Source: Micromonospora sp. NBC_01813 | GTDB taxonomy: Bacteria > Actinomycetota > Actinomycetes > Mycobacteriales > Micromonosporaceae | NCBI RefSeq assembly: GCF_035917335.1 | Contig: NZ_CP109067.1 | Coordinates: 5,393,001-5,457,000, forward strand | DNA: 64,000 nucleotides | Direction: 5' to 3' | Part shown: positions 1 to 64,000 of the stretch, in pieces | How positions within the stretch are numbered: position 1 is the first letter of the stretch | How the letters are laid out: each line of letters starts with the position of its first letter | Made by a program: the position numbers and the translations under genes | Notes under the pieces: generated by a model | Seen by the model: the letters and a program-made list of their open reading frames with translations, nothing else | What the model was told of the DNA's origin: nothing | Databases searched by the model: none

Positions 1-1
1 G

Positions 2-1269
2 TACGGCTCGGCCCTGTTGCAGTTCGACGCCACCGACGAGCAGCGCTACCTGGACACCGCCCGGGAGCTGACAGTCGCCGTCATGGCCAGCCACATCAGC
101 CACATAGGGGTGCACGACCACGGCTTCAACAACGTCAGCACGTACGGCAACCTGTGGCGGTTGATGGCCGAAGGTCGGATCCCACACAACCGGGCCGAAC
201 GGGACTTCTACGAACTGGCCCTCAAGCTCACCGGGGCCGTGCAGGCCGCCCGGTGGCGGGACACCGCCGACGGCACCGGCTACATCTACTCCTTCAACGG
301 CCCGCAGTCGCTGTTCGTCGACACCATCCGCTCCTGCCGGGCGCTGGCCGTGTCGCATCTGCTCGGCCACGTCCTGATGGGGGAACAGGACGAACGGATC
401 TCGCTGCTCGGCCGACTCGTCGAACACGTCACCAACACCGCCCGGTACAACGTCTTCTACGGCGAAGGGCGCGACAGCTACGACATCCGGGGACGTACGG
501 CGCACGAGTCGATCTTCAACGTCAACGACGGCCGGTTCCGGTGCCCGAGCACCCAGCAGGGCTACTCGCCGTTCACCACCTGGACCCGTGGACTGGCCTG
601 GGCCATGGTCGGCTTCCCGGAGCAGTTGGAGTTCCTGACCGTGGTGCCGGACGCCGAGCTGGAGCCGTACGGCGGGCGGGCCGAGGTGACCGCGACGACG
701 CTCAAGGCCGCGACCGCCACCTGCGACTTCTACCTCGAACACACCCCGACCGACGGGATCCCGTACTGGGACACCGGAGCACCCGGGCTCACCGCGCTCG
801 GCGACTACCTGGACCGGCCGGCGGATCCGTACAACGATCATGAGCCGGTCGATTCGTCGGCGGCCTGCATCGGCGCGCAAGGGCTGCTGCGACTCGGCCG
901 GTATCTCACCGGGGTCGGCCAGGCCGAGGCAGGACAGCGCTACTGGCAGGCCGGCCTGACCGTCGCGGGGACGCTCTTCGACGAGCCGTACCTGAGCACC
1001 GACCCGCACCACCAGGGGTTGATCCTGCACTCGATCTATCACCGGCCCAACGGCTGGGACCACGTGCCGGCCGGCAGTTCGGTGCCGCACGGCGAGTCCA
1101 GCATGTGGGGCGACTACCACGCCCGGGAGCTGGCGCTCTACCTGCAGCGGGTGGCACGCGACGAACCCTACTACACGTTCTACGGCCCGCTGGGCACCGC
1201 GAGCGGTGCCGCTACCGGTGCGGCCAGCGGCTCAGCAACTGGCGGCGGCGCGGCCAGCGGCGGCGGACG

Positions 1270-1273
<4 letters not shown>
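2..1273 (+). CDS. GH88-like unsaturated glycuronyl hydrolase, 5' end outside window
   Basis: The reading frame is open from the first bases ([16 protein letters not shown]), so the start lies upstream and about 423 residues are visible. The fold-typical blocks of glycoside hydrolase family 88 are present: an Asp in [12 protein letters not shown], the stretch [18 protein letters not shown] followed by [13 protein letters not shown], and near the end YWDTGAPG and [19 protein letters not shown]. The family hydrates and cleaves the unsaturated uronic acid left by polysaccharide lyases. The last 25 or so residues are Gly/Ala/Ser-rich and look like a non-catalytic tail. The stop overlaps the next start by 4 bases (ATGA), so the two genes are translationally coupled. 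The exact substrate (glucuronyl or rhamnogalacturonyl) cannot be told. Confidence 0.75.
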
Positions 1274-2052
<779 letters not shown>

Positions 2053-2143
2053 CGCCCGCGGGCCCCTTACGGGTACGACGTGGGGGACCTGCCGGGGACG
2101 TGCCCGGATGCCTCTGCGCCTACCCGACCGACAGGATCGACGG

Positions 2144-2740
2144 ATGGACCTCGACCTGCTCGGCTGGCTGGCGCTGGGTGCCGGTTGGCTGATCGCCGCG
2201 CTGATCGCTGACGCCCTGCCGGCTGCGGACGACCCGGCTCGACTTCGCCGTCGGGTCACCGGGCTGCTCACCCTGGTCGTGGTCGGGCTGGCCGGCACAG
2301 TTGCCATGATCGGCTGGGGCCGCGCCGGCACCGCCGACGCGGTGGCGGCGCTCGCCGTCGCCGTCCTGGCCGTCGGCCCGGCGCTGGCCGTCGCCGTGCT
2401 GGCCGTACCGAGGCTGCGCCGGTTGCGCGCCGGCTCGGCAACCTTCCGCACGGCACCCGCCGCGCCGACTCCGCCCGGCCTTCGTGCCGACGCGGCGCAT
2501 CCGCTGCTGGCACTGCCGATGCAGGTGGCAGCGGTGGCGCTGCTGCCGGTCGGGGTGCAGGCCGCCGACATTGGTCCGGTCCTGGGCGCCGGGACCGCCG
2601 GGCTGGTGTCGACGGCGGCGGTGGTGCTGCTCGTCGCGACAGGTGTACGTCATGCGCTGCGCCACAGCCGGCTGGCCGAGCGGGCAGTGACGGGACGGGT
2701 GCGCTGGTCCCCGGTCCGCGTCGGTTCGTATCCGCGTTGA
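2144..2740 (+). CDS. Small integral membrane protein, unknown function
   Basis: A 198-residue protein starting MDLDLLGWLALGAGW. The frame is open further upstream, and an ATG at 2108 is the alternative start. Five hydrophobic segments are visible, at about residues 4-25, 45-62, 67-90, 120-140 and 150-170, separated by short Arg-rich loops, so it is an inner-membrane protein. No family motif is recognised. It lies 91 bases after the SDR in the same direction and is followed by a strong convergent terminator. It may be the last gene of that operon, with no functional link evident. Confidence 0.6.
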   Translation: MDLDLLGWLALGAGWLIAALIADALPAADDPARLRRRVTGLLTLVVVGLAGTVAMIGWGRAGTADAVAALAVAVLAVGPALAVAVLAVPRLRRLRAGSATFRTAPAAPTPPGLRADAAHPLLALPMQVAAVALLPVGVQAADIGPVLGAGTAGLVSTAAVVLLVATGVRHALRHSRLAERAVTGRVRWSPVRVGSYPR

Positions 2741-2783
2741 TCGGCGATGCCTGCGATACATCGACGGGGGCAGGCATGCGTTT

Positions 2784-2825
2784 CCGACGAACAGGACCGG
2801 CGGTTCCGCCGGTCCTGTTCGTCGG
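2784..2825. terminator. Perfect 20-bp hairpin between convergent genes
   Basis: The left arm (2784-2803) and right arm (2806-2825) are exact reverse complements around a 2-base centre. It separates the plus-strand membrane protein from the minus-strand DUF397 gene and can serve as a bidirectional terminator. There is no U-run, as is common in high-GC actinomycetes. Confidence 0.85.
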
Positions 2826-2842
2826 GTCAGGTCGACCGGACC

Positions 2843-3070
2843 TCAGTCCAGGTCGAACTCGCCGTCGCGCGCGCCGCCGAGAAACGCGTCCCACTCGTCG
2901 GCGGTGAAGACCAGGGCCGGCCCGGTCGGGTTCTTCGAGTCGCGTACCGCGATGGCCTGGTCGACGAAGGCGACCTCCACGCAGTTGTCGCAGTTCGGCC
3001 CGCTACGCGAGCTCTTTCGCCAGGCAGCCCGGGTGAGGTCTACCCGGAGTCCCTTAACCTCGATGTCCAC
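2843..3070 (-). CDS. DUF397 family protein
   Basis: A 75-residue protein with the DUF397 hallmarks: TRAAWRKSSRSGPNCDNCVEVAF at the N-terminal half (the W-x-KSS-x-S block and the Cys pair), VRDSKNPTGPALVF and a final WDAFLGGARDGEFD. The start is GTG at 3070 and overlaps the end of the upstream XRE gene by 31 bases, so the pair is co-transcribed and probably coupled. In actinomycetes this pair is common and resembles an effector with its regulator (BldB/WhiJ-type context). The biochemical activity of DUF397 is not known. Confidence 0.9.
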   Translation of the reverse strand: MDIEVKGLRVDLTRAAWRKSSRSGPNCDNCVEVAFVDQAIAVRDSKNPTGPALVFTADEWDAFLGGARDGEFDLD

Positions 3071-3915
3071 AGTGGCTCCTTAGCACGTTTAGCGATCATG
3101 GCGACGGACTCCTCTGGCGGGAGCGCCGCCGCCCGTATGTGATCGAAAATAAAGATGTACTTGCGTAGCTCTTCAGATTTCTCGAGGAAGAGCCCACCGG
3201 TGGCGTTCTCGGCGTAGACCACATCCGCGTCGCTCGGCTCCGGGAAGTCGAGGATCGTGAACGTTCCGTCCATGCCCGCGTGCGATCCCACCTCGAACGG
3301 TAGGACCTGCAGCGTGACGTTCGGCATGTCCGCCGCTTCGACGAGGCGCAGGAGCTGTGCGCGCATGACCGCGTCGCCGCCGACCGGTCGACTCAGCACC
3401 GCTTCATCGAGCACCGCCCATACATCGATCTGATCTTCCTGAGTCAGTAACGACTGACGCCTCAGTCGGACATGGACGCGGTGGTCGACTTCTTCGTCGG
3501 TGATGTCGGGACGGGCCGCCCGGATCATCGCCTGGGCATAGTCGGCCGTCTGCAGCAGCCCTGGCACGACCTGCTGCTCGTACGCGCGGACCGACCGGGC
3601 AGCGGCCTCGAAACCGACATAGGCGCCGGTGAGCACCGTCGAGTACGGATGCCACCAGCCCTTCTGCCGCGCCTCCCGGGCAATCTGCACCAGCTCGTCG
3701 GCCTCGGTGCCGGTCACGCCGTAGATCTCCAGCATGTCCCGGACATCGCGGGGAGTCGCGGTGGTGTGCCCGGTCTCGATCCGGGAAACCTTCGAAGCGG
3801 AGCACTCCAGACGCTCCGCAACCACATCGATCGTGACACCTGCGGCGTCCCGCCGCCGGCGCAACTCGGCGCCGAGACGGCGGCGCCGGACAGTCGGACT
3901 TCGGCGCTCGGTCAC
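3040..3915 (-). CDS. XRE-family HTH regulator with DUF5753 domain
   Basis: A 291-residue DNA-binding protein. The helix-turn-helix is at about residues 12-70 (LGAELRRRRDAAGVTIDVVA, then CSASKVSRIETGH). The remainder is a DUF5753 domain, with QKGWWHPYS, YEQQVVPGLLQTADYA, RLRRQSLLT and VLPFEVGSHAGMDGTF all seen in order. It is paired with the downstream DUF397 gene, a WhiJ-like arrangement, and probably represses a promoter near its partner. Immediately upstream is a 425-base region without genes that should hold its promoter. Confidence 0.9.
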   Translation of the reverse strand: MTERRSPTVRRRRLGAELRRRRDAAGVTIDVVAERLECSASKVSRIETGHTTATPRDVRDMLEIYGVTGTEADELVQIAREARQKGWWHPYSTVLTGAYVGFEAAARSVRAYEQQVVPGLLQTADYAQAMIRAARPDITDEEVDHRVHVRLRRQSLLTQEDQIDVWAVLDEAVLSRPVGGDAVMRAQLLRLVEAADMPNVTLQVLPFEVGSHAGMDGTFTILDFPEPSDADVVYAENATGGLFLEKSEELRKYIFIFDHIRAAALPPEESVAMIAKRAKEPLWTSRLRDSG

Positions 3916-4340
3916 CGGTCACCTCCGGACAGGGGTGTAGGGGCTGTCGGCGGACCCCGCTCGCACAGTCGAGGGGCGACGATCAATCGTCGCGAGCGGT
4001 CGTACGCGGCGGGAAGGCCGCCGACGCTGAGAAGAAGCCTGTTCAGTCTGCCGCGCGTACACGAAGGACTTCAAGCAGCAATCTCACGAGTGATTCTCGC
4101 ACTACGCCGGTCCCACTCTGCAACTTGCATTGATCGCGACTGTGGTGCACCCTTTCCGTAGGCCCTACGTCACTCAGCGTCTACACAAGATCGTACCGTC
4201 GCGGTTGCGCCGTGCCGCGACAGTGCACCCTGCCAGCACATCTGCGCCGGGCATCCGTCCGACCGGGTTCTCCCCAGACCGGACGCGACTCCCGCGCCTG
4301 TTCACCGTGCCTGGCGTCAATCCGACAACGGCAGCTCGGA
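3916..4340. other. Intergenic region between divergent genes
   Basis: About 425 bases upstream of both the XRE/DUF5753 gene (minus) and the small protein at 4341 (plus). Short open frames cross it, but none has a ribosome binding site or a recognisable product. It presumably holds two promoters. No clear palindrome was seen. Confidence 0.5.
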
Positions 4341-4640
4341 ATGGGAGTCGCGGTGCTACTGCCCCGATCAGGAGATGTCCTCCACGTGACCCGTGCGGCA
4401 AGTGTGCAGTTCCTCCAGCCGCTTCTCTTCCGAGTGATCCGCGTCCACGACTGGCAGACGTACCAGGGCTGGGTCTGGCTCGATGGTTACGAACTGAACG
4501 CCGCCGGCGAGGCCGTCGATCGTCGATCCATATTCGTCCAGATCAACGGCCTGCGCCGACTGCGGGTAGTGGCCGACCTACCGGGTCGGTCAGCCACCCA
4601 ACGCCCGCCGGTACAGGTGATGTCCGCACGGGCGAGCTGA
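4341..4640 (+). CDS. Conserved actinobacterial hypothetical protein
   Basis: A 99-residue protein. I chose the ATG at 4341 because the coding character and the family-like sequence (QFLQPLLFRVIRVHDWQTY, QGWVWLDGYEL, then DRRSIFVQINGLRRL) begin only after it. The frame is open back to 4212, but that part is unlike a protein. The Trp-rich block WQTYQGWVWLDGYEL resembles a small conserved family I associate with Micromonosporaceae, with no assigned function. No signal peptide or membrane segment is present. It is convergent with the PASTA gene, 12 bases away. Confidence 0.55.
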   Translation: MGVAVLLPRSGDVLHVTRAASVQFLQPLLFRVIRVHDWQTYQGWVWLDGYELNAAGEAVDRRSIFVQINGLRRLRVVADLPGRSATQRPPVQVMSARAS

Positions 4641-4652
4641 CCGCCACCGCGC

Positions 4653-5549
4653 TCAGTCGTCGTCGCCGTCCGTCGGCTCGCCGGTCGGTTCCGCCGAGTC
4701 AGTCGGTTCCGGCGACTGACCGCTACCCGCGTCGGCCACGACCAGCAGGATCTCGGTACCGGGCTCGACCTGCGTGCCCGCCGGCGGATCGGTCTCGATG
4801 ACAGTGCCGGCCGGCTGATCCGATGGCTGCAGTTGAAGCCGATAGACCAGGTCGAGGTCGTCGAGCGCGGACCGCGCCTGGGCCTCCGACAAACCCGTGA
4901 GCTGCGGTACGGGGACCGTCGTCGCCTCGGTGGGCTGTTCCTCGGTGGGTTCCGGGGCCGGCGGCTCGTCGGTCTCCGGTTGGTCGGTCTGCGGTTGCGT
5001 CGGCGCCGCGCTGGCGGTCGGCACCGGGTCCCGGTCGGGTGCGTCGTCGTCCGGGTTCTGCTGGTCGCCCAGCGAGCTGGCCCACCAGATCAACACCCCG
5101 ACGAGCGCGACCAGCAGCAGCACCAGCACCCCGATCAGGATCGGCAGCCACCACGGCCGGCCGGTCGTGCCGGGCTGGCCCGGCCGGTCCCAACCCTCGG
5201 CTTCGGGCTGACCCGACCAACCGCCCGAGCCACCGCCACCGCCACCGCTCGGGCGTACCGGCACACCGGCCCGCCCGGACCAGGCCGGCTCCCGGGGCCC
5301 GCCGGTCTCACTCGTCGGATACTGCGACGTCGCGCCACCCGGGGGCGAGACCGGGGCGGTCGGCTGAGCCGGCGGCGCACCACCGGGCGGCTGAGCCGAC
5401 GTCGGATCAACTGGCGGCTGCTCCGGACCGGTCGGCTGGCCGGCGCGGGTCCCCCACGGATCGACCGGTCGGGGCAGCTGACTCGTGTAGTCCCCGACCT
5501 CGCGCCTCGCCGAGCCGTCATCCAACGGATCTTTCGGTCTGTCGGCCAT
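4653..5549 (-). CDS. Single-pass membrane protein with a C-terminal PASTA domain
   Basis: A 298-residue protein starting MADRPKDPLDDGSARREVGDY, with a GAGAGGAC ribosome site upstream. Residues 1-125 are Pro/Gly-rich and disordered. A membrane helix follows (WWLPILIGVLVLLLVALVG), then an Asp/Pro/Thr/Glu-rich extracellular linker. One PASTA domain lies at about residues 205-275 (VPQLTGLSEAQARSALDDLD through DPPAGTQVEPGTEILLVV). PASTA domains bind muropeptides or beta-lactams and are usually attached to Ser/Thr kinases. Here no kinase domain precedes it, so it may be an accessory cell-wall sensor. Confidence 0.8.
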   Translation of the reverse strand: MADRPKDPLDDGSARREVGDYTSQLPRPVDPWGTRAGQPTGPEQPPVDPTSAQPPGGAPPAQPTAPVSPPGGATSQYPTSETGGPREPAWSGRAGVPVRPSGGGGGGSGGWSGQPEAEGWDRPGQPGTTGRPWWLPILIGVLVLLLVALVGVLIWWASSLGDQQNPDDDAPDRDPVPTASAAPTQPQTDQPETDEPPAPEPTEEQPTEATTVPVPQLTGLSEAQARSALDDLDLVYRLQLQPSDQPAGTVIETDPPAGTQVEPGTEILLVVADAGSGQSPEPTDSAEPTGEPTDGDDD

Positions 5550-5676
5550 GGCCCGTCCTCTCCGTACCAACCGGCGTGACATTCGGTAGGGGCTCAAGAT
5601 ATCCAGCCGGGGAGCGCCCGGCGTCGCCGACGCCCGCGAGTCGCCCCGCGCCGCCCCGACCGCTACAGTGCCCGGC

Positions 5677-6858
5677 ATGGCCGTACGAGGCTGGGGAAGA
5701 TCGGTCGCGACGGCGACTGGCATAGCTGCCGGCGTGGGCGCCGCGCAGCTCGGCCTGGGCTATGGCCTGGGCATTGTCGCGTGGCTACCCTCCGTGGACA
5801 GCGGAGGTGAGGCCGCCTGGGTAGCCAGCCTTGCCTGGGCCACCTGGATCGCGGCGACGTCGGTGGTCCTCGGGGCGGTCGTCGCCGACCGGCTCGCACC
5901 AACGAGTTCCGAGGCGGTCACTACGAGTGACTCCAGTTGGCAACCGGAGAACCTGATCACCGCCAGCCTGTGGCGGATCGCACTCGCCGCGGCGGCGGCG
6001 ATCGGCGGAATGCTCACGGTGGCGTTGATCGCCGTCCCGGCCCGTGGTGCGGCCCGGGCCGACACCTTCTCGCCCCAGACCATCGCCGCCGGGTACGCGA
6101 TGGTCGGCGCGGTCGTCGGGCTGTTCATGGCGATCTGGGCGGTCGCCTCCCGGGCAGCGGCGAACAACGCGATCGCGACCGTCGGCTGGCTCTGGCTGCT
6201 CGCCGTGATAGCCGTGATCGACTCGGTCATCTCCGGTCCCGGTCTGACCAGCGCCCAGCTGGGGGTCTGGCAGATAACCGCAGACAGCGAGCGCTACTGG
6301 TTCCGCAACATCTACTGGCCCGGCGCGACCCTGTCCCTCGGGTCGGCGTTCATCATCGGCGCGTTCTCGGCCTGGCCGGCGGCTCGTGACGCCCGCCGCC
6401 GGGTGGGCGCGGCGATCTCCGGCGGGGTCGGCCCGGTCCTGATCGCCGCCGCGTACTTCCTGGCCGCGCCCCGGCTGGTCGGCCCGCGCGCGGAGCAACT
6501 GTCGGCGCATCTTCTCGCGCCGTACGCGGTGATCGCCGGCTTGGCCGGGTCGGTTCTGGTGACCGCGATCGCGCAGCGGCTGGAGGTCTCCCGGCGGCAT
6601 CGCGACCAGATCTCAAGCGACGACACCGGGGCCGACGCTGGGGACGCCAGCCCGGCGGCGGAGCCCGCTGGCGGGACCGCCGGCAACGGCAACGGCAGCG
6701 ATGTGGCCGTGCCGAGCCAGCCGACCGCCGGTTCCGGCGCGGACGCACCGGCCCGTGGCACGGCCGCGGTCGCCGGCACTCGTGGCACGGCTGCGGTCGC
6801 CCGCAGCGGCCGGGCCAAGGCCAAGCCGCCGAAGTCCGGCGGCACCGCCGGCGCCTGA
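5677..6858 (+). CDS. Polytopic membrane protein, unknown function
   Basis: A 393-residue protein. The ATG at 5677 is preferred, and a GTG three codons earlier is possible. About eight hydrophobic helices span residues 10-310, for example GLGYGLGIVAWL, IAATSVVLGAVVADRLA, LTVALIAVPARG, MVGAVVGLFMAIWAVASRAA and VIAGLAGSVLVTAIA. The last 80 residues are a Gly/Ala/Asp-rich, probably cytoplasmic disordered tail ending in Lys/Pro-rich AKAKPPKSGG. It is divergent from the PASTA gene, with starts 127 bases apart, so the two may share regulation and both act at the envelope. No family was recognised. Confidence 0.65.
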   Translation: MAVRGWGRSVATATGIAAGVGAAQLGLGYGLGIVAWLPSVDSGGEAAWVASLAWATWIAATSVVLGAVVADRLAPTSSEAVTTSDSSWQPENLITASLWRIALAAAAAIGGMLTVALIAVPARGAARADTFSPQTIAAGYAMVGAVVGLFMAIWAVASRAAANNAIATVGWLWLLAVIAVIDSVISGPGLTSAQLGVWQITADSERYWFRNIYWPGATLSLGSAFIIGAFSAWPAARDARRRVGAAISGGVGPVLIAAAYFLAAPRLVGPRAEQLSAHLLAPYAVIAGLAGSVLVTAIAQRLEVSRRHRDQISSDDTGADAGDASPAAEPAGGTAGNGNGSDVAVPSQPTAGSGADAPARGTAAVAGTRGTAAVARSGRAKAKPPKSGGTAGA

Positions 6859-6869
6859 CACCGGCACGC

Positions 6870-8351
6870 TCAGCCGACCGGCCAGGTGTGCACCGGCTCG
6901 TTGCTGCGTTGCAGTTCGGCGTAGCGCTGCAGCATGTGATGCAGCGCGTCGGGTCGGGCCATCCCCAGCTCCCGCTCGGCACGCCAGACCGACTCGGTCT
7001 GCCAGACCGCCCCGTTGCGGCCGGTCCGGCAGCGTTGTTCGATGATGCCGAGCAGCCGGTCGCGTTGGGCGGGGGCGACCCCGAAGCGGTCCAGACCGGC
7101 GTACGCCTTGGGCAACAGGACGTCCAGGACGAGCTCGGTGACCGCGATCTCGCCGAACTGCGGCCAGTGGATCTGCGCCGTGATGCCGCGTCGGGCCGCC
7201 TGATGGAAGTTCTCCTCGGCAGCGCCGAAGGTCAGTTGGCTCCAGACCGGTCGGTCGGCCTCGGCGAGTTCCCGGGCCAGCCCGAAGTAGAAGGCGGCGT
7301 TGGCGAGCATGTCGACCACGGTCGGACCGGCGGGCAGCACCCGGTTCTCCACCCGTAGGTGCGGTCGGCCGTGCATGATGTCGTACACCGGGCGGTTCCA
7401 CCGGTAGACCGTGCCGTTGTGCAGCCGTAGCTCGCTGAGCTCGGGCACCCCGCCGCTTTGCAGGACCTCGACCGGGTCCTCGTCGGCACAGATCGGCAGC
7501 AGCGGCGGGAAGTAGCGGACGTTCTCCTCGAACAGGTCGAAGATCGAGGTGATCCAGCGCTCACCGAACCACACCCTCGGCCGTACGCCCTGCGCCTTCA
7601 GCTCGTCCGGGCGGGTGTCGGTGGCCTGTTCGAACAGCACGATCCGGGTCTCGGCCCAGAGCTGCTTGCTGTAGAAGAACGGCGCGTTGGCACCGAGCGC
7701 CACCTGGACCGCGGCGATGGCCTGCGACGCGTTCCAGTAGTTCGCGAAGGTGTCCGGGGAGACCTGCAGGTGGAACTGGACGCTGGTGCAGCCGGCCTCG
7801 GGCGCGATCGAGTCGGTGTACGTCTGGAGCCGCTCGACGCCGCGGATGTCCAGCCGGATGTCCTCGCCCCGGGCGGCGACGATCTGCTCGTTGAGTACCC
7901 GGTAGCGCCCGGTGGTGGAGATGTTGTTCAGCACCAGGTGTTGTGCGGTCAGGGTGGGCAGGATGCCGATCAGGATGATCGCGGCGTCTGCCTTGGCCGC
8001 CCGGTCACCGGCCCGGGCGAGACTCGCCTGCAGATCGGCCTCGTAGTCGGCGAAGCCGTCCGCCTCGATCAGTCGGGGCCGGGCGTTGAGCTCAAGGTTG
8101 AATTGTCCGAGTTCAGTCTGGAACGTAGGGTCTGCCAGGTTGGCGAGAATTTCTGCGTTGCGCATGGCTGGCTCCGCGTACGGGTCCACCAGGTTCAACT
8201 CGATCTCGAGCCCGGTCGTCGGCCGGTCGGCGTCGAACTTGAAGTCGTCGAGCATCAGCGCGAAGACGTCGAGGCAGCGGCGGACCTTCTGCCGGTACCG
8301 GATGCGATCTTCGCGGGTGAACGATGCGCGCGATGCGACATCCCTGCCCAT
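6870..8351 (-). CDS. Glutamate--cysteine ligase family protein
   Basis: A 493-residue protein starting MGRDVASRASF after a GGGAGGGC ribosome site. It belongs to the large actinobacterial glutamate-cysteine ligase-like family. Blocks such as TGLEIELNLVD, DPTFQTELGQFNLELN, CTSVQFHLQVSP, RVWFGERWITSIFDLFEENV and LHNGTVYRWNRPVYD are seen in order and carry the Glu/His residues expected for ATP/metal binding in this fold. Most actinomycetes use mycothiol rather than glutathione, so the true product may be gamma-glutamylcysteine for another thiol or another gamma-glutamyl amide. It stands alone between convergent and co-directional neighbours. Confidence 0.8.
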   Translation of the reverse strand: MGRDVASRASFTREDRIRYRQKVRRCLDVFALMLDDFKFDADRPTTGLEIELNLVDPYAEPAMRNAEILANLADPTFQTELGQFNLELNARPRLIEADGFADYEADLQASLARAGDRAAKADAAIILIGILPTLTAQHLVLNNISTTGRYRVLNEQIVAARGEDIRLDIRGVERLQTYTDSIAPEAGCTSVQFHLQVSPDTFANYWNASQAIAAVQVALGANAPFFYSKQLWAETRIVLFEQATDTRPDELKAQGVRPRVWFGERWITSIFDLFEENVRYFPPLLPICADEDPVEVLQSGGVPELSELRLHNGTVYRWNRPVYDIMHGRPHLRVENRVLPAGPTVVDMLANAAFYFGLARELAEADRPVWSQLTFGAAEENFHQAARRGITAQIHWPQFGEIAVTELVLDVLLPKAYAGLDRFGVAPAQRDRLLGIIEQRCRTGRNGAVWQTESVWRAERELGMARPDALHHMLQRYAELQRSNEPVHTWPVG

Positions 8352-8573
8352 ATTGCCCTCCCCGGCGCATCGGAACCACTCACCGCCCGCTCGCTGGCCG
8401 AGCGGCGCGGCGAAGCCGTTCCGACTGTGTGTGCTGCAACCCTGCTCGACCGCGACTGCCGTCGGCTCCCCCCCGGCCGGGACAGGCGTTGATCGCCCCA
8501 AAGTGAGCGGATCGAAGCGCTCGGTTTCACCTTTTCACATCCGACGGGCGTCTTCTACTGGGCTTATCACAGA

Positions 8574-8616
8574 CAGCGGCACCCCGGTCACCAGAAAGGT
8601 GGCCGGGGTGCCGCTG
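8574..8616 (-). terminator. 19-bp hairpin terminator after the YceI gene
   Basis: The arms 8574-8592 and 8598-8616 pair with a single G-U wobble around the loop AGAAA. It begins 14 bases past the stop of the minus-strand YceI gene, a classical intrinsic terminator position. Confidence 0.85.
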
Positions 8617-8630
8617 GAGGTTCCGTGGGG

Positions 8631-9206
8631 TCAGGCCTGACGGATGGCCTCGCCCTCGATCTCGATCTTGATCTTCTTGCCGACGAGTACGCCGCCCGTC
8701 TCCAGCGCGACGTTCCAGGTCAGGCCGAACTCCTCGCGGTCGATCTCGGTCGTGGCGGTGAAACCGAAGATGTCCTGCCCGAACGGGCTGCGCCCGGCGC
8801 CCTCGAACTCGACGGTCAGCTCGATCGGCTTGGTGACGTCCTTGACGGTCAACTCGCCGGCGAGGACGAACTCGTTGCCGTTGACCGAGGTGATCCCGGT
8901 GCTGCGGAACTCCAGGGTGGTGAACTTCTCGACGTCGAGGAAGTCCCCGCTGCGCAGGTGGCCATCGCGGTCGGCCTGCCCGGTGGTGATGCTGGCGGTC
9001 TGCAGTACCGCGGTGACCGAGGACTGCAGCGGGTCCTCGGCGACGGTGATGGTCGCGGTCGCCTCGGCGAACTCACCGCGCACCTTGCTGACCATCATGT
9101 GCCGGGCGACGAAGCCGACCCGCTTGTGCGCCTGGTCGAGCTCGTAGGTCCCGGCGGTGGGGATGACGATGCCGTTCCACTCACGGGTGTTCTGGTCGGT
9201 GCTCAT
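8631..9206 (-). CDS. YceI family lipid-binding protein
   Basis: A 191-residue protein starting MSTDQNTREWNG. It carries the YceI fold signature: GTYELDQAHKRVGFVARHMM, then VRGEFAEATATI, TLEFRSTGI, VKDVTKPIELTVEFEG and FGFTATTEIDREEFGL. The family forms lipocalin-like barrels that bind isoprenoid-type lipids. No signal peptide is seen, so this copy is probably cytoplasmic, like many actinobacterial ones. It is divergent from a MarR-type regulator with 100 bases between starts, which suggests MarR control. A strong hairpin follows it. Confidence 0.9.
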   Translation of the reverse strand: MSTDQNTREWNGIVIPTAGTYELDQAHKRVGFVARHMMVSKVRGEFAEATATITVAEDPLQSSVTAVLQTASITTGQADRDGHLRSGDFLDVEKFTTLEFRSTGITSVNGNEFVLAGELTVKDVTKPIELTVEFEGAGRSPFGQDIFGFTATTEIDREEFGLTWNVALETGGVLVGKKIKIEIEGEAIRQA

Positions 9207-9257
9207 GGCTGCTGCCTCTCGGACACGAGGTTGAAGGGTGAACGTGTGCTGCAGCAA

Positions 9258-9267
9258 TAGTAGACTA
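9258..9267. promoter_or_regulatory. Candidate MarR operator between yceI and marR-type genes
   Basis: TAGT-AG-ACTA is a small inverted repeat in the AT-rich 100-base gap between the divergent YceI and MarR genes. MarR proteins usually bind such repeats in shared promoters. The assignment rests on position and symmetry only. Confidence 0.35.
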
Positions 9268-9306
9268 AGCAATATTCCTCATGTCAAGCACTGGTACGAT
9301 GACCAG

Positions 9307-9798
9307 GTGACCGAGAACCTCGCCGACGATCCGCGGATCACCGCGATCGGGCTCCTCTTCGAAGTACACGCCGGCCTGTCGGCCCGCTTCGCGACGCAAC
9401 TCGAGGAGCAGGGCCTGTCGGCGGTCGAGTTCGAGGTGCTGATGCGCCTACGTCGCTCGCCCAGCCACCAACTCCGGATGACCGATCTCGCCGCTCAGGT
9501 CACCCTGTCCACCAGCGGCGCCACCCGGGTGGTCGACCGGATGGTGCGCGACGGGTTGGTGTGCCGCCGAGCCTGCCCGACCGACCGACGCAGCTCCTAC
9601 GCCGTACTGACCCGGGCCGGCCAGCAGCGGCTCGACGAGACACTGCCCCGACACCTGCGGTTGATCGAGCACTGGTTCACCGGTCAGCTCGATCCCGCGG
9701 AACTCACCGCCTTTCTCGACACCCTCCGACGACTGCGCGACGCGGTGCATCCGGGAGCGACCGCCGGCAGTGACGGCGCGATGGCTCACGGCAGCTGA
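9307..9798 (+). CDS. MarR family transcriptional regulator
   Basis: A 163-residue winged-helix protein. The GTG at 9307 gives the normal family length, and frames further upstream run through the promoter region. The DNA-binding region is at about residues 55-105 (QLRMTDLAAQVTLSTSGATR, VVDRMVRDGLVCRRACPTDR), with the DRR-type wing motif. Terminal helices (LFEVHAGLSARFATQLEE, and the C-terminal HLRLIEHWFTG) would form the dimer. It probably represses itself and the divergent YceI gene in response to a small ligand. Confidence 0.9.
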   Translation: MTENLADDPRITAIGLLFEVHAGLSARFATQLEEQGLSAVEFEVLMRLRRSPSHQLRMTDLAAQVTLSTSGATRVVDRMVRDGLVCRRACPTDRRSSYAVLTRAGQQRLDETLPRHLRLIEHWFTGQLDPAELTAFLDTLRRLRDAVHPGATAGSDGAMAHGS

Positions 9799-9992
9799 GG
9801 CCGTCGGACACCGGCAGAACAACCGGCAGAAATCAACGCCGACCAGGGCGATAAGCGGACATAAGCCGCAATCAGCTCGGATGATCCAGATAACGTACTG
9901 ACCGCCGGGACTTAACGGGGGGTGCGGCGCGAACGTCCGGAGAGCCGATCCAGGCGCCAGTGGCGGCTCCGCGCCAACCCGGGGGGCGTGTC

Positions 9993-10032
9993 GACGTCCG
10001 GCGGGTGATCTCCGCGATCCCCGCCGGGCGTC
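9993..10032 (-). terminator. Hairpin terminator after the HTH-NTPase gene
   Basis: The arms 9993-10005 and 10020-10032 form a 13-bp stem with one G-U pair and a 14-base loop, starting 4 bases beyond the stop of the minus-strand gene. Confidence 0.6.
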
Positions 10033-10036
10033 CGCG

Positions 10037-12760
10037 TCACGGCTGCCGCCCCGGCCATCCGACAGCCCGCCGTTCCTCCGGCAGCAGGCTGATCCCGGTG
10101 TCCCGACAGGCAACCACCAGACGGTCGAGTGCCACCGCCCGCGCCACCGCCGTCTCCGTGTTGAGTACGAGTCCCAACAGCGCCTCCACCGCGTCCCGCG
10201 GTTCCGCGCCGCCGCCCAGTGAACGGGCTGCCACCGCGAACCACTCCACCGCCAACTCCCGGTCACCCCGCCGGGCCGCCATGGTCGCCTCGATCAACGC
10301 GCACCGGGGGTCCTCGTCCTGATCCGCCTGATCGACCAGGCGGACCGGCCGGTCCAGCACCTCCACCGGCGCCGCCTGGGCACGCAACTCCGTCAGGGCC
10401 TCGGCCGCGTCGGCAAGTCGGCCGTCCTGCGCCAACGCCAGCCCGATGGTGCCGAGTGCCCGACGGCGGTGGCTCGGATCACCAAGCGCCGTCAACGCGA
10501 CCAGCACCCGCCGGCCCAGGTCGACGGCTCGCCCGTACCGACCCTCCAGCCTGGCCACCTCGGCCAGGTTCGCCCTCGCCAGCACCCGCAGCCGGTCCTC
10601 GCCGCAGCGGGCGGCAAGCCGGTCCACCGCGGCCAACCGGCGCCGGGCCGCACGGAGATCACCCGCCCGGACCTCATGCCAGGCCAGCTCGTGCTGCGCG
10701 AGCGTCATGTCCCGCACCCGACCGGTCCGCCCGGCAAGGGCGAGCACCGCCTGGGCATGCCGACGTGCCGAATCGAACTGGCCGGCGGCCAGGCACGCGG
10801 TGCTGAGCACCGTACGGGCGGCAAGTTCGCCGGAGGTGTCGCCGAGCTCGGTGAAGGTGACCAGCGCCGCCCGCGCCGCCGCGAGCTCCTGCGGCCCCGC
10901 GTCGTGCTCCACCGCCAACTGCGCCACCCCGACCTGCGCCCACGCCCGCACCGCCGGATCCGCGTCGACCAGGCGTGGATCGTCGAGCAGCCGACGCAGC
11001 CAACGCCGGCCCGCCACGTCCCGGCCCCGGAAGCGCCACCATCTGGGCACGCTCGCCGCCAGCCGCAGCGCGGTGTGCGGATCGTCGTTGGCCGAGTGAG
11101 CCAATGCCGCCCACAGGTCGCTGGCCACCTCGTCCAGCCGGTTGACCGTCGCGACCAGTTTCGGCCCGGCGAGTTCGGCGGCGGACCGCTCGGCGAGCCG
11201 CGCGAACAGCACCGCGTGGCGGCGCCGGATCGCGGAAAGCTCGCCGTGCGCCGCCGCTCGCTCCACAGCCAGGTCCCGGACCACGTCTATCAGCCGGAAC
11301 CGGTACGGCCCGGCACCGCGGGCACCGAGCAACCCGAGCGACATGAGACGGTCCAGGAACGGCACCGGATCGACCGGTACGTCGGCCGCGCTGCCCGCCG
11401 CACCGGCACCCGAACCCGCACCGGCACCCGAACCCGCACCGGCGGTATCGCTGCTCGGGTCCTCGGCGAGCATTCCCTCGGCCAGGTCGACCGACCACCG
11501 GTTACGGAACACCGACAACCGACGTACGCCGCGACGCTCGGCGGGAGTCAACAGTGCGTAGCTGGCCGCCACCGCGTCGCGCAGGGTCACCGCCACCGCC
11601 TGCCCGGTCGGCGGGCCGGACAGGTCGAGCAGCCGGTCGCCGTACCGGTTGAATATCTCGTTGAGATCGAGGGCCCGGCCCCTGGCCGCAGCCAGTTCGA
11701 TGGCGAGCGGCAAGCCGCCCAGCCGGCGGACCAGGCCGACGAGCGCACCCACCTCACCCGGATGGACCCGCTCCCGGCGTACCTGCCGCAGGCGGGCGAG
11801 AAACAGCCGTACCGCCGGATAGCCGGCGACGGCGGCGAGGTCGGTTTCGGTGTCCGCCGGTGGCACCTCCAGCGGGGCGACCGGCCAGACCCGCTCCCCT
11901 GGTAGCCCGACCGGATGCCGGCCGGTGGCGACCACCCGCAGCATCGGTGCCGCCTGGATCAGCCAGTGCAGCGCGTCGGCGGTCGACGCCGGGGCCCGCT
12001 CCACGGCGTCGACCAGTAGCAGAGCCGGGGCACCGGCCAGCCGGGTGGCCAGGTCGTGGGTGCGGCCGACGGCGAACGCGGTCGCGGTCGCGGTGAGGAC
12101 GTCGCTGACGGTGGAGCCTTCGGTGATGACGATGCCGCCGGTGCCACCCGGATGCTCCCCGATCACCTCGGCGGCGACCGCCAACGCCAGGCTGGTCTTG
12201 CCGACCCCGGCCAGACCGACCAGGCTGACCAGACCGGCGCCGTCGGCGGCGGTCAGCAGGCCCACGAGTTCGGCGACGTCGCAGTCGCGGCCGATCAGTT
12301 CGCTCGGCGGTGGCAGCCCGCGACTGCGGCCGGCCGTGGACAGGACGAGTTCGTCGTCCCCGTCGCCGGGCACGCCGCCGTCGTCGTTGGCGATCGCCGG
12401 GCCAGCGAGCACCGCCGGGGCGACCACCGCCGGGGAACCGACCGCCGGGGGGCTTACCGTGGTGAACGCGGGGGGATGCTGGCGCGGAATCGCGGGCTGG
12501 GCGACCCCGACCGGACCCCGTGCGGCCGACTCGAACTCGGCGCGCTCGGCACCGGCCAGGCCGAGTGCGGTCACGAGCAGGTCGACGGTGGTCCGCTGTG
12601 GTCGGGAGGAACGCCCCCGTTCCAGGTCCCGAACAGTGCGTACGCCCACCCCGGCCCGCGCGGCAAGGTCCGCCTGGGTCAGCCCGGCGGCGAGCCGGCG
12701 ACTGCGGAGTAGGGCGTCGAACCCGACCCTGCTCTGGTCAGGAGCATGATCCGGACTCAT
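10037..12760 (-). CDS. Large XRE-HTH / NB-ARC-type NTPase / TPR regulator
   Basis: A 907-residue multidomain regulator. An XRE helix-turn-helix lies at about residues 15-70 (LRSRRLAAGLTQADLAARAG, then GVRTVRDLERGRSSRPQ). After an Ala/Pro-rich linker, a STAND-type NTPase follows: Walker A LVGLAGVGKTSLALAVA at about 180, Walker B ALLLVDAVERA, and GGLPLAIELAAARG. The C-terminal 400 residues are helical repeats of TPR type. A low-complexity GAGSG run lies near the middle. Such proteins (AfsR-like with HTH instead of SARP) sense unknown ligands. It is transcribed alone and ends in a hairpin terminator. Confidence 0.8.
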   Translation of the reverse strand: MSPDHAPDQSRVGFDALLRSRRLAAGLTQADLAARAGVGVRTVRDLERGRSSRPQRTTVDLLVTALGLAGAERAEFESAARGPVGVAQPAIPRQHPPAFTTVSPPAVGSPAVVAPAVLAGPAIANDDGGVPGDGDDELVLSTAGRSRGLPPPSELIGRDCDVAELVGLLTAADGAGLVSLVGLAGVGKTSLALAVAAEVIGEHPGGTGGIVITEGSTVSDVLTATATAFAVGRTHDLATRLAGAPALLLVDAVERAPASTADALHWLIQAAPMLRVVATGRHPVGLPGERVWPVAPLEVPPADTETDLAAVAGYPAVRLFLARLRQVRRERVHPGEVGALVGLVRRLGGLPLAIELAAARGRALDLNEIFNRYGDRLLDLSGPPTGQAVAVTLRDAVAASYALLTPAERRGVRRLSVFRNRWSVDLAEGMLAEDPSSDTAGAGSGAGAGSGAGAAGSAADVPVDPVPFLDRLMSLGLLGARGAGPYRFRLIDVVRDLAVERAAAHGELSAIRRRHAVLFARLAERSAAELAGPKLVATVNRLDEVASDLWAALAHSANDDPHTALRLAASVPRWWRFRGRDVAGRRWLRRLLDDPRLVDADPAVRAWAQVGVAQLAVEHDAGPQELAAARAALVTFTELGDTSGELAARTVLSTACLAAGQFDSARRHAQAVLALAGRTGRVRDMTLAQHELAWHEVRAGDLRAARRRLAAVDRLAARCGEDRLRVLARANLAEVARLEGRYGRAVDLGRRVLVALTALGDPSHRRRALGTIGLALAQDGRLADAAEALTELRAQAAPVEVLDRPVRLVDQADQDEDPRCALIEATMAARRGDRELAVEWFAVAARSLGGGAEPRDAVEALLGLVLNTETAVARAVALDRLVVACRDTGISLLPEERRAVGWPGRQP

Positions 12761-12883
12761 GGCAGGGAAGGGTACGCATCCAGGTGTCGCCGAGTCAGCA
12801 ATCCGTCAAGGTGACGACCCGAATGGAACGGATTTCCGACACAACCGAGGAGATCACCAGCCGCCGACCGCCGGTGCCGAAGA

Positions 12884-14044
12884 TCATCTACCGTCGACGA
12901 GCCCGAGATCACGGGCGATGATCGTGCGTTGAATCTCGGAGGTCCCTTCCCCGATCTCCAAGATCTTCGCATCCCGCCAAAAGCGACCTACCGGGAATTC
13001 GTTCATGAAGCCGTAGCCGCCGTGAATCTGGGTGGCCTCCCGGGCGTTCTGCACGGCGCACTCGCTGGCATGCAACTTGGCCACCGCCGCCTGCCGTTTG
13101 AACTGCTCACCCGCGAGCATCCGGGCAGCCGCGTCGTAGTAGGCCAACCGGGCGGTGTGTGCCCGTACCTCCATGTCCGCGATCTTGAATTGGATGGCCT
13201 GGAACCCGCCGATCGCCTGGCCGAACGCGCGGCGCTGCCCGGCGTAGCGGACGGACTCGTCGACGCAGCCCTGAGCGAGCCCGACCGCGAGCGCGGCGAT
13301 CGCGATCCGACCCTCGTCGAGGATCTGAAGGAACTGCGCGAAGCCCCGGCCACGCACGCCGAGCAGATTCTCCGCCGGCACCCGGCAATCGTCGAACGTC
13401 AACTCGTGCGTGTCCGATGCGCACCAACCGACCTTCGAGTAGCCCGGAGCCACGGTGAACCCCGGGGTGCCGGTCGGCACGATGATCGTCGACAACTCCT
13501 TCGAGCCGTCCGGCCGGATGCCGGTCACCGCGGTCACCGTCACCAACGCGGTGATGTCGGTGCCGGAGTTGGTAATGAACGCCTTCGACCCGTTGATCAC
13601 CCAGTGGTCGCCGTCGAGCACGGCACGGGTGGCGGTGCCTGCGGCGTCGGATCCGAAGCCCGGCTCGGTCAACCCGAACGCGGCCAGGGACTCACCGCTG
13701 ACCAGTCGCGGCAGCCACCGCTCGCGCTGGGCGTCGGAGCCGAACCGGTAGATCGGCATCGCACCGAGCGAGACCGCCGCCTCCAGGGTGATGGCCACAC
13801 TGGAGTCGATCCGGGCCAGCTCCTCCAGCACCAGGCAGAGCGCGAAGTAATCGCCGCCCATCCCGCCGTGCTCCTCCGGGAACGGCAGGCCGAACAGCCC
13901 CATCTTGCCCATCTGCCGGACGATCTCGTACGGAAAGGCGTGCCGCTCGTAGTAGTCCCCGATCACCGGCGCGACGACCTCATGGGCGAACTCGCGGACG
14001 CTGTCCCGCAACGCCTCCTGCTCGTCGGTGAGTCTGAAGTCCAT
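12884..14044 (-). CDS. Acyl-CoA dehydrogenase (isovaleryl/short-branched-chain type by context)
   Basis: A 386-residue flavoenzyme starting MDFRLTDEQEALRDSVREF after an AAAGGGACG ribosome site. It shows the family signatures FGLTEPGFGSDAAGT, GSKAFITNSG, RRAFGQAIGGFQAIQFKIAD and the C-terminal QIHGGYGFMNEFPVGRFWRD with IGEGTSEIQ. The catalytic Glu of isovaleryl-type enzymes and of the general family cannot be separated with certainty by eye. It lies 46 bases after the carboxyltransferase gene in one operon. With the HMG-CoA lyase and biotin carboxylase this fits leucine/isovalerate breakdown, where it would oxidise isovaleryl-CoA. Confidence 0.85.
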   Translation of the reverse strand: MDFRLTDEQEALRDSVREFAHEVVAPVIGDYYERHAFPYEIVRQMGKMGLFGLPFPEEHGGMGGDYFALCLVLEELARIDSSVAITLEAAVSLGAMPIYRFGSDAQRERWLPRLVSGESLAAFGLTEPGFGSDAAGTATRAVLDGDHWVINGSKAFITNSGTDITALVTVTAVTGIRPDGSKELSTIIVPTGTPGFTVAPGYSKVGWCASDTHELTFDDCRVPAENLLGVRGRGFAQFLQILDEGRIAIAALAVGLAQGCVDESVRYAGQRRAFGQAIGGFQAIQFKIADMEVRAHTARLAYYDAAARMLAGEQFKRQAAVAKLHASECAVQNAREATQIHGGYGFMNEFPVGRFWRDAKILEIGEGTSEIQRTIIARDLGLVDGR

Positions 14045-14090
14045 GGACGTCCCTTTCTCGACGAATCCCACGGGCGGCGAATGGGCACCG

Positions 14091-15623
14091 CTACACAGGA
14101 GTGACGCCGTGGCGGCGTCGGGAGAAATGCCGGTCCCGACCGGCCGCCGCCGCGTAGCGGCGGATCAACTCGTGGCGCAACTGCTCGGGACGGACAATGT
14201 CGTCGACCACCAGTTCACTGGCGAGCCGGACCAGGTCGATGTCCTGTTCGTACTCGGCGCGACGGGCGGCGACGAATTCGGCCCGCTGCTGCGGATCGTC
14301 GATCGCCGCGATCTTGTTGGCATAGACCGCGTTGACCGCGGCCTCCGCGCCCATCACCGCGATCTTCGCGGCAGGCAGCGCGAGCGTGGCGTCCGGCTCG
14401 AACCCGGGACCGGCCATCGCGTACAGACCGGCACCGTACGCCTTACGGACCACGACGCAGATCTTCGGTACGGTCGCCTCGGAGATCGCGCTGATCATCT
14501 TCGCGCCGTGCCGGATGATGCCCTGTTTCTCCACTGCGGCACCGACCATGAACCCGGGCACGTCGGCCAGGAAGAGCAACGGCACGTTGAACGCGTCGCA
14601 CAACTGCACGAACCGGGCCGCCTTGTCGGCCGAGTCGACGAAGAGCACCCCGCCCTTGAACATCGAGTTGTTCGCGACCACCCCGACGACCCGGCCGCCC
14701 AACCGGCCGAAACCGACGGTCAACTCGCGGGCCCACAGTGCCTGGATCTCCAGGAAGCTGCCCTCGTCGAGCAGCCCCTTGACGAACCGTCGCATGTCGA
14801 ACGCCTGCCGTTCGCTCGCCGGCACCAGCGCGGCCAGGTCGATCCCGGCCGGCGGGTCGGCCGGCTCGCGCACCGGTGGCGGCTGGGTCCAGTTCGCCGG
14901 CAGATAGGACAGGTAGCGGCGGACCACGTCGAGCGCGTCGTCCTCGGTCTTGCACAGGAAGTGGCCGACGCCGGACTCGGCGCAGTGCACCCGGGCGCCG
15001 CCCATCGCCTCCAGGGTGGTCTTCTCGCCGGTGACCATCTCGACCATCCGGTCCGAGCCGAGATACATGCTGGCGTTTCCGTCGACCATCGCCACCACGT
15101 CGCAGAACGCCGGGATGTAGGCGCCGCCGGCGGCCGACGGGCCGAACAGGGCACAGACCTGCGGAATCGCGCCAGAGGCCCGGACCTGGTTCCAGAAGAT
15201 CTTGCCGGCACCGCGCCGGCCCGGGAACAGGTCGACCTGGTCGGTGATCCGGGCGCCGGCGGAATCGACCAGGTAGACCATCGGCAGGCCGGCGTCGTAG
15301 GCCCGCTCGATGATCCGGATGATCTTCTCGACGGTACGGGCACCCCAGGACCCGGCCTTGACGGTCGAGTCGTTGGCCATCAGGCAGACCTGGCGGCCAT
15401 CGATCATGGCGGTGCCGGTGATCACGCCGTCGGCGGGCAGCCCGTCGGCCAGGGCGTTGGCGTACCGACCGTCCTCCACGAAGGAACCGGCGTCGACCAG
15501 GTGGTCGACACGTTCGCGGGCGAACAGCTTGCCCCGACCGGCGTTGGCCGCGTGGTACTTCTCCGCGCCACCAGCCCGGATCCGCTTGTCGAGCCGATCC
15601 AGCGACTCACCGTCCAGCGTCAC
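14091..15623 (-). CDS. Acyl-CoA carboxylase beta subunit (methylcrotonyl-CoA type by context)
   Basis: A 510-residue carboxyltransferase with both crotonase-like halves. The N half has KLFARERVDHLVDAGSFVED, MANDSTVKAGSWG, DSAGARITDQVDLFPGRRGA and GPSAAGGAYIPAFCD. The C half has VANNSMFKGGVLFVDSADKA, FLADVPGFMVG and the RKAYGAGLYAMAG oxyanion segment. The MTxxTVKxGS/FPGRxG pattern matches methylcrotonyl- and geranyl-type enzymes more than propionyl-CoA carboxylases. It is the first gene of a two-gene transcript with the dehydrogenase. A palindrome at 15650 shortly upstream matches one in front of the TetR gene. Confidence 0.85.
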   Translation of the reverse strand: MTLDGESLDRLDKRIRAGGAEKYHAANAGRGKLFARERVDHLVDAGSFVEDGRYANALADGLPADGVITGTAMIDGRQVCLMANDSTVKAGSWGARTVEKIIRIIERAYDAGLPMVYLVDSAGARITDQVDLFPGRRGAGKIFWNQVRASGAIPQVCALFGPSAAGGAYIPAFCDVVAMVDGNASMYLGSDRMVEMVTGEKTTLEAMGGARVHCAESGVGHFLCKTEDDALDVVRRYLSYLPANWTQPPPVREPADPPAGIDLAALVPASERQAFDMRRFVKGLLDEGSFLEIQALWARELTVGFGRLGGRVVGVVANNSMFKGGVLFVDSADKAARFVQLCDAFNVPLLFLADVPGFMVGAAVEKQGIIRHGAKMISAISEATVPKICVVVRKAYGAGLYAMAGPGFEPDATLALPAAKIAVMGAEAAVNAVYANKIAAIDDPQQRAEFVAARRAEYEQDIDLVRLASELVVDDIVRPEQLRHELIRRYAAAAGRDRHFSRRRHGVTPV

Positions 15624-15649
15624 GCCGCCCCCTCGTCGCAGCCGTACTA

Positions 15650-15659
15650 AACGATCGTT
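15650..15659. promoter_or_regulatory. Candidate TetR operator upstream of the carboxyltransferase gene
   Basis: AACGATCGTT is a perfect palindrome 26 bases before the carboxyltransferase start. It shares the AACGnnCGTT form with the palindrome in front of the cluster's TetR gene (18791-18800). Confidence 0.6.
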
Positions 15660-15710
15660 AGGCTACCGCACCGCGGGTCCCACTCGCGAGCATCCGACGC
15701 CTGCCGCGAA

Positions 15711-16631
15711 TCAGGACGGGGTGAGCCGGCTGCGCGGGCCGGCACGCAGCACCCCGGACGGCAACTGCCGGCCGACCAGCTCCTCGGCCAACTCGGCCGC
15801 CACCAGCAACGCGTCCAGATCGATCCCGGTCCGCACACCCATGTCGTGCAGCATGTGCACCACCTCCTCGGTCGCCACGTTTCCGCTGGCCCCCGGCGCG
15901 TACGGGCAGCCGCCCAGCCCGCCGACGCTGGCGTCGAACTCGGTCACCCCCAACTCCAGCGCCGCCAGCAGGTTCGCCAACGCCGTACCCCTGGTGTTGT
16001 GGAAGTGCAGCAGCACCGGAACGGCCGCTTGCCGGTCGCGCACCGCGGTGACCAGCTCCCGGACCCGACGCGGGGTGGCCATCCCGGTGGTGTCGCCGAA
16101 CGCGACCCGGTCGGCGCCGTCGGCCACCACCCGGTCGACGATGTCGGCCACCCGGCGCGGGTCGACGTCCCCTTCGTACGGGCAGCCGAAGCTGGTCGCG
16201 ACGATCACCTCGACGTGCGCCCGCGTGTCGTGCAGCAACGGAATCAGCTCGGCGATGTCGTCCAGCGACTCGGCGGTGGACCGGTTGACGTTGCGCCGGT
16301 TGTGCGTGTCGCTGGCCGAGACCACCACCTCGATCTCGGTGAAACCGGCGTCGAGGGCCCGGCGAGCCCCGCGCAGGTTGGGCACCAGCGCCGAGTAGCG
16401 CACCCCGGGCGCCCGCTGCGCCTGCCGCCACACCTCGTCGGCGTCGGCCATCTGCGGGATCGCCTTGGGGTGCACGAACGAGACCGCTTCGATCCGGCGT
16501 GCGCCGGTCGCCGACAGCGCGTCCAGCAGGCGCACCTTGGCCTCGGTCGGGATCGGTTGCTCGTTCTGCAGGCCGTCGCGCGGCCCGACCTCGCGGATCG
16601 ACACGGACTCGGGAATGGGCGTCGCTGCCAT
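15711..16631 (-). CDS. Hydroxymethylglutaryl-CoA lyase
   Basis: A 306-residue DRE-TIM metallolyase. It has the N-terminal VGPRDGLQNEQPIPTEAKV, FVHPKAIPQMAD, GDTTGMATPRRV, the metal-binding HFHNTRG and the catalytic loop GGLGGCPYAPGASGN. These are the diagnostic features of HMG-CoA lyase, which splits HMG-CoA into acetoacetate and acetyl-CoA as the last step of leucine degradation. The gene is 77 bases after the biotin carboxylase in the same direction, and its stop is followed by the operator-bearing gap before the carboxyltransferase. Confidence 0.93.
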   Translation of the reverse strand: MAATPIPESVSIREVGPRDGLQNEQPIPTEAKVRLLDALSATGARRIEAVSFVHPKAIPQMADADEVWRQAQRAPGVRYSALVPNLRGARRALDAGFTEIEVVVSASDTHNRRNVNRSTAESLDDIAELIPLLHDTRAHVEVIVATSFGCPYEGDVDPRRVADIVDRVVADGADRVAFGDTTGMATPRRVRELVTAVRDRQAAVPVLLHFHNTRGTALANLLAALELGVTEFDASVGGLGGCPYAPGASGNVATEEVVHMLHDMGVRTGIDLDALLVAAELAEELVGRQLPSGVLRAGPRSRLTPS

Positions 16632-16708
16632 CGGTCCAGCATCCCGCGCCCGTGCCGTCCACTCAATGGGATCCGGCGAAGGTCACCGATGGGATACCGG
16701 CGGGGCCG

Positions 16709-18058
16709 CTACCGCATCCGGCCGACGATGCCGGTGTCGTAGTCGCCGGAGACGAACTCCGGGTGCTCCAGCAACTCGGCGAAGAACGGCAGGTTGCACT
16801 TCGGCCCGGCCACCTCGAACGCGGCGACCGCGGCGCGGGCCCGGGTGATCGCCTCGGCCCGGTCCGCGCCGTGCACGATCAGCTTCGCCATCAGCGAGTC
16901 GTAGAACGGCGTGACGATGGTGCCGGCGGCGTACCCGGAATCGACCCGGACGCCGTCGCCGGTCGGCTCCGCCCAGGTGGTGATCGCGCCCGGTCCGGGC
17001 AGGAACCGCTTCGGGTCCTCGGCGTTGATCCGCAACTCGATGGCGTGCCCGCGCGGGGACAGGGTGTCCGGGTCGAACGACGGCTGCAGACCGGCGGCCA
17101 CCCGCAACTGCTCCTCGACCAGGTCGAGTCCGTAGACCAACTCGGTCACCGGGTGCTCGACCTGCAGCCGGGTGTTCATCTCCAGGAAGAAGAACTCACC
17201 GGTGGTCGGGTCGAGCAGACATTCCACCGTGCCCGCGTTGCGGTAGCCGACCGCCGCCCCGGCCCGGACGGCGGCGGCGAGCAGCGCCGCCCGGATCTCG
17301 TCGGTGACGGCCGGCGACGGCGACTCCTCGGCCAACTTCTGGTTACGCCGCTGCACCGAGCATTCGCGCTCGCCGAGGGCGGCGACCCGGCCGGTGCCGT
17401 CGGCGGCGCGCCAGCCGAGGATCTGCACCTCCACATGGCGTACCCGGGGGAAGTAACGCTCGATGAGCACGGACCCGTCGCCGAACATCCGCTGCGCGAA
17501 CGCCCGGACCTTGTCGAACTCGGTACGCAGCGCGGCCTCGTCGCCGGCGACGGCCATGCCCATGCCGCCGCCCCCGGCAGCGGCCTTGACCATCACCGGG
17601 TAGCCGATGGTGGTGGCGGCGTCCAGCGCGGCGTCGACGGTCTCGGCGGGTTCGGTGCTGCCGGCGGCCACCGGGACACCGGCGGCGGACATCAGGTTCC
17701 GGGCGTTGATCTTGTCGCCCATCGCCTCGATCGCGTCGCCGCCCGGCCCGACCCAGATCAGTCCGGCGGCCTCGACCGCCCGGGCGAAGTCGGCGTTCTC
17801 CGACAGGAATCCGTAGCCAGGGTGGATCGCCTGGGCCCCGCTGCTCTTGGCGGCGGCCAGGATCGCCTCGGCGTTGCGGTAGCTCTGCGCCGGGTTGGCC
17901 GGTCCCACGCAGATCGCCTCGTCGGCCTCGGCGACGAAGGGCATCCCGGCGTCCGCCTCGGAGTGCACGGCGATGGTGCGCACCCCCAGCCGGCGTGCGG
18001 TGCGGAGAATCCGCCGGGCGATCTCGCCCCGGTTTGCCACCAGCAACGACTCGATCAT
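16709..18058 (-). CDS. Acyl-CoA carboxylase biotin carboxylase subunit lacking a BCCP domain
   Basis: A 449-residue ATP-grasp biotin carboxylase starting MIESLLVANRGEIARRI after GAGGAGAG. Seen in order are HPGYGFLSEN, the Gly-rich AAAGGGGMGM, HVEVQILG, ECSVQRRNQKLAEESPSP, EMNTRLQVEHPVTE and RINAEDPKRFLPGPG. Actinobacterial alpha subunits of this pathway usually run to about 650 residues and end with a biotinyl domain carrying an MKM motif. This one stops after the carboxylase C-domain, and no biotinyl protein is seen in the window. It must borrow a separate carrier protein encoded elsewhere. Confidence 0.88.
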   Translation of the reverse strand: MIESLLVANRGEIARRILRTARRLGVRTIAVHSEADAGMPFVAEADEAICVGPANPAQSYRNAEAILAAAKSSGAQAIHPGYGFLSENADFARAVEAAGLIWVGPGGDAIEAMGDKINARNLMSAAGVPVAAGSTEPAETVDAALDAATTIGYPVMVKAAAGGGGMGMAVAGDEAALRTEFDKVRAFAQRMFGDGSVLIERYFPRVRHVEVQILGWRAADGTGRVAALGERECSVQRRNQKLAEESPSPAVTDEIRAALLAAAVRAGAAVGYRNAGTVECLLDPTTGEFFFLEMNTRLQVEHPVTELVYGLDLVEEQLRVAAGLQPSFDPDTLSPRGHAIELRINAEDPKRFLPGPGAITTWAEPTGDGVRVDSGYAAGTIVTPFYDSLMAKLIVHGADRAEAITRARAAVAAFEVAGPKCNLPFFAELLEHPEFVSGDYDTGIVGRMR

Positions 18059-18126
18059 GCCTCTCCTCGCGGTCGCGGTCGCGGCGCCCCTCCCGGGGAC
18101 GCGCATGGGGGAAGGCGGCAGCCGGC

Positions 18127-18756
18127 TCAGCCGTGCAGCGCGGCGAGGGCGGCGGCGCGGAGCAGGGCTGCCCGCCGATCCCGGTCGACCTCTCCGCCGA
18201 GGAACGGGGTGGAGTTCATCAGGCCGAAGGCGGCGTGCGCCAGCACGCGGGCCTCGGCGGCGTCGAGTTCGCGGCGCAGCCCGGTGAGCACCGCGACCCA
18301 TTCCTCGACGTAGAGCCGCTGCAGCCGGCGGATCCGGCGGCGCGGCTCCTCGGGAAGCCGGTCGAGCTCGTGCAGGTGCAGGGCGATGACCGCCGGATTG
18401 GCCAGGGCGAACTCGACGTGGAACTCGATCAGCGAGGCGAGCACGGTGGTCGCGTCGCCGGAGTGCTCGGCGACGCGGGTCCGGCCACCCTCGAGGAGCT
18501 CCTCGCTGACCGGGATCAGGGCCGCCGCGAGCATCGCCTCTTTGCCGGCGAAGTGGTGGTAGAGGGCTGGGCCGGTGACGCCGGCGGCGGCGCCGATGTC
18601 GTCCATCGATACGCCGTGGTACCCACGGGCGGCGAAGAGCCCGACCGCGATCTGGAGAATCTCGTCGCGTCGCGACCGCCGACGCGGCGCGACCGGATCC
18701 AGCCTGTCGGTCCCGTCCGTCCCGTCCGCCGCTGCCGCCTGCTGATCTACCGTCAC
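18127..18756 (-). CDS. TetR family regulator of the acyl-CoA/leucine cluster
   Basis: A 209-residue repressor with a GTG start. The HTH is at about residues 28-75: RRDEILQIAVGLFAARGYHG, SMDDIGAAAGVTGPALYHHF, AGKEAMLAAAL. The C-terminal helical domain holds a TetR ligand pocket of the kind found next to acyl-CoA catabolic genes. It is the first gene of the transcript with biotin carboxylase and HMG-CoA lyase. Palindromes AACGnnCGTT lie in front of it and in front of the carboxyltransferase, so it probably controls both transcripts and responds to an acyl-CoA. Confidence 0.9.
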   Translation of the reverse strand: MTVDQQAAAADGTDGTDRLDPVAPRRRSRRDEILQIAVGLFAARGYHGVSMDDIGAAAGVTGPALYHHFAGKEAMLAAALIPVSEELLEGGRTRVAEHSGDATTVLASLIEFHVEFALANPAVIALHLHELDRLPEEPRRRIRRLQRLYVEEWVAVLTGLRRELDAAEARVLAHAAFGLMNSTPFLGGEVDRDRRAALLRAAALAALHG

Positions 18757-18788
18757 CTGGCCAGCCTAACCGCTTGTCGATCCCGAGT

Positions 18789-18802
18789 TGAACGCTCGTT
18801 CA
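18789..18802. promoter_or_regulatory. Candidate autoregulatory TetR operator
   Basis: TGAACG-CT-CGTTCA is a perfect 14-base inverted repeat 32 bases upstream of the TetR start. Its core AACGnnCGTT recurs at 15650-15659 before the carboxyltransferase gene. Confidence 0.65.
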
Positions 18803-18922
18803 GTCACCATGAGCGTCGTCGGCTGATTCGCCGGTGCTGGTCGACGCTGACCCGGCGCTGGTTGCTCGACGAGCACCGTACCGCCACCCCGCAACGGAGT
18901 TCATCCCCGACGCACGCCCCGG

Positions 18923-19489
18923 TCAACCGGCCGGCACCGCCAGGCCCTCGACGACCTGGGCGTTGGGCAGCACCCCCAGCGCCGGCCCGGGGAGCACGAT
19001 CTTGCTGGCCCGGATCCCGGATCCGATCACCACGTGCGGCACCGCGACCACCCGCGCGTCGACCAGGATCGGCCAGTGCGGCGGCAACCCGATCGGCGTG
19101 ATCCCGCCATACTCCATGCCGGTCGACGCCACCGCGTCCGCCATCGGCGCGAAACTCGCCTTGCGCGCGTCGAGCAGGCGCCGAATCGTGCCGTTGACGT
19201 CCGCCCGGGTGGTGGCCAGCACCATGCAGGCGGCATACCGGACCGTGTCGCCCCGCTTGCCGGCGATCACCACGCAGTTCGCCGACTCACCGAGCCCCAC
19301 CTCGTACGCGGCGCAGAACGCCGCCGTGTCGGCGAGTTCCGGATCGATCGCGGCCACCGCGATATCGTCGATGTCGACCGGCACGGCGGCCGACCACTGC
19401 TCGACGGCCGCCGCCACCGGCGCCGCGACCAGGTCGAGCCGGCTCAGGACCGGTTCGGTCTGCAGTTTTCCCAGCACATGCGCCATCAT
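18923..19489 (-). CDS. YbaK/EbsC (prolyl-tRNA deacylase-like) protein
   Basis: A 188-residue protein. The paired ATG codons at 19489 (MMAHVLGKLQTEPVLSRLDL) are taken as the start, because the frame upstream runs through a tandem repeat. Typical YbaK features are CAAYEVGLGESANCVVIAG, YAACMVLATTRADVNGTIRR, KASFAPMADAVASTGMEYGG and the PIGLPPHWPILVDARV loop. The family hydrolyses mischarged aminoacyl-tRNAs in trans. The GMEYGGITPIGLP block fits a stand-alone actinobacterial version. It is divergent from a glycosyltransferase gene. Confidence 0.88.
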   Translation of the reverse strand: MMAHVLGKLQTEPVLSRLDLVAAPVAAAVEQWSAAVPVDIDDIAVAAIDPELADTAAFCAAYEVGLGESANCVVIAGKRGDTVRYAACMVLATTRADVNGTIRRLLDARKASFAPMADAVASTGMEYGGITPIGLPPHWPILVDARVVAVPHVVIGSGIRASKIVLPGPALGVLPNAQVVEGLAVPAG

Positions 19490-19516
19490 GCACCGGCACC
19501 GCCGGACCCGCGCCGC

Positions 19517-19580
19517 CGGGTGAACCAGGCGTCGGTTGAACCAGGCGTCGGGTGAACCAGGCGTCGGTTGAACCAGGCGT
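19517..19580. repeat. Four tandem 16-bp repeats in a divergent promoter region
   Basis: Four head-to-tail units of the form GGKTGAACCAGGCGTC, alternating G and T at the third base, so the array is also two copies of a 32-bp unit. It sits between the YbaK start (19489, minus) and the glycosyltransferase start (19663, plus). The unit length is not a multiple of three, so it is not a protein repeat. Confidence 0.85.
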
Positions 19581-19662
19581 CGGCGGCAACCGGGTAGATT
19601 GACCGCCGCCGCGGCGGAGGTCGACCCGGGCGGCACCGCGACAGCCGACACACTGCCGAGAG

Positions 19663-21252
19663 GTGACCGTGGCTACCCCGAGGGCGAGCGTCGTCGTTCC
19701 CGTCTACAACACCGAGGCATGGCTCGGCGACGCGCTGACCTCGATCGACCGGCAACCCGGGCGATCGACCATCGAAGTGATCATCATCGACGACGGTTCC
19801 ACCGACTCGTCGAGCGAGATCGCCCAGGACTACGCCCGGCGTTCGCCGCAGACCCGCTACGTCCGGCAGGACAACGCCGGACTCGGTGCGGCCCGCAACC
19901 ACGGGGTACGCCTGGCCACCGGCGACTACCTGGCGTTCCTCGACTCCGACGACCTCTATCCGGACAGCGGGCTGGAGCATCTGATCAGCATCGCCGGGCA
20001 GGCCGGAGCCGGCATCGCCGTCGGCGACATGCACGGCTTCCCGGCCCGTCCCAGCCCGCCCTGGCGGGCGGAGATCGTCGGCCCGACCCGCACCATCGCC
20101 TCGATCGGGCAGGCACCGTTACTGGTGGGCAACCCGTCGGCCTGCAACAAGGTGTTCGCCCGGGACTTCGTCGCCGAGGTCGGGGCCGAGTTCACCGAGG
20201 GCAGCGCGTTCGAGGATGTGCTGTTCACGTTGCCGCTGCTGCTGCGTTCGCCGCGTACCGTGCTCAGCCCGGAGTTGGTCTACCTGTACCGCCAGCGCGG
20301 CAACGGCTCGTCGATCATGGACAGCCGGTTCCAGCCCGCCAAGATCATGCAACACCTCACGATCCTCGAACAGCTGGTCGTCGGCGCGACGGACGTCGAC
20401 GAGGCCAGCATGGCGGCGCTGCGCCGGTGGATCGCCTACATGCAGTTGCACTACGCCTGGCGGGCCGCCGGCACGATGGACGACGCGCAACTCGCCGAGT
20501 TCACCCGGCGAATGGCCGTACTGCTGGCTGACATCCCGGTGCAGGTCGCCGCCGAGTTCAGTCCCCATCCGCACGCCGGGCTGCGGGCGGTGGCGCTCTA
20601 CGAACAAGACCCGACCGGGGTACGCCGGCCCACCCACACCGGCGCGGTGCGCCTGCGCGGCGGGCAGCTCTACCTCGACCACCCGAATCTGGAGCGCTAC
20701 CGGGACCTGCTGCGGGTACCGACGCCGACCGTCACGGTGACCCGGATCCGGCGAGGCGACCCGGCCAGTGGCGAGAGCATCCGGCTCACCGGGCGGTGCG
20801 GCCTGCCCGGCCCGGGCGGCAAGCCCGGTGCCGTCCGCGCCGACCTCATGCTCGAGGTCGGCGACAACCGGCTGCGCCTGCCTCTGGTGGTGGTGGCCGA
20901 CGACCGCGCCGACGACCTGCGCTGGCAGGTCGACGTCCCGCTCGACGGACTGCCCCGGGGCCGGTACGCGCTGCGAGTCGTCGCCCGCGACCAGGGTGCC
21001 GAACTGGCGCTGCCCCCGACACCAGGTGCCCCCGGCACCCGGGCGGCGCTGACCGTCCGGGGCCGGGCAGTCTGGGTTGCGCCCGGGCGCCGTGGGCTAC
21101 GGCTGGTGGTGTCGGACCCGGTGGTCACCGCGGCGGCGGCTCCGGCCCGCTGGAGTCGGCTGGCCCGACACCAGGCCGAACGGGCGGCCCGACGGGGTGT
21201 GCGGGCCGCCCGGCAGGGACGGCAGCGGTTTCGTCGGCTGACCGGGCGCTGA
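19663..21252 (+). CDS. GT2 family glycosyltransferase with C-terminal beta-rich domain
   Basis: A 529-residue protein. The start is GTG at 19663, and a GTG two codons later is better spaced from GAGAGG. The GT-A domain fills about residues 8-230, with SVVVPVYNTEAWLGDAL, IIDDGSTDSS, NAGLGAARNHGVRLATGDYL and the metal-binding FLDSDDLYPDSG. A helical section is followed by a C-terminal domain (about 310-510) rich in Val/Arg beta strands and ending in basic residues. The architecture resembles teichoic-acid or wall-polymer glycosyltransferases such as TarS-like enzymes. The two GT genes downstream suggest a cell-wall glycopolymer locus. Confidence 0.8.
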   Translation: MTVATPRASVVVPVYNTEAWLGDALTSIDRQPGRSTIEVIIIDDGSTDSSSEIAQDYARRSPQTRYVRQDNAGLGAARNHGVRLATGDYLAFLDSDDLYPDSGLEHLISIAGQAGAGIAVGDMHGFPARPSPPWRAEIVGPTRTIASIGQAPLLVGNPSACNKVFARDFVAEVGAEFTEGSAFEDVLFTLPLLLRSPRTVLSPELVYLYRQRGNGSSIMDSRFQPAKIMQHLTILEQLVVGATDVDEASMAALRRWIAYMQLHYAWRAAGTMDDAQLAEFTRRMAVLLADIPVQVAAEFSPHPHAGLRAVALYEQDPTGVRRPTHTGAVRLRGGQLYLDHPNLERYRDLLRVPTPTVTVTRIRRGDPASGESIRLTGRCGLPGPGGKPGAVRADLMLEVGDNRLRLPLVVVADDRADDLRWQVDVPLDGLPRGRYALRVVARDQGAELALPPTPGAPGTRAALTVRGRAVWVAPGRRGLRLVVSDPVVTAAAAPARWSRLARHQAERAARRGVRAARQGRQRFRRLTGR

Positions 21253-21277
21253 CGATGGCCGGTCGGGCGCCGGTCAG
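21238..21277. terminator. Convergent hairpin overlapping two gene ends
   Basis: CTGACCGG-CGC and its complement (21238-21249 with 21267-21277) form an 11-bp stem with a single bulged G. It spans the last codons of the glycosyltransferase and of the facing lipoprotein gene. Confidence 0.45.
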
Positions 21278-21993
21278 CCGGTGCGGGTGAGGGCCTCGGC
21301 CATCTGGTGCAGTGTCTGCTGCGCCGCCGTCGGCGAACCCGGATCCGGCAGGCTCAACGTCGCGACTGTTTCGCCCCGGCGTACCGACAGGAAATAGGAA
21401 ACGGTCGTCGTCGACTGCGGGTATTCGATCCGACCCCGTACCAGCAGCCGGTCCGGGCGGTCCGGGCCTGGATCGAGGAGTTCGAAGGAGATGCTGGCGG
21501 TGCCGAACCGGTAGGTCGGACAGGTCTGCACCACTTTCCGGGCATCCGCCATCGCATGCTGCGCCCAGGTCGGCTCGTACACCTCGACTACACCCAGCGC
21601 CAGCCCAGTGGACGAAGGGTGATAATAGCGTCGCTGCTCGGCACCGAGCCGGTGGTGGTGGGCCGGATAGTCGACGTCTCGATAGGCCGGGCAGTCGTCC
21701 TGCACCCACGGCCAGCGGGGTACCCCCAGCCGCTCGGGTCGGTGCGACCAGCCGGGCCCCAACGCCTCGGCCGCGACGAACAAGCCATCGTCGACCAGCC
21801 CGTCATCGACCACGCCGTCATCGGCCCCGCCATCGACCAGCCCGTCATCGGCCCCGCCATCGGCGACCGGGTCGGACTGTGTGCCGGGCACCGGCGAGGC
21901 GTCGGTGCCCGGCTGGGTCGCACACCCGGTCATCAACATGCCGACCACCAGCGCCGGGGCGGCCATCCGGACGATCCGGCCGGACAGCGTCAC
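21274..21993 (-). CDS. Lipoprotein co-transcribed with a SigE-type sigma factor
   Basis: A 239-residue protein with a lipoprotein signal (MTLSGRIVRMAAPALVVGM, lipobox LMTGC). After the Cys comes an acidic linker with repeated DDG(L/V)V units, about residues 40-72. A globular domain follows with SHRPERLGVPRWPWVQDDCP, CPTYRFGTASISFELLD and YFLSVRRGETVATLSL. Its start overlaps the sigma-factor stop by 4 bases, so both are made together. It could be an extracellular sensor or a target of that sigma factor. No family was recognised beyond the PknH-sensor-like general look. Confidence 0.7.
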   Translation of the reverse strand: MTLSGRIVRMAAPALVVGMLMTGCATQPGTDASPVPGTQSDPVADGGADDGLVDGGADDGVVDDGLVDDGLFVAAEALGPGWSHRPERLGVPRWPWVQDDCPAYRDVDYPAHHHRLGAEQRRYYHPSSTGLALGVVEVYEPTWAQHAMADARKVVQTCPTYRFGTASISFELLDPGPDRPDRLLVRGRIEYPQSTTTVSYFLSVRRGETVATLSLPDPGSPTAAQQTLHQMAEALTRTG

Positions 21994-22595
21994 GACTCCT
22001 CCACCAGCAGGTCGGCTTGACTGTCACCGAGCACGGCCCGCAACCGGGCGAGCGAACGCCGGGTCTGGGTCTTCACCACCGACACCGAGATGCCGAGTGT
22101 CTCCGCCACCGTTTCCACACTCTGGTCCTCCCAGTACCGCAACACCACGATCGCCCGGTCCCGAGGCGGCAGGCAGCCGAGCGCGTCGATCATGGTGATC
22201 CGCAGGTCGGCCTGCCCGGGATGGGTCGGGTCGCCATCCCGCAGCGGGCCGGCCACCACGAGCTCCTGCGCGCTGAGACGACGCCGGTGGTCCAGGACCA
22301 CCCGCAGCAGCACCTTGCGGCTGTACGCCTCGACGTTGTCGACCCGGGCGATCCGCTTCCAGGAGGCGTACATCTTCGCCAGCGCCGTCTGGGTGAAGTC
22401 CTGCGCGAGATGCCAGTCCCGGCACATCAGATAGGCGGTGCGGCGTAGCCGAGGCGCGGCGGCGGCGGCGAACGCGACGAACTCCTCGTCCAGCGAGCTG
22501 GACGAGGAGCGGCTACGGGAAACGGCCTGGTCAGCGGCCGGCCGTGGTTTGCCCGCCAGCTGGCCGGGCAGGATCACCTCAACTGTGCCGTACAC
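21990..22595 (-). CDS. SigE family RNA polymerase sigma factor
   Basis: A 201-residue ECF sigma factor with a GTG start. Region 2 is at about residues 35-105 (EEFVAFAAAAAPRLRRTAYL, DWHLAQDFTQTALAKMYASW). Region 4 is at about 130-190 (CLPPRDRAIVVLRYWEDQSV, ETLGISVSVVKTQTRR). The FxxFAxxxAPRLRRTAYL form is typical of the actinobacterial SigE-SCO family (SigE family in TIGR nomenclature), which often lacks a classical anti-sigma partner. The coupled lipoprotein is its only operon partner. Confidence 0.9.
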   Translation of the reverse strand: MYGTVEVILPGQLAGKPRPAADQAVSRSRSSSSSLDEEFVAFAAAAAPRLRRTAYLMCRDWHLAQDFTQTALAKMYASWKRIARVDNVEAYSRKVLLRVVLDHRRRLSAQELVVAGPLRDGDPTHPGQADLRITMIDALGCLPPRDRAIVVLRYWEDQSVETVAETLGISVSVVKTQTRRSLARLRAVLGDSQADLLVEES

Positions 22596-22836
22596 ACTGC
22601 ACGCTCATGCCTGGGCACCCTCCCCGGTGTGGACCCTGATCTGTCCCGCCCCTGCACACATAGACGTTGCGTCACCGGGGAAAGGTGACACGCCTAGGGT
22701 GATGCCTGACGTTTGCTCTCCGCTCACGGGCTGTTAGCTTTTCGATTGGGCCCCCTTCCCCTGCCCGGCGGACACTGTCCGCCCGACCGACGGAACCACC
22801 GCCGGAGCCGATGGACGTGGAAGGCGAACTTCTCCG

Positions 22837-23946
22837 ATGGCCTTGCTGAGCCTGATCATCCCGGTCTTCCGGGTCGAGAAGTACCTCGCTGCCTGTCTGG
22901 ACTCGATCCTGGCGCAGCACCGCGACGACGTGGAAATCGTCGCCGTCGACGACGCCTCGGACGACGGATCCAGTGCCATCCTCGCTGAGTACGCGCAGCG
23001 TCACCCCCAGATCACTGTGGTGACGCTGGAGCGCAACGCCGGTCTGGGTGCCGCCCGCGACGCCGGGATCGCCCACGCGAGCGGACGGTACGTGTGGTGC
23101 GTCGACAGCGACGACTGGTTGCCCGACGGCGCGCTGGCGGCGGTAGCCGATCGGCTCTGCCAGGTCGACCCGGACCTGCTGATCACCGGGTACTCCCGGG
23201 TCTACGAGGACGGCCAGGTCGAAGATCACCCGGTCACCGACATCTCTCCCGGGCGGCAGTTGCCCGACGTCTTCGCCTTCGCCGACGAACCGGGACTGCT
23301 CGACGTCCTGTGGATCGCCTGCAACAAGGTCATCAAACGGGACCGGCTGATCGAGTCCGGGATCACCTTCCAGCCCGGCTGGTACGAGGACGTCTCCTTC
23401 GTCATCCCGCTGATGGTCGCGGTGGATCGCATCGCCGTACTCGATCGGGACTGCTACGCGTACCGGCAGCACTACGACGGTGCCATCACCCGTACCGTCA
23501 GTGACCGCCACTTCGATGTCTTCGACCAGTGGCAGCGGGTCTTCACCTACCTCGACGCGCACCCCGGCCGGGCCGCACCGATCCGGGCCACCGTCTTCGG
23601 CCGGATGATCTGGCACTGCCTGCAGGTCCTCGGACACCCGCACCGGGTGCCCCGGTCCAGCCGCCGCCGCTACTTCCGCAGCACCAGTGAGCTGTACCGC
23701 CGGCACCTGCCGTCCGGCGGCTACCCGATCCCCGGCGGCGGCAACGAGGCGGTCAAGCAACGACTCGTCGCGGCGAACGCCTATTCTCTCTTCGAGCTGA
23801 TGATGGCCGGCTGGCTGGTACGCAAAAGGCTGTTCGGCGGCCCGACCCGCCGGATGGGCAATGTGACGAAACCACCGACACCCGCGATGACCAGGGCAGG
23901 ATCCCGCGTCAGCGGCGGCGACACCGAGGAGGGGACGGTCAGGTGA
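22837..23946 (+). CDS. GT2 family glycosyltransferase
   Basis: A 369-residue protein starting MALLSLIIPVFRVEKYLAAC. GT-A signatures are VAVDDASDDGSSAI, ERNAGLGAARDAGIAHASGR and CVDSDDWLPDGALAA, which together give the nucleotide-sugar and metal sites. The stretch CNKVIKRDRLIESGITFQPG with YEDVSFVIP is the acceptor-side motif found in many polysaccharide glycosyltransferases of this type. The stop overlaps the next start by 4 bases (GTGA), so the downstream glycosyltransferase is coupled. Its likely role is transfer of a sugar to a wall or capsule polymer. The donor is unknown. Confidence 0.85.
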   Translation: MALLSLIIPVFRVEKYLAACLDSILAQHRDDVEIVAVDDASDDGSSAILAEYAQRHPQITVVTLERNAGLGAARDAGIAHASGRYVWCVDSDDWLPDGALAAVADRLCQVDPDLLITGYSRVYEDGQVEDHPVTDISPGRQLPDVFAFADEPGLLDVLWIACNKVIKRDRLIESGITFQPGWYEDVSFVIPLMVAVDRIAVLDRDCYAYRQHYDGAITRTVSDRHFDVFDQWQRVFTYLDAHPGRAAPIRATVFGRMIWHCLQVLGHPHRVPRSSRRRYFRSTSELYRRHLPSGGYPIPGGGNEAVKQRLVAANAYSLFELMMAGWLVRKRLFGGPTRRMGNVTKPPTPAMTRAGSRVSGGDTEEGTVR

Positions 23947-25967
23947 GGCAGCACGCCGGTACGGACTCCCCCGCGCCGGTCGGCACCGCGGTCACCTGGC
24001 GGCTCACTGGACTGCCCGCGCCCCACCCCGCCGAACGACTGGGTCGCGCGGTCGGGCTACGGGTGTTGCGGATCCCCGGCACCGGCCGGGCGCTCGTCCT
24101 CGCCGGCAGCGTGGACCGGCTGCGCGACCTGACCTTCCGACCCGCCGCCGCGGCGCCGGTGCGGGCCGTCACCGTGGTCGTCGCCTGGTGGCGCCCCCCG
24201 CGACGCGGGTGGGCGGGGACCGTCGGCCTCCTGCCCGGGCTGCGCCGGCACCGGGTCGGTCTGCCCCGGCTACGTCGGGGCGCGGCCACCGTCCGGATCG
24301 CGCTGACCACGCCGGTGCCGCTGCGCGATGCGGTACGGGCGGCACTGCCCGCCCTGGACGGGTCCCGGCCGTTGCCGTCGCCGGGCAGTCCGGACGTCAC
24401 CGCCACCCGGGCCGACCTGGCGTACCTGCCGGCGAACGCGACCATCATCACCGCCACCGCTGGCGGCGAACTCGCGGCCCGCGACGAGATCCGCGCCCAC
24501 GACCTGGTACTCGCCGGGCCGGGCAGCGGCGACCCGCTGCCAGCCGCCGTGGCTGGTCGGCCGGAACAGGCTGGTCGGCCGTACGGCACCGTTCTGGTGG
24601 GCTCCGGGCACACCGTCGCCGGCCCAGACGGCAGGGACCTGGTGCTGATCGACGCCGAGCGGATCAACCCGCGTGGTCGGCTGATGGCCGCGTACCGGCC
24701 GCAGGCACCCGAGGTCATGCTGGAATTCGCCCGCGACCGTTCGGGTGGCGGCTTCCGGGGCGGCCCGGCCAGCGGGCTGACCCTGCGCGGAGCATTGGCC
24801 GGCCCGGGTCTGGACGCGGCGGCCGTGGCCGCGCTGCGACACGTCCGGGCCGTGCACTGCCGGTTGGTGCCCGGTGAGCATCCCGCGCAGACCGCCGGGC
24901 TGCTGGTGCAGCTCGCCGCGACCGGGGTGGTGCTGCACGCCCCGCTGCTGCCGCCGGCCGTCGCCGACCTGCTCGATCCGAAGCTGCGGGCGCTGGTCAG
25001 CGAGCCGCCGCCGACGGCGGAGACCGACGCCGCACCGGACGACCCGGCCGGTGCCGCGCTGGCCGATGCCGCGCTGGCCGGTGCCGGAGCCGCGCTGGCG
25101 ACCGAGGCGCGCAGCGTGCGGCAACGCCGTGCCGCGCTGCGCGGACACGCCGCCGGGTTGCGGCTACCCGGCCTCGCCACCGGCGGGCTGCCGCAGCTCG
25201 GCCAGCCGCCGTCGGTCAGCGCGATCCTGATCACCCGCCGGCCGGAGCTGGTCGCTCCGGCACTGGCCGCGATCACCGCCCAGACCTACCCGGAGATGGA
25301 GATCATCCTGGGGCTGCACGGCATCGACCTGCCGGAGGCCGCCCGGGTGGCGCTCTCCGAATGCGGCCGGCCGTTCGAGGTGGTGCACCTGGCGGAGTCG
25401 GTCGACTTCGGCGCCGCCCTCGGTGCGGCCACCCGCCGGGCCCGGGGCACCCTGGTCACGAAGTTCGACGACGACGACAGCTACGGCGTGGAACACGTCT
25501 GGGATCTCGTCCTGGCCCGGCACTACTCGGGTGCCACCCTGGTCGGCAAGGGCGCTGAGCTGGTCTATCTGGAAAGTCAGGGCGTCCTGCTGCGCCGCCG
25601 GTCCGGCATCTCCGAGGCGTACGGCGATGTGGTTGCCGGTGGCACGATGCTGCTCGCCAAGGGCGATCTGGAGGCGGTCGGCGGCTGGCGGCCGGTGCCC
25701 CGCTCGGTCGACCTCGGGCTGATCGAGCGGCTACGGGCGGCCGGCGCGACCATCTACCGCACCCACTCGCTCGGCTACGTCTACCACCGGCGGCCGGCCG
25801 GCCACACCTGGGATCCGGGCGAGGCGTACTTCGTGGACAGCGCGTACGCCCGGTGGCCCGGGGTCCCACCCGACGCGATGGCCGACGAGGTCAGACCACC
25901 ATCGACGGCAGCGGCCAGCGACGCAGCCGGTGCGGCAGCCAGACCAGCCGGTCGCCCACCTTCGTGA
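23943..25967 (+). CDS. Glycosyltransferase with long uncharacterised N-terminal domain
   Basis: A 674-residue protein. Residues 1-400 are Arg/Ala/Pro-rich and match no family I recognise. The GT2-like domain occupies about 415-650: SAILITRRPELVAPALAAIT, AQTYPEMEIILGLHG, then TKFDDDDSYGVEHVWDLVLA (metal-binding Asp cluster) and SLGYVYHRRPAGHTWD. It is coupled to the preceding GT2 gene. The last 26 codons overlap the 3' end of the minus-strand DUF5825 gene, and the Ala/Pro-rich tail there is probably dispensable. The N-terminal half may recognise the polymer acceptor. That is a guess. Confidence 0.75.
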   Translation: MRQHAGTDSPAPVGTAVTWRLTGLPAPHPAERLGRAVGLRVLRIPGTGRALVLAGSVDRLRDLTFRPAAAAPVRAVTVVVAWWRPPRRGWAGTVGLLPGLRRHRVGLPRLRRGAATVRIALTTPVPLRDAVRAALPALDGSRPLPSPGSPDVTATRADLAYLPANATIITATAGGELAARDEIRAHDLVLAGPGSGDPLPAAVAGRPEQAGRPYGTVLVGSGHTVAGPDGRDLVLIDAERINPRGRLMAAYRPQAPEVMLEFARDRSGGGFRGGPASGLTLRGALAGPGLDAAAVAALRHVRAVHCRLVPGEHPAQTAGLLVQLAATGVVLHAPLLPPAVADLLDPKLRALVSEPPPTAETDAAPDDPAGAALADAALAGAGAALATEARSVRQRRAALRGHAAGLRLPGLATGGLPQLGQPPSVSAILITRRPELVAPALAAITAQTYPEMEIILGLHGIDLPEAARVALSECGRPFEVVHLAESVDFGAALGAATRRARGTLVTKFDDDDSYGVEHVWDLVLARHYSGATLVGKGAELVYLESQGVLLRRRSGISEAYGDVVAGGTMLLAKGDLEAVGGWRPVPRSVDLGLIERLRAAGATIYRTHSLGYVYHRRPAGHTWDPGEAYFVDSAYARWPGVPPDAMADEVRPPSTAAASDAAGAAARPAGRPPS

Positions 25968-26580
25968 CCAGTCCCTCCTCGCCGAAATCGCGGGCGATGT
26001 CGAGATCCACGGCGGTGACCTCGGCACCGTCGAGAAGTTGGGCGAGCACCGCCAGGTAGGCGGGATCGTCGATGGTCAGCAGGTTCAGCTGGCCGGCGCG
26101 GCGGTCCCGGACCTGCACGAACCCGGGCCCTCGGCGGTACGTGCACTTGTCGAAGTAGAACGCGGCCCGCCAGGCGGATGCCACCGCCGCCGGATCTTCG
26201 GCACCGTCGCCGGCCGTTTCGACCCGCTTCGGTGGCCGCAGGTGGCTGTACACCCGCCACAGTTCGTCGTCACCGCCGGGTAGCCGCAGCGACCAGTCCA
26301 CCTCGATGGCGTAGCTGGTCAGCTCCCGGACCAGCACCAGTCGGCGGACGGCGTCGGCCGACTCGGCCGGGCCGGCCACGGTGAGGTCCACGACGCCGGG
26401 CAGCGCCACCTTGCGTACTCCGGCGTCGAGCCAGCCCGCGACGGTGTCGGCGACCGGTCCGGTCACCTCCGCCGGACCCAGGTCGATACCGGGGATGTCG
26501 GCGACCGCCGGGTCGTGGTCGCGGTGCAGGTGTACGGCGACCGGCCGGCCGGTCGGCGCCTCGAGATAGGTGCTGGTCAA
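25891..26580 (-). CDS. DUF5825 family protein, radical-SAM RiPP cluster partner
   Basis: A 229-residue protein with a TTG start at 26580, supported by CAGGAGTT at proper spacing and by the 13-base gap after the radical SAM stop. It contains VRELTSYAIEVDWSLRLPG, WRAAFYFDKCTYRRGPGFVQ, VRDRRAGQLNLLTIDDP and the ending GDRLVWLPHRLRRWPLP. I recognise this as the DUF5825 type that accompanies B12-binding radical SAM RiPP maturases. Its role is unknown. It could bind the precursor leader or act as a chaperone for the maturase. The 3' end overlaps the convergent glycosyltransferase gene by 77 bases. Confidence 0.7.
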   Translation of the reverse strand: MTSTYLEAPTGRPVAVHLHRDHDPAVADIPGIDLGPAEVTGPVADTVAGWLDAGVRKVALPGVVDLTVAGPAESADAVRRLVLVRELTSYAIEVDWSLRLPGGDDELWRVYSHLRPPKRVETAGDGAEDPAAVASAWRAAFYFDKCTYRRGPGFVQVRDRRAGQLNLLTIDDPAYLAVLAQLLDGAEVTAVDLDIARDFGEEGLVTKVGDRLVWLPHRLRRWPLPSMVV

Positions 26581-26593
26581 CGCGGAACTCCTG

Positions 26594-28567
26594 TCAGACG
26601 GCGGTGAGCGCGGGCTCGGGTGCGGCGACGCCGGTCACCGCGGTCGCCCGCTCGGCGGCCGCTGCCTGGGCGGCATCGGACTCGGCGGACGCGGACTCGG
26701 CCGCGGCCCGCTCCTGGTGCAGATGGTCGATGCGGATCAGTTCCTGGTTCATCGCCCGGGGCGCGATCTGGATGAACTGGTCGGCGTCGCCGAAGACGAT
26801 GCCGAGTTCGCGCCAGTGGGCCAGCAACGCGGCGACCCGCTCCGACGACTCGTTGATCCGGCGGGCCAACGAGTCGACGCTGTGCGGCTGGTCCAGTTGT
26901 CGGAAGGCGGCGAGCTCCACCGGATCGGTCAACCGCAGGACGTGCCAGTCGTAGTGCCGCCGCTGGCTGACCAGCACGATCTCGTGGCCGAGGTCGTGGT
27001 GGGTAAGCCGGCTGCGGGCGTACTCGTGCTGCCATTGGGTGACGGCCCGGTCGAGCGCCTCGGCGGTCGGCTCGTCGATGCCCTGCGTCGGGGTGTCGAA
27101 GATGTACGCCAGGTCCATCAGTTCGGATTCGGGCAGGTCGTAGATGAGCCGGTACTGGGCGGCCGGCCGCAGGTCGGTGAAGCCGAGCGCCGGGTTGACG
27201 AAGTACGGACTGAAGCGTTCGATGGCGATCCGGGTGCTGCCGTCGGGCGGGCAGAGGTGGTGCAGGGCCGGCATCTGGTCCATCACCGACTGGTAGTCGG
27301 CGTCGGTCTCGCCGGGGAACCCGAACAGGTAGTTCCAGGCGATGGTGATGCCGCTGGTCTCCGCGTCACGCAGCATCCGCACGTTGAGGCAGCCGGTCAC
27401 CCCCTTGTCCATGATCTTGAGCACCCGGCTGTTCAGGTTCTCGATGCCGGGTTGGACGCTGACCAGACCGGCGTCGGCGAGCGCCTGCACCTGCGGGCCT
27501 CGCATGTTCGACTTGATCTCGTACTGCAGCCGCATGTCGTAGTCGGACTCGGCCAGCCGGGGCAGCAGCGAGGTCACGTAGCTCATGTCGAGGATGTTGT
27601 CGACGACGAACATGTCCAGCACCTGGTGGCGCTCGACCAGACCGACGATCTCTTCGAAGAACCGGCCAGGATGCTTGCTGCGGAACTGCATGAACGATCC
27701 GTTGAGCCCGCAGAAGGTGCAGTGGTGCTTCTCGCCCCACCAGCAGCCGCGGGCGCCCTCCACCACCAGCCGGGGTTCGACCCAGTGGTTGGCCCGCGAG
27801 CTGGCGAGTCGTTCGAAGTAGCCGGCGTAGTCCGGGCTGACGATCTCGGCCGGCGGCAGCGGCGTGGTGCTCATCGGGTTGGCCACGTGCCGGCCGTCCG
27901 GGGTGGCCCAGCACAGGCCCTCGATACCGGCCAGGTCGGGTGCGCCGCCGGCCTCGTTCAGCGCGGTGACCAGCTTCGGGAACGCGGCCTCGCCCTCACC
28001 GCGTACCACGAAGTCGATGAAGGAGAAGTTGCGGTGCATGGCCGCGCCCTGCTCGCCGTCGCAGTTGGCGCCGCCGAGCACGGTGCGGATCCGCGGGTCG
28101 AGCCGCTTCACCGCGCGGGCGGTGGCCAGCGCGGCGGCGTTCTGCTGGAACGTCGAGGTGAACCCGACGACGTCCGGTGCCCGCTCGACGATTCGGGCGG
28201 CGACCTCGGCGACGAAGTCGGGCACCATCCGGTGCAGTTCCAGGTTGCGTTTCAGGTCGCGCTCGGACATCTGACCCTGGACGCGGCTGGTGAACTCGTG
28301 CACCCGCCACTCTGGATCGTCGTAGAGGGCGGAGGAGAAGACCCAGTCGCCGCACCCGGAGAAGTAGGTGAAGAGCGAATAGTAGTAGTAGTCGCCCAGC
28401 CCGAAGTCGGTGCGATCGACGACCCAGTCGACGAAGTCGAGGTTGGCGTGCATGGCTTCGACCTGCGCGTCCGGCACCTTCTGGCGGACGCTGTTGGTGA
28501 GGATGCCCAACGCCAGCGACGGGACATCGATCGATGACCACGGCATGTTGACCAGCAGAATCCGCAT
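26594..28567 (-). CDS. RiPP maturation radical SAM C-methyltransferase (B12-binding)
   Basis: A 657-residue enzyme starting MRILLVNMPWSSIDVPSLAL after GGAAGGG. The N-terminal 190 residues form a cobalamin-binding-like Rossmann domain (ERAPDVVGFTSTFQQN, TVLGGANCDGEQG). The radical SAM core begins at about 270 with CWWGEKHHCTFCGLNG, the CX7CX2C variant of the 4Fe-4S motif typical of the ocin-type RiPP maturase family. IENLNSRVLKIMDKG and WNYLFGFPGETDADY complete the barrel. Members methylate unactivated carbons of precursor peptides using methylcobalamin. The likely substrate is the 33-residue peptide encoded 103 bases upstream. Confidence 0.88.
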   Translation of the reverse strand: MRILLVNMPWSSIDVPSLALGILTNSVRQKVPDAQVEAMHANLDFVDWVVDRTDFGLGDYYYYSLFTYFSGCGDWVFSSALYDDPEWRVHEFTSRVQGQMSERDLKRNLELHRMVPDFVAEVAARIVERAPDVVGFTSTFQQNAAALATARAVKRLDPRIRTVLGGANCDGEQGAAMHRNFSFIDFVVRGEGEAAFPKLVTALNEAGGAPDLAGIEGLCWATPDGRHVANPMSTTPLPPAEIVSPDYAGYFERLASSRANHWVEPRLVVEGARGCWWGEKHHCTFCGLNGSFMQFRSKHPGRFFEEIVGLVERHQVLDMFVVDNILDMSYVTSLLPRLAESDYDMRLQYEIKSNMRGPQVQALADAGLVSVQPGIENLNSRVLKIMDKGVTGCLNVRMLRDAETSGITIAWNYLFGFPGETDADYQSVMDQMPALHHLCPPDGSTRIAIERFSPYFVNPALGFTDLRPAAQYRLIYDLPESELMDLAYIFDTPTQGIDEPTAEALDRAVTQWQHEYARSRLTHHDLGHEIVLVSQRRHYDWHVLRLTDPVELAAFRQLDQPHSVDSLARRINESSERVAALLAHWRELGIVFGDADQFIQIAPRAMNQELIRIDHLHQERAAAESASAESDAAQAAAAERATAVTGVAAPEPALTAV

Positions 28568-28607
28568 GTGCCCTTCCATTTCAGTAGGACTCGCCATTTG
28601 GTGGGAT

Positions 28608-28654
28608 GGAGGCGGTCGGTAGCGCCGACAGACAGCGGTGGTCCGCCCGCCTCC
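28608..28654 (-). promoter_or_regulatory. Nested hairpins between precursor and maturase genes
   Basis: An outer 8-bp stem (28608-28615 with 28647-28654) encloses an inner hairpin (28615-28619 with 28625-28629) in the 103-base gap. On the minus strand this could partly terminate or protect the precursor transcript, giving more peptide than enzyme. The outer and inner stems share base 28615, so they may alternate. Confidence 0.4.
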
Positions 28655-28670
28655 ACCCCGTACGACCAGA

Positions 28671-28772
28671 TCAGAACTTGATCTTGACCGTGACCGTGAC
28701 CTGGATGCCCGCGCTGCGAAGCTGGTCGCGGTTGCCGTTGATCGGGTCGTTCTCGACAACGTTCTTCCGCAT
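28671..28772 (-). CDS. Candidate RiPP precursor peptide, 33 residues
   Basis: A short gene between the S9 peptidase and the radical SAM gene. The ATG at 28772 follows GAGAGGAGGT at ideal distance, the strongest ribosome site in the cluster. The peptide begins MRKNVVENDP, has a central Asn/Asp/Arg-rich segment ending LRSAG, and closes with IQVTVTVKIKF before TGA. The tail alternates Ile/Val/Phe with Thr/Lys/Gln, is free of Cys, and offers several beta-branched residues suited to radical C-methylation. A plausible leader/core boundary is after SAG. I know of no named precursor family with this tail. Its role as substrate is inferred from position. Confidence 0.75.
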   Translation of the reverse strand: MRKNVVENDPINGNRDQLRSAGIQVTVTVKIKF

Positions 28773-28827
28773 GCCGTTCACCTCCTCTCGAATGGACGAT
28801 GGACTTGCCAACGTGCGACGGATCGGG

Positions 28828-30753
28828 TCAGCCGACCGGCCGGGCCATGGCCAGCGCGACCGGGGTTCCCTCCTCCTGCACGCCGTCGAAGTGCCGCTGC
28901 ATGAACAGCAGCACGGTCTGCATCAGCGCCAGATGGCTCCGTGCGTCGAAGTCGTCGTGCCCGGCCCGCCGCCGAACCAGCTGATGCGGAATCCGCCGGG
29001 CGGCGAGCAGACCGGCGTACCGTTCCACCGGCGCCGGCGGGCACCGCACGTCGTCACTGGAGACGGCGAGCAGCACCGGCGCCCGGACCTGGTCGACGTA
29101 GCTGGCCGGCGACGACCGGGCGTACGCCTGCGGCACCTGTCCGGGGGTGCCGCCGAAAAGCAGCACGTCCAACGCCTGGACCGCCGGTGAGGCGGCCTGG
29201 AAGGCCGCGACGTAGTCGGCGATCGGGTTGATCGCCACCCCCAGCCGCCACAGCTGCGGCTGCACGCCGAGGGCGAGCAGCGTCAGGTAGCCGCCCCACG
29301 AGGTGCCCCACAGGGCGACCCGGCCGGCTTCGATGGTGCCGGCGGCGACCAGCTGCTCGCGAACCGCCGCCAGATCCGCGACCTGGGTCAGGCCCACCCC
29401 GTCGCTGAAGTCGTTGCGCCAGGCCGAGCCGTAGCCGCTGGACCCCCGGTAGTTGACCCGCACCACCGCGCACCCGGTGCTGACCAGGACCTCCACCAGC
29501 GGGTCGTACGCGTCCCGGGCGTGCTGCGACGGCCCACCATGGACCAGAAAGACGGCCGGATGGGTGGCCCGGCCGTCGTTCGGGGTGGCCAGCAGCACGT
29601 GAATCCGACCACCCGGCCCGGCCACCCACAGCTCCTGCCGCTGGTAGTCGTCCACCGGAGCCACCGCCGCCGCATCCAGTTCGGCACCACCGTCAGGCAG
29701 CCGCACCCCGCGCGCCGACCGCAGCTGCGGCGGCGTCACCGAATCCGTCCAGATGTAGACGACATCGCCGTCCGGCCAGACCGCCGCGTCGAGCACGCTG
29801 CCCGCCGGGGTCGGCGACACCACACTGGTACGCGAGGTCAGGTCGGCCTCGTGCAGGATCGTCCGCGCGTACCGGTCCTGGCGGATCAGGATCCGCCGAC
29901 CGTCCGGGTACCAACTCGCGGTGATCTCGGTGTCGAACCAGCACCATTCGTGCACCGTCAACCCGTCATCCCGGGTCCAGGTCGCCGGGCAGTACCGGCC
30001 GTCGGACTCCACCACGAGCAGCAGCCGGGGTTCGCCGCCGCCATTGCCGTTGCCGCCATTGCCGTTGCCGCCATTGCCGCCGCCGCTGCCGTTGCCGCCG
30101 CCGCCTCGGTTACCGCTGGGCGCGAAGCCGAGCGCCCAGATCCGTCGGTCCGGTCCGCCGGCCACCTGCCCGACCGCCTCGGTGTCGCCGTCCGGTGACC
30201 CAGGCACGGCGAGGACGGTCACCGCGTCCGGGGCGGCCGGATCGGTGCCGACAGCGGCGAGACGCCCGGTCGGATCCAGGTCCACCAGGTACGCGTACCC
30301 GGCGATCCGGGTCACTTCGGTGACCCGCCCGGACGGCGACCGCCGGTGCAGGGTCATGCCGTCGTCGTCGGCGAGACCGACCAGGGCGGTGCCGTCGGCG
30401 GCCATCGCGATCCCGGCGTGCCGGGCCGGCTCCACCCCCGGCAGCGCGGGCGCGGAAACCACGCCGTGCGCCGGCCGATCGGCGGCGGAACCGTCGGGAA
30501 AATCGCGGGTACGCCAGACACCCACCCCGGCCAGGTCGTCGTCGAACCACCACACGGTCTCGCCGTCCGGGTCCAGGGCCGCCCGGATGGTCCCGGTGTC
30601 CCGGTCGGTGACCTGCGTCAGCGTGTCGGACCGCCGATCCCAGGCCAGGATCTGGCAACGGCCGTCGGCATCACCGACGTACACCAACCGATGGGGTGCG
30701 TGCTCGGCGACGACCGGCAACGCCGGGTAGAACAGCCGGTACTCGCGGCTCAT
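28828..30753 (-). CDS. S9 family prolyl oligopeptidase-type serine peptidase
   Basis: A 641-residue protein starting MSREYRLFYPALPVVAE after GGAGGTAC. Residues 1-390 form an N-terminal beta-propeller-like region with many Asp/Gly turns, interrupted by a Gly/Asn low-complexity loop (about residues 213-245). The alpha/beta-hydrolase domain has VFLVHGGPSQHARDAYDPLV, NYRGSSGYGSAWRNDF, the nucleophile GTSWGGY (Ser about 483), SSDDVRCPP (Asp about 566) and RAGHDDFD (His about 598). No signal peptide is seen, so it acts in the cytoplasm. In this cluster it is the likely leader peptidase or trimming enzyme for the modified peptide. Its start overlaps the exporter stop by 4 bases. Confidence 0.85.
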   Translation of the reverse strand: MSREYRLFYPALPVVAEHAPHRLVYVGDADGRCQILAWDRRSDTLTQVTDRDTGTIRAALDPDGETVWWFDDDLAGVGVWRTRDFPDGSAADRPAHGVVSAPALPGVEPARHAGIAMAADGTALVGLADDDGMTLHRRSPSGRVTEVTRIAGYAYLVDLDPTGRLAAVGTDPAAPDAVTVLAVPGSPDGDTEAVGQVAGGPDRRIWALGFAPSGNRGGGGNGSGGGNGGNGNGGNGNGGGEPRLLLVVESDGRYCPATWTRDDGLTVHEWCWFDTEITASWYPDGRRILIRQDRYARTILHEADLTSRTSVVSPTPAGSVLDAAVWPDGDVVYIWTDSVTPPQLRSARGVRLPDGGAELDAAAVAPVDDYQRQELWVAGPGGRIHVLLATPNDGRATHPAVFLVHGGPSQHARDAYDPLVEVLVSTGCAVVRVNYRGSSGYGSAWRNDFSDGVGLTQVADLAAVREQLVAAGTIEAGRVALWGTSWGGYLTLLALGVQPQLWRLGVAINPIADYVAAFQAASPAVQALDVLLFGGTPGQVPQAYARSSPASYVDQVRAPVLLAVSSDDVRCPPAPVERYAGLLAARRIPHQLVRRRAGHDDFDARSHLALMQTVLLFMQRHFDGVQEEGTPVALAMARPVG

Positions 30754-32069
30754 CGACGTACCTCCGCTGCCTCTGGATCGGTAGGCGCATGCTCTGTCTG
30801 CGCTGGATCGGCTGGTGCGGGATCGTCCGGTGGCTCTTCCGCTCCGGCGCGCAGTTGCCGCAGGTTGACGGTGGTGTAGCCAGCGAGCAGGGCGAGCAGC
30901 GCGGCGAAGATCAGCGCCACCGTCGACGGGCTGTACCAGGCGACGAGCAGGCCGGCGAGCAACGGGGCCGGGGTCTGCAGCACCTCGCCGGCGGTGCCCA
31001 TCACCGTGCCGACCCGGCCCTGCAGTTCGTCCGGGGTCAGCGCGATCACCCGGGACTGGAAGATCACTCCGAGCAGCGGGCTGAGCAGGAAGACCAGACC
31101 GAACAGCAGGCCGTACGTCCAGGTCTGCCGGGCCTGCGACATGGCGACGACCAGCGCCACCATCGCCCAGGACGCGACGACGATGACGGTCATCGGTCGG
31201 ACCCGGCTGAACACGGCGGGGGCGGCCAGCGCTCCGGTGAGACCGCCGACGCTGGCGACGGTGAGAATCAACCCGATCGACGCTGCCGGCGCACCCTGCT
31301 GACCTGCGGTCAAAATGGCGTAGTAGATGAGCGCACCGAAAGTAAAATTGATGCCCGCTGCCCAGATGGTGACGAATCGCAGGAACGGCTGCTGCCACAC
31401 AAACCGCAGGCCATCGCGCAGATCAGCGAGGAAAGATGTCCGTTCGGTGCGGGTCGGCGTGAGATCGGTACGGATCGCCGAGACCAGGCAGGCGGACACC
31501 ACGTAGGAGACCGCATCCACCAGGAACGGCACCCACCGCCCTATCTGATAGAGAACGCCACCGAACAGCGGGCCCACGATCTGCACGGCGTGATTGCGTG
31601 CCTCCAGCCGCGACAATGCTTTCTTGTCGTCGGCGGGGAGCACCCGGCGGATGGATCCGGCACCAGCGGCTTCGTAACCGCTCTGCGCGAGACCCTCCAC
31701 GAATGCCGCACCGGCGAGCACCGCCAGGGTGGCGGCACCGGTGGCGACCCCGACGAACAGTCCGGCCATCACGACGGCGGCCACCAGCAGCGAAACCACC
31801 ATCATCTGCTTTCGCGGCAGCCGGTCGGCCAGTACGCCGGCCACCGGGGCCGCGACCAGCCGGCCGGCCAGGGCCAGTGCGCCGACCAGGCCCGCGGCCG
31901 CCGGCGATCCGGTGACCGCCAAGGTCACCAGCGGGAAGACGATCCCCGACGTTTGCGAACCGAGCTGATCGACCGCTCCGGCGATCCAGTACAGCCGGAA
32001 GTCTCTCTTTCGGGTTACTTCAGCTGGCGTCGGACCCGACATCGAGTCAGCTGACATCAGATTGGCCAC
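30750..32069 (-). CDS. MFS transporter, probable exporter of the cluster product
   Basis: A 439-residue membrane protein with about 12 helices. The GTG at 32069 is used, and ATG codons 4 and 9 positions in are alternatives. The MFS-type loop 2-3 motif is GVLADRLPRKQMMVVSLLV, and the N-terminus FRLYWIAGAVDQLGSQTSGI is like MFS_3/enterobactin-exporter type drug efflux proteins. A hydrophilic Pro/Glu/Asp tail follows the last helix. It is the first gene of the minus-strand RiPP operon and its stop overlaps the peptidase start (ATGA). Export or self-resistance is the expected role. Confidence 0.85.
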   Translation of the reverse strand: MANLMSADSMSGPTPAEVTRKRDFRLYWIAGAVDQLGSQTSGIVFPLVTLAVTGSPAAAGLVGALALAGRLVAAPVAGVLADRLPRKQMMVVSLLVAAVVMAGLFVGVATGAATLAVLAGAAFVEGLAQSGYEAAGAGSIRRVLPADDKKALSRLEARNHAVQIVGPLFGGVLYQIGRWVPFLVDAVSYVVSACLVSAIRTDLTPTRTERTSFLADLRDGLRFVWQQPFLRFVTIWAAGINFTFGALIYYAILTAGQQGAPAASIGLILTVASVGGLTGALAAPAVFSRVRPMTVIVVASWAMVALVVAMSQARQTWTYGLLFGLVFLLSPLLGVIFQSRVIALTPDELQGRVGTVMGTAGEVLQTPAPLLAGLLVAWYSPSTVALIFAALLALLAGYTTVNLRQLRAGAEEPPDDPAPADPAQTEHAPTDPEAAEVRR

Positions 32070-32515
32070 ATCATCGGCATGAATGTCCCAGTTGGTTGAT
32101 TGAGACCGTCCTGACGAGCTTGAATCAGGTTGATGAAATCAACCGGCCGCCCCCGATATGGCCGTGGACCGAGGCTAACAGCGAGACCATCACGATGCAA
32201 GCAGGTAAATACGTTGAGCTACCACCAGATGTTCGGACGGGTCATTCAAACCAAACTTTTCGAATTCACCCCCAACAATCATCGCTGTACCGCAGTCCCA
32301 GGTTTTCCCGGCATCAGCGACGTTGTGTGGACAAGACCTGGCGTCGCCCGAACGTCGGCTCAGTCCGCTATAGACCGAGTCGTCGGAGGTCACCTGGTTT
32401 CCCAGGCCAGAAGAAACATGAACAGTTTTTTCACGTTTGCCAGGCTGCGCCCCCACGGGAAAAGATGCCTTCGTCTCGCGCACGGCCAAACCCACCACCA
32501 GACCGAGGAGGAACC
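32070..32515. other. Promoter region between the RiPP operon and the NmrA gene
   Basis: A 446-base stretch between divergent starts, clearly richer in A+T than the genes around it. It holds the inverted repeat at 32128-32144 near the exporter side and a GAGGAGGAACC ribosome site for the plus-strand gene. No small ORF with its own ribosome site was convincing. Confidence 0.6.
32128..32144. promoter_or_regulatory. Candidate operator upstream of the RiPP operon
   Basis: GGTTGAT-GAA-ATCAACC is a perfect 7-bp inverted repeat centred about 67 bases upstream of the exporter start, in the AT-rich promoter region. No regulator gene lies inside the cluster, so the protein that might bind is unknown. 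Confidence 0.4.
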
Positions 32516-33382
32516 GTGACGACCCTGGTGACCGGTGCGACCGGCAACGTCGGCCGGATCGTGGTAACGCAGTTGGTCGAGGCGGGTGACCAGGTCCGGG
32601 CAATGACCCGGACCCCGCGTTCGGCCCGATTCCCAGCCGGCGTGGACGTCGTCCCGGGTGATCTCGACGACCCATCGACGCTGGCAGCTGCGTTGCACGG
32701 CGTCGACCGCATGTACCTTTTCCCGGTGGCCGCAACCGCGCCGGAGGTGGTCCGCCGCGCGAAGCAGGCCGGCGTGAGGCGGATCGTGGTCCTCTCCTCC
32801 GGGGCGGTCACCGGCGGCTACGACACCGATTTCCATCTGCCGGTCGAGCGGGCCGTGGAGGACTCCGGCCTGGAATGGACCCATGTGCGTCCCGGCGAGT
32901 TCATGCTCAACAAGCTCTGGCTGTGGGGTCCGTCGATCCGTACCGAGAGCGTGGTCCACGAAGCGTTTCCCGACGTGGCGTGGTGCCCGGTGCATGAGCG
33001 GGACATCGCCGGCGTCGCTACCGCCGCACTGCGCGAAGACGGCCACCACGGTAAGGCGTACGACCTCAACGGGCCCGAGCTGTTGACCTGCCGTCAGCAG
33101 GTCGACGCCATCGCCGCAGCGATCGGCCGACCCGTCCGGCTGGACGTCGTCACCGCCGAGCAGGCCCGAGAGATCTACCGTGAGCAGGGTGGCTTCGCCG
33201 CAGACAACGCCGACTTCCTCCTCGGGTTCGAGGACTATTCGGGCGGCGAATCCGAACCGGAAGACCGTGCCGAACTGGACCTCGGCGCTGAGTGGCCGTT
33301 GCCGACATCGGAGCAGGTCACCGGACGACCCGCACGCACCTTCCTGCAGTGGGCGCACGACCACGCGGCGGAGCTGTCGTAG
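32516..33382 (+). CDS. NmrA-like NAD(P)-binding protein
   Basis: A 288-residue atypical SDR. The GTG at 32516 follows GAGGAGGAACC. The cofactor motif VTGATGNVGRIVVTQLVEAG lies at the N-terminus, followed by GDLDDPSTLAAALHGVDRMY and VRRIVVLSSGAVTGG. The usual YxxxK is absent, which is normal for NmrA/quinone-reductase-like members. They act as redox sensors or as reductases on small substrates. The stop overlaps the next start by 1 base, so it is coupled to the downstream phosphatase-like gene. The end, RTFLQWAHDHAAELS, is typical of the family. Confidence 0.85.
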   Translation: MTTLVTGATGNVGRIVVTQLVEAGDQVRAMTRTPRSARFPAGVDVVPGDLDDPSTLAAALHGVDRMYLFPVAATAPEVVRRAKQAGVRRIVVLSSGAVTGGYDTDFHLPVERAVEDSGLEWTHVRPGEFMLNKLWLWGPSIRTESVVHEAFPDVAWCPVHERDIAGVATAALREDGHHGKAYDLNGPELLTCRQQVDAIAAAIGRPVRLDVVTAEQAREIYREQGGFAADNADFLLGFEDYSGGESEPEDRAELDLGAEWPLPTSEQVTGRPARTFLQWAHDHAAELS

Positions 33383-34170
33383 TGCGGATCGTGAGCGTCA
33401 ATGCCTGGGGCGGCGCGTTGGCCGATGAACTGCTCGGCTGGCTGCCCAGCAGCGCGGCCGACGTCATCTGTCTGCAGGAAGTGACCCGAACCCCTGGTCT
33501 GACCGGCTGGACCCGCTTCAGCGACGCAGAACGTAACCTGCCGCAGCGCGCCAGCCTGCTCGACGATGTCCGCACCGTGCTGCCACGTCATCAGGCGTAC
33601 TTCGTCGCCAGCGACTCCGGACCTGTGTCCGACCACGCGGGCAGCCGCCACCGGCAGGACTTCGGCCTGGCTACCTTCGTCGCCGAGCAACTGCCCGTCG
33701 TCGGTGTCGGCTCGGCCTTCGTACACGGGGAGTTCGTCGACCATCCGGAGTGGACGGCGGATCGCCCGCGCGTCGCCCTCGCCGTCGGGACCGTCGGCCG
33801 CGGATTGGTCTGGGTGGTGCAGGTCCACGGGTTGCGCGACCCGACCGGCAAGGGTGACACCACTGCGCGACGTCGCCAGGCCGAACGACTCGCGGGCCTG
33901 GTCAGCCGGGTACGCGGCCCGCGCGACCTGGTGGTCGTGTGCGGCGATTTCAACCTGCTGCCCGGCAGTGAGACGTTCCACGTGCTGGCCGGGGTCGGCC
34001 TGACCGACCTGGTCGGCACCGCCGACACCCGCACCTCGCACTACCCGAAGCCGGTCCGGCACGCGAGTTACCTGCTCGTCTCCGACGTCGCTGCCGTCGA
34101 GCGGTTTCAGGTCCTGCGGGAGCCGGAAGTCTCCGACCACCGTGCGCTCATCCTCGATGTCCGGACCTGA
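33382..34170 (+). CDS. Endonuclease/exonuclease/phosphatase family protein
   Basis: A 262-residue protein with a GTG start overlapping the preceding stop. The EEP fold motifs are present in order: RIVSVNAWGG (Asn of the active site), ICLQEVTR (metal-binding Glu), VQVHGLRDP, VVVCGDFNLLPG (Asp and Asn) and SDHRALILDV (catalytic Asp-His). It could act on DNA, inositol phosphates or sphingolipids, and nothing in the sequence decides which. No signal peptide is present. It ends convergently with the ATPase gene. Confidence 0.85.
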   Translation: MRIVSVNAWGGALADELLGWLPSSAADVICLQEVTRTPGLTGWTRFSDAERNLPQRASLLDDVRTVLPRHQAYFVASDSGPVSDHAGSRHRQDFGLATFVAEQLPVVGVGSAFVHGEFVDHPEWTADRPRVALAVGTVGRGLVWVVQVHGLRDPTGKGDTTARRRQAERLAGLVSRVRGPRDLVVVCGDFNLLPGSETFHVLAGVGLTDLVGTADTRTSHYPKPVRHASYLLVSDVAAVERFQVLREPEVSDHRALILDVRT

Positions 34171-34191
34171 TCTCGACACACAACGGGCGCT

Positions 34192-35613
34192 CTACCAGGC
34201 GGCTAGCAGGTCGGCAGGCTGGTAGAGCACGTCGAGCCCGCGACATGAGGCACCGCTGCGGGAGACGGCGATGGTCGGCAGCGGTTCGTCGGTCAGCACG
34301 GCCCGATGCCGGAACAGCGCGGACAGGTCGTGCCCGTCGAACGGTGCCTGGTCGTGCCATTTGATCGAGCCGACGAAGTACAGCTCGCGGGCAATCGGTG
34401 CCCGGTCGGCACCGACGATGTCGATCTCGACGTCGTTGGATCTGGTCCAGTACGCCCCGATGGCGGGTGCCGCCGGCAGCGAGTCGTCGGGCAGCAGCCG
34501 GGCGAGCGCGTCGCGGATCAGCGGCTCCACCGCCCGGCCTCGCCAGCTCGGATAGCTCGTCCGGATGCGGGCGAGGGTCAGGTCACCCCGGCCGCGTTCG
34601 ATCTCCGGCATCGCGGGGGCGAGAAACCGCAGCCAGAAGCGCAGGTACGGGTCGACGATCCGGTAGCGGCGGTCCTTCGACGGGCGGGTGGACAGCGGCA
34701 GCTCACCGATGACGAGCCGCTTGGCCTGCAGGGTTTCCAGGGACCGATGCAGCGACGTGGCGGACAGGTCGCCAGCCGTACGGGCGATGTTGGTGAACGT
34801 ACGCTCGCCGGAGCCGATCGCGGTCAGCACCTCGCGGGCCTGGAGCTGGGCGGGGAACTCGGCGGCGAGTGACCGTTCCGCAGAGACCAGCAGCGCCGAT
34901 GTCGGGTCGGCCAGCGCCGCGTCGAGGAAGTCCCACCCGCTCGCACCGGACGGCCATTCGGCGGCGACCAGCGGCAGTCCACCGGTGATCAGGGCGGCGT
35001 CGATCGCGTCGGCGGGTGGCAGGTCGAGCATGGTGGCAAGGTCGGCCGGGTTGAGCGGGCCGAGCACCATCTCCCGGCCACGCTGGTGGAACGGCCGGCG
35101 GTAGTCGTCGAGCGCCTCCATCATCGCCAGGTCCGAGCCGATGAGGACGAGCAGCACCGGCTTGCGGGACAGCAGCCGATCCCAGGCCCGCTGCAGGATG
35201 CCTTCGAACTGCTGCTCGGGATCCATCAGGTATGGCACTTCGTCGAGGACGACGACACTGGGGGTGTCGTCGGGCAGCGCCGCTGCCAACAGCCGGAACG
35301 CGGCGTCCCAGTCCGACGGGTTGGCGGCGGCGACCAGGTCCCGGCCGGGCAGGGTCGATTCGGCGGCGTCGGTGGCGAGTTGCCGCAGTTCGGTGGCGGT
35401 GCCGGCACCGGCTGCGGTGAAGTAGAGGTACGGCACCCCGGCGTCGTCGACGAACCGCTCGACCAGTCGGGACTTGCCGACCCGCCGCCGCCCTCGGATG
35501 AGCAGACAGCGGCCGGGCCGGTCGTCGCGGGCCGACGCGATCCGATCCAGCTCGGCGGCGAGGGTGCCAAGTTCCCGGGTACGCCCGACGAAGCTCGCCA
35601 CACCAACCCCCAT
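34192..35613 (-). CDS. ATP-binding protein with DUF234 (archaeal-ATPase-like)
   Basis: A 473-residue protein. FVGRTRELGTLAAELDRI opens the ATPase, Walker A is IRGRRRVGKSRLVERF (about residues 39-54) and Walker B is SVVVLDEVPYLMD (about 119-131), with VLIGSDLAMM as sensor 1. A winged helix follows (AREVLTAIGSGERTFTNIAR). The C-terminal DUF234 nuclease-like domain has YRIVDPYLRFWLRFLAPAMP, RGRAVEPLIRDALARLL and GAYWTRSNDVEIDIVG, a PD-(D/E)xK-like segment. Such stand-alone proteins are mobile and may act in defence. The start codon lies inside a palindromic repeat pair, suggesting autoregulation. Confidence 0.85.
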   Translation of the reverse strand: MGVGVASFVGRTRELGTLAAELDRIASARDDRPGRCLLIRGRRRVGKSRLVERFVDDAGVPYLYFTAAGAGTATELRQLATDAAESTLPGRDLVAAANPSDWDAAFRLLAAALPDDTPSVVVLDEVPYLMDPEQQFEGILQRAWDRLLSRKPVLLVLIGSDLAMMEALDDYRRPFHQRGREMVLGPLNPADLATMLDLPPADAIDAALITGGLPLVAAEWPSGASGWDFLDAALADPTSALLVSAERSLAAEFPAQLQAREVLTAIGSGERTFTNIARTAGDLSATSLHRSLETLQAKRLVIGELPLSTRPSKDRRYRIVDPYLRFWLRFLAPAMPEIERGRGDLTLARIRTSYPSWRGRAVEPLIRDALARLLPDDSLPAAPAIGAYWTRSNDVEIDIVGADRAPIARELYFVGSIKWHDQAPFDGHDLSALFRHRAVLTDEPLPTIAVSRSGASCRGLDVLYQPADLLAAW

Positions 35614-35640
35614 GTTAGTAACACTGATGTTAGTAACATC
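35613..35640. promoter_or_regulatory. Paired palindromes at the ATPase gene start
   Basis: TGTTA-G-TAACA (35613-35623) and GATGTTA-G-TAACATC (35626-35640) are two copies of one palindrome with centres 15 bases apart. The first touches the ATG of the minus-strand ATPase gene. This spacing suits two dimers bound side by side. Confidence 0.55.
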
Positions 35641-35769
35641 CAGGTTAGCTCACGATGAGCGCCACGCGCTCGATCAAAGTTTGCTGTGATCTTTGTCGTG
35701 GCTACTGCAGAACTTGCCTGAGCGACTAATATCGCAGAAGCGAGTTAAATTTTGCAGTAAGGAGTGGCG

Positions 35770-36561
35770 GTGAACCGGAAAAATCTAACAGCTCTCGCCG
35801 GCATCGCCAGCGACCAGTGGGGCATGATCAGCACAGCGCAGGCCGCGCATCTCGGGATCACCGCAGTCAGCCTGGCCGGCATGGCTCGTGCAGGGGAGCT
35901 TGACCGGCTCACCCATGGCGTCTACCGCCTGGCCGGCACCCCTCCCGACTTGCACGACGACCTACGGGCGGCGTGGATTGCTCTCGACCCGCATCGAACC
36001 GCAGCGGAACGAATCGCGGCAGGCCCTACCGAGATCGTCTCCCACCGGTCAGCCGCAGAGTTACACCGACTCGGCAACCTGGACGCCGACCTGTTGGAGT
36101 TCACCACGATCATCCGTCGCCAGACTCGCCGCACGGACGTCGTGCTCCGCCGAGGCACCTTCGACGACACGGACTGGACTCTTGTTGACGGCCTGCCGAC
36201 AACCACACCGCTGCGTACCCTGCGGGACCTCGCGGCCAGCCGCGCCGATCGCGGACACCTCTCCGGCGCCGTCCGGGACGCCGTCACGCAACACAGCGTG
36301 CCGCTCACCGACATCTCGACAGAACTGGCACCCTACGCGGGGTCCTACGGCGCGGTCGCGGGCAACGGCGAAAGCCTCGTCGACGTTCTACTCGCTGAGT
36401 CAGGCATCCCAGCGGATGCGCTGGACCTCGTCGAGCGCCTGGCCAGGCAGATCGTCCAGCTAAGCACGGCCCACAACCTGGACCCGTTGCGGGCCGTGCT
36501 CCATCAACTAGACCGACAGCGACCTGTCGACGTATCGAGAAAGCCTGATGAGAGCCGATAA
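35770..36561 (+). CDS. AbiEi-type antitoxin of a type IV toxin-antitoxin system
   Basis: A 263-residue protein. The GTG at 35770 is 5 bases after AAGGAG, and the GTG at 35764 overlaps that site and is unlikely. The N-terminal winged helix is DQWGMISTAQAAHLGITAVS, with LDRLTHGVYRLAG as the wing, the usual AbiEi antitoxin domain. Then come SHRSAAELHRLGNLDADLLE, the TDVVLRRG strand and LPTTTPLRTLRDLA, as in the COG5340 family. The antitoxin represses the operon and counters the AbiEii nucleotidyltransferase. The next gene starts 14 bases before this one ends. Confidence 0.87.
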   Translation: MNRKNLTALAGIASDQWGMISTAQAAHLGITAVSLAGMARAGELDRLTHGVYRLAGTPPDLHDDLRAAWIALDPHRTAAERIAAGPTEIVSHRSAAELHRLGNLDADLLEFTTIIRRQTRRTDVVLRRGTFDDTDWTLVDGLPTTTPLRTLRDLAASRADRGHLSGAVRDAVTQHSVPLTDISTELAPYAGSYGAVAGNGESLVDVLLAESGIPADALDLVERLARQIVQLSTAHNLDPLRAVLHQLDRQRPVDVSRKPDESR

Positions 36562-37463
36562 CCCCTACCGCTCCCCAGCGGCGTTCCGATCCGCGATCGA
36601 CACAAAACTGAAAACCGTCGCCCGCGACGAAGGTCGCCTGTTCGTCGAGCTTCGCCGCGAGTTTCTGTACCAACGTTTTCTCGCCCGAGTGTTCGACGAC
36701 AGCGAGTCAGCCTGGGTGCTCAAGGGTGGGATCGGGCTGCTTACCCGGCTGCCTGGGGGCGCGGCACAGCCGCGATATCGACCTGCTGCACCTCACCAGC
36801 GACCCGGTCGAGGCCGAGGCTGAGCTGCGCCGCATCGGCCGCCGTGACCTGGGGGACTACCTGCGCTTCGAGGTACGCCGATCGATACCGCTGTCGGTGG
36901 AGGACGCACTCCGGTTGAAGACCGAGGCCTACACAGGTGCGACAAAGTGGGAGAGCTTCGACATCGACGTCTCCTGCGAGCACCACTTCGTGGCCTCGGT
37001 CGAGCCGATCGTGCCTGTCCCGGTCCTGCAGATCGACAGCATCTCGGCGCTTCCACCGTTTCGGCTCTACCCGCTGGTCGACCAGATCGCGGACAAGATC
37101 ACCGCGATGTATGAGACGCACGGCGGAGTCCCCTCGAACCGCTACCGAGACCTGGTCGACCTGGTCCTGCTGCTCGACATCGAGCAACTGGACGCCGGGC
37201 TGCTCAGCTCCGCACTGACCCAACGCGTCAGGAATGCCCGGAGCCCGGTGTCGTTGCCCGAGGCGATGCGTCCGCCCGGCCGGGGCTGGCCCGAGGGCTA
37301 CCGCGCCGCAGCCCGGCGCAGCTCGCTGCCCGCCGACCTCCACCGCATCGAAGCCGCGTTGCAGCACGTCGGGCAATGTCTCGACCCCATTCTGGGCCGC
37401 CAGGTGCACAGCGGCCGGTGGACACCGTCAAGCCGCCAGTGGGTCACGGATTCCCCGTCCTGA
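36548..37463 (+). pseudogene. AbiEii-type nucleotidyltransferase toxin, frameshifted
   Basis: The gene begins with ATG at 36548, inside the antitoxin gene, and encodes RSAIDTKLKTVARDEGR and AWVLKGGIGLLTRLPGG in one frame. From the G5 run at 36755-36759 the homology continues in another frame: ARHSRDIDLLHL, ALRLKTEAYTGATKW, FRLYPLVDQIADKITAMY and SNRYRDLVDLVLLL. Removing one G joins the halves to LPGARHSRDIDLL, the normal nucleotidyltransferase signature, and restores 304 residues. As read, translation ends at 36823 before the catalytic Asp pair. It could be an inactivated toxin, a phase-variable run or a base-calling error. Confidence 0.82.
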
Positions 37464-37516
37464 CAGCAGCGCTTCATTCGGTTTGCGGGGTGGGTAGGTG
37501 CCCTACCGTGGGTTGG

Positions 37517-38545
37517 GTGTTGACGCCGCCGGAGGAGCTGACCGAGGAGACGCTGGGGGCCACGCTGGGCAGGGCGTGGCGGATGATCGTGGACTCGCTG
37601 GAGTATCTGCCGGTCGGCTGGGGCAGCCACCACTGGTCGGCGGTCGAGGCTACCGGTCGGCGCTGGTTCGTCACCGTCGACGATCTGACGCTGCGGCGGC
37701 ACTCGGATCACGAGCCGCTGCGGGCCGCGTACCGCCGCTTGGAGACCGCGCTCGGCGCGGCGGGTGACCTGCGCGAACACGGCCTCGGCTTCGTCGTCGC
37801 CCCAGTGCCCACCGCCGCCGACGGCGGCCCGCTGGCCCGCGCCACCGACCGGTACGCGGTCGCGCTCTACCCACACGTCGACGGCGACAGCTTCGAGTTT
37901 GGGCCATTCACGTCACCGGAGCACCGAAGGGCCACCCTCGACATGGTGACCGCGGTGCACACCGCCCCGGCGAGCGCCCGCCGGCCCGTGCCGGTCGACA
38001 ATTTCGCGATCCCGCTGCGGGCCGGGCTGGTCGCGGCCCTCACCGCCGACGCCACCCCGGCGCAGGAGACCGGGCCGTACGCGCGGGACGCTGCCCGCCT
38101 GGTCACCGCGCACGCCCCCGCGTTGCGCCAGCGGCTGGACCGCTACGACGCGCTGACCCGGCTGGCCCTCGCCGAGCCGGGCCGGATGGTGCTCACCCAT
38201 GGCGAACCGCATCCGGGCAACACGATGCGCACCGCCGACGGTTGGCGGCTGATCGACTGGGAGTCCGCGCTGGTCGCTCCGCCGGAGCGGGACCTGTGGC
38301 ATGTCGAGACCGGCGACGGCACGATCGCGGCGGCGTACGCGCAGGCGACCGGTGTCCGGCCGGTGCCGCAGCTGATCGAGCTGTACCGGCTGCGGTGGGA
38401 GTTGGCCGACATCGCGGTCGAGTCCGACCGGTTCCGCCACCCGCACACCGGCTCGGCCGACGACGCGGCAGGCTGGCAGATCCTGCGTGACTATCTGGAG
38501 CCGTGGGACGCCGGTTCCTCGAGTCACGCAGGACGCCAGCCCTGA
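37517..38545 (+). CDS. Aminoglycoside phosphotransferase (APH) family protein
   Basis: A 342-residue kinase-like protein. GTG at 37517 (VLTPPEELTEETLGATLGR) is chosen because upstream sequence belongs to the previous gene. WFVTVDDLTLRR is the ATP-side strand. The catalytic loop VLTHGEPHPGNTM is the APH Brenner motif (His-Gly, then His and Asn), and LIDWESALVAPPERDLWHV gives the metal-binding Asp. The substrate is unknown. Stand-alone actinobacterial members may phosphorylate sugars or antibiotics. It follows the broken AbiEii gene by 53 bases without obvious coupling. Confidence 0.83.
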   Translation: MLTPPEELTEETLGATLGRAWRMIVDSLEYLPVGWGSHHWSAVEATGRRWFVTVDDLTLRRHSDHEPLRAAYRRLETALGAAGDLREHGLGFVVAPVPTAADGGPLARATDRYAVALYPHVDGDSFEFGPFTSPEHRRATLDMVTAVHTAPASARRPVPVDNFAIPLRAGLVAALTADATPAQETGPYARDAARLVTAHAPALRQRLDRYDALTRLALAEPGRMVLTHGEPHPGNTMRTADGWRLIDWESALVAPPERDLWHVETGDGTIAAAYAQATGVRPVPQLIELYRLRWELADIAVESDRFRHPHTGSADDAAGWQILRDYLEPWDAGSSSHAGRQP

Positions 38546-38566
38546 AATACAGAGGACGGTGGAGGA

Positions 38567-38956
38567 TCAGCAGGTAGTCGTGTGCCAACTCACCTTCGTC
38601 GCGTACATGGGCACATACAGGTCCGCCCCGCTGCCGGGGGGAACGCACAGCTTGCCGGTGAGTGGCTGTCCGAGATACAACCAGGACCAGGTGATCTCAG
38701 CTCTCCGCGACGTGTGGTTGTAGTAGTTGAACGCCGGAACCCTGCCGGACCACTCGCCGCTGGTCACCAGGGTCGGAGTCTCCGTAGGTCCCTCCGGCGG
38801 GTGATTCCAACCGGCCCAGGTGCAGAACGTGCCCTGCGGGCAGTTCCCGGGCAACAGGTACCCGCTTTCAGCTTGGGACGTTGCCGCCGAAGCAGCGGAC
38901 GGGGTGGCCAGCACGCCGATGAGGGTCGCGGCGAGGGCGATGGACTTCCACTTCAC
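38567..38956 (-). CDS. Small secreted protein, peptidase inhibitor I36-like
   Basis: A 129-residue protein with a GTG start after GGTAGGTGC. The signal peptide is VKWKSIALAATLIGVLATPS, cleaved after SAASA. The mature part starts ATSQAESGYLL and has NCPQGTFCTWAGWNHPP, SGEWSGRVPAFNYYNHTSRR and a C-terminal Cys. Its CP-x-G-x-FC opening and aromatic beta strands resemble the I36 (beta-gamma-crystallin-like) inhibitors of Streptomyces. Four Cys residues in the mature part suggest two disulfides. An inverted repeat lies in front of its start. Confidence 0.75.
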   Translation of the reverse strand: MKWKSIALAATLIGVLATPSAASAATSQAESGYLLPGNCPQGTFCTWAGWNHPPEGPTETPTLVTSGEWSGRVPAFNYYNHTSRRAEITWSWLYLGQPLTGKLCVPPGSGADLYVPMYATKVSWHTTTC

Positions 38957-38995
38957 GGTGCACCTACCAGAGGAAGAGAGATCGAGACACATCTA

Positions 38996-39010
38996 ACTTA
39001 GTAGTTAAGT
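38996..39010. promoter_or_regulatory. Inverted repeat upstream of the secreted inhibitor gene
   Basis: ACTTA-GTAGT-TAAGT forms a 5-bp inverted repeat in a locally AT-rich segment about 40 bases before the secreted-protein start. It may be an operator or part of the promoter. No regulator is assigned. Confidence 0.3.
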
Positions 39011-39115
39011 AGTTGCACGGTCAAGAACTCTTGGGGAGTTCCCCTAGCTCCCCAGACGCGCCCAGTTTCGCCACTACCGGCGTCGGCGGTCAGAAGATCG
39101 AGACGCCCCGACTGC

Positions 39116-39472
39116 TCACCCGACCGCGCCGAGCCAGACCATGCCGTCCGGTGGGGGAAGATCTTTGGCCGACAGCATCTGGTCAAGCGCGGTCACGAGC
39201 CGGCCCAGCCCGGACGGGGTACGCCGGAACCGCTGACCGGACACCAGAACGACGCCCAGGTGTGGGATGCCTGGCGCGAGTCTGACGAAGTCACGAGCGT
39301 TCTCAGTGACCAGGCATCGTCCGTTGCGGGCCGCCCAGGCCAGGACCTCGGTATCCGGTGCGGCGACGAGCCCGATGTCGGGGTCGAGTACGGCAACCAC
39401 GTCGTGCCCGCGCTCACGCAGCAACCTGGCCAGCTCGCGCGAGTACATCTCGTCTAGTAACAGGCCACTCAC
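39116..39472 (-). CDS. DUF5615 PIN-like toxin
   Basis: A 118-residue protein with a GTG start that overlaps the antitoxin stop by 4 bases. The DUF5615 pattern is clear: LLLDEMYSRELARLLRERGH, DVVAVLDPDIGLVAAPDTEV, LAWAARNGRCLVTENARDFV. The acidic residues of LLLDE, the DTEVL block and TENARDF correspond to the Mut7-C/PIN-like active site. It is the probable ribonuclease toxin of a type II pair, controlled by the upstream ribbon-helix-helix-like gene. The end GMVWLGAVG is short, so the length is normal for the family. Confidence 0.85.
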   Translation of the reverse strand: MSGLLLDEMYSRELARLLRERGHDVVAVLDPDIGLVAAPDTEVLAWAARNGRCLVTENARDFVRLAPGIPHLGVVLVSGQRFRRTPSGLGRLVTALDQMLSAKDLPPPDGMVWLGAVG

Positions 39473-39921
39473 GCCACACGCCTGCGGAGGATGACCTGCT
39501 CTGCCTGCCAGAGTCGCTCTTCCTGCTCGGCGACCGCCTGGTTGGCGGCGATGCGCTCGTCGATCTCTTCGGGGTACGCCGCGTAGTAGCGAAGGGCAAT
39601 GACTATCGCCCGCTGGTGCAAGCCGGTCGACACCGCCAGTGCCTGGGTGAGATCGTCGCCAGCCAGGTCGGGTGATTCGGCCTTGATGGCATGTAGTGAG
39701 GCGACGACCTCCCAGACATCCGGTCCCGCCGCCAGCCCGGCCCGCCGCCCGGTCGGGCCAGGTCTGAAGACGATGCCCGGATGCTCGTGAGCGCGCAGCG
39801 ACTCGTCGATGAACATGTTGGCAACCGATGAGATCGACGACCCAGGGTGTTCACGCACGTATCGATCCAGCTGGGCCAGAACCTGTTCGTCAAAACGGAT
39901 CGACCTTGGAGTGCTACCCAT
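39469..39921 (-). CDS. CopG/RHH-type antitoxin of the DUF5615 pair
   Basis: A 150-residue protein starting MGSTPRSIRFDEQVLAQLDR, a ribbon-helix-helix DNA-binding segment. An ATG at 39969 in the same frame overlaps the upstream stop and is an alternative start that would be coupled. Residues 50-130 contain GIVFRPGPTGRRAGLAAGPD, VWEVVASLHAIKAESPDL and ALRYYAAYPEEIDERIAAN, a domain shared with the preceding gene. The Glu/Gln-rich tail probably contacts the toxin. The stop overlaps the toxin start. Confidence 0.8.
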   Translation of the reverse strand: MGSTPRSIRFDEQVLAQLDRYVREHPGSSISSVANMFIDESLRAHEHPGIVFRPGPTGRRAGLAAGPDVWEVVASLHAIKAESPDLAGDDLTQALAVSTGLHQRAIVIALRYYAAYPEEIDERIAANQAVAEQEERLWQAEQVILRRRVA

Positions 39922-39965
39922 CGCTACAGCGTAGCCGCTTGTAGCGGACAGGGAGAGCGGTGTGG

Positions 39966-40250
39966 TCATGCGGCATCGCCCTCGTTGGCCGCGATCCGCT
40001 CGTCGATCTCGGCCTGGTGGTCGGCGTAGTAGCGCAGGGCGACCTCGACGCTGTGCCGGGCCAGCCCGGTGCTGGCCATCATCTCGGTGACCAGCTCGTC
40101 GCCGTCCAGCTCGGGGGAGGCAGCCTTGATGGCGCGCTGAGCAGCGATGACCTCCCACAGCTCAGGGCCGCCGGCCAGCGCGGCCTGCTGACCGGTAGAT
40201 CCGTCGCGAAGCAGGATGCCGGGGTACTTCGCGCCGTCGTACCGGCTCAT
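39966..40250 (-). CDS. Antitoxin-like paralog lacking the RHH domain
   Basis: A 94-residue protein starting MSRYDGAKYPGILLRDG after AGGAGAGCCC. It aligns along its length with the second half of the following antitoxin: GILLRDGSTGQQAALAGGPE, then WEVIAAQRAIKAASPELDGD, MMASTGLARHSVEVALRYYA and EIDERIAAN. The DNA-binding N-terminus is missing. Its stop overlaps the alternative ATG of the antitoxin gene, so the three genes form a tight operon with the toxin. It may be a degenerate duplicate or a second regulator of the toxin. Confidence 0.75.
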   Translation of the reverse strand: MSRYDGAKYPGILLRDGSTGQQAALAGGPELWEVIAAQRAIKAASPELDGDELVTEMMASTGLARHSVEVALRYYADHQAEIDERIAANEGDAA

Positions 40251-40287
40251 TGGGCTCTCCTGATCAGTAGAAGGTGCGGCCCGCTGC

Positions 40288-40653
40288 TCACCGGGCCGCC
40301 GCGTAGTAGTGGTGGCCGTTCGGCTGCGGCTGCTGCTGCGGGTCGAACCGGGCCTCGAACTGCTCGGTCTGCCATGCGCGCAGCGCGTTGCGCACCCGGT
40401 CGGCTTCCGTCCAGGCCATCCGCAGCTCGCGGCGCAGCTCGTCGATCTCGTCGGCGACCCGCTCCAGGTAGCCGTGGACCTCGTCCGGGTCGAGGCCGCG
40501 CCGCCACCGCCGGGGGAAGAACCGCATCGCACGCACCGCCGACGCGGTCAGCCGCAATCGCCGTACGCCGTTGCGTCCGCTGTTGCTCTGGTAGTCGCCG
40601 CCGGTCACCGCCGTCAGCCGGTGCCGTACGGTCGCCGCGTTGCGCCTGAACAC
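40288..40653 (-). CDS. DivIVA-domain protein
   Basis: A 121-residue protein. The GTG at 40653 has AAGGAGG at ideal distance, which extends the protein beyond an internal ATG at 40527. After a basic N-terminal part (VFRRNAATVRHRLTAV) comes LDPDEVHGYLERVADEIDEL, the short DivIVA membrane-proximal motif, then a heptad-like coiled coil LRRELRMAWTEADRVRNALR and a Gln/Pro-rich tail. Small DivIVA-domain proteins are frequent beside XRE regulators in this group. It is divergent from such a regulator and 37 bases upstream of the antitoxin-like gene. Confidence 0.78.
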   Translation of the reverse strand: MFRRNAATVRHRLTAVTGGDYQSNSGRNGVRRLRLTASAVRAMRFFPRRWRRGLDPDEVHGYLERVADEIDELRRELRMAWTEADRVRNALRAWQTEQFEARFDPQQQPQPNGHHYYAAAR

Positions 40654-41010
40654 GCTGAGCCTCCTTGGGGGAGAGAATCGTGGAGAGGCGCCGGGGCGGG
40701 CGGGATCACGCCAACCGAGTTTGCAGACCTGGGAGCCGCGTTGCCGGGCACCCGCCCCGGGCCGTGCCACCACAATGCCGGGCGTACGCGGCTCATCGGC
40801 AGGTGCATTTCTGCGGCATTCCTGATGCATTTCTGTTGCATCGCTCGCTGACGTGCACAAACAGGTGTACGCCAACCTACCTACAACGCCGTGGAATTTC
40901 CACGAAAAGTCGAGCGGAGAGTTATCCACAGCCCATTGCTTTGATCTTGTAGATCTGTGTGTACTACGTGCACCGTGGACATTGGTCCGACGCGACGGGA
41001 GGGCGTCCAG
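40654..41010. other. Divergent promoter region, DivIVA-domain gene and XRE gene
   Basis: A 357-base region with no gene. It contains the paired repeats at 40804-40841 and an AT-richer part towards the XRE start. Both promoters must lie here. Confidence 0.6.
40804..40841. repeat. Two 16-bp direct repeats, candidate operators
   Basis: TGCATTTCTGCGGCAT and TGCATTTCTGTTGCAT start 22 bases apart, about two helical turns. The second is also an imperfect palindrome (ATGCA and TGCAT ends). They lie about midway in the divergent promoter region of an XRE regulator, so they may be its binding sites. Confidence 0.55.
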
Positions 41011-42291
41011 GTGACGGCACGGCGGCACGGCCTGTTCAGGCAACGCAGGACGGCGGGCTTCAGCCAGGAAGGACTGGCCAGGCTCCTGCAGGTCGATCGC
41101 ACGACGATCGCCCGGTGGGAGCGCGGTGACACAGACCCACAACCAGCGGTACGGGCACGACTCGCCGAGGCACTTGACCTGCCAATTGATCAGCTCGACG
41201 CGCTACTCGCTGATGAGCCGACGAATCTCGCTCTGGACAGCGCCGAATCCGGCGGTACGGTGGCATCGGGGGAGACCGATGGAGGTGATCTTGTGGACCG
41301 CCGCGCTTTCACGATCAACACCGCTCTGGCCGGCCTGGGCATCGCCACGCCGCTACGCGACTGGATCACGTCTTCTCAGGTGCCGCAGCACCTGAGCATG
41401 GAGCACATGCAGCAGGTCTCCGAGACGATCCTGGCCTTTCGGCGTGCTGATGCGGCGATCGGCGGCGACAGCCTGTGCGATGTCGCCATCGCCATGTACC
41501 GCCGCCTCGCCCGCTGGGAGCGCGAGACGAGCTACAGCCGTCAGGTCGGTGAGGCCCTGCAGGACTGCCTCGGCGATCTGGAAGCGCAGACCGGCTGGCT
41601 CGCCCTCGACGCTGAGCGCCACGACGAGTCGCGCCACTACCTCCACGCAGCTTTCGTCCGTGCCCGGCTCCGCGACGATCCCCGCCTTGAGGTGCGCGCG
41701 CTCCAGCAGCTCTCGATGCTCCTCCGCGAGACGGACCCGCAGGAGGCTTCGCGGTACGCCGAGGCCGCTCAGCGAATCGCCGCACCATGGGCCACCCCGC
41801 GCTTGAAAGCCCTGCTGCACCTGCGCTCCACCCTCGCCCACGCCCAGGCCGGCGACGCATCCGGGTTCGGACGGGAGTTGGTTAATGCCAGAATCCAGTT
41901 CGACCGTGGTCTGCACGAGGACGATCCGGACTACATCGGGTTCGTCACCATCCACGAGGTCAACGCCACCGAAGGTCTGTCGCACCTCGCGCTTGACCGC
42001 CCCGACCGAGCCGCATCGAGCTTCATCGGCCGGCTCGAACGCCCCGACCCGGTCTTCAAACGGAACGAATACCTGGGGAAGCTCAACATGGCAACGGCCC
42101 TGTACCAGCAGGGCGACCATTCGGGATCCGGCTCGATCGCGCTCAACGTTCTGCCCGCTGTCACGTCGCTCAAGTCCCGACGCACCCGGAAGCGACTGGC
42201 GTCCCTGCGAGCCGACCTCGGGCGAACGGCTCTGCACGTGCCGGCAGCTCGTGACTTCGTCGAGGCGTACGACGCCGCCAAGGTCGCCTGA
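41011..42291 (+). CDS. XRE-family regulator with TPR-like C-terminus
   Basis: A 426-residue protein. GTG at 41011 is chosen because GGGAGGG precedes it. The HTH is at about residues 10-65: LFRQRRTAGFSQEGLARLLQ, VDRTTIARWERGDTDPQPAV. VDRRAFTINTALAGLGIATP marks the linker usual in actinobacterial regulators of this class. The rest is helical repeats (SRHYLHAAFVRARLRDDPRL, EASRYAEAAQRIAAPWATP), likely sensing a peptide or protein partner. The stop overlaps the start of the GNAT gene by 1 base, so the two are coupled. Confidence 0.87.
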   Translation: MTARRHGLFRQRRTAGFSQEGLARLLQVDRTTIARWERGDTDPQPAVRARLAEALDLPIDQLDALLADEPTNLALDSAESGGTVASGETDGGDLVDRRAFTINTALAGLGIATPLRDWITSSQVPQHLSMEHMQQVSETILAFRRADAAIGGDSLCDVAIAMYRRLARWERETSYSRQVGEALQDCLGDLEAQTGWLALDAERHDESRHYLHAAFVRARLRDDPRLEVRALQQLSMLLRETDPQEASRYAEAAQRIAAPWATPRLKALLHLRSTLAHAQAGDASGFGRELVNARIQFDRGLHEDDPDYIGFVTIHEVNATEGLSHLALDRPDRAASSFIGRLERPDPVFKRNEYLGKLNMATALYQQGDHSGSGSIALNVLPAVTSLKSRRTRKRLASLRADLGRTALHVPAARDFVEAYDAAKVA

Positions 42292-42827
42292 TGGCGATCG
42301 ACGGTCTCAAGCTCGACGTCTACGACGCTGACCAGGCGAAGGCGATCCTCGAAGAGCTGATCGCCGTCTACATCGAGATCTACGACGAGCCGGCCGACGC
42401 GTTCCACGGCGAGGACCGCTATCGCCGGCAGATCAACGGTCATATGACGCTGCCCGGCTGGAAGCTCGTCACTGGCAGGATCGGCAACGAACTCGCCGGC
42501 TACGTCTACGGCTTCCCGCTGTCGTCGGACCGCTGGTGGAACGGGCTGCTCACACCCGTACCGGATGGCTTCGCCGTGGAGGACGGACGGCGCACCTTCG
42601 CGATCAGCGAGCTCATGGTCCGTGAATCCTGGCGGCGGCAGGGCGTTGCTCGCGCACTGCACGACGAACTCCTCGGCAACCGGGAAGAGTCCAGAGCCAC
42701 CCTGCTTGCCGACCCGAAGAACGCCCCTGCGCAGGCCGCGTACGCCTCCTGGGGCTGGCGTACCGTCGCCCAACTTCGGCCGAACTGGGAGAACTCCCCC
42801 ACCTACGACGTCCTGATCCGCCCGTAG
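42291..42827 (+). CDS. GNAT family N-acetyltransferase
   Basis: A 178-residue acyltransferase. The conserved acetyl-CoA region is ISELMVRESWRRQGVARALH, with the R-x-x-G-x-A loop, followed by RESRATLLADPKNAPAQAAY and SWGWRTVAQLRP. The order of elements is typical of GNAT. The substrate is unknown. Coupling to an XRE regulator is a common actinobacterial arrangement (a WhiJ- or antibiotic-type regulator with a modifying enzyme). It is convergent with the small membrane protein gene, 7 bases away. Confidence 0.88.
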   Translation: MAIDGLKLDVYDADQAKAILEELIAVYIEIYDEPADAFHGEDRYRRQINGHMTLPGWKLVTGRIGNELAGYVYGFPLSSDRWWNGLLTPVPDGFAVEDGRRTFAISELMVRESWRRQGVARALHDELLGNREESRATLLADPKNAPAQAAYASWGWRTVAQLRPNWENSPTYDVLIRP

Positions 42828-42834
42828 CCGTTCG

Positions 42835-43146
42835 CTACGCGGCGTCGTCGCGACTGACGCGTTGCCGATGGCCGAGCCCGATCAGCATCATCAGCATGAC
42901 CACCGCGCCGCCGGCCAGGGCGCCGACCCAGCCCGGGACGCCGACGAGTCTCCCGCTGGCATAACCGATGCCGGCACCGGCCAGGCACAAGAGTGCGACC
43001 ACCGCCCAGCCGACGGCGTTCAGCTGAACGGCACGGGCCTTCCGTAGACCAGCTCGGCGAAAACGCCACCGCCACGTAGGGCGATACTCGGCATATCGAC
43101 GTCGCATGAAGACCTCCACTGCGGTGACGCCGCGATGCTCGGACAT
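42835..43146 (-). CDS. Small two-helix membrane protein
   Basis: A 103-residue protein starting MSEHRGVTAVEVFMRRRYAE, with GAGGATCG upstream. The N-terminal 35 residues are basic. Two hydrophobic helices follow (AVGWAVVALLCLAGAGIGY and WVGALAGGAVVMLMMLIGLG), then a basic Arg/Asp tail. No family is recognised. A long inverted repeat lies just before its start and separates it from the HAF-repeat gene. Confidence 0.55.
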   Translation of the reverse strand: MSEHRGVTAVEVFMRRRYAEYRPTWRWRFRRAGLRKARAVQLNAVGWAVVALLCLAGAGIGYASGRLVGVPGWVGALAGGAVVMLMMLIGLGHRQRVSRDDAA

Positions 43147-43173
43147 GTCGATCCTCACACGCCGTCCCGACGG

Positions 43174-43236
43174 CGTCGAGGTGAGGCTCATCCACGTCAC
43201 GAGACGGTTTTTGGGTGGATGAGCCTCACCTCGACG
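43174..43236. repeat. 22-bp perfect inverted repeat
   Basis: The arms 43174-43195 and 43215-43236 are exact complements with a 19-base loop that includes TTTTT. It lies between the HAF-repeat gene (ends 43297, minus) and the next minus gene, so it may terminate the former. It also looks like a duplicated, inverted fragment. Confidence 0.85.
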
Positions 43237-43296
43237 GAGCCGACCACCGGACTAAGTAGGCAACCAGCCCAAGACAACCGGGCAAACGGCGACGGG

Positions 43297-44451
43297 CTAG
43301 CGGCGATCGGCAACGGCGGTGTCCCACACTGCCGCCTGGGACCCGCCGCCGGGCGCGCCGAGCACCCCGGCCACCAGCCCTCGATCGTTGAGGTACCAGA
43401 CGCTCCCGGAGTGGGTGCCGTACTTCAGCGGGCCGAGGTCGATGATCCGCCCGGTCCGGGTCCAGACGACGCCGTGTCGGCCGTCCGATGCGCCGGAGTA
43501 CCCGGCGACGGCACCGACGCTGTTGATGGCGTTCGCCTTCGATCCGATGCCGCCGAGGGAGGGCAGCTCTGTCACCCGGCCACGGTGCCAGCGCACCGGT
43601 AGCGCGTCGGCGACACCATCGGGGTTGCCGGCGATCTCGCCGCGGTTGTTGATGCCCACCGTGTTGAGGGTGCCGAGATCGGTGATGACGCCATCGTCCC
43701 AGAGGAAGTAGTGCCACGTGCCGGAGCTCGTCACCATGCCGCCGATCACTTGGCCGCGCTCGTTGATGTCGTGGGCCAGGCTGGCGATCGCTCCTGGCGG
43801 ACTGATCACGGTGAGCTGGCCGTTGCGCCAGAGCGCCGCATTCGTGGTGGCACCCTGGCCGGTTTCGACGAATCCGACGATCTCGCCACGGTTGTTGATC
43901 TTCGCCGGGTAGGTGTCGCCGCCGATGCCGGGCAGATCCACTGCGTGTCCGTTGCGCCAGAGGAAGCCCTGTCCGTACATGTAGCTGGTCGGGAGGTACC
44001 GGACCCCGATCACCTCGTTGCGGTCGTTGATGTCCCACGCCCCGGCCGAACCGGACTCGTTCCGGTCGACCAGCACGGTCATCGCATCGCCTCGCCACAT
44101 CACTGCCCGGTACTGGCTGGTCCCGACCACCACGCCACGCTCGTTGATGGCGTTGCCGCTGCTGTACTCCCCCAGCACGCCAAGGTCGGTCAGCACCCCG
44201 CGGTGCCACCGGAACGCATGGATCTGTCCGTCCACCGCCTGAGCCTGGCCCACCACCTCGCCCGCGTTGTTCAGGTCGTGGGGCAGGCTGGAGTCGCCGC
44301 CGAACGTGCCCAGCAGTTGCGGGGGCACCACTGCAGCCACCGGGGGCGGGCCCGCGGCGACCGCCGCAGACGGCACCACCAGCGTGGCGACGACGATCCC
44401 GACAAGGGTTGGACGAACGATCCTGCTGAGCTCACGCAGCCTGCGTCGCAC
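43297..44451 (-). CDS. Secreted HAF-repeat protein
   Basis: A 384-residue protein. GTG at 44451 follows GGAAGGGGA, and an ATG 12 codons upstream is possible. The signal peptide spans VRPTLVGIVVATLVVPSAAV. About eight repeats of 35-45 residues follow, each with the HAF pattern N-x-x-G-x-V-G and W-R/H plus D-L-G-T-L-G, for example LLGTFGGDSSLPHDLNNAGE, GVLGEYSSGNAINERGVVVG and GTLNTVGINNRGEIAGN. These probably form a beta-propeller. The function is unknown. Such proteins are exported by many actinomycetes. It is followed by a protease on the same strand but further upstream. Confidence 0.83.
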   Translation of the reverse strand: MRRRLRELSRIVRPTLVGIVVATLVVPSAAVAAGPPPVAAVVPPQLLGTFGGDSSLPHDLNNAGEVVGQAQAVDGQIHAFRWHRGVLTDLGVLGEYSSGNAINERGVVVGTSQYRAVMWRGDAMTVLVDRNESGSAGAWDINDRNEVIGVRYLPTSYMYGQGFLWRNGHAVDLPGIGGDTYPAKINNRGEIVGFVETGQGATTNAALWRNGQLTVISPPGAIASLAHDINERGQVIGGMVTSSGTWHYFLWDDGVITDLGTLNTVGINNRGEIAGNPDGVADALPVRWHRGRVTELPSLGGIGSKANAINSVGAVAGYSGASDGRHGVVWTRTGRIIDLGPLKYGTHSGSVWYLNDRGLVAGVLGAPGGGSQAAVWDTAVADRR

Positions 44452-44625
44452 AAGATTCCCCTTCCACAGCACGGTCCTTTCATCCACCCTGAGCTATGTG
44501 GCGGGCAGATTCCTTCACCTGTACGGTCGGATGCCGGCCGAGATCTTTCGCGATTCGCAACGACCTCCATTAGCCACTTATCCACTCTGGATATTAGGTC
44601 GCCCTGGATCGGGTGACGCGGCGCG

Positions 44626-44655
44626 GAGAGCCCTGGCCGGTCGGCCAGGGCTCTC
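44626..44655 (-). terminator. 13-bp hairpin after the protease gene
   Basis: GAGAGCCCTGGCC and its exact complement flank a 4-base loop, about 30 bases past the stop of the minus-strand protease gene. It is a strong intrinsic terminator. Confidence 0.8.
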
Positions 44656-44685
44656 ACGGACGGTTTCAGGACGGTTGTGTCGGTG

Positions 44686-45699
44686 CTACGCCGGAGAGAT
44701 GCCTTCGGCGAAGTCGTAGAGGCTCTTGATGTCGTTGTCGAAGTACGGGCCGTCGAATTGGCCGTTGCCCGGGTTGTCTCCGTGGCTGACGACGCTGTTG
44801 ATGTATCCGTAGCCGGTCGAGTCGTTGTATTCCTGCAGCCAGGGTCCGCCGCTGGAACCGTACGTCATGTTGCAGTACATCCGGATCTGCTGGCCGCCGG
44901 GGTTCCACGTGGTGCCCTGGCAGTAGTACTGGCTCTCGCCGCCGCCAAGGTTGGACGGGTAACCGAGAGCGGTGACGTAGACGCTGTAGCTGTAGTTCCA
45001 GCGCAGCCCGTGGCCGCCGACGGTGTCGACGACCTTCGCGCCGTAGATGCCGCCGTTGTTCATGATGGCGATGCCCATGTCCTCGGCGTAGCTGCCACTG
45101 TTGATCCACGCGGTACGGGTGTTCAGGCTGTTCGCAACGAACGTGCCGTACGGCCGCGAGCCGTTACGGTAGCGCGGGACGAACTGCCAGTTGCTGTACC
45201 ACTGTCCGCCGGGCCCCTGGTGCACACAGTGGCCTGCGGTCATCACCAGCCGCCGCTTGCCGCTGGCCACGGTGCTGGCCGAGCAGGAGGCGGTGCCGCC
45301 GGTGGGGGTGGTGAAGTAGACCTTGCCGACGGCGAGCGACTCGTTGACCATCAGTCCGACGTCACCGCGGCTGCCGAGGCTCGGAGCCAGCGGCGCCACC
45401 GCGCCCGCCGGCCCGTTGGGCTTGGCGTCGGCGATCGACGATCCGGCTGCCGTCGCCTTCCCCGCGAAGGTCAGGTCGACTGCCGATGCCATCCGCTCTT
45501 CGGTCCAGAACTCGGTGACCTCCTTGGCGATCTTCGCGTTGGTGATCGCGCGTCCGTCGCTGGTGCGGGCGACCGCGGTGGTGTTGCCGTTCCGATCGCT
45601 TGTCTCCGCTGACGGAGCTGCATTGGCGGCCGGCATACCGGTCACGATCAGCGCGAGCGATAGGCTGGCCATTGCGGTCCAGCGCAGGGTGGATTTCAA
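44686..45699 (-). CDS. Secreted trypsin-like (S1, V8-type) serine protease
   Basis: A 337-residue protein. The start is TTG at 45699, 5 bases after GGGAGG, which gives a normal signal peptide (LKSTLRWTAMASLSLALIVT, cut after ANA). A propeptide of about 90 residues is followed by the catalytic domain: VMTAGHCVH (His), SYAEDMGIAIMNN (Asp) and YGSSGGPWLQEY (Ser). Paired Cys residues occur near the His and in YCQGTTW/MYCNMTYG. Related Streptomyces proteins cleave after Glu or other residues, and specificity cannot be told here. It is transcribed alone and terminated by a hairpin. Confidence 0.88.
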   Translation of the reverse strand: MKSTLRWTAMASLSLALIVTGMPAANAAPSAETSDRNGNTTAVARTSDGRAITNAKIAKEVTEFWTEERMASAVDLTFAGKATAAGSSIADAKPNGPAGAVAPLAPSLGSRGDVGLMVNESLAVGKVYFTTPTGGTASCSASTVASGKRRLVMTAGHCVHQGPGGQWYSNWQFVPRYRNGSRPYGTFVANSLNTRTAWINSGSYAEDMGIAIMNNGGIYGAKVVDTVGGHGLRWNYSYSVYVTALGYPSNLGGGESQYYCQGTTWNPGGQQIRMYCNMTYGSSGGPWLQEYNDSTGYGYINSVVSHGDNPGNGQFDGPYFDNDIKSLYDFAEGISPA

Positions 45700-46106
45700 G
45701 AGGACCTCCCATGTCTCTTGGTGCCCCAGGCGGGCCACTGCAGCCTATTTACAGTTATCCATTGATCACAATGCTAGATAAAGACGGATCATCGACAGTG
45801 GCACGGAAGTGCTTTCAGCAGGGCTTATGCAATATCCACTTTCCGCAGCGACACAAATGTCGAAGCTCTGCCCTGAAGGCGTCAGAGCCCCGACATAATC
45901 GGAGCCAATTCCGCCTGACATAATCCATGCCGGATCAGCGTGAATGGCTCCGATACCGCGTCGTCCAACTATTTCGTGTCTGTTACGGCTACTCCTGCCG
46001 GAACTCCACTACCTGCCTCAAAGCGCGCAAACCCCGACACTCACCGGGCCAGGAAACTCGTGCCGCGCTCATACCGCACTCACGCCAGTGCCGCGCTGTG
46101 CCGCGC
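45700..46106. other. AT-richer intergenic region upstream of the protease
   Basis: About 407 bases with lower GC than average next to the protease start (45735-45930). It should hold the protease promoter. Short direct repeats of the form GCGCTCAYGCC occur near 46060-46110. No convincing gene was seen. Confidence 0.5.
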
Positions 46107-46556
46107 TCACGCCGGCGGATCGACCGGACCGAGCACGACGGTGCCGTCCGGATCGACACGCCAACCCGGGTTGCAGGCAACCTCCCAGACAATGCCGTTC
46201 GGATCGGCGAAATGCCCGTGGTAGCCGCCGAAGTCGGCCCGCTGACCCGGTTTGAGCAGGCGACCGCCGGCCGCCTGCGCCTCCGTCAGCACCCGGTCGA
46301 CGTCATCCGGCGTCGCCACGTTGTGCGACAGCGTGAACCCGGCCGGCCTGGTCTCGACCCGACCCCCCGCGTCGATGTCACGCGCGAAGCCGTCGGCATC
46401 GAACAGGCCGAGAACCAGACCCGGACCGATCTGAAAGAAGATGATCTCACCGGGTACGTCGAGCGTCGGCTGCCAGCCGAGCCCGTCCCGGTAGAAGCGC
46501 CGCGCCGCAGCGAGGTCCGCGGTGGCCACGGTGACGAAGTGCACCTGCTGCTGCAC
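46107..46556 (-). CDS. VOC (glyoxalase-like) superfamily protein
   Basis: A 149-residue protein with a GTG start after GGAAGGATT. One pair of the typical beta-alpha-beta units is seen: VHFVTVATADLAAARRFYRD GL in the first half, and GGYHGHFADPNGIVWEVAC in the second, with the final Glu as metal ligand. The family includes glyoxalases, dioxygenases and resistance proteins, and the actual reaction is unknown. The C-terminal half is standard, with a Pro-rich end. It is transcribed alone. Confidence 0.82.
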   Translation of the reverse strand: MQQQVHFVTVATADLAAARRFYRDGLGWQPTLDVPGEIIFFQIGPGLVLGLFDADGFARDIDAGGRVETRPAGFTLSHNVATPDDVDRVLTEAQAAGGRLLKPGQRADFGGYHGHFADPNGIVWEVACNPGWRVDPDGTVVLGPVDPPA

Positions 46557-46791
46557 GCTGAATCCTTCCAGTTCCCGGCTACCGACCTCGGCCCTGCCAC
46601 CTCGGTCCCGCTTCAGTCCCAGGTGACCGACCAGATCGTCATGCCCGACGGCACCGGCGGGACGTCGACGTAGTCGTCGACCAACCCGGCCATCACCCCG
46701 CTGGACTCTCCCCGGCCCGCCGCACCAGCTCCGCGATAGAAATCACGGTACGGAAGTCTGCCACTGGCCAGCGATGGGCTGCCGACCCGGT

Positions 46792-47178
46792 CTACTCGAC
46801 GGGGTCCGTGCCCAACTCCTGCGCACCGCTCTGCCGCAGATGCCGATTGTTACGCGGCTCCTGGCGGGTCTTCGTGTCGTTGAGCCGCCGCCGCAGGTCG
46901 TCCCGTACGTCGTTGAGCGCAGCCCGCAGATCCTCCTCGCCCGAGGTCGTCACGATCTTCGGCCAGCCGGCGATCAAGCATTCGAGAGTGACCTTCTGCC
47001 CACGTACCTCCCGGTCCTTGACCGACAACTCCAACCGGGTGCTGTCGGCCGGGAACGCGGCCAACCGACCGTCGATCACCGAGAACTGCTCGACGATCCA
47101 GGCCCGGTCGCGCTGGCCGAAGCCTGCCCCGAGGTTCAGGCACTCGCCGACCGTCGCCGCGTCGGTGCGGGCGCTCAC
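46792..47178 (-). CDS. HPF/RaiA-like ribosome-associated protein
   Basis: A 128-residue protein with a GTG start overlapping the stop of a short upstream ORF. The N-terminal HPF-like unit covers WIVEQFSVIDGRLAAFPADS, LELSVKDREVRGQKVTLECL and ARG-type helix LRAALNDVRDDLRRRLNDTK, a beta-alpha-beta arrangement with a basic tail. It lacks the long C-terminal dimerisation domain of long HPF, so it is of the short type. The expected role is ribosome hibernation or stress survival. The match is moderate. Confidence 0.65.
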   Translation of the reverse strand: MSARTDAATVGECLNLGAGFGQRDRAWIVEQFSVIDGRLAAFPADSTRLELSVKDREVRGQKVTLECLIAGWPKIVTTSGEEDLRAALNDVRDDLRRRLNDTKTRQEPRNNRHLRQSGAQELGTDPVE

Positions 47179-47234
47179 CGGATCACCCCCGACGGCGTGT
47201 CGATGATCGGGAAGGACATGGTGTCGTTGGGCAT
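47175..47234 (-). CDS. Short ORF (19 aa) coupled to the HPF-like gene
   Basis: MPNDTMSFPIIDTPSGVIR ends with TGA that overlaps the GTG of the HPF-like gene (GTGA). AAGAAGGG lies 7 bases before its ATG, and a slightly longer version starts at 47255. It may be a leader peptide controlling translation of the HPF-like gene, or a small protein. It might instead be a chance frame. Confidence 0.45.
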   Translation of the reverse strand: MPNDTMSFPIIDTPSGVIR

Positions 47235-47419
47235 GACGTCGACCCTTCTTGTCATAGCTTGTAGTGAGTCAAGCACATACCCACCCTGGCGACAGCCGGA
47301 AACCCGCCGGGCGTCTCGGCGGACCTCACCGCACGGCGGAAGGACGACCGGTACGACGGACCGCCGCCTCGACGGTGACAATGGAGCCACTGAAGCCGTG
47401 CCCCGGCGAGGAGGTCCAA

Positions 47420-48847
47420 GTGCTGCTGACGAGTCTCGCCGAGCCGGCCGACCAGCCAGCGACGGTCACCGTCGACGGCCGGTCGATGTCCCGGGCGGAA
47501 CTGCTCGACGCCGCCAGCGCCGTGGCCCGAGACGTCGCCGGCGCACCTGTCGTCGCACTACGGGCGACCGCCAGCCTGGAGACGGTGGCGGCGGTGACCG
47601 GCTGCCTGCTCGCCGGCACCACGCTGGTCCCCGTACCGCCGGACGCCGGGCCGGTCGAGCGGGACCACATCCTGCGCGACTCCCGCGCGGAGCTCGTCCT
47701 CGACCCGTACCCCCGGCTGTCGACCGACCCCGGCGCGCCCGCACGGCCCGCCACGGCCACGCCCCCGACGGTCCCGGTCGACCTCGACCGCCGCGCCGGG
47801 GCCTGGTCGGCGCCCCCGGTCGCACCGGAGTCGACCGCGCTGATTCTCTACACCAGCGGCACCACCGGCCCGCCGAAAGGCGTACCGGTGACCGGTGCCG
47901 CCATCGCCGCCGACCTCGACGCGCTCGCGCAGGCCTGGGCCTGGACCGCCGACGACGTCCTCGTCCACGGACTGCCGCTGTTCCACGTGCACGGACTGGT
48001 CCTCGGCCTCCTCGGTGCGCTGCGGACCGGGAGCCGGCTGGTGCACACCGGGCGGCCCACCCCCGCCGGGTACGCGGCGGCCAACGGCAGCCTCTACTTC
48101 GGCGTGCCGACGGTCTGGTCGAGGATCTGTGCCGACCACTCGGCCGCCCGGGCGCTGCACGGTGCCCGGCTCCTCGTCTCCGGCAGCGCCGCGCTGCCCG
48201 CACCCGTCTTCCAGGATCTGGTCGCGCTGACCGGCCTGGCGCCGGTGGAACGGTACGGGATGACCGAGACATTGATCACAGTTAGCAGTCGGGCCGACGG
48301 TGAGCGCCGCCCCGGCTGGGTCGGTACGCCGGTGGCCCAGGTCCGCACCCGGCTGGTCGACGCCGACGGCGAACAGTTGCCCGCCGACGGCGAGACCATC
48401 GGTGAGCTGCAGGTACGGGGCCCGACGGTGTTCGGCGGCTACCTCGGCGGCGCCGGGCGCGACGATTTCACCACCGACGGGTGGTTCCGCACCGGCGACG
48501 TCGCCGCCATCGGCGCCGACGGTTGGCACCGGATCGTCGGCCGCGCCACGACCGACCTGATCTCCAGTGGCGGCTACCGGATCGGCGCGGGCGAGGTGGA
48601 GAACGCGCTGCTGGCCCACCCGGCGGTCCGTGAGGCCGCTGTCGTCGGCGTACCCGACACCGACCTCGGCCAACGAGTCGTGGCATACGTGGTGGCCGAG
48701 CAGATCCCGCCACAGGAGTTGGTCGAATTCGTGGCAACGGAACTCTCAGTCCACAAGCGGCCACGTGAAGTACGCATCGTGGACCAGTTGCCGCGCAACG
48801 CGATGGGCAAGGTGCAGAAAAGGTCACTGATTGACGACTTTGAGTGA
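47420..48847 (+). CDS. AMP-binding acyl-CoA synthetase, malonyl-CoA synthetase-like
   Basis: A 475-residue adenylating enzyme. GTG at 47420 follows GAGGAG by 6 bases, and an in-frame ATG at 47381 is the alternative. The ANL motifs are LILYTSGTTGPPKGVPVTG (P-loop), ERYGMTETLITVSSRADGE, GWFRTGDVAAIGADGWHRIV and the C-terminal NAMGKVQKRSL with catalytic Lys. VLVHGLPLFHVHGLVLGLLG and the overall length resemble MatB-type malonyl-CoA synthetases. It probably activates a short dicarboxylic or fatty acid. No partner gene is in the operon. Confidence 0.85.
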   Translation: MLLTSLAEPADQPATVTVDGRSMSRAELLDAASAVARDVAGAPVVALRATASLETVAAVTGCLLAGTTLVPVPPDAGPVERDHILRDSRAELVLDPYPRLSTDPGAPARPATATPPTVPVDLDRRAGAWSAPPVAPESTALILYTSGTTGPPKGVPVTGAAIAADLDALAQAWAWTADDVLVHGLPLFHVHGLVLGLLGALRTGSRLVHTGRPTPAGYAAANGSLYFGVPTVWSRICADHSAARALHGARLLVSGSAALPAPVFQDLVALTGLAPVERYGMTETLITVSSRADGERRPGWVGTPVAQVRTRLVDADGEQLPADGETIGELQVRGPTVFGGYLGGAGRDDFTTDGWFRTGDVAAIGADGWHRIVGRATTDLISSGGYRIGAGEVENALLAHPAVREAAVVGVPDTDLGQRVVAYVVAEQIPPQELVEFVATELSVHKRPREVRIVDQLPRNAMGKVQKRSLIDDFE

Positions 48848-49194
48848 TCACCTCGGCGACCGGCACCACCGGGACCCTGGTCACCCACTGGCTGCCCACT
48901 GGTCACCCACTGGCTGCCGACCACCGCCGCCGCAGCCCCTCAAGGCGACCGCCAGGGGCACATCATCCGAACGGCTGATGCCGATGGTTCGACGCCGACG
49001 GCATAAGTTTTCTTTACTTGCGGCTCAAGAAACCATCATTTCTGGCCCTGCAGTTGATTCTTGATTGAACCAATCCCTAACGTGTGCGTAGGCGCAGACG
49101 GCCTGCTAGCCACCCCGGTGACCCCCACTGCTGGCCGGCCGCTCCGAGCCTATACAGACAATCACAGTACGGTGAGCGTTCGGAAGGTGTACAC
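48848..49194. other. Intergenic region with tandem repeat and promoter of the wall protein
   Basis: A 347-base gap between co-directional genes. The first part holds an almost two-copy 22-bp direct repeat (48879-48918, GGTCACCCACTGGCTGCC each). Then comes an AT-rich tract (48990-49080) likely to hold the promoter of the downstream gene. No gene was seen. Confidence 0.6.
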
Positions 49195-50508
49195 ATGGGA
49201 CGATCGGCCCACAGACGCGCACCCACCCCCACCAGATCCGGCAGCCGGGCACGCCGCGCCGTCATCGCGGTGGCGACCCTCGGTGCCTTCGGGGTCCTGA
49301 TCGGCGTCAGCCAGATCTCCAACGCGCAGACGGACCGCCGGGAACCCATCCAGATCAACGGGCTGGAAGTCCTCGGCAACACCTGCGAGGGGACCAACCT
49401 GGAGCCGCACAGCGGGTTCCAGGAGGGCAACCGCTGCGTCTCCACGGCGTTCGGCGAGGTTGGCGACGCGGACAAGAACCCGACGCTGCTGATCACCGAA
49501 GCTCCGGAGACCGTCGGCGTCGGCGAGCCGTTCCAGCTGCGGGTCAGCACCCGCAATCTGGTCCGGGACCGGTTCCTCCCCGCCGGCCAGGGCGGCTACT
49601 ACCTCGAGTCGGCGCTGCTCACCGGGGAGGGCCTCACCCGTGGCCACTTCCACACCGCATGCCGGATGCTGACCAGCACCACCGAGGCACTGGACCCGGC
49701 GCCGGTGCCGGCGTTCTTCGTCGCGACCGAGGACGGCGGCGGTGGGGCGGAGCCGGACGTCGTCACCATCCAGATTCCCGGGCTGCCGCAAGAAGGGATC
49801 GCACAGTGCGCTTCGTGGGCCGGCGACGGCTCGCACCGGATCCCGATGATGCAGCGGGCCAATCAGACCCCGGCCCTCGACGCCGTCCGAATCCGGGTGC
49901 AGGTACCCGGTGCGGAGGAGCCGCCGGCCGAGGAGCCCCCGGCGGAAGAACCGCCAGCGGAAGAGCCACCCGCCGAGGAACCGCCAGCCGAAGAGCCACC
50001 GGCCGAGGAACCACCGGCCGAAGAACCACCGGCCGAGGAACCACCAGCGGAAGAGCCGCCGGCCGAAGAGCCGCCAGCCGAGGAACCACCAGCCGAAGAG
50101 CCGCCAGCGGAGGAGCCGCCGGCCCAGGAGGAACAGGAGCAGCCGGCACCGGCCAGTCCTGAGGCCTCGGCCAGCCCTGAGGTCGAAGCCACCGAAAGCG
50201 CGGCACCGGTCCGGGGAGTCACCGGCCGTACGCCGGATCCGACCGAATCGGCCACCCCGGTCGAGGAAGAGGAGCCCGAGCCGAGCCCGACCACCGGCGC
50301 TGGTGGCCTCAACGCCCCGGCAACCGACAACCTCGCCGTCGACGACGCCACCGACGACGCCGAAAGCCCGGAGGAACTCGCCGAACGACTGGCACTCACC
50401 GGCACGAACACCATCAACGTCATGGTTGGCGGTCTGGTGCTCGTCTTCGCCGGCGTCGGGCTGGTCTACCTCACCCAACGTCGCCGCCACCAGTACCGGC
50501 GCCGCTGA
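49195..50508 (+). CDS. LAxTG-type cell-wall-anchored protein with PPAEE repeats
   Basis: A 437-residue protein starting MGRSAHRRAPTPTRSGSRAR, with GGAAGG 7 bases upstream. The signal peptide has the hydrophobic core VIAVATLGAFGVLIGVSQI. A globular domain of about 200 residues follows (LEVLGNTCEGTNLEPHSGF, VRDRFLPAGQGGYYLESALL, GHFHTACRMLT) with several Cys. Then come 13 PPAEE units plus PPAQE, a second Pro/Glu linker, and the C-terminal sorting signal LALTG, a hydrophobic helix (INVMVGGLVLVFAGVGLVYL) and a basic tail. LAxTG is the class E sortase motif of actinomycetes. It is probably covalently attached to peptidoglycan. Confidence 0.82.
   Translation: MGRSAHRRAPTPTRSGSRARRAVIAVATLGAFGVLIGVSQISNAQTDRREPIQINGLEVLGNTCEGTNLEPHSGFQEGNRCVSTAFGEVGDADKNPTLLITEAPETVGVGEPFQLRVSTRNLVRDRFLPAGQGGYYLESALLTGEGLTRGHFHTACRMLTSTTEALDPAPVPAFFVATEDGGGGAEPDVVTIQIPGLPQEGIAQCASWAGDGSHRIPMMQRANQTPALDAVRIRVQVPGAEEPPAEEPPAEEPPAEEPPAEEPPAEEPPAEEPPAEEPPAEEPPAEEPPAEEPPAEEPPAEEPPAEEPPAQEEQEQPAPASPEASASPEVEATESAAPVRGVTGRTPDPTESATPVEEEEPEPSPTTGAGGLNAPATDNLAVDDATDDAESPEELAERLALTGTNTINVMVGGLVLVFAGVGLVYLTQRRRHQYRRR
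49921..50130 (+). repeat. Fourteen 15-bp units encoding PPAEE
   Basis: Thirteen PPAEE and one PPAQE codon unit in tandem inside the wall-protein gene. Codon choice varies between copies (CCG/CCA/CCC, GAG/GAA), so the array is old or under selection for protein sequence rather than a recent slippage product. Confidence 0.85.
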
Positions 50509-50528
50509 CCGACAGCAGCATCAGGCAC

Positions 50529-50559
50529 CGTCGGGGCGGTCCACGCGACCGCCCCGACG
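50529..50559 (+). terminator. Hairpin terminator after the wall-protein gene
   Basis: A perfect 13-bp stem with the 5-base loop CACGC begins 20 bases after the plus-strand stop at 50508. Confidence 0.85.
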
Positions 50560-50621
50560 CGCCGCGTCGCAGTCAACGAACGTGGAGTAGGACCGGGACC
50601 GGGCCACCGTCCGACGGGCTG

Positions 50622-50905
50622 TCACCGTGGCGTCCCGAAGGCGCAGTGGAAGTCCGCGCCGAATCGAGTCGTCTGACGGACGATCCGATCAGGTTCCGCC
50701 GGGCCGGGCCAGAACTGCAGCAGGTAACGGTCGCGCACCGGTTCACCGTCCGGGGTGGTGTCGTAGTTCGCGGCCGCGTCGCTGCCGAACCGCACAGACC
50801 GTTGACCTGGCCGAGAAATGCTCCATCTGGACCACTCGTCGGATCGGAGACGACGTAGCACTGGTGGTAGTCCACTGTCCACTCGCCGTCGTACAGAACT
50901 CGCAC
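50622..50905 (-). pseudogene. Decayed hypothetical gene with internal deletion and frameshift
   Basis: From GTG at 50905 the frame reads MRVLYDGEWTVDYHQCYVVS and GQVNGLCGSA, then loses sense. From about 50795 a second frame gives DRYLLQFWPGPAEPDRIVRQ and ends at 50622. These look like the beginning and end of one conserved actinobacterial protein of about 150 residues whose middle is missing and whose frame is broken. I recall that family as having GQxNGLCGAA early and RYLLQFWP late, with unknown function. An IS607-type element starts within 17 bases of its start. Confidence 0.6.
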
Positions 50906-50921
50906 CCATCACCGTTACCTC

Positions 50922-52295
50922 TCAGTGGGCTTTAGTGAGCGCACGGTTGGTAGTCCTGCCTTGCGGTAGGACGGTCCCGGTCTGATCCGCTTGAGCGGTG
51001 CCGGGTTCACGCTTCACGGCCACCTGCCCGCGTGTGCGGGTCTTCTGGTCGGCTCCACGTGCTGCCACCGGGCCACTCCCGGCGGTTGCCGCCGCAAGGG
51101 CGGCCAGGTTCACAGCGGCGTTGCGGTCACGGTCGATGACTAGACCGCACGCCTCACACCGGTATTCACGCTCGGACAGGGCCAGCTTGGTTTTCACCGT
51201 GCCACAGCCCGAGCAGGTCTTGCTGGACGGGTACCAGCGGTCGGCCACCACAAGCCGGCCGCCGTTCCATCCGGTCTTGTACGCCAACTGGCGGCGGATC
51301 TCCGCGAATCCGGCGTCGGCGACGTGCCGAGCCAACCGCCGGTTGCGCAGCATGCCGGTGACGTTGAGGTCTTCCACCACAACGGTGCCGTACGTCGTGG
51401 CGAGTCGGGTGGTGAGCTTGTGCAGCCCATCACGGCGCAGATGAGCGACCCGGGCGTGAGCACGACCGAGCCGGCTCGCGGCCCGTTCCCACCGCTTCGA
51501 GGGACGTCGTCCGGTACGCCGGTCCGGGCCCTGCTTGCGCGACAGCGTCCGGCCGAGCGCATGCATCCGTTGCCGCGCGGCCACGAGGTGGCGCGGGTTG
51601 TCGACCAACTCGCCGGTGGACAGCACCGCGAGATGCCGGATACCGACGTCCACACCAACCACCGAGCCGGGTCGGGCCGGGCTGCGTTCGGCGCGTTCGA
51701 CCTCGACGGTGAACGACACATGCCACCGTCCGCCATCACGACGCACTGTCGCGGACATGATCCGGGCGGTGCCGGCTTCAATACGGCGGGCGAGCTTGCG
51801 GGCGGACTCGTACAACTTCAACCGGCCCAGCCGGGGTAGCACCACGTGCATCCGGTCCGGTTCGACCCGGATCGCCCCGGTGGTGAACCGTACGCTGGGC
51901 GTGGTACGGCGGCGGGACTTGAACCGGGGGAAACCCGACGGCCGACCGGCGCGTTTCCCGCTGCGGGAGTCAGTCCAGTTCTTCAACCCGCGAGCGAGCG
52001 CGTCGAGGCCGGTGTTGAACGCCTCCTTCGACACCTCACCCCACCACGGCGCGACTTCGGGCTTCGCGGCGTTCCATGCCTTCCGAAGACCGGCCAGCGA
52101 CCAGGACAGTGATGGCGTCAGCAACTCGTCTGGTACGCCGTAGGAGCGTTCGGCGATGCGCTGGTCCATGACCGCCTTGACCTTCGCGAGCGCCCAGTTG
52201 TGGGCGAGCCGGGCGGCCCCAGCGTGTGCAAGGACGTCGCGTTCCTGGCGCGAGGTGAGGTCGAGGGCGAACCGGTACGCCTGGATCGTTTTCAC
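50922..52295 (-). CDS. tnpB: TnpB RNA-guided endonuclease of an IS607-type element
   Basis: A 457-residue protein. The GTG at 52295 overlaps the recombinase stop by 4 bases. The N-terminal wedge and helical part (VKTIQAYRFALDLTSRQERD) leads to the RuvC-like nuclease: VVGVDVGIRHLAVLS (Asp about 214), TVVVEDLNVTGM (Glu about 307) and VIDRDRNAAVNLAALA (Asp about 388). The zinc finger is CSGCG with CEACG. All three acidic residues are intact, so it should be an active nuclease guided by an omega RNA from the 3' end of its own gene. A long basic C-terminal tail is present. Confidence 0.88.
   Translation of the reverse strand: MKTIQAYRFALDLTSRQERDVLAHAGAARLAHNWALAKVKAVMDQRIAERSYGVPDELLTPSLSWSLAGLRKAWNAAKPEVAPWWGEVSKEAFNTGLDALARGLKNWTDSRSGKRAGRPSGFPRFKSRRRTTPSVRFTTGAIRVEPDRMHVVLPRLGRLKLYESARKLARRIEAGTARIMSATVRRDGGRWHVSFTVEVERAERSPARPGSVVGVDVGIRHLAVLSTGELVDNPRHLVAARQRMHALGRTLSRKQGPDRRTGRRPSKRWERAASRLGRAHARVAHLRRDGLHKLTTRLATTYGTVVVEDLNVTGMLRNRRLARHVADAGFAEIRRQLAYKTGWNGGRLVVADRWYPSSKTCSGCGTVKTKLALSEREYRCEACGLVIDRDRNAAVNLAALAAATAGSGPVAARGADQKTRTRGQVAVKREPGTAQADQTGTVLPQGRTTNRALTKAH
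50953..50972 (-). ncRNA. Candidate omega-RNA hairpin at the end of tnpB
   Basis: On the minus strand GTCCTACC-GCAA-GGCAGGAC forms an 8-bp stem with one A-C mismatch and a GNRA-type tetraloop, within the last codons of tnpB. Omega RNAs of TnpB overlap the gene's 3' end and extend past the element edge into the guide. The complete RNA is not delimited. Confidence 0.4.
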
Positions 52296-52873
52296 GCCGG
52301 GCCACTCTCGGTGGCGGCTTCGACCGCCCGGCGGGCACGGTTCGCGCCAGCGCGACGCCCGTACAGGCGGGCGCACAACGACGTCAGGATCTCCGTCACG
52401 TCGCGGACCAGATCATCGTCGACCTCAGCCGGGTCGACCACCAGCAGTCGGCGGCCCTGCGCGGCCAGCGCCGCCTCAACGTACTCGGCCCCGAACCGGG
52501 CGAACCGGTCCCGATGCTCAACCACGATCGTTGCCACCTTCGGGTCGCGCAGCAGCGCGAGGAACTTCTTGCGGTGCCCGTTCAACGCGGATCCAACCTC
52601 GGTCACCACCCGATCGACGCCGAGTTTCTGCCCGGTGGCCCACACGGTGACCCGGGCGACCTGCCGGTCCAGGTCGGATTTCTGATCGGCTGAGGACACC
52701 CGGGCGTACACCACGGTCTGCCCCGTCTCGGCCGACGTGCCGGTGACCGGCTCACCGACCATGATCAGTCGACCGATCCGGTAGGTGGGAACAGGCAGCG
52801 TCCCGGCTGCGTACTGTCGCCGAGCGGTGATGTACGCGATGCCGGTCGACGCTGCCCACTCCTTGAGGTTCAC
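52292..52873 (-). CDS. tnpA: IS607-family serine recombinase (TnpA)
   Basis: A 193-residue protein with a GTG start. An N-terminal MerR-like HTH (VNLKEWAASTGIAYITARRQ, PTYRIGRLIMVG) is followed by the small serine-resolvase domain: VVYARVSSADQKSDLDRQVA with the nucleophile Ser, VVTEVGSALNGHRKKFLALL and VVEHRDRFARFGAEYVEAAL with catalytic Arg residues. This order is specific to IS607 transposases. The stop overlaps the TnpB start. The tail (ARLYGRRAGANRARRAVEAA) is normal. A palindrome TCAACG-CTG-CGTTGA lies about 110 bases upstream. Confidence 0.9.
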   Translation of the reverse strand: MNLKEWAASTGIAYITARRQYAAGTLPVPTYRIGRLIMVGEPVTGTSAETGQTVVYARVSSADQKSDLDRQVARVTVWATGQKLGVDRVVTEVGSALNGHRKKFLALLRDPKVATIVVEHRDRFARFGAEYVEAALAAQGRRLLVVDPAEVDDDLVRDVTEILTSLCARLYGRRAGANRARRAVEAATESGPA

Positions 52874-53126
52874 GCGAGCATCATAGCAGCTTAAAGAGCG
52901 CCATAGATGCCCGGAGCGCCAACAGTCAGCTACCCTCCCGTCAGCGCCGACGCCCGACCGATGTTGATCCTGCCCGGTCCGGATCAACGCTGCGTTGACG
53001 ATCGGACGACGCCGCGACCCGGTGTCGGCACCCGGCAATGGTTCGTCGAGATTTCGTCGATCTCCGGCTGATTCGTTGGGCGGGGCCGACGTCCGTCGGC
53101 AGCCGTACTGCGGAGGTTGACAGACG

Positions 53127-53693
53127 ATGGCGGGGCGAACTGTCCTCGGCCGCCGAGACGTGGCGGACGAGTCGCTCGTGAGATCTGTGTTTCACGAACA
53201 CGGCCGGGCCATGTTCGGCTACGCGGTTCGACTTACCCGGGATCGAAGCACCGCCGAGGACATCGTCCAGGAAGCTCTGATCAGGGCCTGGAAGAACCCG
53301 GACTGCCTGGTCAACGGGAAGGGATCCGTTCGCGGCTGGTTGCTGACGGTGGTCCGCAACCTCGTCACCGACGACATACGGGCGCGCCGCGTACGGATGT
53401 CCGCGATGGCCAGGACCGCCGGCGACATCGGTGTCGTACGCGACCCTGCCGATCGGATCGTCGACGGCATCGTCGTCGACGACGCGCTCCAGCGCCTGTC
53501 CACCGAGCACCGGCAGGCTCTGGAGCAGATCTACCTGCGCGGCTGCACCGTAGGGGAGGCCGCGACGGTGCTGGGGGTGCCGCCCGGCACCGTGAAGTCG
53601 CGCTCGTTCTATGCCCTGCGGGCGCTCCGGGAGATCTTCCCGCCTGGGCCCGTGGTGGCCGCCGGGTCCGGGCCGGTGCCCGGACCCGGCTGA
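53127..53693 (+). CDS. SigL-type RNA polymerase sigma factor (ECF)
   Basis: A 188-residue sigma factor starting MAGRTVLGRRDVADESL. Region 2 spans about 20-90 (FHEHGRAMFGYAVRLTRDRS, AEDIVQEALIRAWKNP, VRGWLLTVVRNLVTDDIRAR). Region 4 spans about 120-170 (LSTEHRQALEQIYLRGCTVG, VLGVPPGTVKSRSFYALRAL). The close match to actinobacterial SigL-type proteins (VPPGTVKSR) is clear. No separate zinc-containing anti-sigma gene follows. The facing lipoprotein gene is the only partner. The last codons double as a terminator hairpin. Confidence 0.88.
   Translation: MAGRTVLGRRDVADESLVRSVFHEHGRAMFGYAVRLTRDRSTAEDIVQEALIRAWKNPDCLVNGKGSVRGWLLTVVRNLVTDDIRARRVRMSAMARTAGDIGVVRDPADRIVDGIVVDDALQRLSTEHRQALEQIYLRGCTVGEAATVLGVPPGTVKSRSFYALRALREIFPPGPVVAAGSGPVPGPG
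53661..53690. terminator. Terminator hairpin within the last codons of the sigma gene
   Basis: GCCGGGTCCGGGC and GCCCGGACCCGGC form a perfect 13-bp stem with a 4-base loop, ending one base before the TGA. It lies between convergent genes and can stop both transcripts, while its codons encode Gly/Pro. Confidence 0.7.
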
Positions 53694-53715
53694 GCCGTCG
53701 ACGATGAGCCGCTGG

Positions 53716-54633
53716 TCAGCCCAGCCGGATCGACTGGATCGAGTCGTCGACGCCGAGTTGCGCCAGATCCGGGACATCGCCGTTGGCGACCACGACGTCG
53801 CCCTGGCAGTCCGGCCGACGCCACATCCGGACACTGCCGTTGGCGGTCATCGACGATGCCTCGCCGGCGGTGGTGCCGAGGTTGAGGCAGCCGCTGCCGC
53901 TGAGTCCTTCCGCGAAGCCGTTGTCGCCGAAGTTCGCATCGGAGAAGAAGGTCGCGTCCGTCGCGGGCGGAGCCAGGGGATCGACCTCGATGCCGCCGTT
54001 GTCAGCCTCGGGGTCCGGGGTGGCCTTCTTTCCATCCGGCCGGATCGCGAACCAGGTGCCGCCCACACCATGGCCGTTGGTGTCACCCGCCTTGGTGTCG
54101 TCGATGAAGCGGTATACCGGCCAGCCGGCGATGGTCAGCTGCAAGGTGCCGTCGTCGCGGGTCACCGTCGAGACGTTGGAGTGCTTGACGCCGGCGACGA
54201 AGACTCGACCGCCCGGCTTGATCAGCACCGGGGGCCAGGTCGTGGCACAGTCACCGGCGCAGGTCGCCTTCGACGGCTTCGCCTCGTCGTCGTCGAACCG
54301 GTACAGGGTCAGTTTGGCGCCGTTGACCACGACCGGGTCGAGCGCCCCTGCCTTCGACTTCCGCAGTTCCACCCACTGCATGGCGGCCTCGGCCCGGTCA
54401 CCTTCCGGCGCCGGCCCGCCCATCGGGTTGGTCAGGTCACCGCTGTTCGGATCGGCTTCGTTCGACTTCGCCGTTCCGGACACCAGATCGACCTCGCCCG
54501 AGTTGCCGCCGGCTGCCGGGTCGACGACCGGTGGCGGCGGCGGTGCCACCTCGGTGATGCTGCCGCAGGAGGCCAGGAGCAGTACACCCATGGCGAAGCT
54601 CGCGGCGACGGGGGTGCGGCGCTTACGCGACAT
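53716..54633 (-). CDS. Lipoprotein with COG4315-type repeats and a C-terminal crystallin-like domain
   Basis: A 305-residue lipoprotein starting MSRKRRTPVAASFAMGVLL, lipobox LLASC. After a Pro/Gly linker come two secreted-repeat units: LTLYRFDDDEAKPSKATCAG with CATTWPPVLI, and LTIAGWPVYRFIDDTKAGDT with GTWFAIRPDG. The last 70 residues (FFSDANFGDNGFAEGLSGSG, WRRPDCQGDVVVA, VDDSIQSIRLG) resemble the I36 beta-gamma-crystallin fold. These lipoproteins commonly neighbour SigL-type sigma factors and may be their targets. It is convergent with that sigma gene. Confidence 0.8.
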   Translation of the reverse strand: MSRKRRTPVAASFAMGVLLLASCGSITEVAPPPPPVVDPAAGGNSGEVDLVSGTAKSNEADPNSGDLTNPMGGPAPEGDRAEAAMQWVELRKSKAGALDPVVVNGAKLTLYRFDDDEAKPSKATCAGDCATTWPPVLIKPGGRVFVAGVKHSNVSTVTRDDGTLQLTIAGWPVYRFIDDTKAGDTNGHGVGGTWFAIRPDGKKATPDPEADNGGIEVDPLAPPATDATFFSDANFGDNGFAEGLSGSGCLNLGTTAGEASSMTANGSVRMWRRPDCQGDVVVANGDVPDLAQLGVDDSIQSIRLG

Positions 54634-55032
54634 GTCGTTGTCTCCGATGTCAGTCCGGTGTGCGCATTGGCGCACGATCGGCCTCCACACGGTGCCCACG
54701 GCGATCTGGTTCAGCGGGCGTGACGGCGACCACGACGAGATCGCGGCACCGAAGGTCGGAGTGGACATCGACGTCAACTATGGGCAATGATTCGACAACT
54801 CACCGCCACCGCTGGAGCGGCGTCTCCCGGATGTCGCCGGCTGCCGTGACGCTGCCACCCGGCCCCGGTGCGGGACGTTCAGATCTCGTACAGAAATCGT
54901 CTAGAACGCCCGGCCTATGCTCCCGGACCGGACCTCCTGCCGACGGTGTGGGGTCCGTACGCCCGGGGGCGGACCATGCCGGGCGGCGACAGCGGCGGGC
55001 ATCGCGCCGGCCGACGGCTTTGGGGGTTGAAG
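54634..55032. other. Divergent promoter region of a lipoprotein and a SARP gene
   Basis: A 399-base region with GATCTCGTACAGAAATCG and CTATGCT near 54885-54920, a possible extended promoter for the plus-strand SARP gene. Coding-like frames cross it but have no ribosome site. No gene is called. Confidence 0.5.
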
Positions 55033-55878
55033 ATGCTCAAGTTGGACGCTCCACCGGTGGGCACCGGGTACCGCCGCCCCGACGGTCCGACGCTGCGGTT
55101 CTCGCTGCTGGGGCCGATCCGCGCGTTCCACGGATCCGCCGAGATCCCGCTCGGCTCCCCACAACAGCGCAGCACCCTGGCGATTCTGCTGCTGCGAAGG
55201 CGCGAGCTCGCGACCATCGACGAACTGGTCGGTGCCGTCTGGGGCGAGGAGCCACCCCGGGCAGCGGTCAGCACCGTGCGCACCTACGTTTCCCGGCTAC
55301 GCAAGCTGTTGGCGCAACGGATCGAAGCCGGACCGGACCCGATCACCTCGATGGCCGGCGGATACCTGCTGCGGGTGCCGGCAGAGTCGATCGACGTATG
55401 GCGCTTCCAACGGCACACCGAGCAGGCCCGGGCCGCCCGCGAGAGGCTCGATCTGGAGACGGCGGCAGCCGAGCTACGTACCGCCTTACGGTTGCGCCAT
55501 GGCCCGCCGCTGGCGCACGCGACCGGGCCTTATCTGGACGCCCAGCGGCTGTGGCTGGACCAGCTGATGACGGCCGCGGTCGAGGACCGGCTCGCGGTGG
55601 ACCTGCAGCGAGGGCGGCACGCGGAGACGATCGGAGATCTCTGCGTTCTGGTCTGCGAACATCCGTTGCGGGAACGCCTGCGGGAACTGCTGATGCTCGC
55701 CCTGTACCGGTCCGGGCGCCAGGCCGACGCGTTGGAGCAGTACCACCAGGCCCGTCGGCTACTGGTCGACCAACTCGGCATCGAACCCGGAGCCGGCCTC
55801 CGCCGACTCCACCAGCAGATCCTGACGGCCGACCCTGATCTGCTCCCAGACCCTCAGCTGCTCGTCGGTGCCCGGTGA
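55033..55878 (+). CDS. SARP-type transcriptional regulator (BTAD domain)
   Basis: A 281-residue activator. ATG at 55033 (MLKLDAPPVGTGYRRPDGPT) is chosen over the open frame upstream. The OmpR-like DNA-binding domain is at about residues 20-105: LRFSLLGPIRAFHGSAEIPL, LGSPQQRSTLAILLLRRREL, AVSTVRTYVSRLRKLL. The bacterial transcriptional activation domain follows (WRFQRHTEQARAARERLDLE, RQADALEQYHQARRLLVDQL) and ends GIEPGAGLRRLHQQIL. Such regulators control secondary metabolism, yet no biosynthetic core gene lies next to it here. A larger AfsR-like gene follows. Confidence 0.9.
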   Translation: MLKLDAPPVGTGYRRPDGPTLRFSLLGPIRAFHGSAEIPLGSPQQRSTLAILLLRRRELATIDELVGAVWGEEPPRAAVSTVRTYVSRLRKLLAQRIEAGPDPITSMAGGYLLRVPAESIDVWRFQRHTEQARAARERLDLETAAAELRTALRLRHGPPLAHATGPYLDAQRLWLDQLMTAAVEDRLAVDLQRGRHAETIGDLCVLVCEHPLRERLRELLMLALYRSGRQADALEQYHQARRLLVDQLGIEPGAGLRRLHQQILTADPDLLPDPQLLVGAR

Positions 55879-55995
55879 CGAAAAGGCCGCCCCGGCCGGT
55901 CCCCGCACCGAAGTAGCCAGTCTCCGCACCGGAGCCGTCCGCTCGACCCGAATGTCACCCGGCGCGGTATTTTCGAGCCAGGTGGCGGGGTCACG

Positions 55996-58900
55996 GTGGG
56001 ATGGTGCGCGTTGAGTGTTCCGGTGGACGACGCCTTGCGACTGTCGATCCTGGGACCGGTACGCGCCTGGCACGGTGACCACGAACTGTCGTTGGGGCCG
56101 CCCCAACAGCGAGCGGTCCTCGCCGTGCTGGCCGCGTACGCCGGTCAGCCCGCCGGTTTCGACATCTTCGCCGACGTCCTCTGGGACGGATCGCCGCCGC
56201 CAAGTGGACCAGGTGTCGTCCATGGCTACGTCAGCCGGCTACGCCGGGTGCTCGCCGCAGGCCGGCCCACGGCGCGCCCACCCGGCCCGATCGAGCGAGT
56301 GGGAGCCGGCTACCGGTGGCGCGGCGACGAGCAGTCCCTCGACCTGCTGCGGTTCCGGAAACTGGTCGAACAGGCACTCGATCTGACCGCCGTCTCCCGG
56401 CACCAACTCGCCCTCGACACCCTGCTGGAGGCCGCCCGGCTCTGGCAGGGCCCGGCGGCGGCGGACATCGACGCCGCCCGTACCCATCCGCTCTTCGTGG
56501 GTCTGGAACGGGAACACTCGGCTGCCCTGGTCGAACTGGCCGGGCTGGCGTTGGCCGGCGGACAGGCCGCAGCGGTCCTGCCGGTGCTGGAGCGCGGTGC
56601 CGCCCGCGACCCGTTCAACGAGACGCTGCAGGCCGGGCTGATGCGGGTGCTCGCCGCCAACGGGCAGCGCGCCGCCGGGCTGGAACGCTACCGGGCGGTC
56701 CGGGCCGGGCTCGTCACCGAACTCGGCGTCGACCCCGGCGCGGAGTTGCAGGCCGCTCACCGGCACATCCTGCTCGCCGGTTCACCCCCGGCCCCGCTAC
56801 CCGCAGCGAAGACGGCCAAGGAAGCCGAGAATCCGTCTCCGGTGGACGTCTCGTCGGTGCGGCCGGCTCAGCTGCCGGCCGACTCGGTCACCTTCGTCGG
56901 CCGCGACTCCGAACTCGTCGCGCTGGCCGCCGCCCGCCGCGAGACCGCCCTGCCGCCGGCCGGTGGTGCCACGTCGATCGCGCTGGTCAGCGGGATGGCA
57001 GGGGTGGGAAAGTCGACGCTGGCGATTCGGTGGGCGCACCAGATCGCCGACGAGCACCCCGACGGTCAGCTCTACGTCAACCTGCGTGGCTATGACGCCT
57101 CCGCCGCGCCGCTGGCACCCGAGGACGCGTTGCGTGGCTTCCTGGTGGCGTTCGGCCTGCCCGGTGCCGACCTGCCCGACAGTTTGGCGGACCGGGCGGC
57201 GCTGTTCCGCAGCGTCGTCGCCGGTCGGCGGGTGCTGATCGTCCTCGACAACGCCCGCGACCATGCCCAGGTCCGCCCGCTGCTGCCGGCAGCAAGCGGC
57301 TGTACGGTCATCGTGACCAGCCGGAACCTGCTCGGCGGCTTGGTCGCGGTGGATGGTGCCCGACCCGTGGCCCTGACCGTGCTGACTGCCCGGCAGGCGC
57401 ACGACTATCTGCAGGACCGGCTCGGCTCGCACCGGGTCGACGCGCAACCGCAGGCGGTGCAGCGCATCGTCGCGCTCTGCGCCGGGCTGCCGCTGGCCCT
57501 GGCGATCGTCGCCGCCCGTGCCGCCACCCATCGCACGTTCCCGCTGGCCGCGATCGCCGACGAGCTGCAGTTCGACTCCGTACTGGACGGCTTCTCGTTG
57601 GCCGGCGCCCACTACGACCTCAGCTCGGTCTTCTCCTGGTCCTACCGGAGCCTGCCCGTCGAGGCCGCCCGGCTGTTCCGGCATCTCGCCCTGCATCCTG
57701 GACCCGACGTGGACCTCGCCGCCGCCGCGAGTGTCGCGGCGGCCGACCCGGCCACGACCCGTACGCTGCTGCTCCACCTCATCGACGCGCATCTGATCAA
57801 CGAGTACCGGCCCGGCCGGTTCCAGTATCACGACCTGTTGCGGGCGTACGGTGTCGAACTCAGCCGGCAGCACGACGCCGAGCCGGAGCGAGCGGCGGCC
57901 GCCTTGCGGGTGATCGACCACTACCTGCACAGTGCGCTGGGCATGGCCCCGCTCGTGTACCCGCTGCGACCAGCGATCGAGGTGGCGGATCCGACCCCGG
58001 GGGTGCTGCCGGTGCGGGTGCCGGACCGGGCAGCCGCCGTTGCCTGGCTGGACTCCGAACGGGAGAATCTGTTCGCCTCGTCCGACGCGGCGACCCGACA
58101 CGGCCACGACGCCCGCCAGTGGCAGCTCGTCTGGGCCATCAACCCGTACCTGCAGGACGTCTGCTGCCTGTGGCGGGAGTCGACCAGGCACTCGACGCGA
58201 GCGCTCGCGGCCGCCGAGCGGCTGGGTGCGCAGTGGTGGGTCGGCTATCTGCACAACACCCTGGGCCGTAGCTATCTGCGGTTGGAGGAGTACCCACAGG
58301 CGGAGTGGGCGTTCGGCCGGGCGATCGAGATCGGCGCGGTGAGCGGAGATCTGTGGCGGCAGGCGCACGGCAACGTCGGGTTCGCCGCCGCGATCGTCAT
58401 GTCGGTCGTCGGTGGCGGCGAGACCGACCGGCCGCCGGCCAACCAGGACGAGGAGCGAATCTCGCTGGCCTACGACTGCCTGCGCCGGGCGGGCGAGCAG
58501 TACCGGCACCTCGACTCGAAGTCCGGACTGGCGAGCGTGCACAGCAATCTCGGCATGCTCGCCTACCTGCGGCCGGGCGGGGCGGCCGAAGCCCTGCGGC
58601 AACTGCGGGCCGCCGTCGAGCTGGCCCGTGGGGTGGGCGATCACCATCATCAGTCGGAGATGTGGATCGACCTCGCCCGGCTGCACCTGTGGGAGGGGGA
58701 GGTGGCCGCTGCCGCCGGAGCGTACGGCCAGGCGATCGAGGTGCTCGCCGGGCTCGAACTGTCGTGGCGGCGCGCCGAAGCCACGGCAGGGCTGGCCGAA
58801 TGCTATCGCCGTCTCGGTGACACCGAGGCGGCCGAAGAGGCGTGCCGGGCGGCGTTGCGGCTGTTGGGCAGTGCGCACCACGCCCCGGCGGAGCGGCTCC

Positions 58901-59043
58901 GGTCCCGGCTACGCCGCAGCGGTCGGTGGGCCGGCCGCGACCCCGGCCCCGACCCCGGCCTCGATACCGATCCCGGCGCCGGCCGTGGGCCGCAGCCGCA
59001 GCCGCAGCCGCTCGGCGACCGGGTGGTGCGAGCCGGCGAGTAG
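55996..59043 (+). CDS. AfsR-like SARP-NB-ARC-TPR regulator
   Basis: A 1015-residue regulator. GTG at 55996 is used, and starts within the next 30 bases are also possible. The SARP winged helix (LRLSILGPVRAWHGDHELSL, PPQQRAVLAVLAAYAG) and BTAD (EQALDLTAVSRHQLALDTLL) fill about 1-265. NB-ARC ATPase follows: Walker A VSGMAGVGKSTLAIRWA at about 330, Walker B RRVLIVLDNARDHAQ at about 412 and GLPLALAIVAARAATHR. The C-terminal 350 residues are TPR (YLHNTLGRSYLRLEEYPQAE). The last 135 bases overlap a convergent paralog. Confidence 0.88.
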   Translation: MGWCALSVPVDDALRLSILGPVRAWHGDHELSLGPPQQRAVLAVLAAYAGQPAGFDIFADVLWDGSPPPSGPGVVHGYVSRLRRVLAAGRPTARPPGPIERVGAGYRWRGDEQSLDLLRFRKLVEQALDLTAVSRHQLALDTLLEAARLWQGPAAADIDAARTHPLFVGLEREHSAALVELAGLALAGGQAAAVLPVLERGAARDPFNETLQAGLMRVLAANGQRAAGLERYRAVRAGLVTELGVDPGAELQAAHRHILLAGSPPAPLPAAKTAKEAENPSPVDVSSVRPAQLPADSVTFVGRDSELVALAAARRETALPPAGGATSIALVSGMAGVGKSTLAIRWAHQIADEHPDGQLYVNLRGYDASAAPLAPEDALRGFLVAFGLPGADLPDSLADRAALFRSVVAGRRVLIVLDNARDHAQVRPLLPAASGCTVIVTSRNLLGGLVAVDGARPVALTVLTARQAHDYLQDRLGSHRVDAQPQAVQRIVALCAGLPLALAIVAARAATHRTFPLAAIADELQFDSVLDGFSLAGAHYDLSSVFSWSYRSLPVEAARLFRHLALHPGPDVDLAAAASVAAADPATTRTLLLHLIDAHLINEYRPGRFQYHDLLRAYGVELSRQHDAEPERAAAALRVIDHYLHSALGMAPLVYPLRPAIEVADPTPGVLPVRVPDRAAAVAWLDSERENLFASSDAATRHGHDARQWQLVWAINPYLQDVCCLWRESTRHSTRALAAAERLGAQWWVGYLHNTLGRSYLRLEEYPQAEWAFGRAIEIGAVSGDLWRQAHGNVGFAAAIVMSVVGGGETDRPPANQDEERISLAYDCLRRAGEQYRHLDSKSGLASVHSNLGMLAYLRPGGAAEALRQLRAAVELARGVGDHHHQSEMWIDLARLHLWEGEVAAAAGAYGQAIEVLAGLELSWRRAEATAGLAECYRRLGDTEAAEEACRAALRLLGSAHHAPAERLRSRLRRSGRWAGRDPGPDPGLDTDPGAGRGPQPQPQPLGDRVVRAGE

Positions 59044-61881
59044 TGCCTCGGCAGAGCTGCGGGCCCGGCCCGCGCCTTCGACGTCACCGAGGCGGTGCTG
59101 GCAGTCGGCCTGGCCAGCGAATGCCTCCGCCCGGACCTCGTCCGAACCGGACGGAGCGGCCACCGCCAGTGCGTAGGTCTCGACCGCACGGGCGTCCTCG
59201 CCGGCGTGCTCCAGCATCCGGGCCAGGTTGATCCACAGCCACGCCTCGGTGTAACTGTCACCGCCCTCACGCAGCAGTTCGGCACCCCGGCGGAACTCCG
59301 ACTCGGCCCCGGCCAGTCCACCCGGGCCGTAGTACGTCCACCACCCGAAGATCATGGACAGCGCTCCGCGCAGGATGCCCACGAACCGGCCGGCCGGCCG
59401 CACCTTATCGGTCGGCTGGTCGGTCGGCTGGTCGATCTCGGTGCAGAGCTCCCGGGCCTCCTGCGCCGCGCCGAGCACAGCGGCGAGTTCCGCTCGGGTC
59501 GGCAACGGGCCGCCACAGACGTACGAGATGCCGACCCCGGCCAGGGCGTACGCCAGCCGCAGCGGATCCTGGGCCGCGCGGGCGACCTCCACCGCCCGTT
59601 CGTGATGCCACTGCGACAACCCACGCTCCTGCAGCAGCACGTGCCAGCGGCCGAGTGAGCGGTGCAGGTAGCCCTGCCACCACAGGTCCTGGTCCCGATC
59701 GGCGACGGTCAGGGCCCGCCGGGCGTACTCGATCGCCGGACGCCACCTGCCGCTGGAATGCAGATACGGGTTGATCGCCCAGAGCAGCTCGAGCAGATAC
59801 CGGTCGTACCCGGACCGCTCGGCGAGATCGAAGGCGGCGGCCAGGTTGGCCCATTCCGCCTCGAACCAGGCCGAAGCCGTCGGCTGGTCGGCGAACTCCA
59901 CCACGGTGACCCCGGGTGCGGGCGGGGTGACCGCGTAGTCGATCCGGGCCCTGTTGACCTGAAGGGCCGCCGCAGCCGCAGTGTGCAGGTAGTGGTCGAG
60001 CACCCGGGTCTCGGCCGCGTCGCCGGTGTCGGTACCGGCGACGACGTCCGACACCGGCGACGCGGACCCGGTGCGGGACAACTCCAGGGCGTACGCCCGG
60101 ACCAGGTCGTGGGAGCGGAAGCGGCCGGGCCGGTGCTCATCGACCAGGTTGGCGTCGATCAGCTCGCCGAGCAGCGACCGGGCCGTCGACCGGTCGCTGG
60201 CCAGCAGGCTCGCCACCGTACCGAGTGCCAGGTCCGGACCGGGGTGGCGGGCCAGATCCCGGAAGAGCCCGGCGGCGGCCGGCGACAGATTGCGGTACGA
60301 CCAGGACAGGACCGTCCGCACGTCGTAGTCACCGCCGGGCAGGGCGGGTGCGTCCAACGCGCCACCGGCGCGTAGTTCGTCGGCGGTCGCGGCCAGCGGC
60401 AGAGTGGGTCGGACCGCGGCCCGGGCCGCGCACATGGCCAGGGCCAGCGGCAGTCCCGCACAGGCTTCGACGATCTCGGCGACCGCGGTGGGCTCGGCAG
60501 CGATCCGATCGGCGTCGAGGCGCGCGCTGAGATAGCGGTGCGCCTCGGCCGTGGTCAGCAGGTCGAGCCCGAGTGGTCGGGCACCGTCGATGGCGACCAG
60601 CCCACCGAGCGGACTACGGCTGGTCACGATGACCGCACAGCCCGCGCCACCCGGCAGCAACGGCCGGACCTGCTCGTCGTCGCGGGCGTTGTCGAGCAGG
60701 ACGAGCACCCGCCGGTCAGCCAGCAACGTGCGGTAGAGCGCCGCCTTCGCGTCCAGGTCGGTCGGCTGGTTGCGGTCGGGTACGCCGAGTGCCTCAAGGA
60801 AGCCACGCAGTGCGTCGGCGGGCGGCAGGGGATCGCCGGCCGGCGCGAAGCCACGCAGGTCGACATGCAGTTGCCCGTCGGGATAGTGCCCGACGACGCG
60901 GTGCGCGAAGCGTACGGCCAGGGTGGACTTGCCGACCCCGCCCATGCCCGTGACGACCAGGAGTTGCGGCGAGCCGTGCCGGACCGCGGCCGGATCGTCT
61001 GGGCCGGACAACCACGCCAGTTCGGCTTCCCGACCGGTGAACGTCCGCAGATCGGCCGGTAGCTGCGCCGGTGCGACGGTCGGGGTCGGGCGCGTGGCGT
61101 CGGGTGCCGCCCTCCGGAGCAGTTCGCGGTGCGCTGCCCGCAGCTCGGCACCCGGTTCGATGCCGAGCTCGGCCGCCAACCGGTCTCGGACCCGCTCGTA
61201 CGCCACGGCGGCCTCGGCTCGCCGGCCGGCGGCCGCGAGCAGCGACACCAGCCGGGCGTGCACCGCCTCGTCCAGGGTCCGCCACCGGGCCGCCCGTTCG
61301 AGCATCGGGAGTACCTGCGCCGGGCGGCCGGCGACCAGCGCCAGGTCGGCGGCGGCCTGCAGTACGTTTCCATGCTCCCGGTCCACGGTGGCGAACAGCT
61401 GGTGGCCCCGTACCGCCGGGTCGAGATCGGCGGCGACCGGTCCGGTCCACAGGGTGAGCGCCTCGACGAACAGCCCCAGTGCCACGAGCGGGTCGGCGGT
61501 CGCGCGGGCCGCGGCGAGCCGGGCCCGGAAGCAGGCCAGGTCGACGGTGTCCGGGCCGCCGTCGATCCGGTAGCCGCCGCCGGACCGACCGATCCAGCCA
61601 CCGCAGGCGCGCGCCGGTCGACGCGGTTCGAGCAGCTGGCGCAGCCGGCTCACGTACTGGTGCACCACACCCTGGGCGCTGCGGGGCGGGGCACCGCCCC
61701 AGATCAGGTCGACGATCGTCGCGAAGGCGACCGGTTGACCCGGCTGGGCCAGCAACGCCCCGAGCAGCGTCCGCTGCTGCGGTGGCCCCAGTTCGAGCTC
61801 GACGCCGTCGCGCCAGCCCCGTACCGGGCCGAGGGTGGTCAGCCACAGCCCTTCGGTCCGGTCCCGCCCGTCTGGTTCCAC
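58909..61881 (-). CDS. AfsR-like SARP-NB-ARC-TPR regulator, convergent paralog
   Basis: A 990-residue regulator. GTG at 61881 follows AGGAGG at 8 bases. The SARP domain (LWLTTLGPVRGWRDGVELEL, PPQQRTLLGALLAQPG), BTAD (ARWRTLDEAVHARLVSLLAA), NB-ARC (VVTGMGGVGKSTLAVRFA at about 310, VLVLLDNARDDEQVRPLLPG) and TPR part (ARMLEHAGEDARAVETYALA) match the facing gene throughout. Both end in an HHP/A-x-x-ERLR-x-RLR block. The two 3' ends share 135 bases on opposite strands. It is a likely duplicate with diverged sensing. Confidence 0.88.
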   Translation of the reverse strand: MEPDGRDRTEGLWLTTLGPVRGWRDGVELELGPPQQRTLLGALLAQPGQPVAFATIVDLIWGGAPPRSAQGVVHQYVSRLRQLLEPRRPARACGGWIGRSGGGYRIDGGPDTVDLACFRARLAAARATADPLVALGLFVEALTLWTGPVAADLDPAVRGHQLFATVDREHGNVLQAAADLALVAGRPAQVLPMLERAARWRTLDEAVHARLVSLLAAAGRRAEAAVAYERVRDRLAAELGIEPGAELRAAHRELLRRAAPDATRPTPTVAPAQLPADLRTFTGREAELAWLSGPDDPAAVRHGSPQLLVVTGMGGVGKSTLAVRFAHRVVGHYPDGQLHVDLRGFAPAGDPLPPADALRGFLEALGVPDRNQPTDLDAKAALYRTLLADRRVLVLLDNARDDEQVRPLLPGGAGCAVIVTSRSPLGGLVAIDGARPLGLDLLTTAEAHRYLSARLDADRIAAEPTAVAEIVEACAGLPLALAMCAARAAVRPTLPLAATADELRAGGALDAPALPGGDYDVRTVLSWSYRNLSPAAAGLFRDLARHPGPDLALGTVASLLASDRSTARSLLGELIDANLVDEHRPGRFRSHDLVRAYALELSRTGSASPVSDVVAGTDTGDAAETRVLDHYLHTAAAAALQVNRARIDYAVTPPAPGVTVVEFADQPTASAWFEAEWANLAAAFDLAERSGYDRYLLELLWAINPYLHSSGRWRPAIEYARRALTVADRDQDLWWQGYLHRSLGRWHVLLQERGLSQWHHERAVEVARAAQDPLRLAYALAGVGISYVCGGPLPTRAELAAVLGAAQEARELCTEIDQPTDQPTDKVRPAGRFVGILRGALSMIFGWWTYYGPGGLAGAESEFRRGAELLREGGDSYTEAWLWINLARMLEHAGEDARAVETYALAVAAPSGSDEVRAEAFAGQADCQHRLGDVEGAGRARSSAEALLAGSHHPVAERLRLRLRPTAGAGIGIEAGVGAGVAAGPPTAAA

Positions 61882-61984
61882 GTCTGTGCCTCCTGTTGAC
61901 GGAGCCACGCCGGCGGCACCCCGCGCCGCGTCTCCGTCAACAGAATGCCATCCAGTTGTTGATCCAATGTCGACCGGTGGCGGA

Positions 61985-62013
61985 TCGGCGGGCGGACCAG
62001 GTCAGCCCGCCGA
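61985..62013 (-). terminator. Weak hairpin after the LysM-like membrane protein gene
   Basis: A 9-bp perfect stem (61985-61993 with 62005-62013) and an 11-base loop lie 10 bases after the minus-strand stop at 62023. Confidence 0.4.
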
Positions 62014-62022
62014 CCCGATGGG

Positions 62023-63381
62023 TCATCGACCGCCGCCCGCGCTCGCGACGGCGGCGACGGTCACCGCCTGGCCGAGATTCGCGACGTACATCGTTCCGTC
62101 CGGCCGGGCCTGCCAGCGCCAGTGGGCGCCGGGCACGGGCCCCGACACCACGGCGGCCCAGTCGCCACATTCGGACGAGCAGAGCTCGACGAGCTGGCCG
62201 GCCTCGCTTTCGTCCAGCGGTCCGCAGAGCACCATCAGGCCGGCCAGCCGGCGGCGGCGGGCCGCGTCGCGCAACACGACGCTGCCGGCCCGGGCCGGGG
62301 CTGCGGCGCGGACAACCTCCCGCAGGTCCGCGATCCGTTCGACGCGATGTGCGCCCGCGGGCACCAGCCTCGGGTCCGGGACCGGGCCGACGGACACGAC
62401 CGGAAGGTGCGGACGCTGCCTGGCCACCTCGAGCAGCAGCGCGGCCACCGCGTCGGCGGCCACCGCCGGATCGCCGGCCACGCTCAACACCCCGTCGAGC
62501 CAGCTCAGGTCCGCGAAGAGGGTGCCGTCGGCGGTACCGCCGACCCTGACCAGCAGCGCCCGGTCGTCAGCCGGGTAGCTGACTGCCGGGTCGGTGGTCG
62601 TAACGTCCCGATGCCAGTGTCCCCGGTGTTCACTGGTCCAGCCCACCGGTGGCCGGGCCGGCGAGCTCAGCCAGGCCCGTAGTCCGTCGGTGCCGGCCAG
62701 CACCGCGTACACCTCGGTATTGGCCGCCGCCGCGGACCCGGTCAGCTCGCCGACACCTCGGCCGACGACGGCCGGCAGCACGGCGTCGGCGGTGAGTTCC
62801 ACTGCGAGCTCACCGCGGCGGCGCAGCAGCGCCGCACGTCGGCGGCGCAGCGCCCGAGCCTGCCTGGCCTGGCCGACGGTACGGCGCACCCAGCCGCCCA
62901 CCCGTCGGCGGGCGAGAAACAGCCCGGTGCCGGTCCCGATCACCACGCAGCCGATCAGCGACAGCACCAGTTTGATGTTCCAGTACGGCCGGCCGGGTGC
63001 CGCAACGCGGCCGGTGCGCACGTCGGGCCCCGCCGCGTCTTCGGGCAGCTGCAGCACCCAACCGGGTCGGGGCAGGTCGCTCGGCTGGGTCAACCCGAAT
63101 CCGTCCGGCTGCGGGCGGCTACGGTTCAACTCGAAGATCTCACCGGCCCGGCCGGGATCGCCCAGGGTGCGTTCGGCGATCGCCGGCAACGACTCGTCCC
63201 GGCTGGCGCCGGGCGGCACCACGTACACCTTGACCTCGACGGTTTCGGCGGCGCCGGCTGGTGCCGGCACCGTGCCGACGCCGATCAGTGCCATCAGTAC
63301 GACGAGAAGTGCCCGTAGTACGACGAGGAGTGCCCGCGGCGCGACGGCGAAGTCGCCACGCCCAGGCGCGATGACTGACAC
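62023..63381 (-). CDS. Membrane protein with LysM-like segment, possibly secretion-locus related
   Basis: A 452-residue protein. GTG at 63381 has AAAGGAG upstream (9-base spacing), and a TTG two codons earlier is the alternative. A signal/anchor (RALLVVLRALLVVLMALIGV) is followed by a secreted LysM-like segment, KVYVVPPGASRDESLPAIAE, RTLGDPGRAGEIFELNRSRP, GWVLQLP. A second helix (NIKLVLSLIGCVVIGTGTGL) and a cytoplasmic part follow, rich in Arg near the membrane, with GTLFADLSWLDGVLSVAGDP. Similar proteins are often found next to ESX-type genes in Micromonosporaceae. The role is unknown. Confidence 0.6.
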   Translation of the reverse strand: MSVIAPGRGDFAVAPRALLVVLRALLVVLMALIGVGTVPAPAGAAETVEVKVYVVPPGASRDESLPAIAERTLGDPGRAGEIFELNRSRPQPDGFGLTQPSDLPRPGWVLQLPEDAAGPDVRTGRVAAPGRPYWNIKLVLSLIGCVVIGTGTGLFLARRRVGGWVRRTVGQARQARALRRRRAALLRRRGELAVELTADAVLPAVVGRGVGELTGSAAAANTEVYAVLAGTDGLRAWLSSPARPPVGWTSEHRGHWHRDVTTTDPAVSYPADDRALLVRVGGTADGTLFADLSWLDGVLSVAGDPAVAADAVAALLLEVARQRPHLPVVSVGPVPDPRLVPAGAHRVERIADLREVVRAAAPARAGSVVLRDAARRRRLAGLMVLCGPLDESEAGQLVELCSSECGDWAAVVSGPVPGAHWRWQARPDGTMYVANLGQAVTVAAVASAGGGR

Positions 63382-63525
63382 GACCAAATGCTCCTTTCCT
63401 GCTTCTTGCGGTCCGGTGGCCCGCACGGATGTGTTCCGGGTCACTGTCGACGGAGAGCTGAACCAGGTCCGGCCGGTGGGCCGTGTTGCGGCCGACATCC
63501 CGCGTCGGACAGATCGAAGGAACCC

Positions 63526-63819
63526 ATGTCGCAAATCACGGTGCCCGGTGACGAACTCGAAGAGGCATCGCAGGCCCTCGCCCGGATGCTGACCTTCGTC
63601 GAATCGGGTCGCGACAGCGACCGGTTCGGCGGCGACATCACCGAGATGTTCGGACCGGGCCGGGTCGCCGACGCCGCCCGAGGCTTCGACCGACGTTGGG
63701 ACGACGGACGGTTCCAGCTCACCCGCCAGACCAAGGACATCCGGGACTCGATCGACCAGATCCTGGAGGGGTTCGCCCGGGTAGACCAGGACTCGGCCAG
63801 CGCGCTGGACGCCCAGTGA
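63526..63819 (+). CDS. Small helical protein, possible WXG100-like component
   Basis: A 97-residue protein starting MSQITVPGDELEEASQALAR after GAAGG. It is acidic and nearly all helical, with helices around residues 8-26 and 45-90 (RVADAARGFDRRWDDGRFQL, IRDSIDQILEGFARVDQDSA). The length and a central Trp-Asp turn fit type VII secretion-associated small proteins, though the WxG tripeptide is WDD here. It overlaps the next gene by 4 bases. It is divergent from the LysM-like membrane protein. Confidence 0.6.
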   Translation: MSQITVPGDELEEASQALARMLTFVESGRDSDRFGGDITEMFGPGRVADAARGFDRRWDDGRFQLTRQTKDIRDSIDQILEGFARVDQDSASALDAQ

Positions 63820-64000
63820 CCGCCCCGCCGACTGCGGCCCGGTTCGTGCTGCGTACGCCCGAATCCTGGCGCTCCTACGATCTCACCGGCGCGGCCCTCG
63901 ACGCGGCTCACCAGGCAGACCGGGCCGGTGTCACCGACCCGGTGGAGCTCGAACGGCTCGACGACGCCCACCGCCAGATCGCCGAACTGCTGAGATCGTT
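63816..64000 (+). CDS. Start of a coupled hypothetical protein, 3' end outside window
   Basis: GTG at 63816 overlaps the previous stop (GTGA). The first 61 codons (VTAPPTAARFVLRTPESWRS, then VTDPVELERLDDAHRQIAEL) are visible. The sequence continues beyond the window. No family can be named from this part. Its tight coupling to the helical protein suggests a joint function, perhaps in a secretion locus. Confidence 0.55.
   Translation, partial: MTAPPTAARFVLRTPESWRSYDLTGAALDAAHQADRAGVTDPVELERLDDAHRQIAELLRS

Follow-up and report, generated by a model that had tools for sequence, protein, structure and literature searches.

The window analyzed here, a 64,000-nucleotide stretch of the Micromonospora sp. 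NBC_01813 genome, contains five genes on the minus strand in the order MFS exporter, S9 protease, short peptide, B12 radical SAM C-methyltransferase (TIGR03975), and DUF5825 protein (Table 1). Their shared strand and their spacing suggest that they form one operon. Family matches were obtained for four of the five genes, the exception being the short peptide, which matched no family in Pfam and NCBIfam searches.

Table 1. Features of the candidate RiPP operon, listed in the direction of transcription (positions refer to the window).
Feature	Position	Strand	Basis or remark
MFS exporter	30750..32069 (GTG start assumed; stop included)	-	family match
S9 family serine protease, probable leader peptidase	28828..30753	-	Peptidase_S9; triad by motif
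Ribosome binding site GAGAGGAGGTGA	28778..28789	-	duplex energy to anti-Shine-Dalgarno
Precursor peptide gene (candidate)	28671..28772	-	MRKNVVENDPINGNRDQLRSAGIQVTVTVKIKF; leader about 1-19, core about 20-33 (boundary a guess)
GC-rich hairpin, 13-bp outer stem, no T run	28603..28659	-	predicted fold
B12-binding radical SAM RiPP C-methyltransferase	26594..28567 (stop included)	-	TIGR03975
DUF5825 partner protein	25891..26580 (TTG start; stop included)	-	DUF5825 profile

Reading the minus strand from 28772 down to 28671 gives 33 codons and a stop, translating to MRKNVVENDPINGNRDQLRSAGIQVTVTVKIKF; the coordinates proposed in the first-pass annotation are correct, the strand is minus, and the plus strand encodes a different sequence at this place. 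The peptide contains no Cys, and its amphipathic core has one Phe and two Lys. The strictly alternating, Cys-free tail described earlier was found as claimed, the final 11 residues switching between hydrophobic and polar at every step. The window has 1154 stop-to-stop frames of 20 codons or longer, and such a perfect 11-residue alternating end was unique to the precursor among them. A second convincing copy was absent from the organism's own genome, in which the next matches had E-values of 0.43 and 2.7. The peptide had also been placed directly before the maturase, and indeed 103 nt separate it from the start of the radical SAM gene.

The radical SAM protein carries B12-binding and Radical_SAM domains and scored 623.6 bits against TIGR03975, 'RiPP maturation radical SAM C-methyltransferase' (cut-off 281.85). 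The DUF5825 protein reached 222.8 bits (cut-off 25) and the Peptidase_S9 domain of the protease 115.2 bits. By sequence, the best solved relative of the radical SAM protein was the methyltransferase TokK, with a weak match (35.5 bits) covering residues 119-426. TokK performs sequential methylation in carbapenem biosynthesis; its substrate is a small molecule, unlike the peptide substrate expected here. No paper came up in a full-text search combining 'RiPP maturation radical SAM' and 'Micromonospora'.

When ribosome sites were scored as the duplex energy with a typed anti-Shine-Dalgarno sequence, the precursor site reached -20.2 kcal/mol, compared with -10.9 for the S9 gene, -8.5 for the radical SAM gene, -8.5 for the DUF5825 gene (TTG start), and -3.9 for the MFS gene (GTG start assumed). 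The precursor site is the best of the operon, as originally stated, and among 3000 random 22-mers from the window there was no equally strong one.

Related loci were fetched with the radical SAM protein, and the best 80 of 513 stretches encoding a relative were compared. A precursor with the leader pattern lay upstream of the radical SAM gene in 73 of these 80 loci, and two further loci (L044 and L068) had variant-leader precursors that were read from the frames. No precursor was seen in the frames upstream of the radical SAM gene at L064 and L099, and in three loci the precursor region is incomplete (Ns in the gap at L033, a contig edge at L060 and L080). In the same best 80 of 513 loci, DUF5825 was found in 79, S9 in 73 (not found in seven), and MFS in 70 (not found in ten). 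The order MFS-S9-radical SAM-DUF5825 on one strand was observed in 69 of them, 66 of which had a pattern precursor. Among the loci missing S9 or MFS, a contig edge cuts L041, L060, L080, and L083, while L026, L072, and L074 are uncut. These three are Streptomyces clusters with radical SAM and DUF5825 genes and no S9 or MFS match, and their precursors lack the RKP junction described below (for example ..EYQTGMRLIDIPIPAVRE). At L115 (genome G690), the radical SAM match is split in two, which suggests a frame break or an assembly error; the precursor ORF there is intact.

Within the family, 354 genomes were compared. A close radical SAM ortholog (at least 72% identity) occurred in 14, counting that of the window, and all 14 had a window-type precursor. 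A scan of 394 genomes sampled from the class detected DUF5825 itself in 16, with scores above the cut-off in 15. The first-pass annotation had named a lack of conservation beside other DUF5825 loci as one outcome that would refute the peptide; there the peptide is kept, its leader staying constant and its core varying. Judged by this conservation, it is not a chance reading frame.

Alignment bore out the expected leader conservation and core variability. Across ten 33-residue window-type forms, residue changes occurred in 0 of 19 leader columns and in 8 of 14 core columns, and three columns of the first 19 codons showed silent changes only. Four 32-residue forms, excluded from this count, vary in the leader at a few places, among them VV replaced by II and N by S. 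In pairwise comparisons with the window, Fisher tests gave p values of 0.0083, 0.0278, 0.0278, and 0.1 for the four most diverged forms and 1.0 for the remaining five pairs, which have too few changes to be informative; the leader/core contrast depends on few substitutions. Full alternation (10 of 10 steps) was found in eight of nine distinct window-type cores, and the core of L113 alternates at 9 of 10 steps. Seven other cores were also scored: three alternate fully (S. clavuligerus and two Streptomyces), the L127 core and one L132 core do so at 9 of 10 steps, and in the other L132 core and the Streptomyces core GVGVVVYL, alternation was not beyond chance. Such a combination, an invariant leader joined to a core that varies within a pattern, is expected of a RiPP precursor.

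Two precursor designs emerged from these loci. Streptomyces-type precursors (70 in 69 loci) mostly consist of MQKDIIHNDPLAGDEENRKP, an alternating core such as GIGITVTVPF, an R, and an acidic follower. A Pro junction (NR(K/R/S)P or SRKP) precedes the core in 64 of the 70, and an acidic follower after [FILY]R was matched in 65 of the 70. Window-type precursors begin MRK(N/S)(V/I)(V/I)ENDPI(N/S)GNR and end KIKF, KVSF, TVKF, SVSF, or SIKF. The window precursor lacks the Streptomyces-type Pro junction, having LRSAG in its place, and also lacks the acidic follower, the ORF stopping at Phe33. The window-type endings suggest that Phe is the natural end of the core. As the core runs to the stop codon in this clade, follower removal would not be needed. 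Pro before the core is absent throughout the window's clade except at L113 (LRSKPSVTISVSIKF), where KP precedes the core; L113 links the two designs in this respect.

In a radical SAM tree of 48 rows chosen from the loci, five of which are partial outgroup proteins, the window's group and the Streptomyces group were sisters (98/97 for the pair). The window's group includes L114, at which no precursor was seen. Two follower-less loci, L127 from a genome of the window's family and L132 from a Streptomyces sp. NBC_01450 plasmid with a tandem precursor pair, fell outside both groups on weakly supported forks. Their precursors resemble the window's type in having a KxVVxN(D/N)P leader and an ORF ending in KF or SF; they differ in lying outside the window/Streptomyces clade and in one L132 core that does not alternate. 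Because these follower-less precursors lie outside, on weak forks, gain and loss of the follower are both compatible with the tree. Upstream of the radical SAM genes of L116-L126 and L128, a second precursor type of the family, MKRR..(N/H)DPI.., was observed, whose tail is longer, not strictly alternating, and mostly includes a ..GAVIVKMLLDL-like stretch; the radical SAM proteins beside it are about 54-58% identical to that of the window.

For the region between precursor and radical SAM gene, a GC-rich hairpin is predicted; the folding energy is -49.2 kcal/mol across 107 nt (z -2.85), reached by one of 200 shuffles. Downstream of the precursor stop, over at most 80 nt, z fell below -2 in 17 of 18 window-type rows, several of which are near-copies of each other, and in 62 of 70 Streptomyces-type rows, compared with 3 of 79 control stretches within the radical SAM gene. 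The stem sequences vary among relatives while the hairpin persists. A short ORF followed by such a hairpin in most loci could be read as a regulatory leader, that is, an attenuator of the radical SAM gene, rather than as a precursor. We consider this highly improbable: the amino acid sequence is conserved in the leader and patterned in the core, the maturase belongs to a family of peptide modifiers, the window hairpin has no T run, and the hairpin is not place-specific, as the 80 nt upstream of the precursor are structured too (z below -2 in 37 of 73 loci). This upstream structure may be another hairpin, lying between the S9 and precursor genes. Under the precursor reading, the hairpin after the gene could instead boost precursor mRNA relative to enzyme mRNA, as the predicted folds would allow.

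Clavusporins are C-methylated surfactant RiPPs that, according to the title of the report, are peptide surfactants promoting bacterial development (Zhang, Li, Overton, Seyedsayamdost, Nat Chem Biol 2025, 21, 1069). A B12 radical SAM/DUF5825 pair homologous to that of the window is reported to C-methylate in their biosynthesis, and their leader is reported to be cut off by MpcP, a prolyl oligopeptidase (JACS 2026, PMC12951456). As far as these reports describe them, clavusporins thus share with the window the enzyme pair and an S9-type leader protease. On the S. clavuligerus plasmid pSCL4, the genes for MFS, an alpha/beta hydrolase, radical SAM, and DUF5825 follow one another in this order, and an unlisted ORF, MQKDVIHNDPLAGDEENRKPSVGITITVPFRNAEDADED, precedes the radical SAM gene. 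The pSCL4 gene table, incomplete by its own description, lists no gene at this place. From the search, which covered pSCL4, we infer that this ORF is the clavusporin precursor. The pSCL4 operon, taken as that of clavusporin, also shares the MFS gene and the short precursor with the window; both precursors have a KD/KN-[VI][VI]-x-NDP leader and an alternating core, and the two radical SAM proteins are about 62% identical. In contrast to the clavusporin type, the window precursor ends at the core Phe, lacking an acidic follower; its core contains Lys and is not preceded by Pro. Given the TIGR03975 B12 radical SAM gene, the adjacent DUF5825 gene, the upstream precursor with the shared leader motif, and an S9-type peptidase whose leader cutting is putative, the system is, in terms of its gene content and sequences, a follower-less sister of the clavusporin-type operon. 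The kind is already known from the clavusporin work, and the window holds a shortened relative. The clavusporin link, the Streptomyces form with a follower, and the hairpin after the gene are new beyond the first-pass annotation.

Taken together, these observations make it very probable that this radical SAM protein and DUF5825 act on the ORF product as a RiPP precursor. The tail had been said to suit repeated radical methylation and beta-strand assembly. The former is well supported by homology because the enzyme matches TIGR03975 and the homologous clavusporin pair is reported to C-methylate; beta-strand assembly can be put forward as a conjecture. It is also conceivable that the precursor undergoes a crosslink or another radical reaction instead of repeated C-methylation, as a different B12 radical SAM enzyme, PbsB, is reported to crosslink peptides. 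This is improbable for an enzyme of subfamily TIGR03975 accompanied by DUF5825, the pairing whose homolog is reported to C-methylate, acting on a core with one Phe and no Cys.

The S9 protein gave its best solved matches, by sequence, to acylamino-acid-releasing enzymes (91.1 bits), and prolyl oligopeptidase 7c72 ranked later among the solved S9 matches (77.4 bits). The triad assigned by motif, Ser485, Asp568, and His599, was invariant across 15 aligned S9 proteins. The surroundings of the catalytic His read AGH(D/E)DFD in the four window-type proteins and GHDG(Y/H) in the eleven Streptomyces-type proteins, a difference compatible with an altered cleavage preference in a clade mostly without Pro. 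Since the window precursor has neither Pro before the core nor an acidic follower, its cleavage site and product end may differ from those of clavusporin; the need of the protease for Pro is unsure because 6 of 70 Streptomyces-type precursors also lack the junction pattern. At positions 30037-30116 of the window, imperfect GCC/ATT-type tandem repeats encode a Gly/Asn-rich insert in the S9 protease, the only one of its kind among the 15 aligned proteins.

A working model can be assembled in which all of the chemistry (methylation, product, and activity) is drawn from homology, and in which we infer which sites are methylated, where cleavage occurs, how the product assembles, and what it does. 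The near-perfect ribosome site and the strong predicted hairpin after the gene would allow the precursor to be translated in excess. Its leader, MRKNVVENDP..., would recruit the B12 radical SAM protein and DUF5825, as its conservation and the reported clavusporin pair suggest. The radical SAM protein would then methylate the alternating Val/Ile/Thr core at unactivated carbons, and the S9 protease would remove the leader, perhaps between LRSA and GIQVTVTVKIKF, a guess from the alignment with the Streptomyces RKP/G junction. Finally, the MFS protein would export a linear amphipathic beta-strand peptide acting at surfaces.

The product could also conceivably be antimicrobial instead of acting as a surfactant or in development, the window core being amphipathic with two Lys and an MFS exporter being present. 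We regard this reading as rather unlikely, as the reported relatives are called peptide surfactants promoting bacterial development and no dedicated immunity gene was recognized among the five genes. For the surfactant or developmental reading, the abstract of the clavusporin paper is said to describe peptides that lower surface tension and aid Streptomyces development, and an operon widespread in actinomycetes. We tentatively propose, as a possibility that is far from assured, that Micromonosporaceae make a distinct class of amphipathic beta-strand peptides, polymethylated and partly cationic, with a core reaching up to the stop codon, and that these may form surface films. Their role may be other than raising aerial hyphae because, to our knowledge, Micromonospora generally form none.

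With this locus, a recently described kind of C-methylated peptide extends to Micromonosporaceae, where it takes a minimal form: the leader, some 19 residues long, is highly conserved within the clade, and the ORF finishes with the core. It raises the question of the role of such a peptide outside Streptomyces. A small follower-less substrate would be convenient for studying leader recognition by DUF5825 and the B12 enzyme, and useful for studying methyl placement on unactivated carbons. In two loci, tandem precursors were observed before one radical SAM gene, at 5599-5718 and 5785-5898 in L061 and at 3566-3652 and 3833-3928 in L132.
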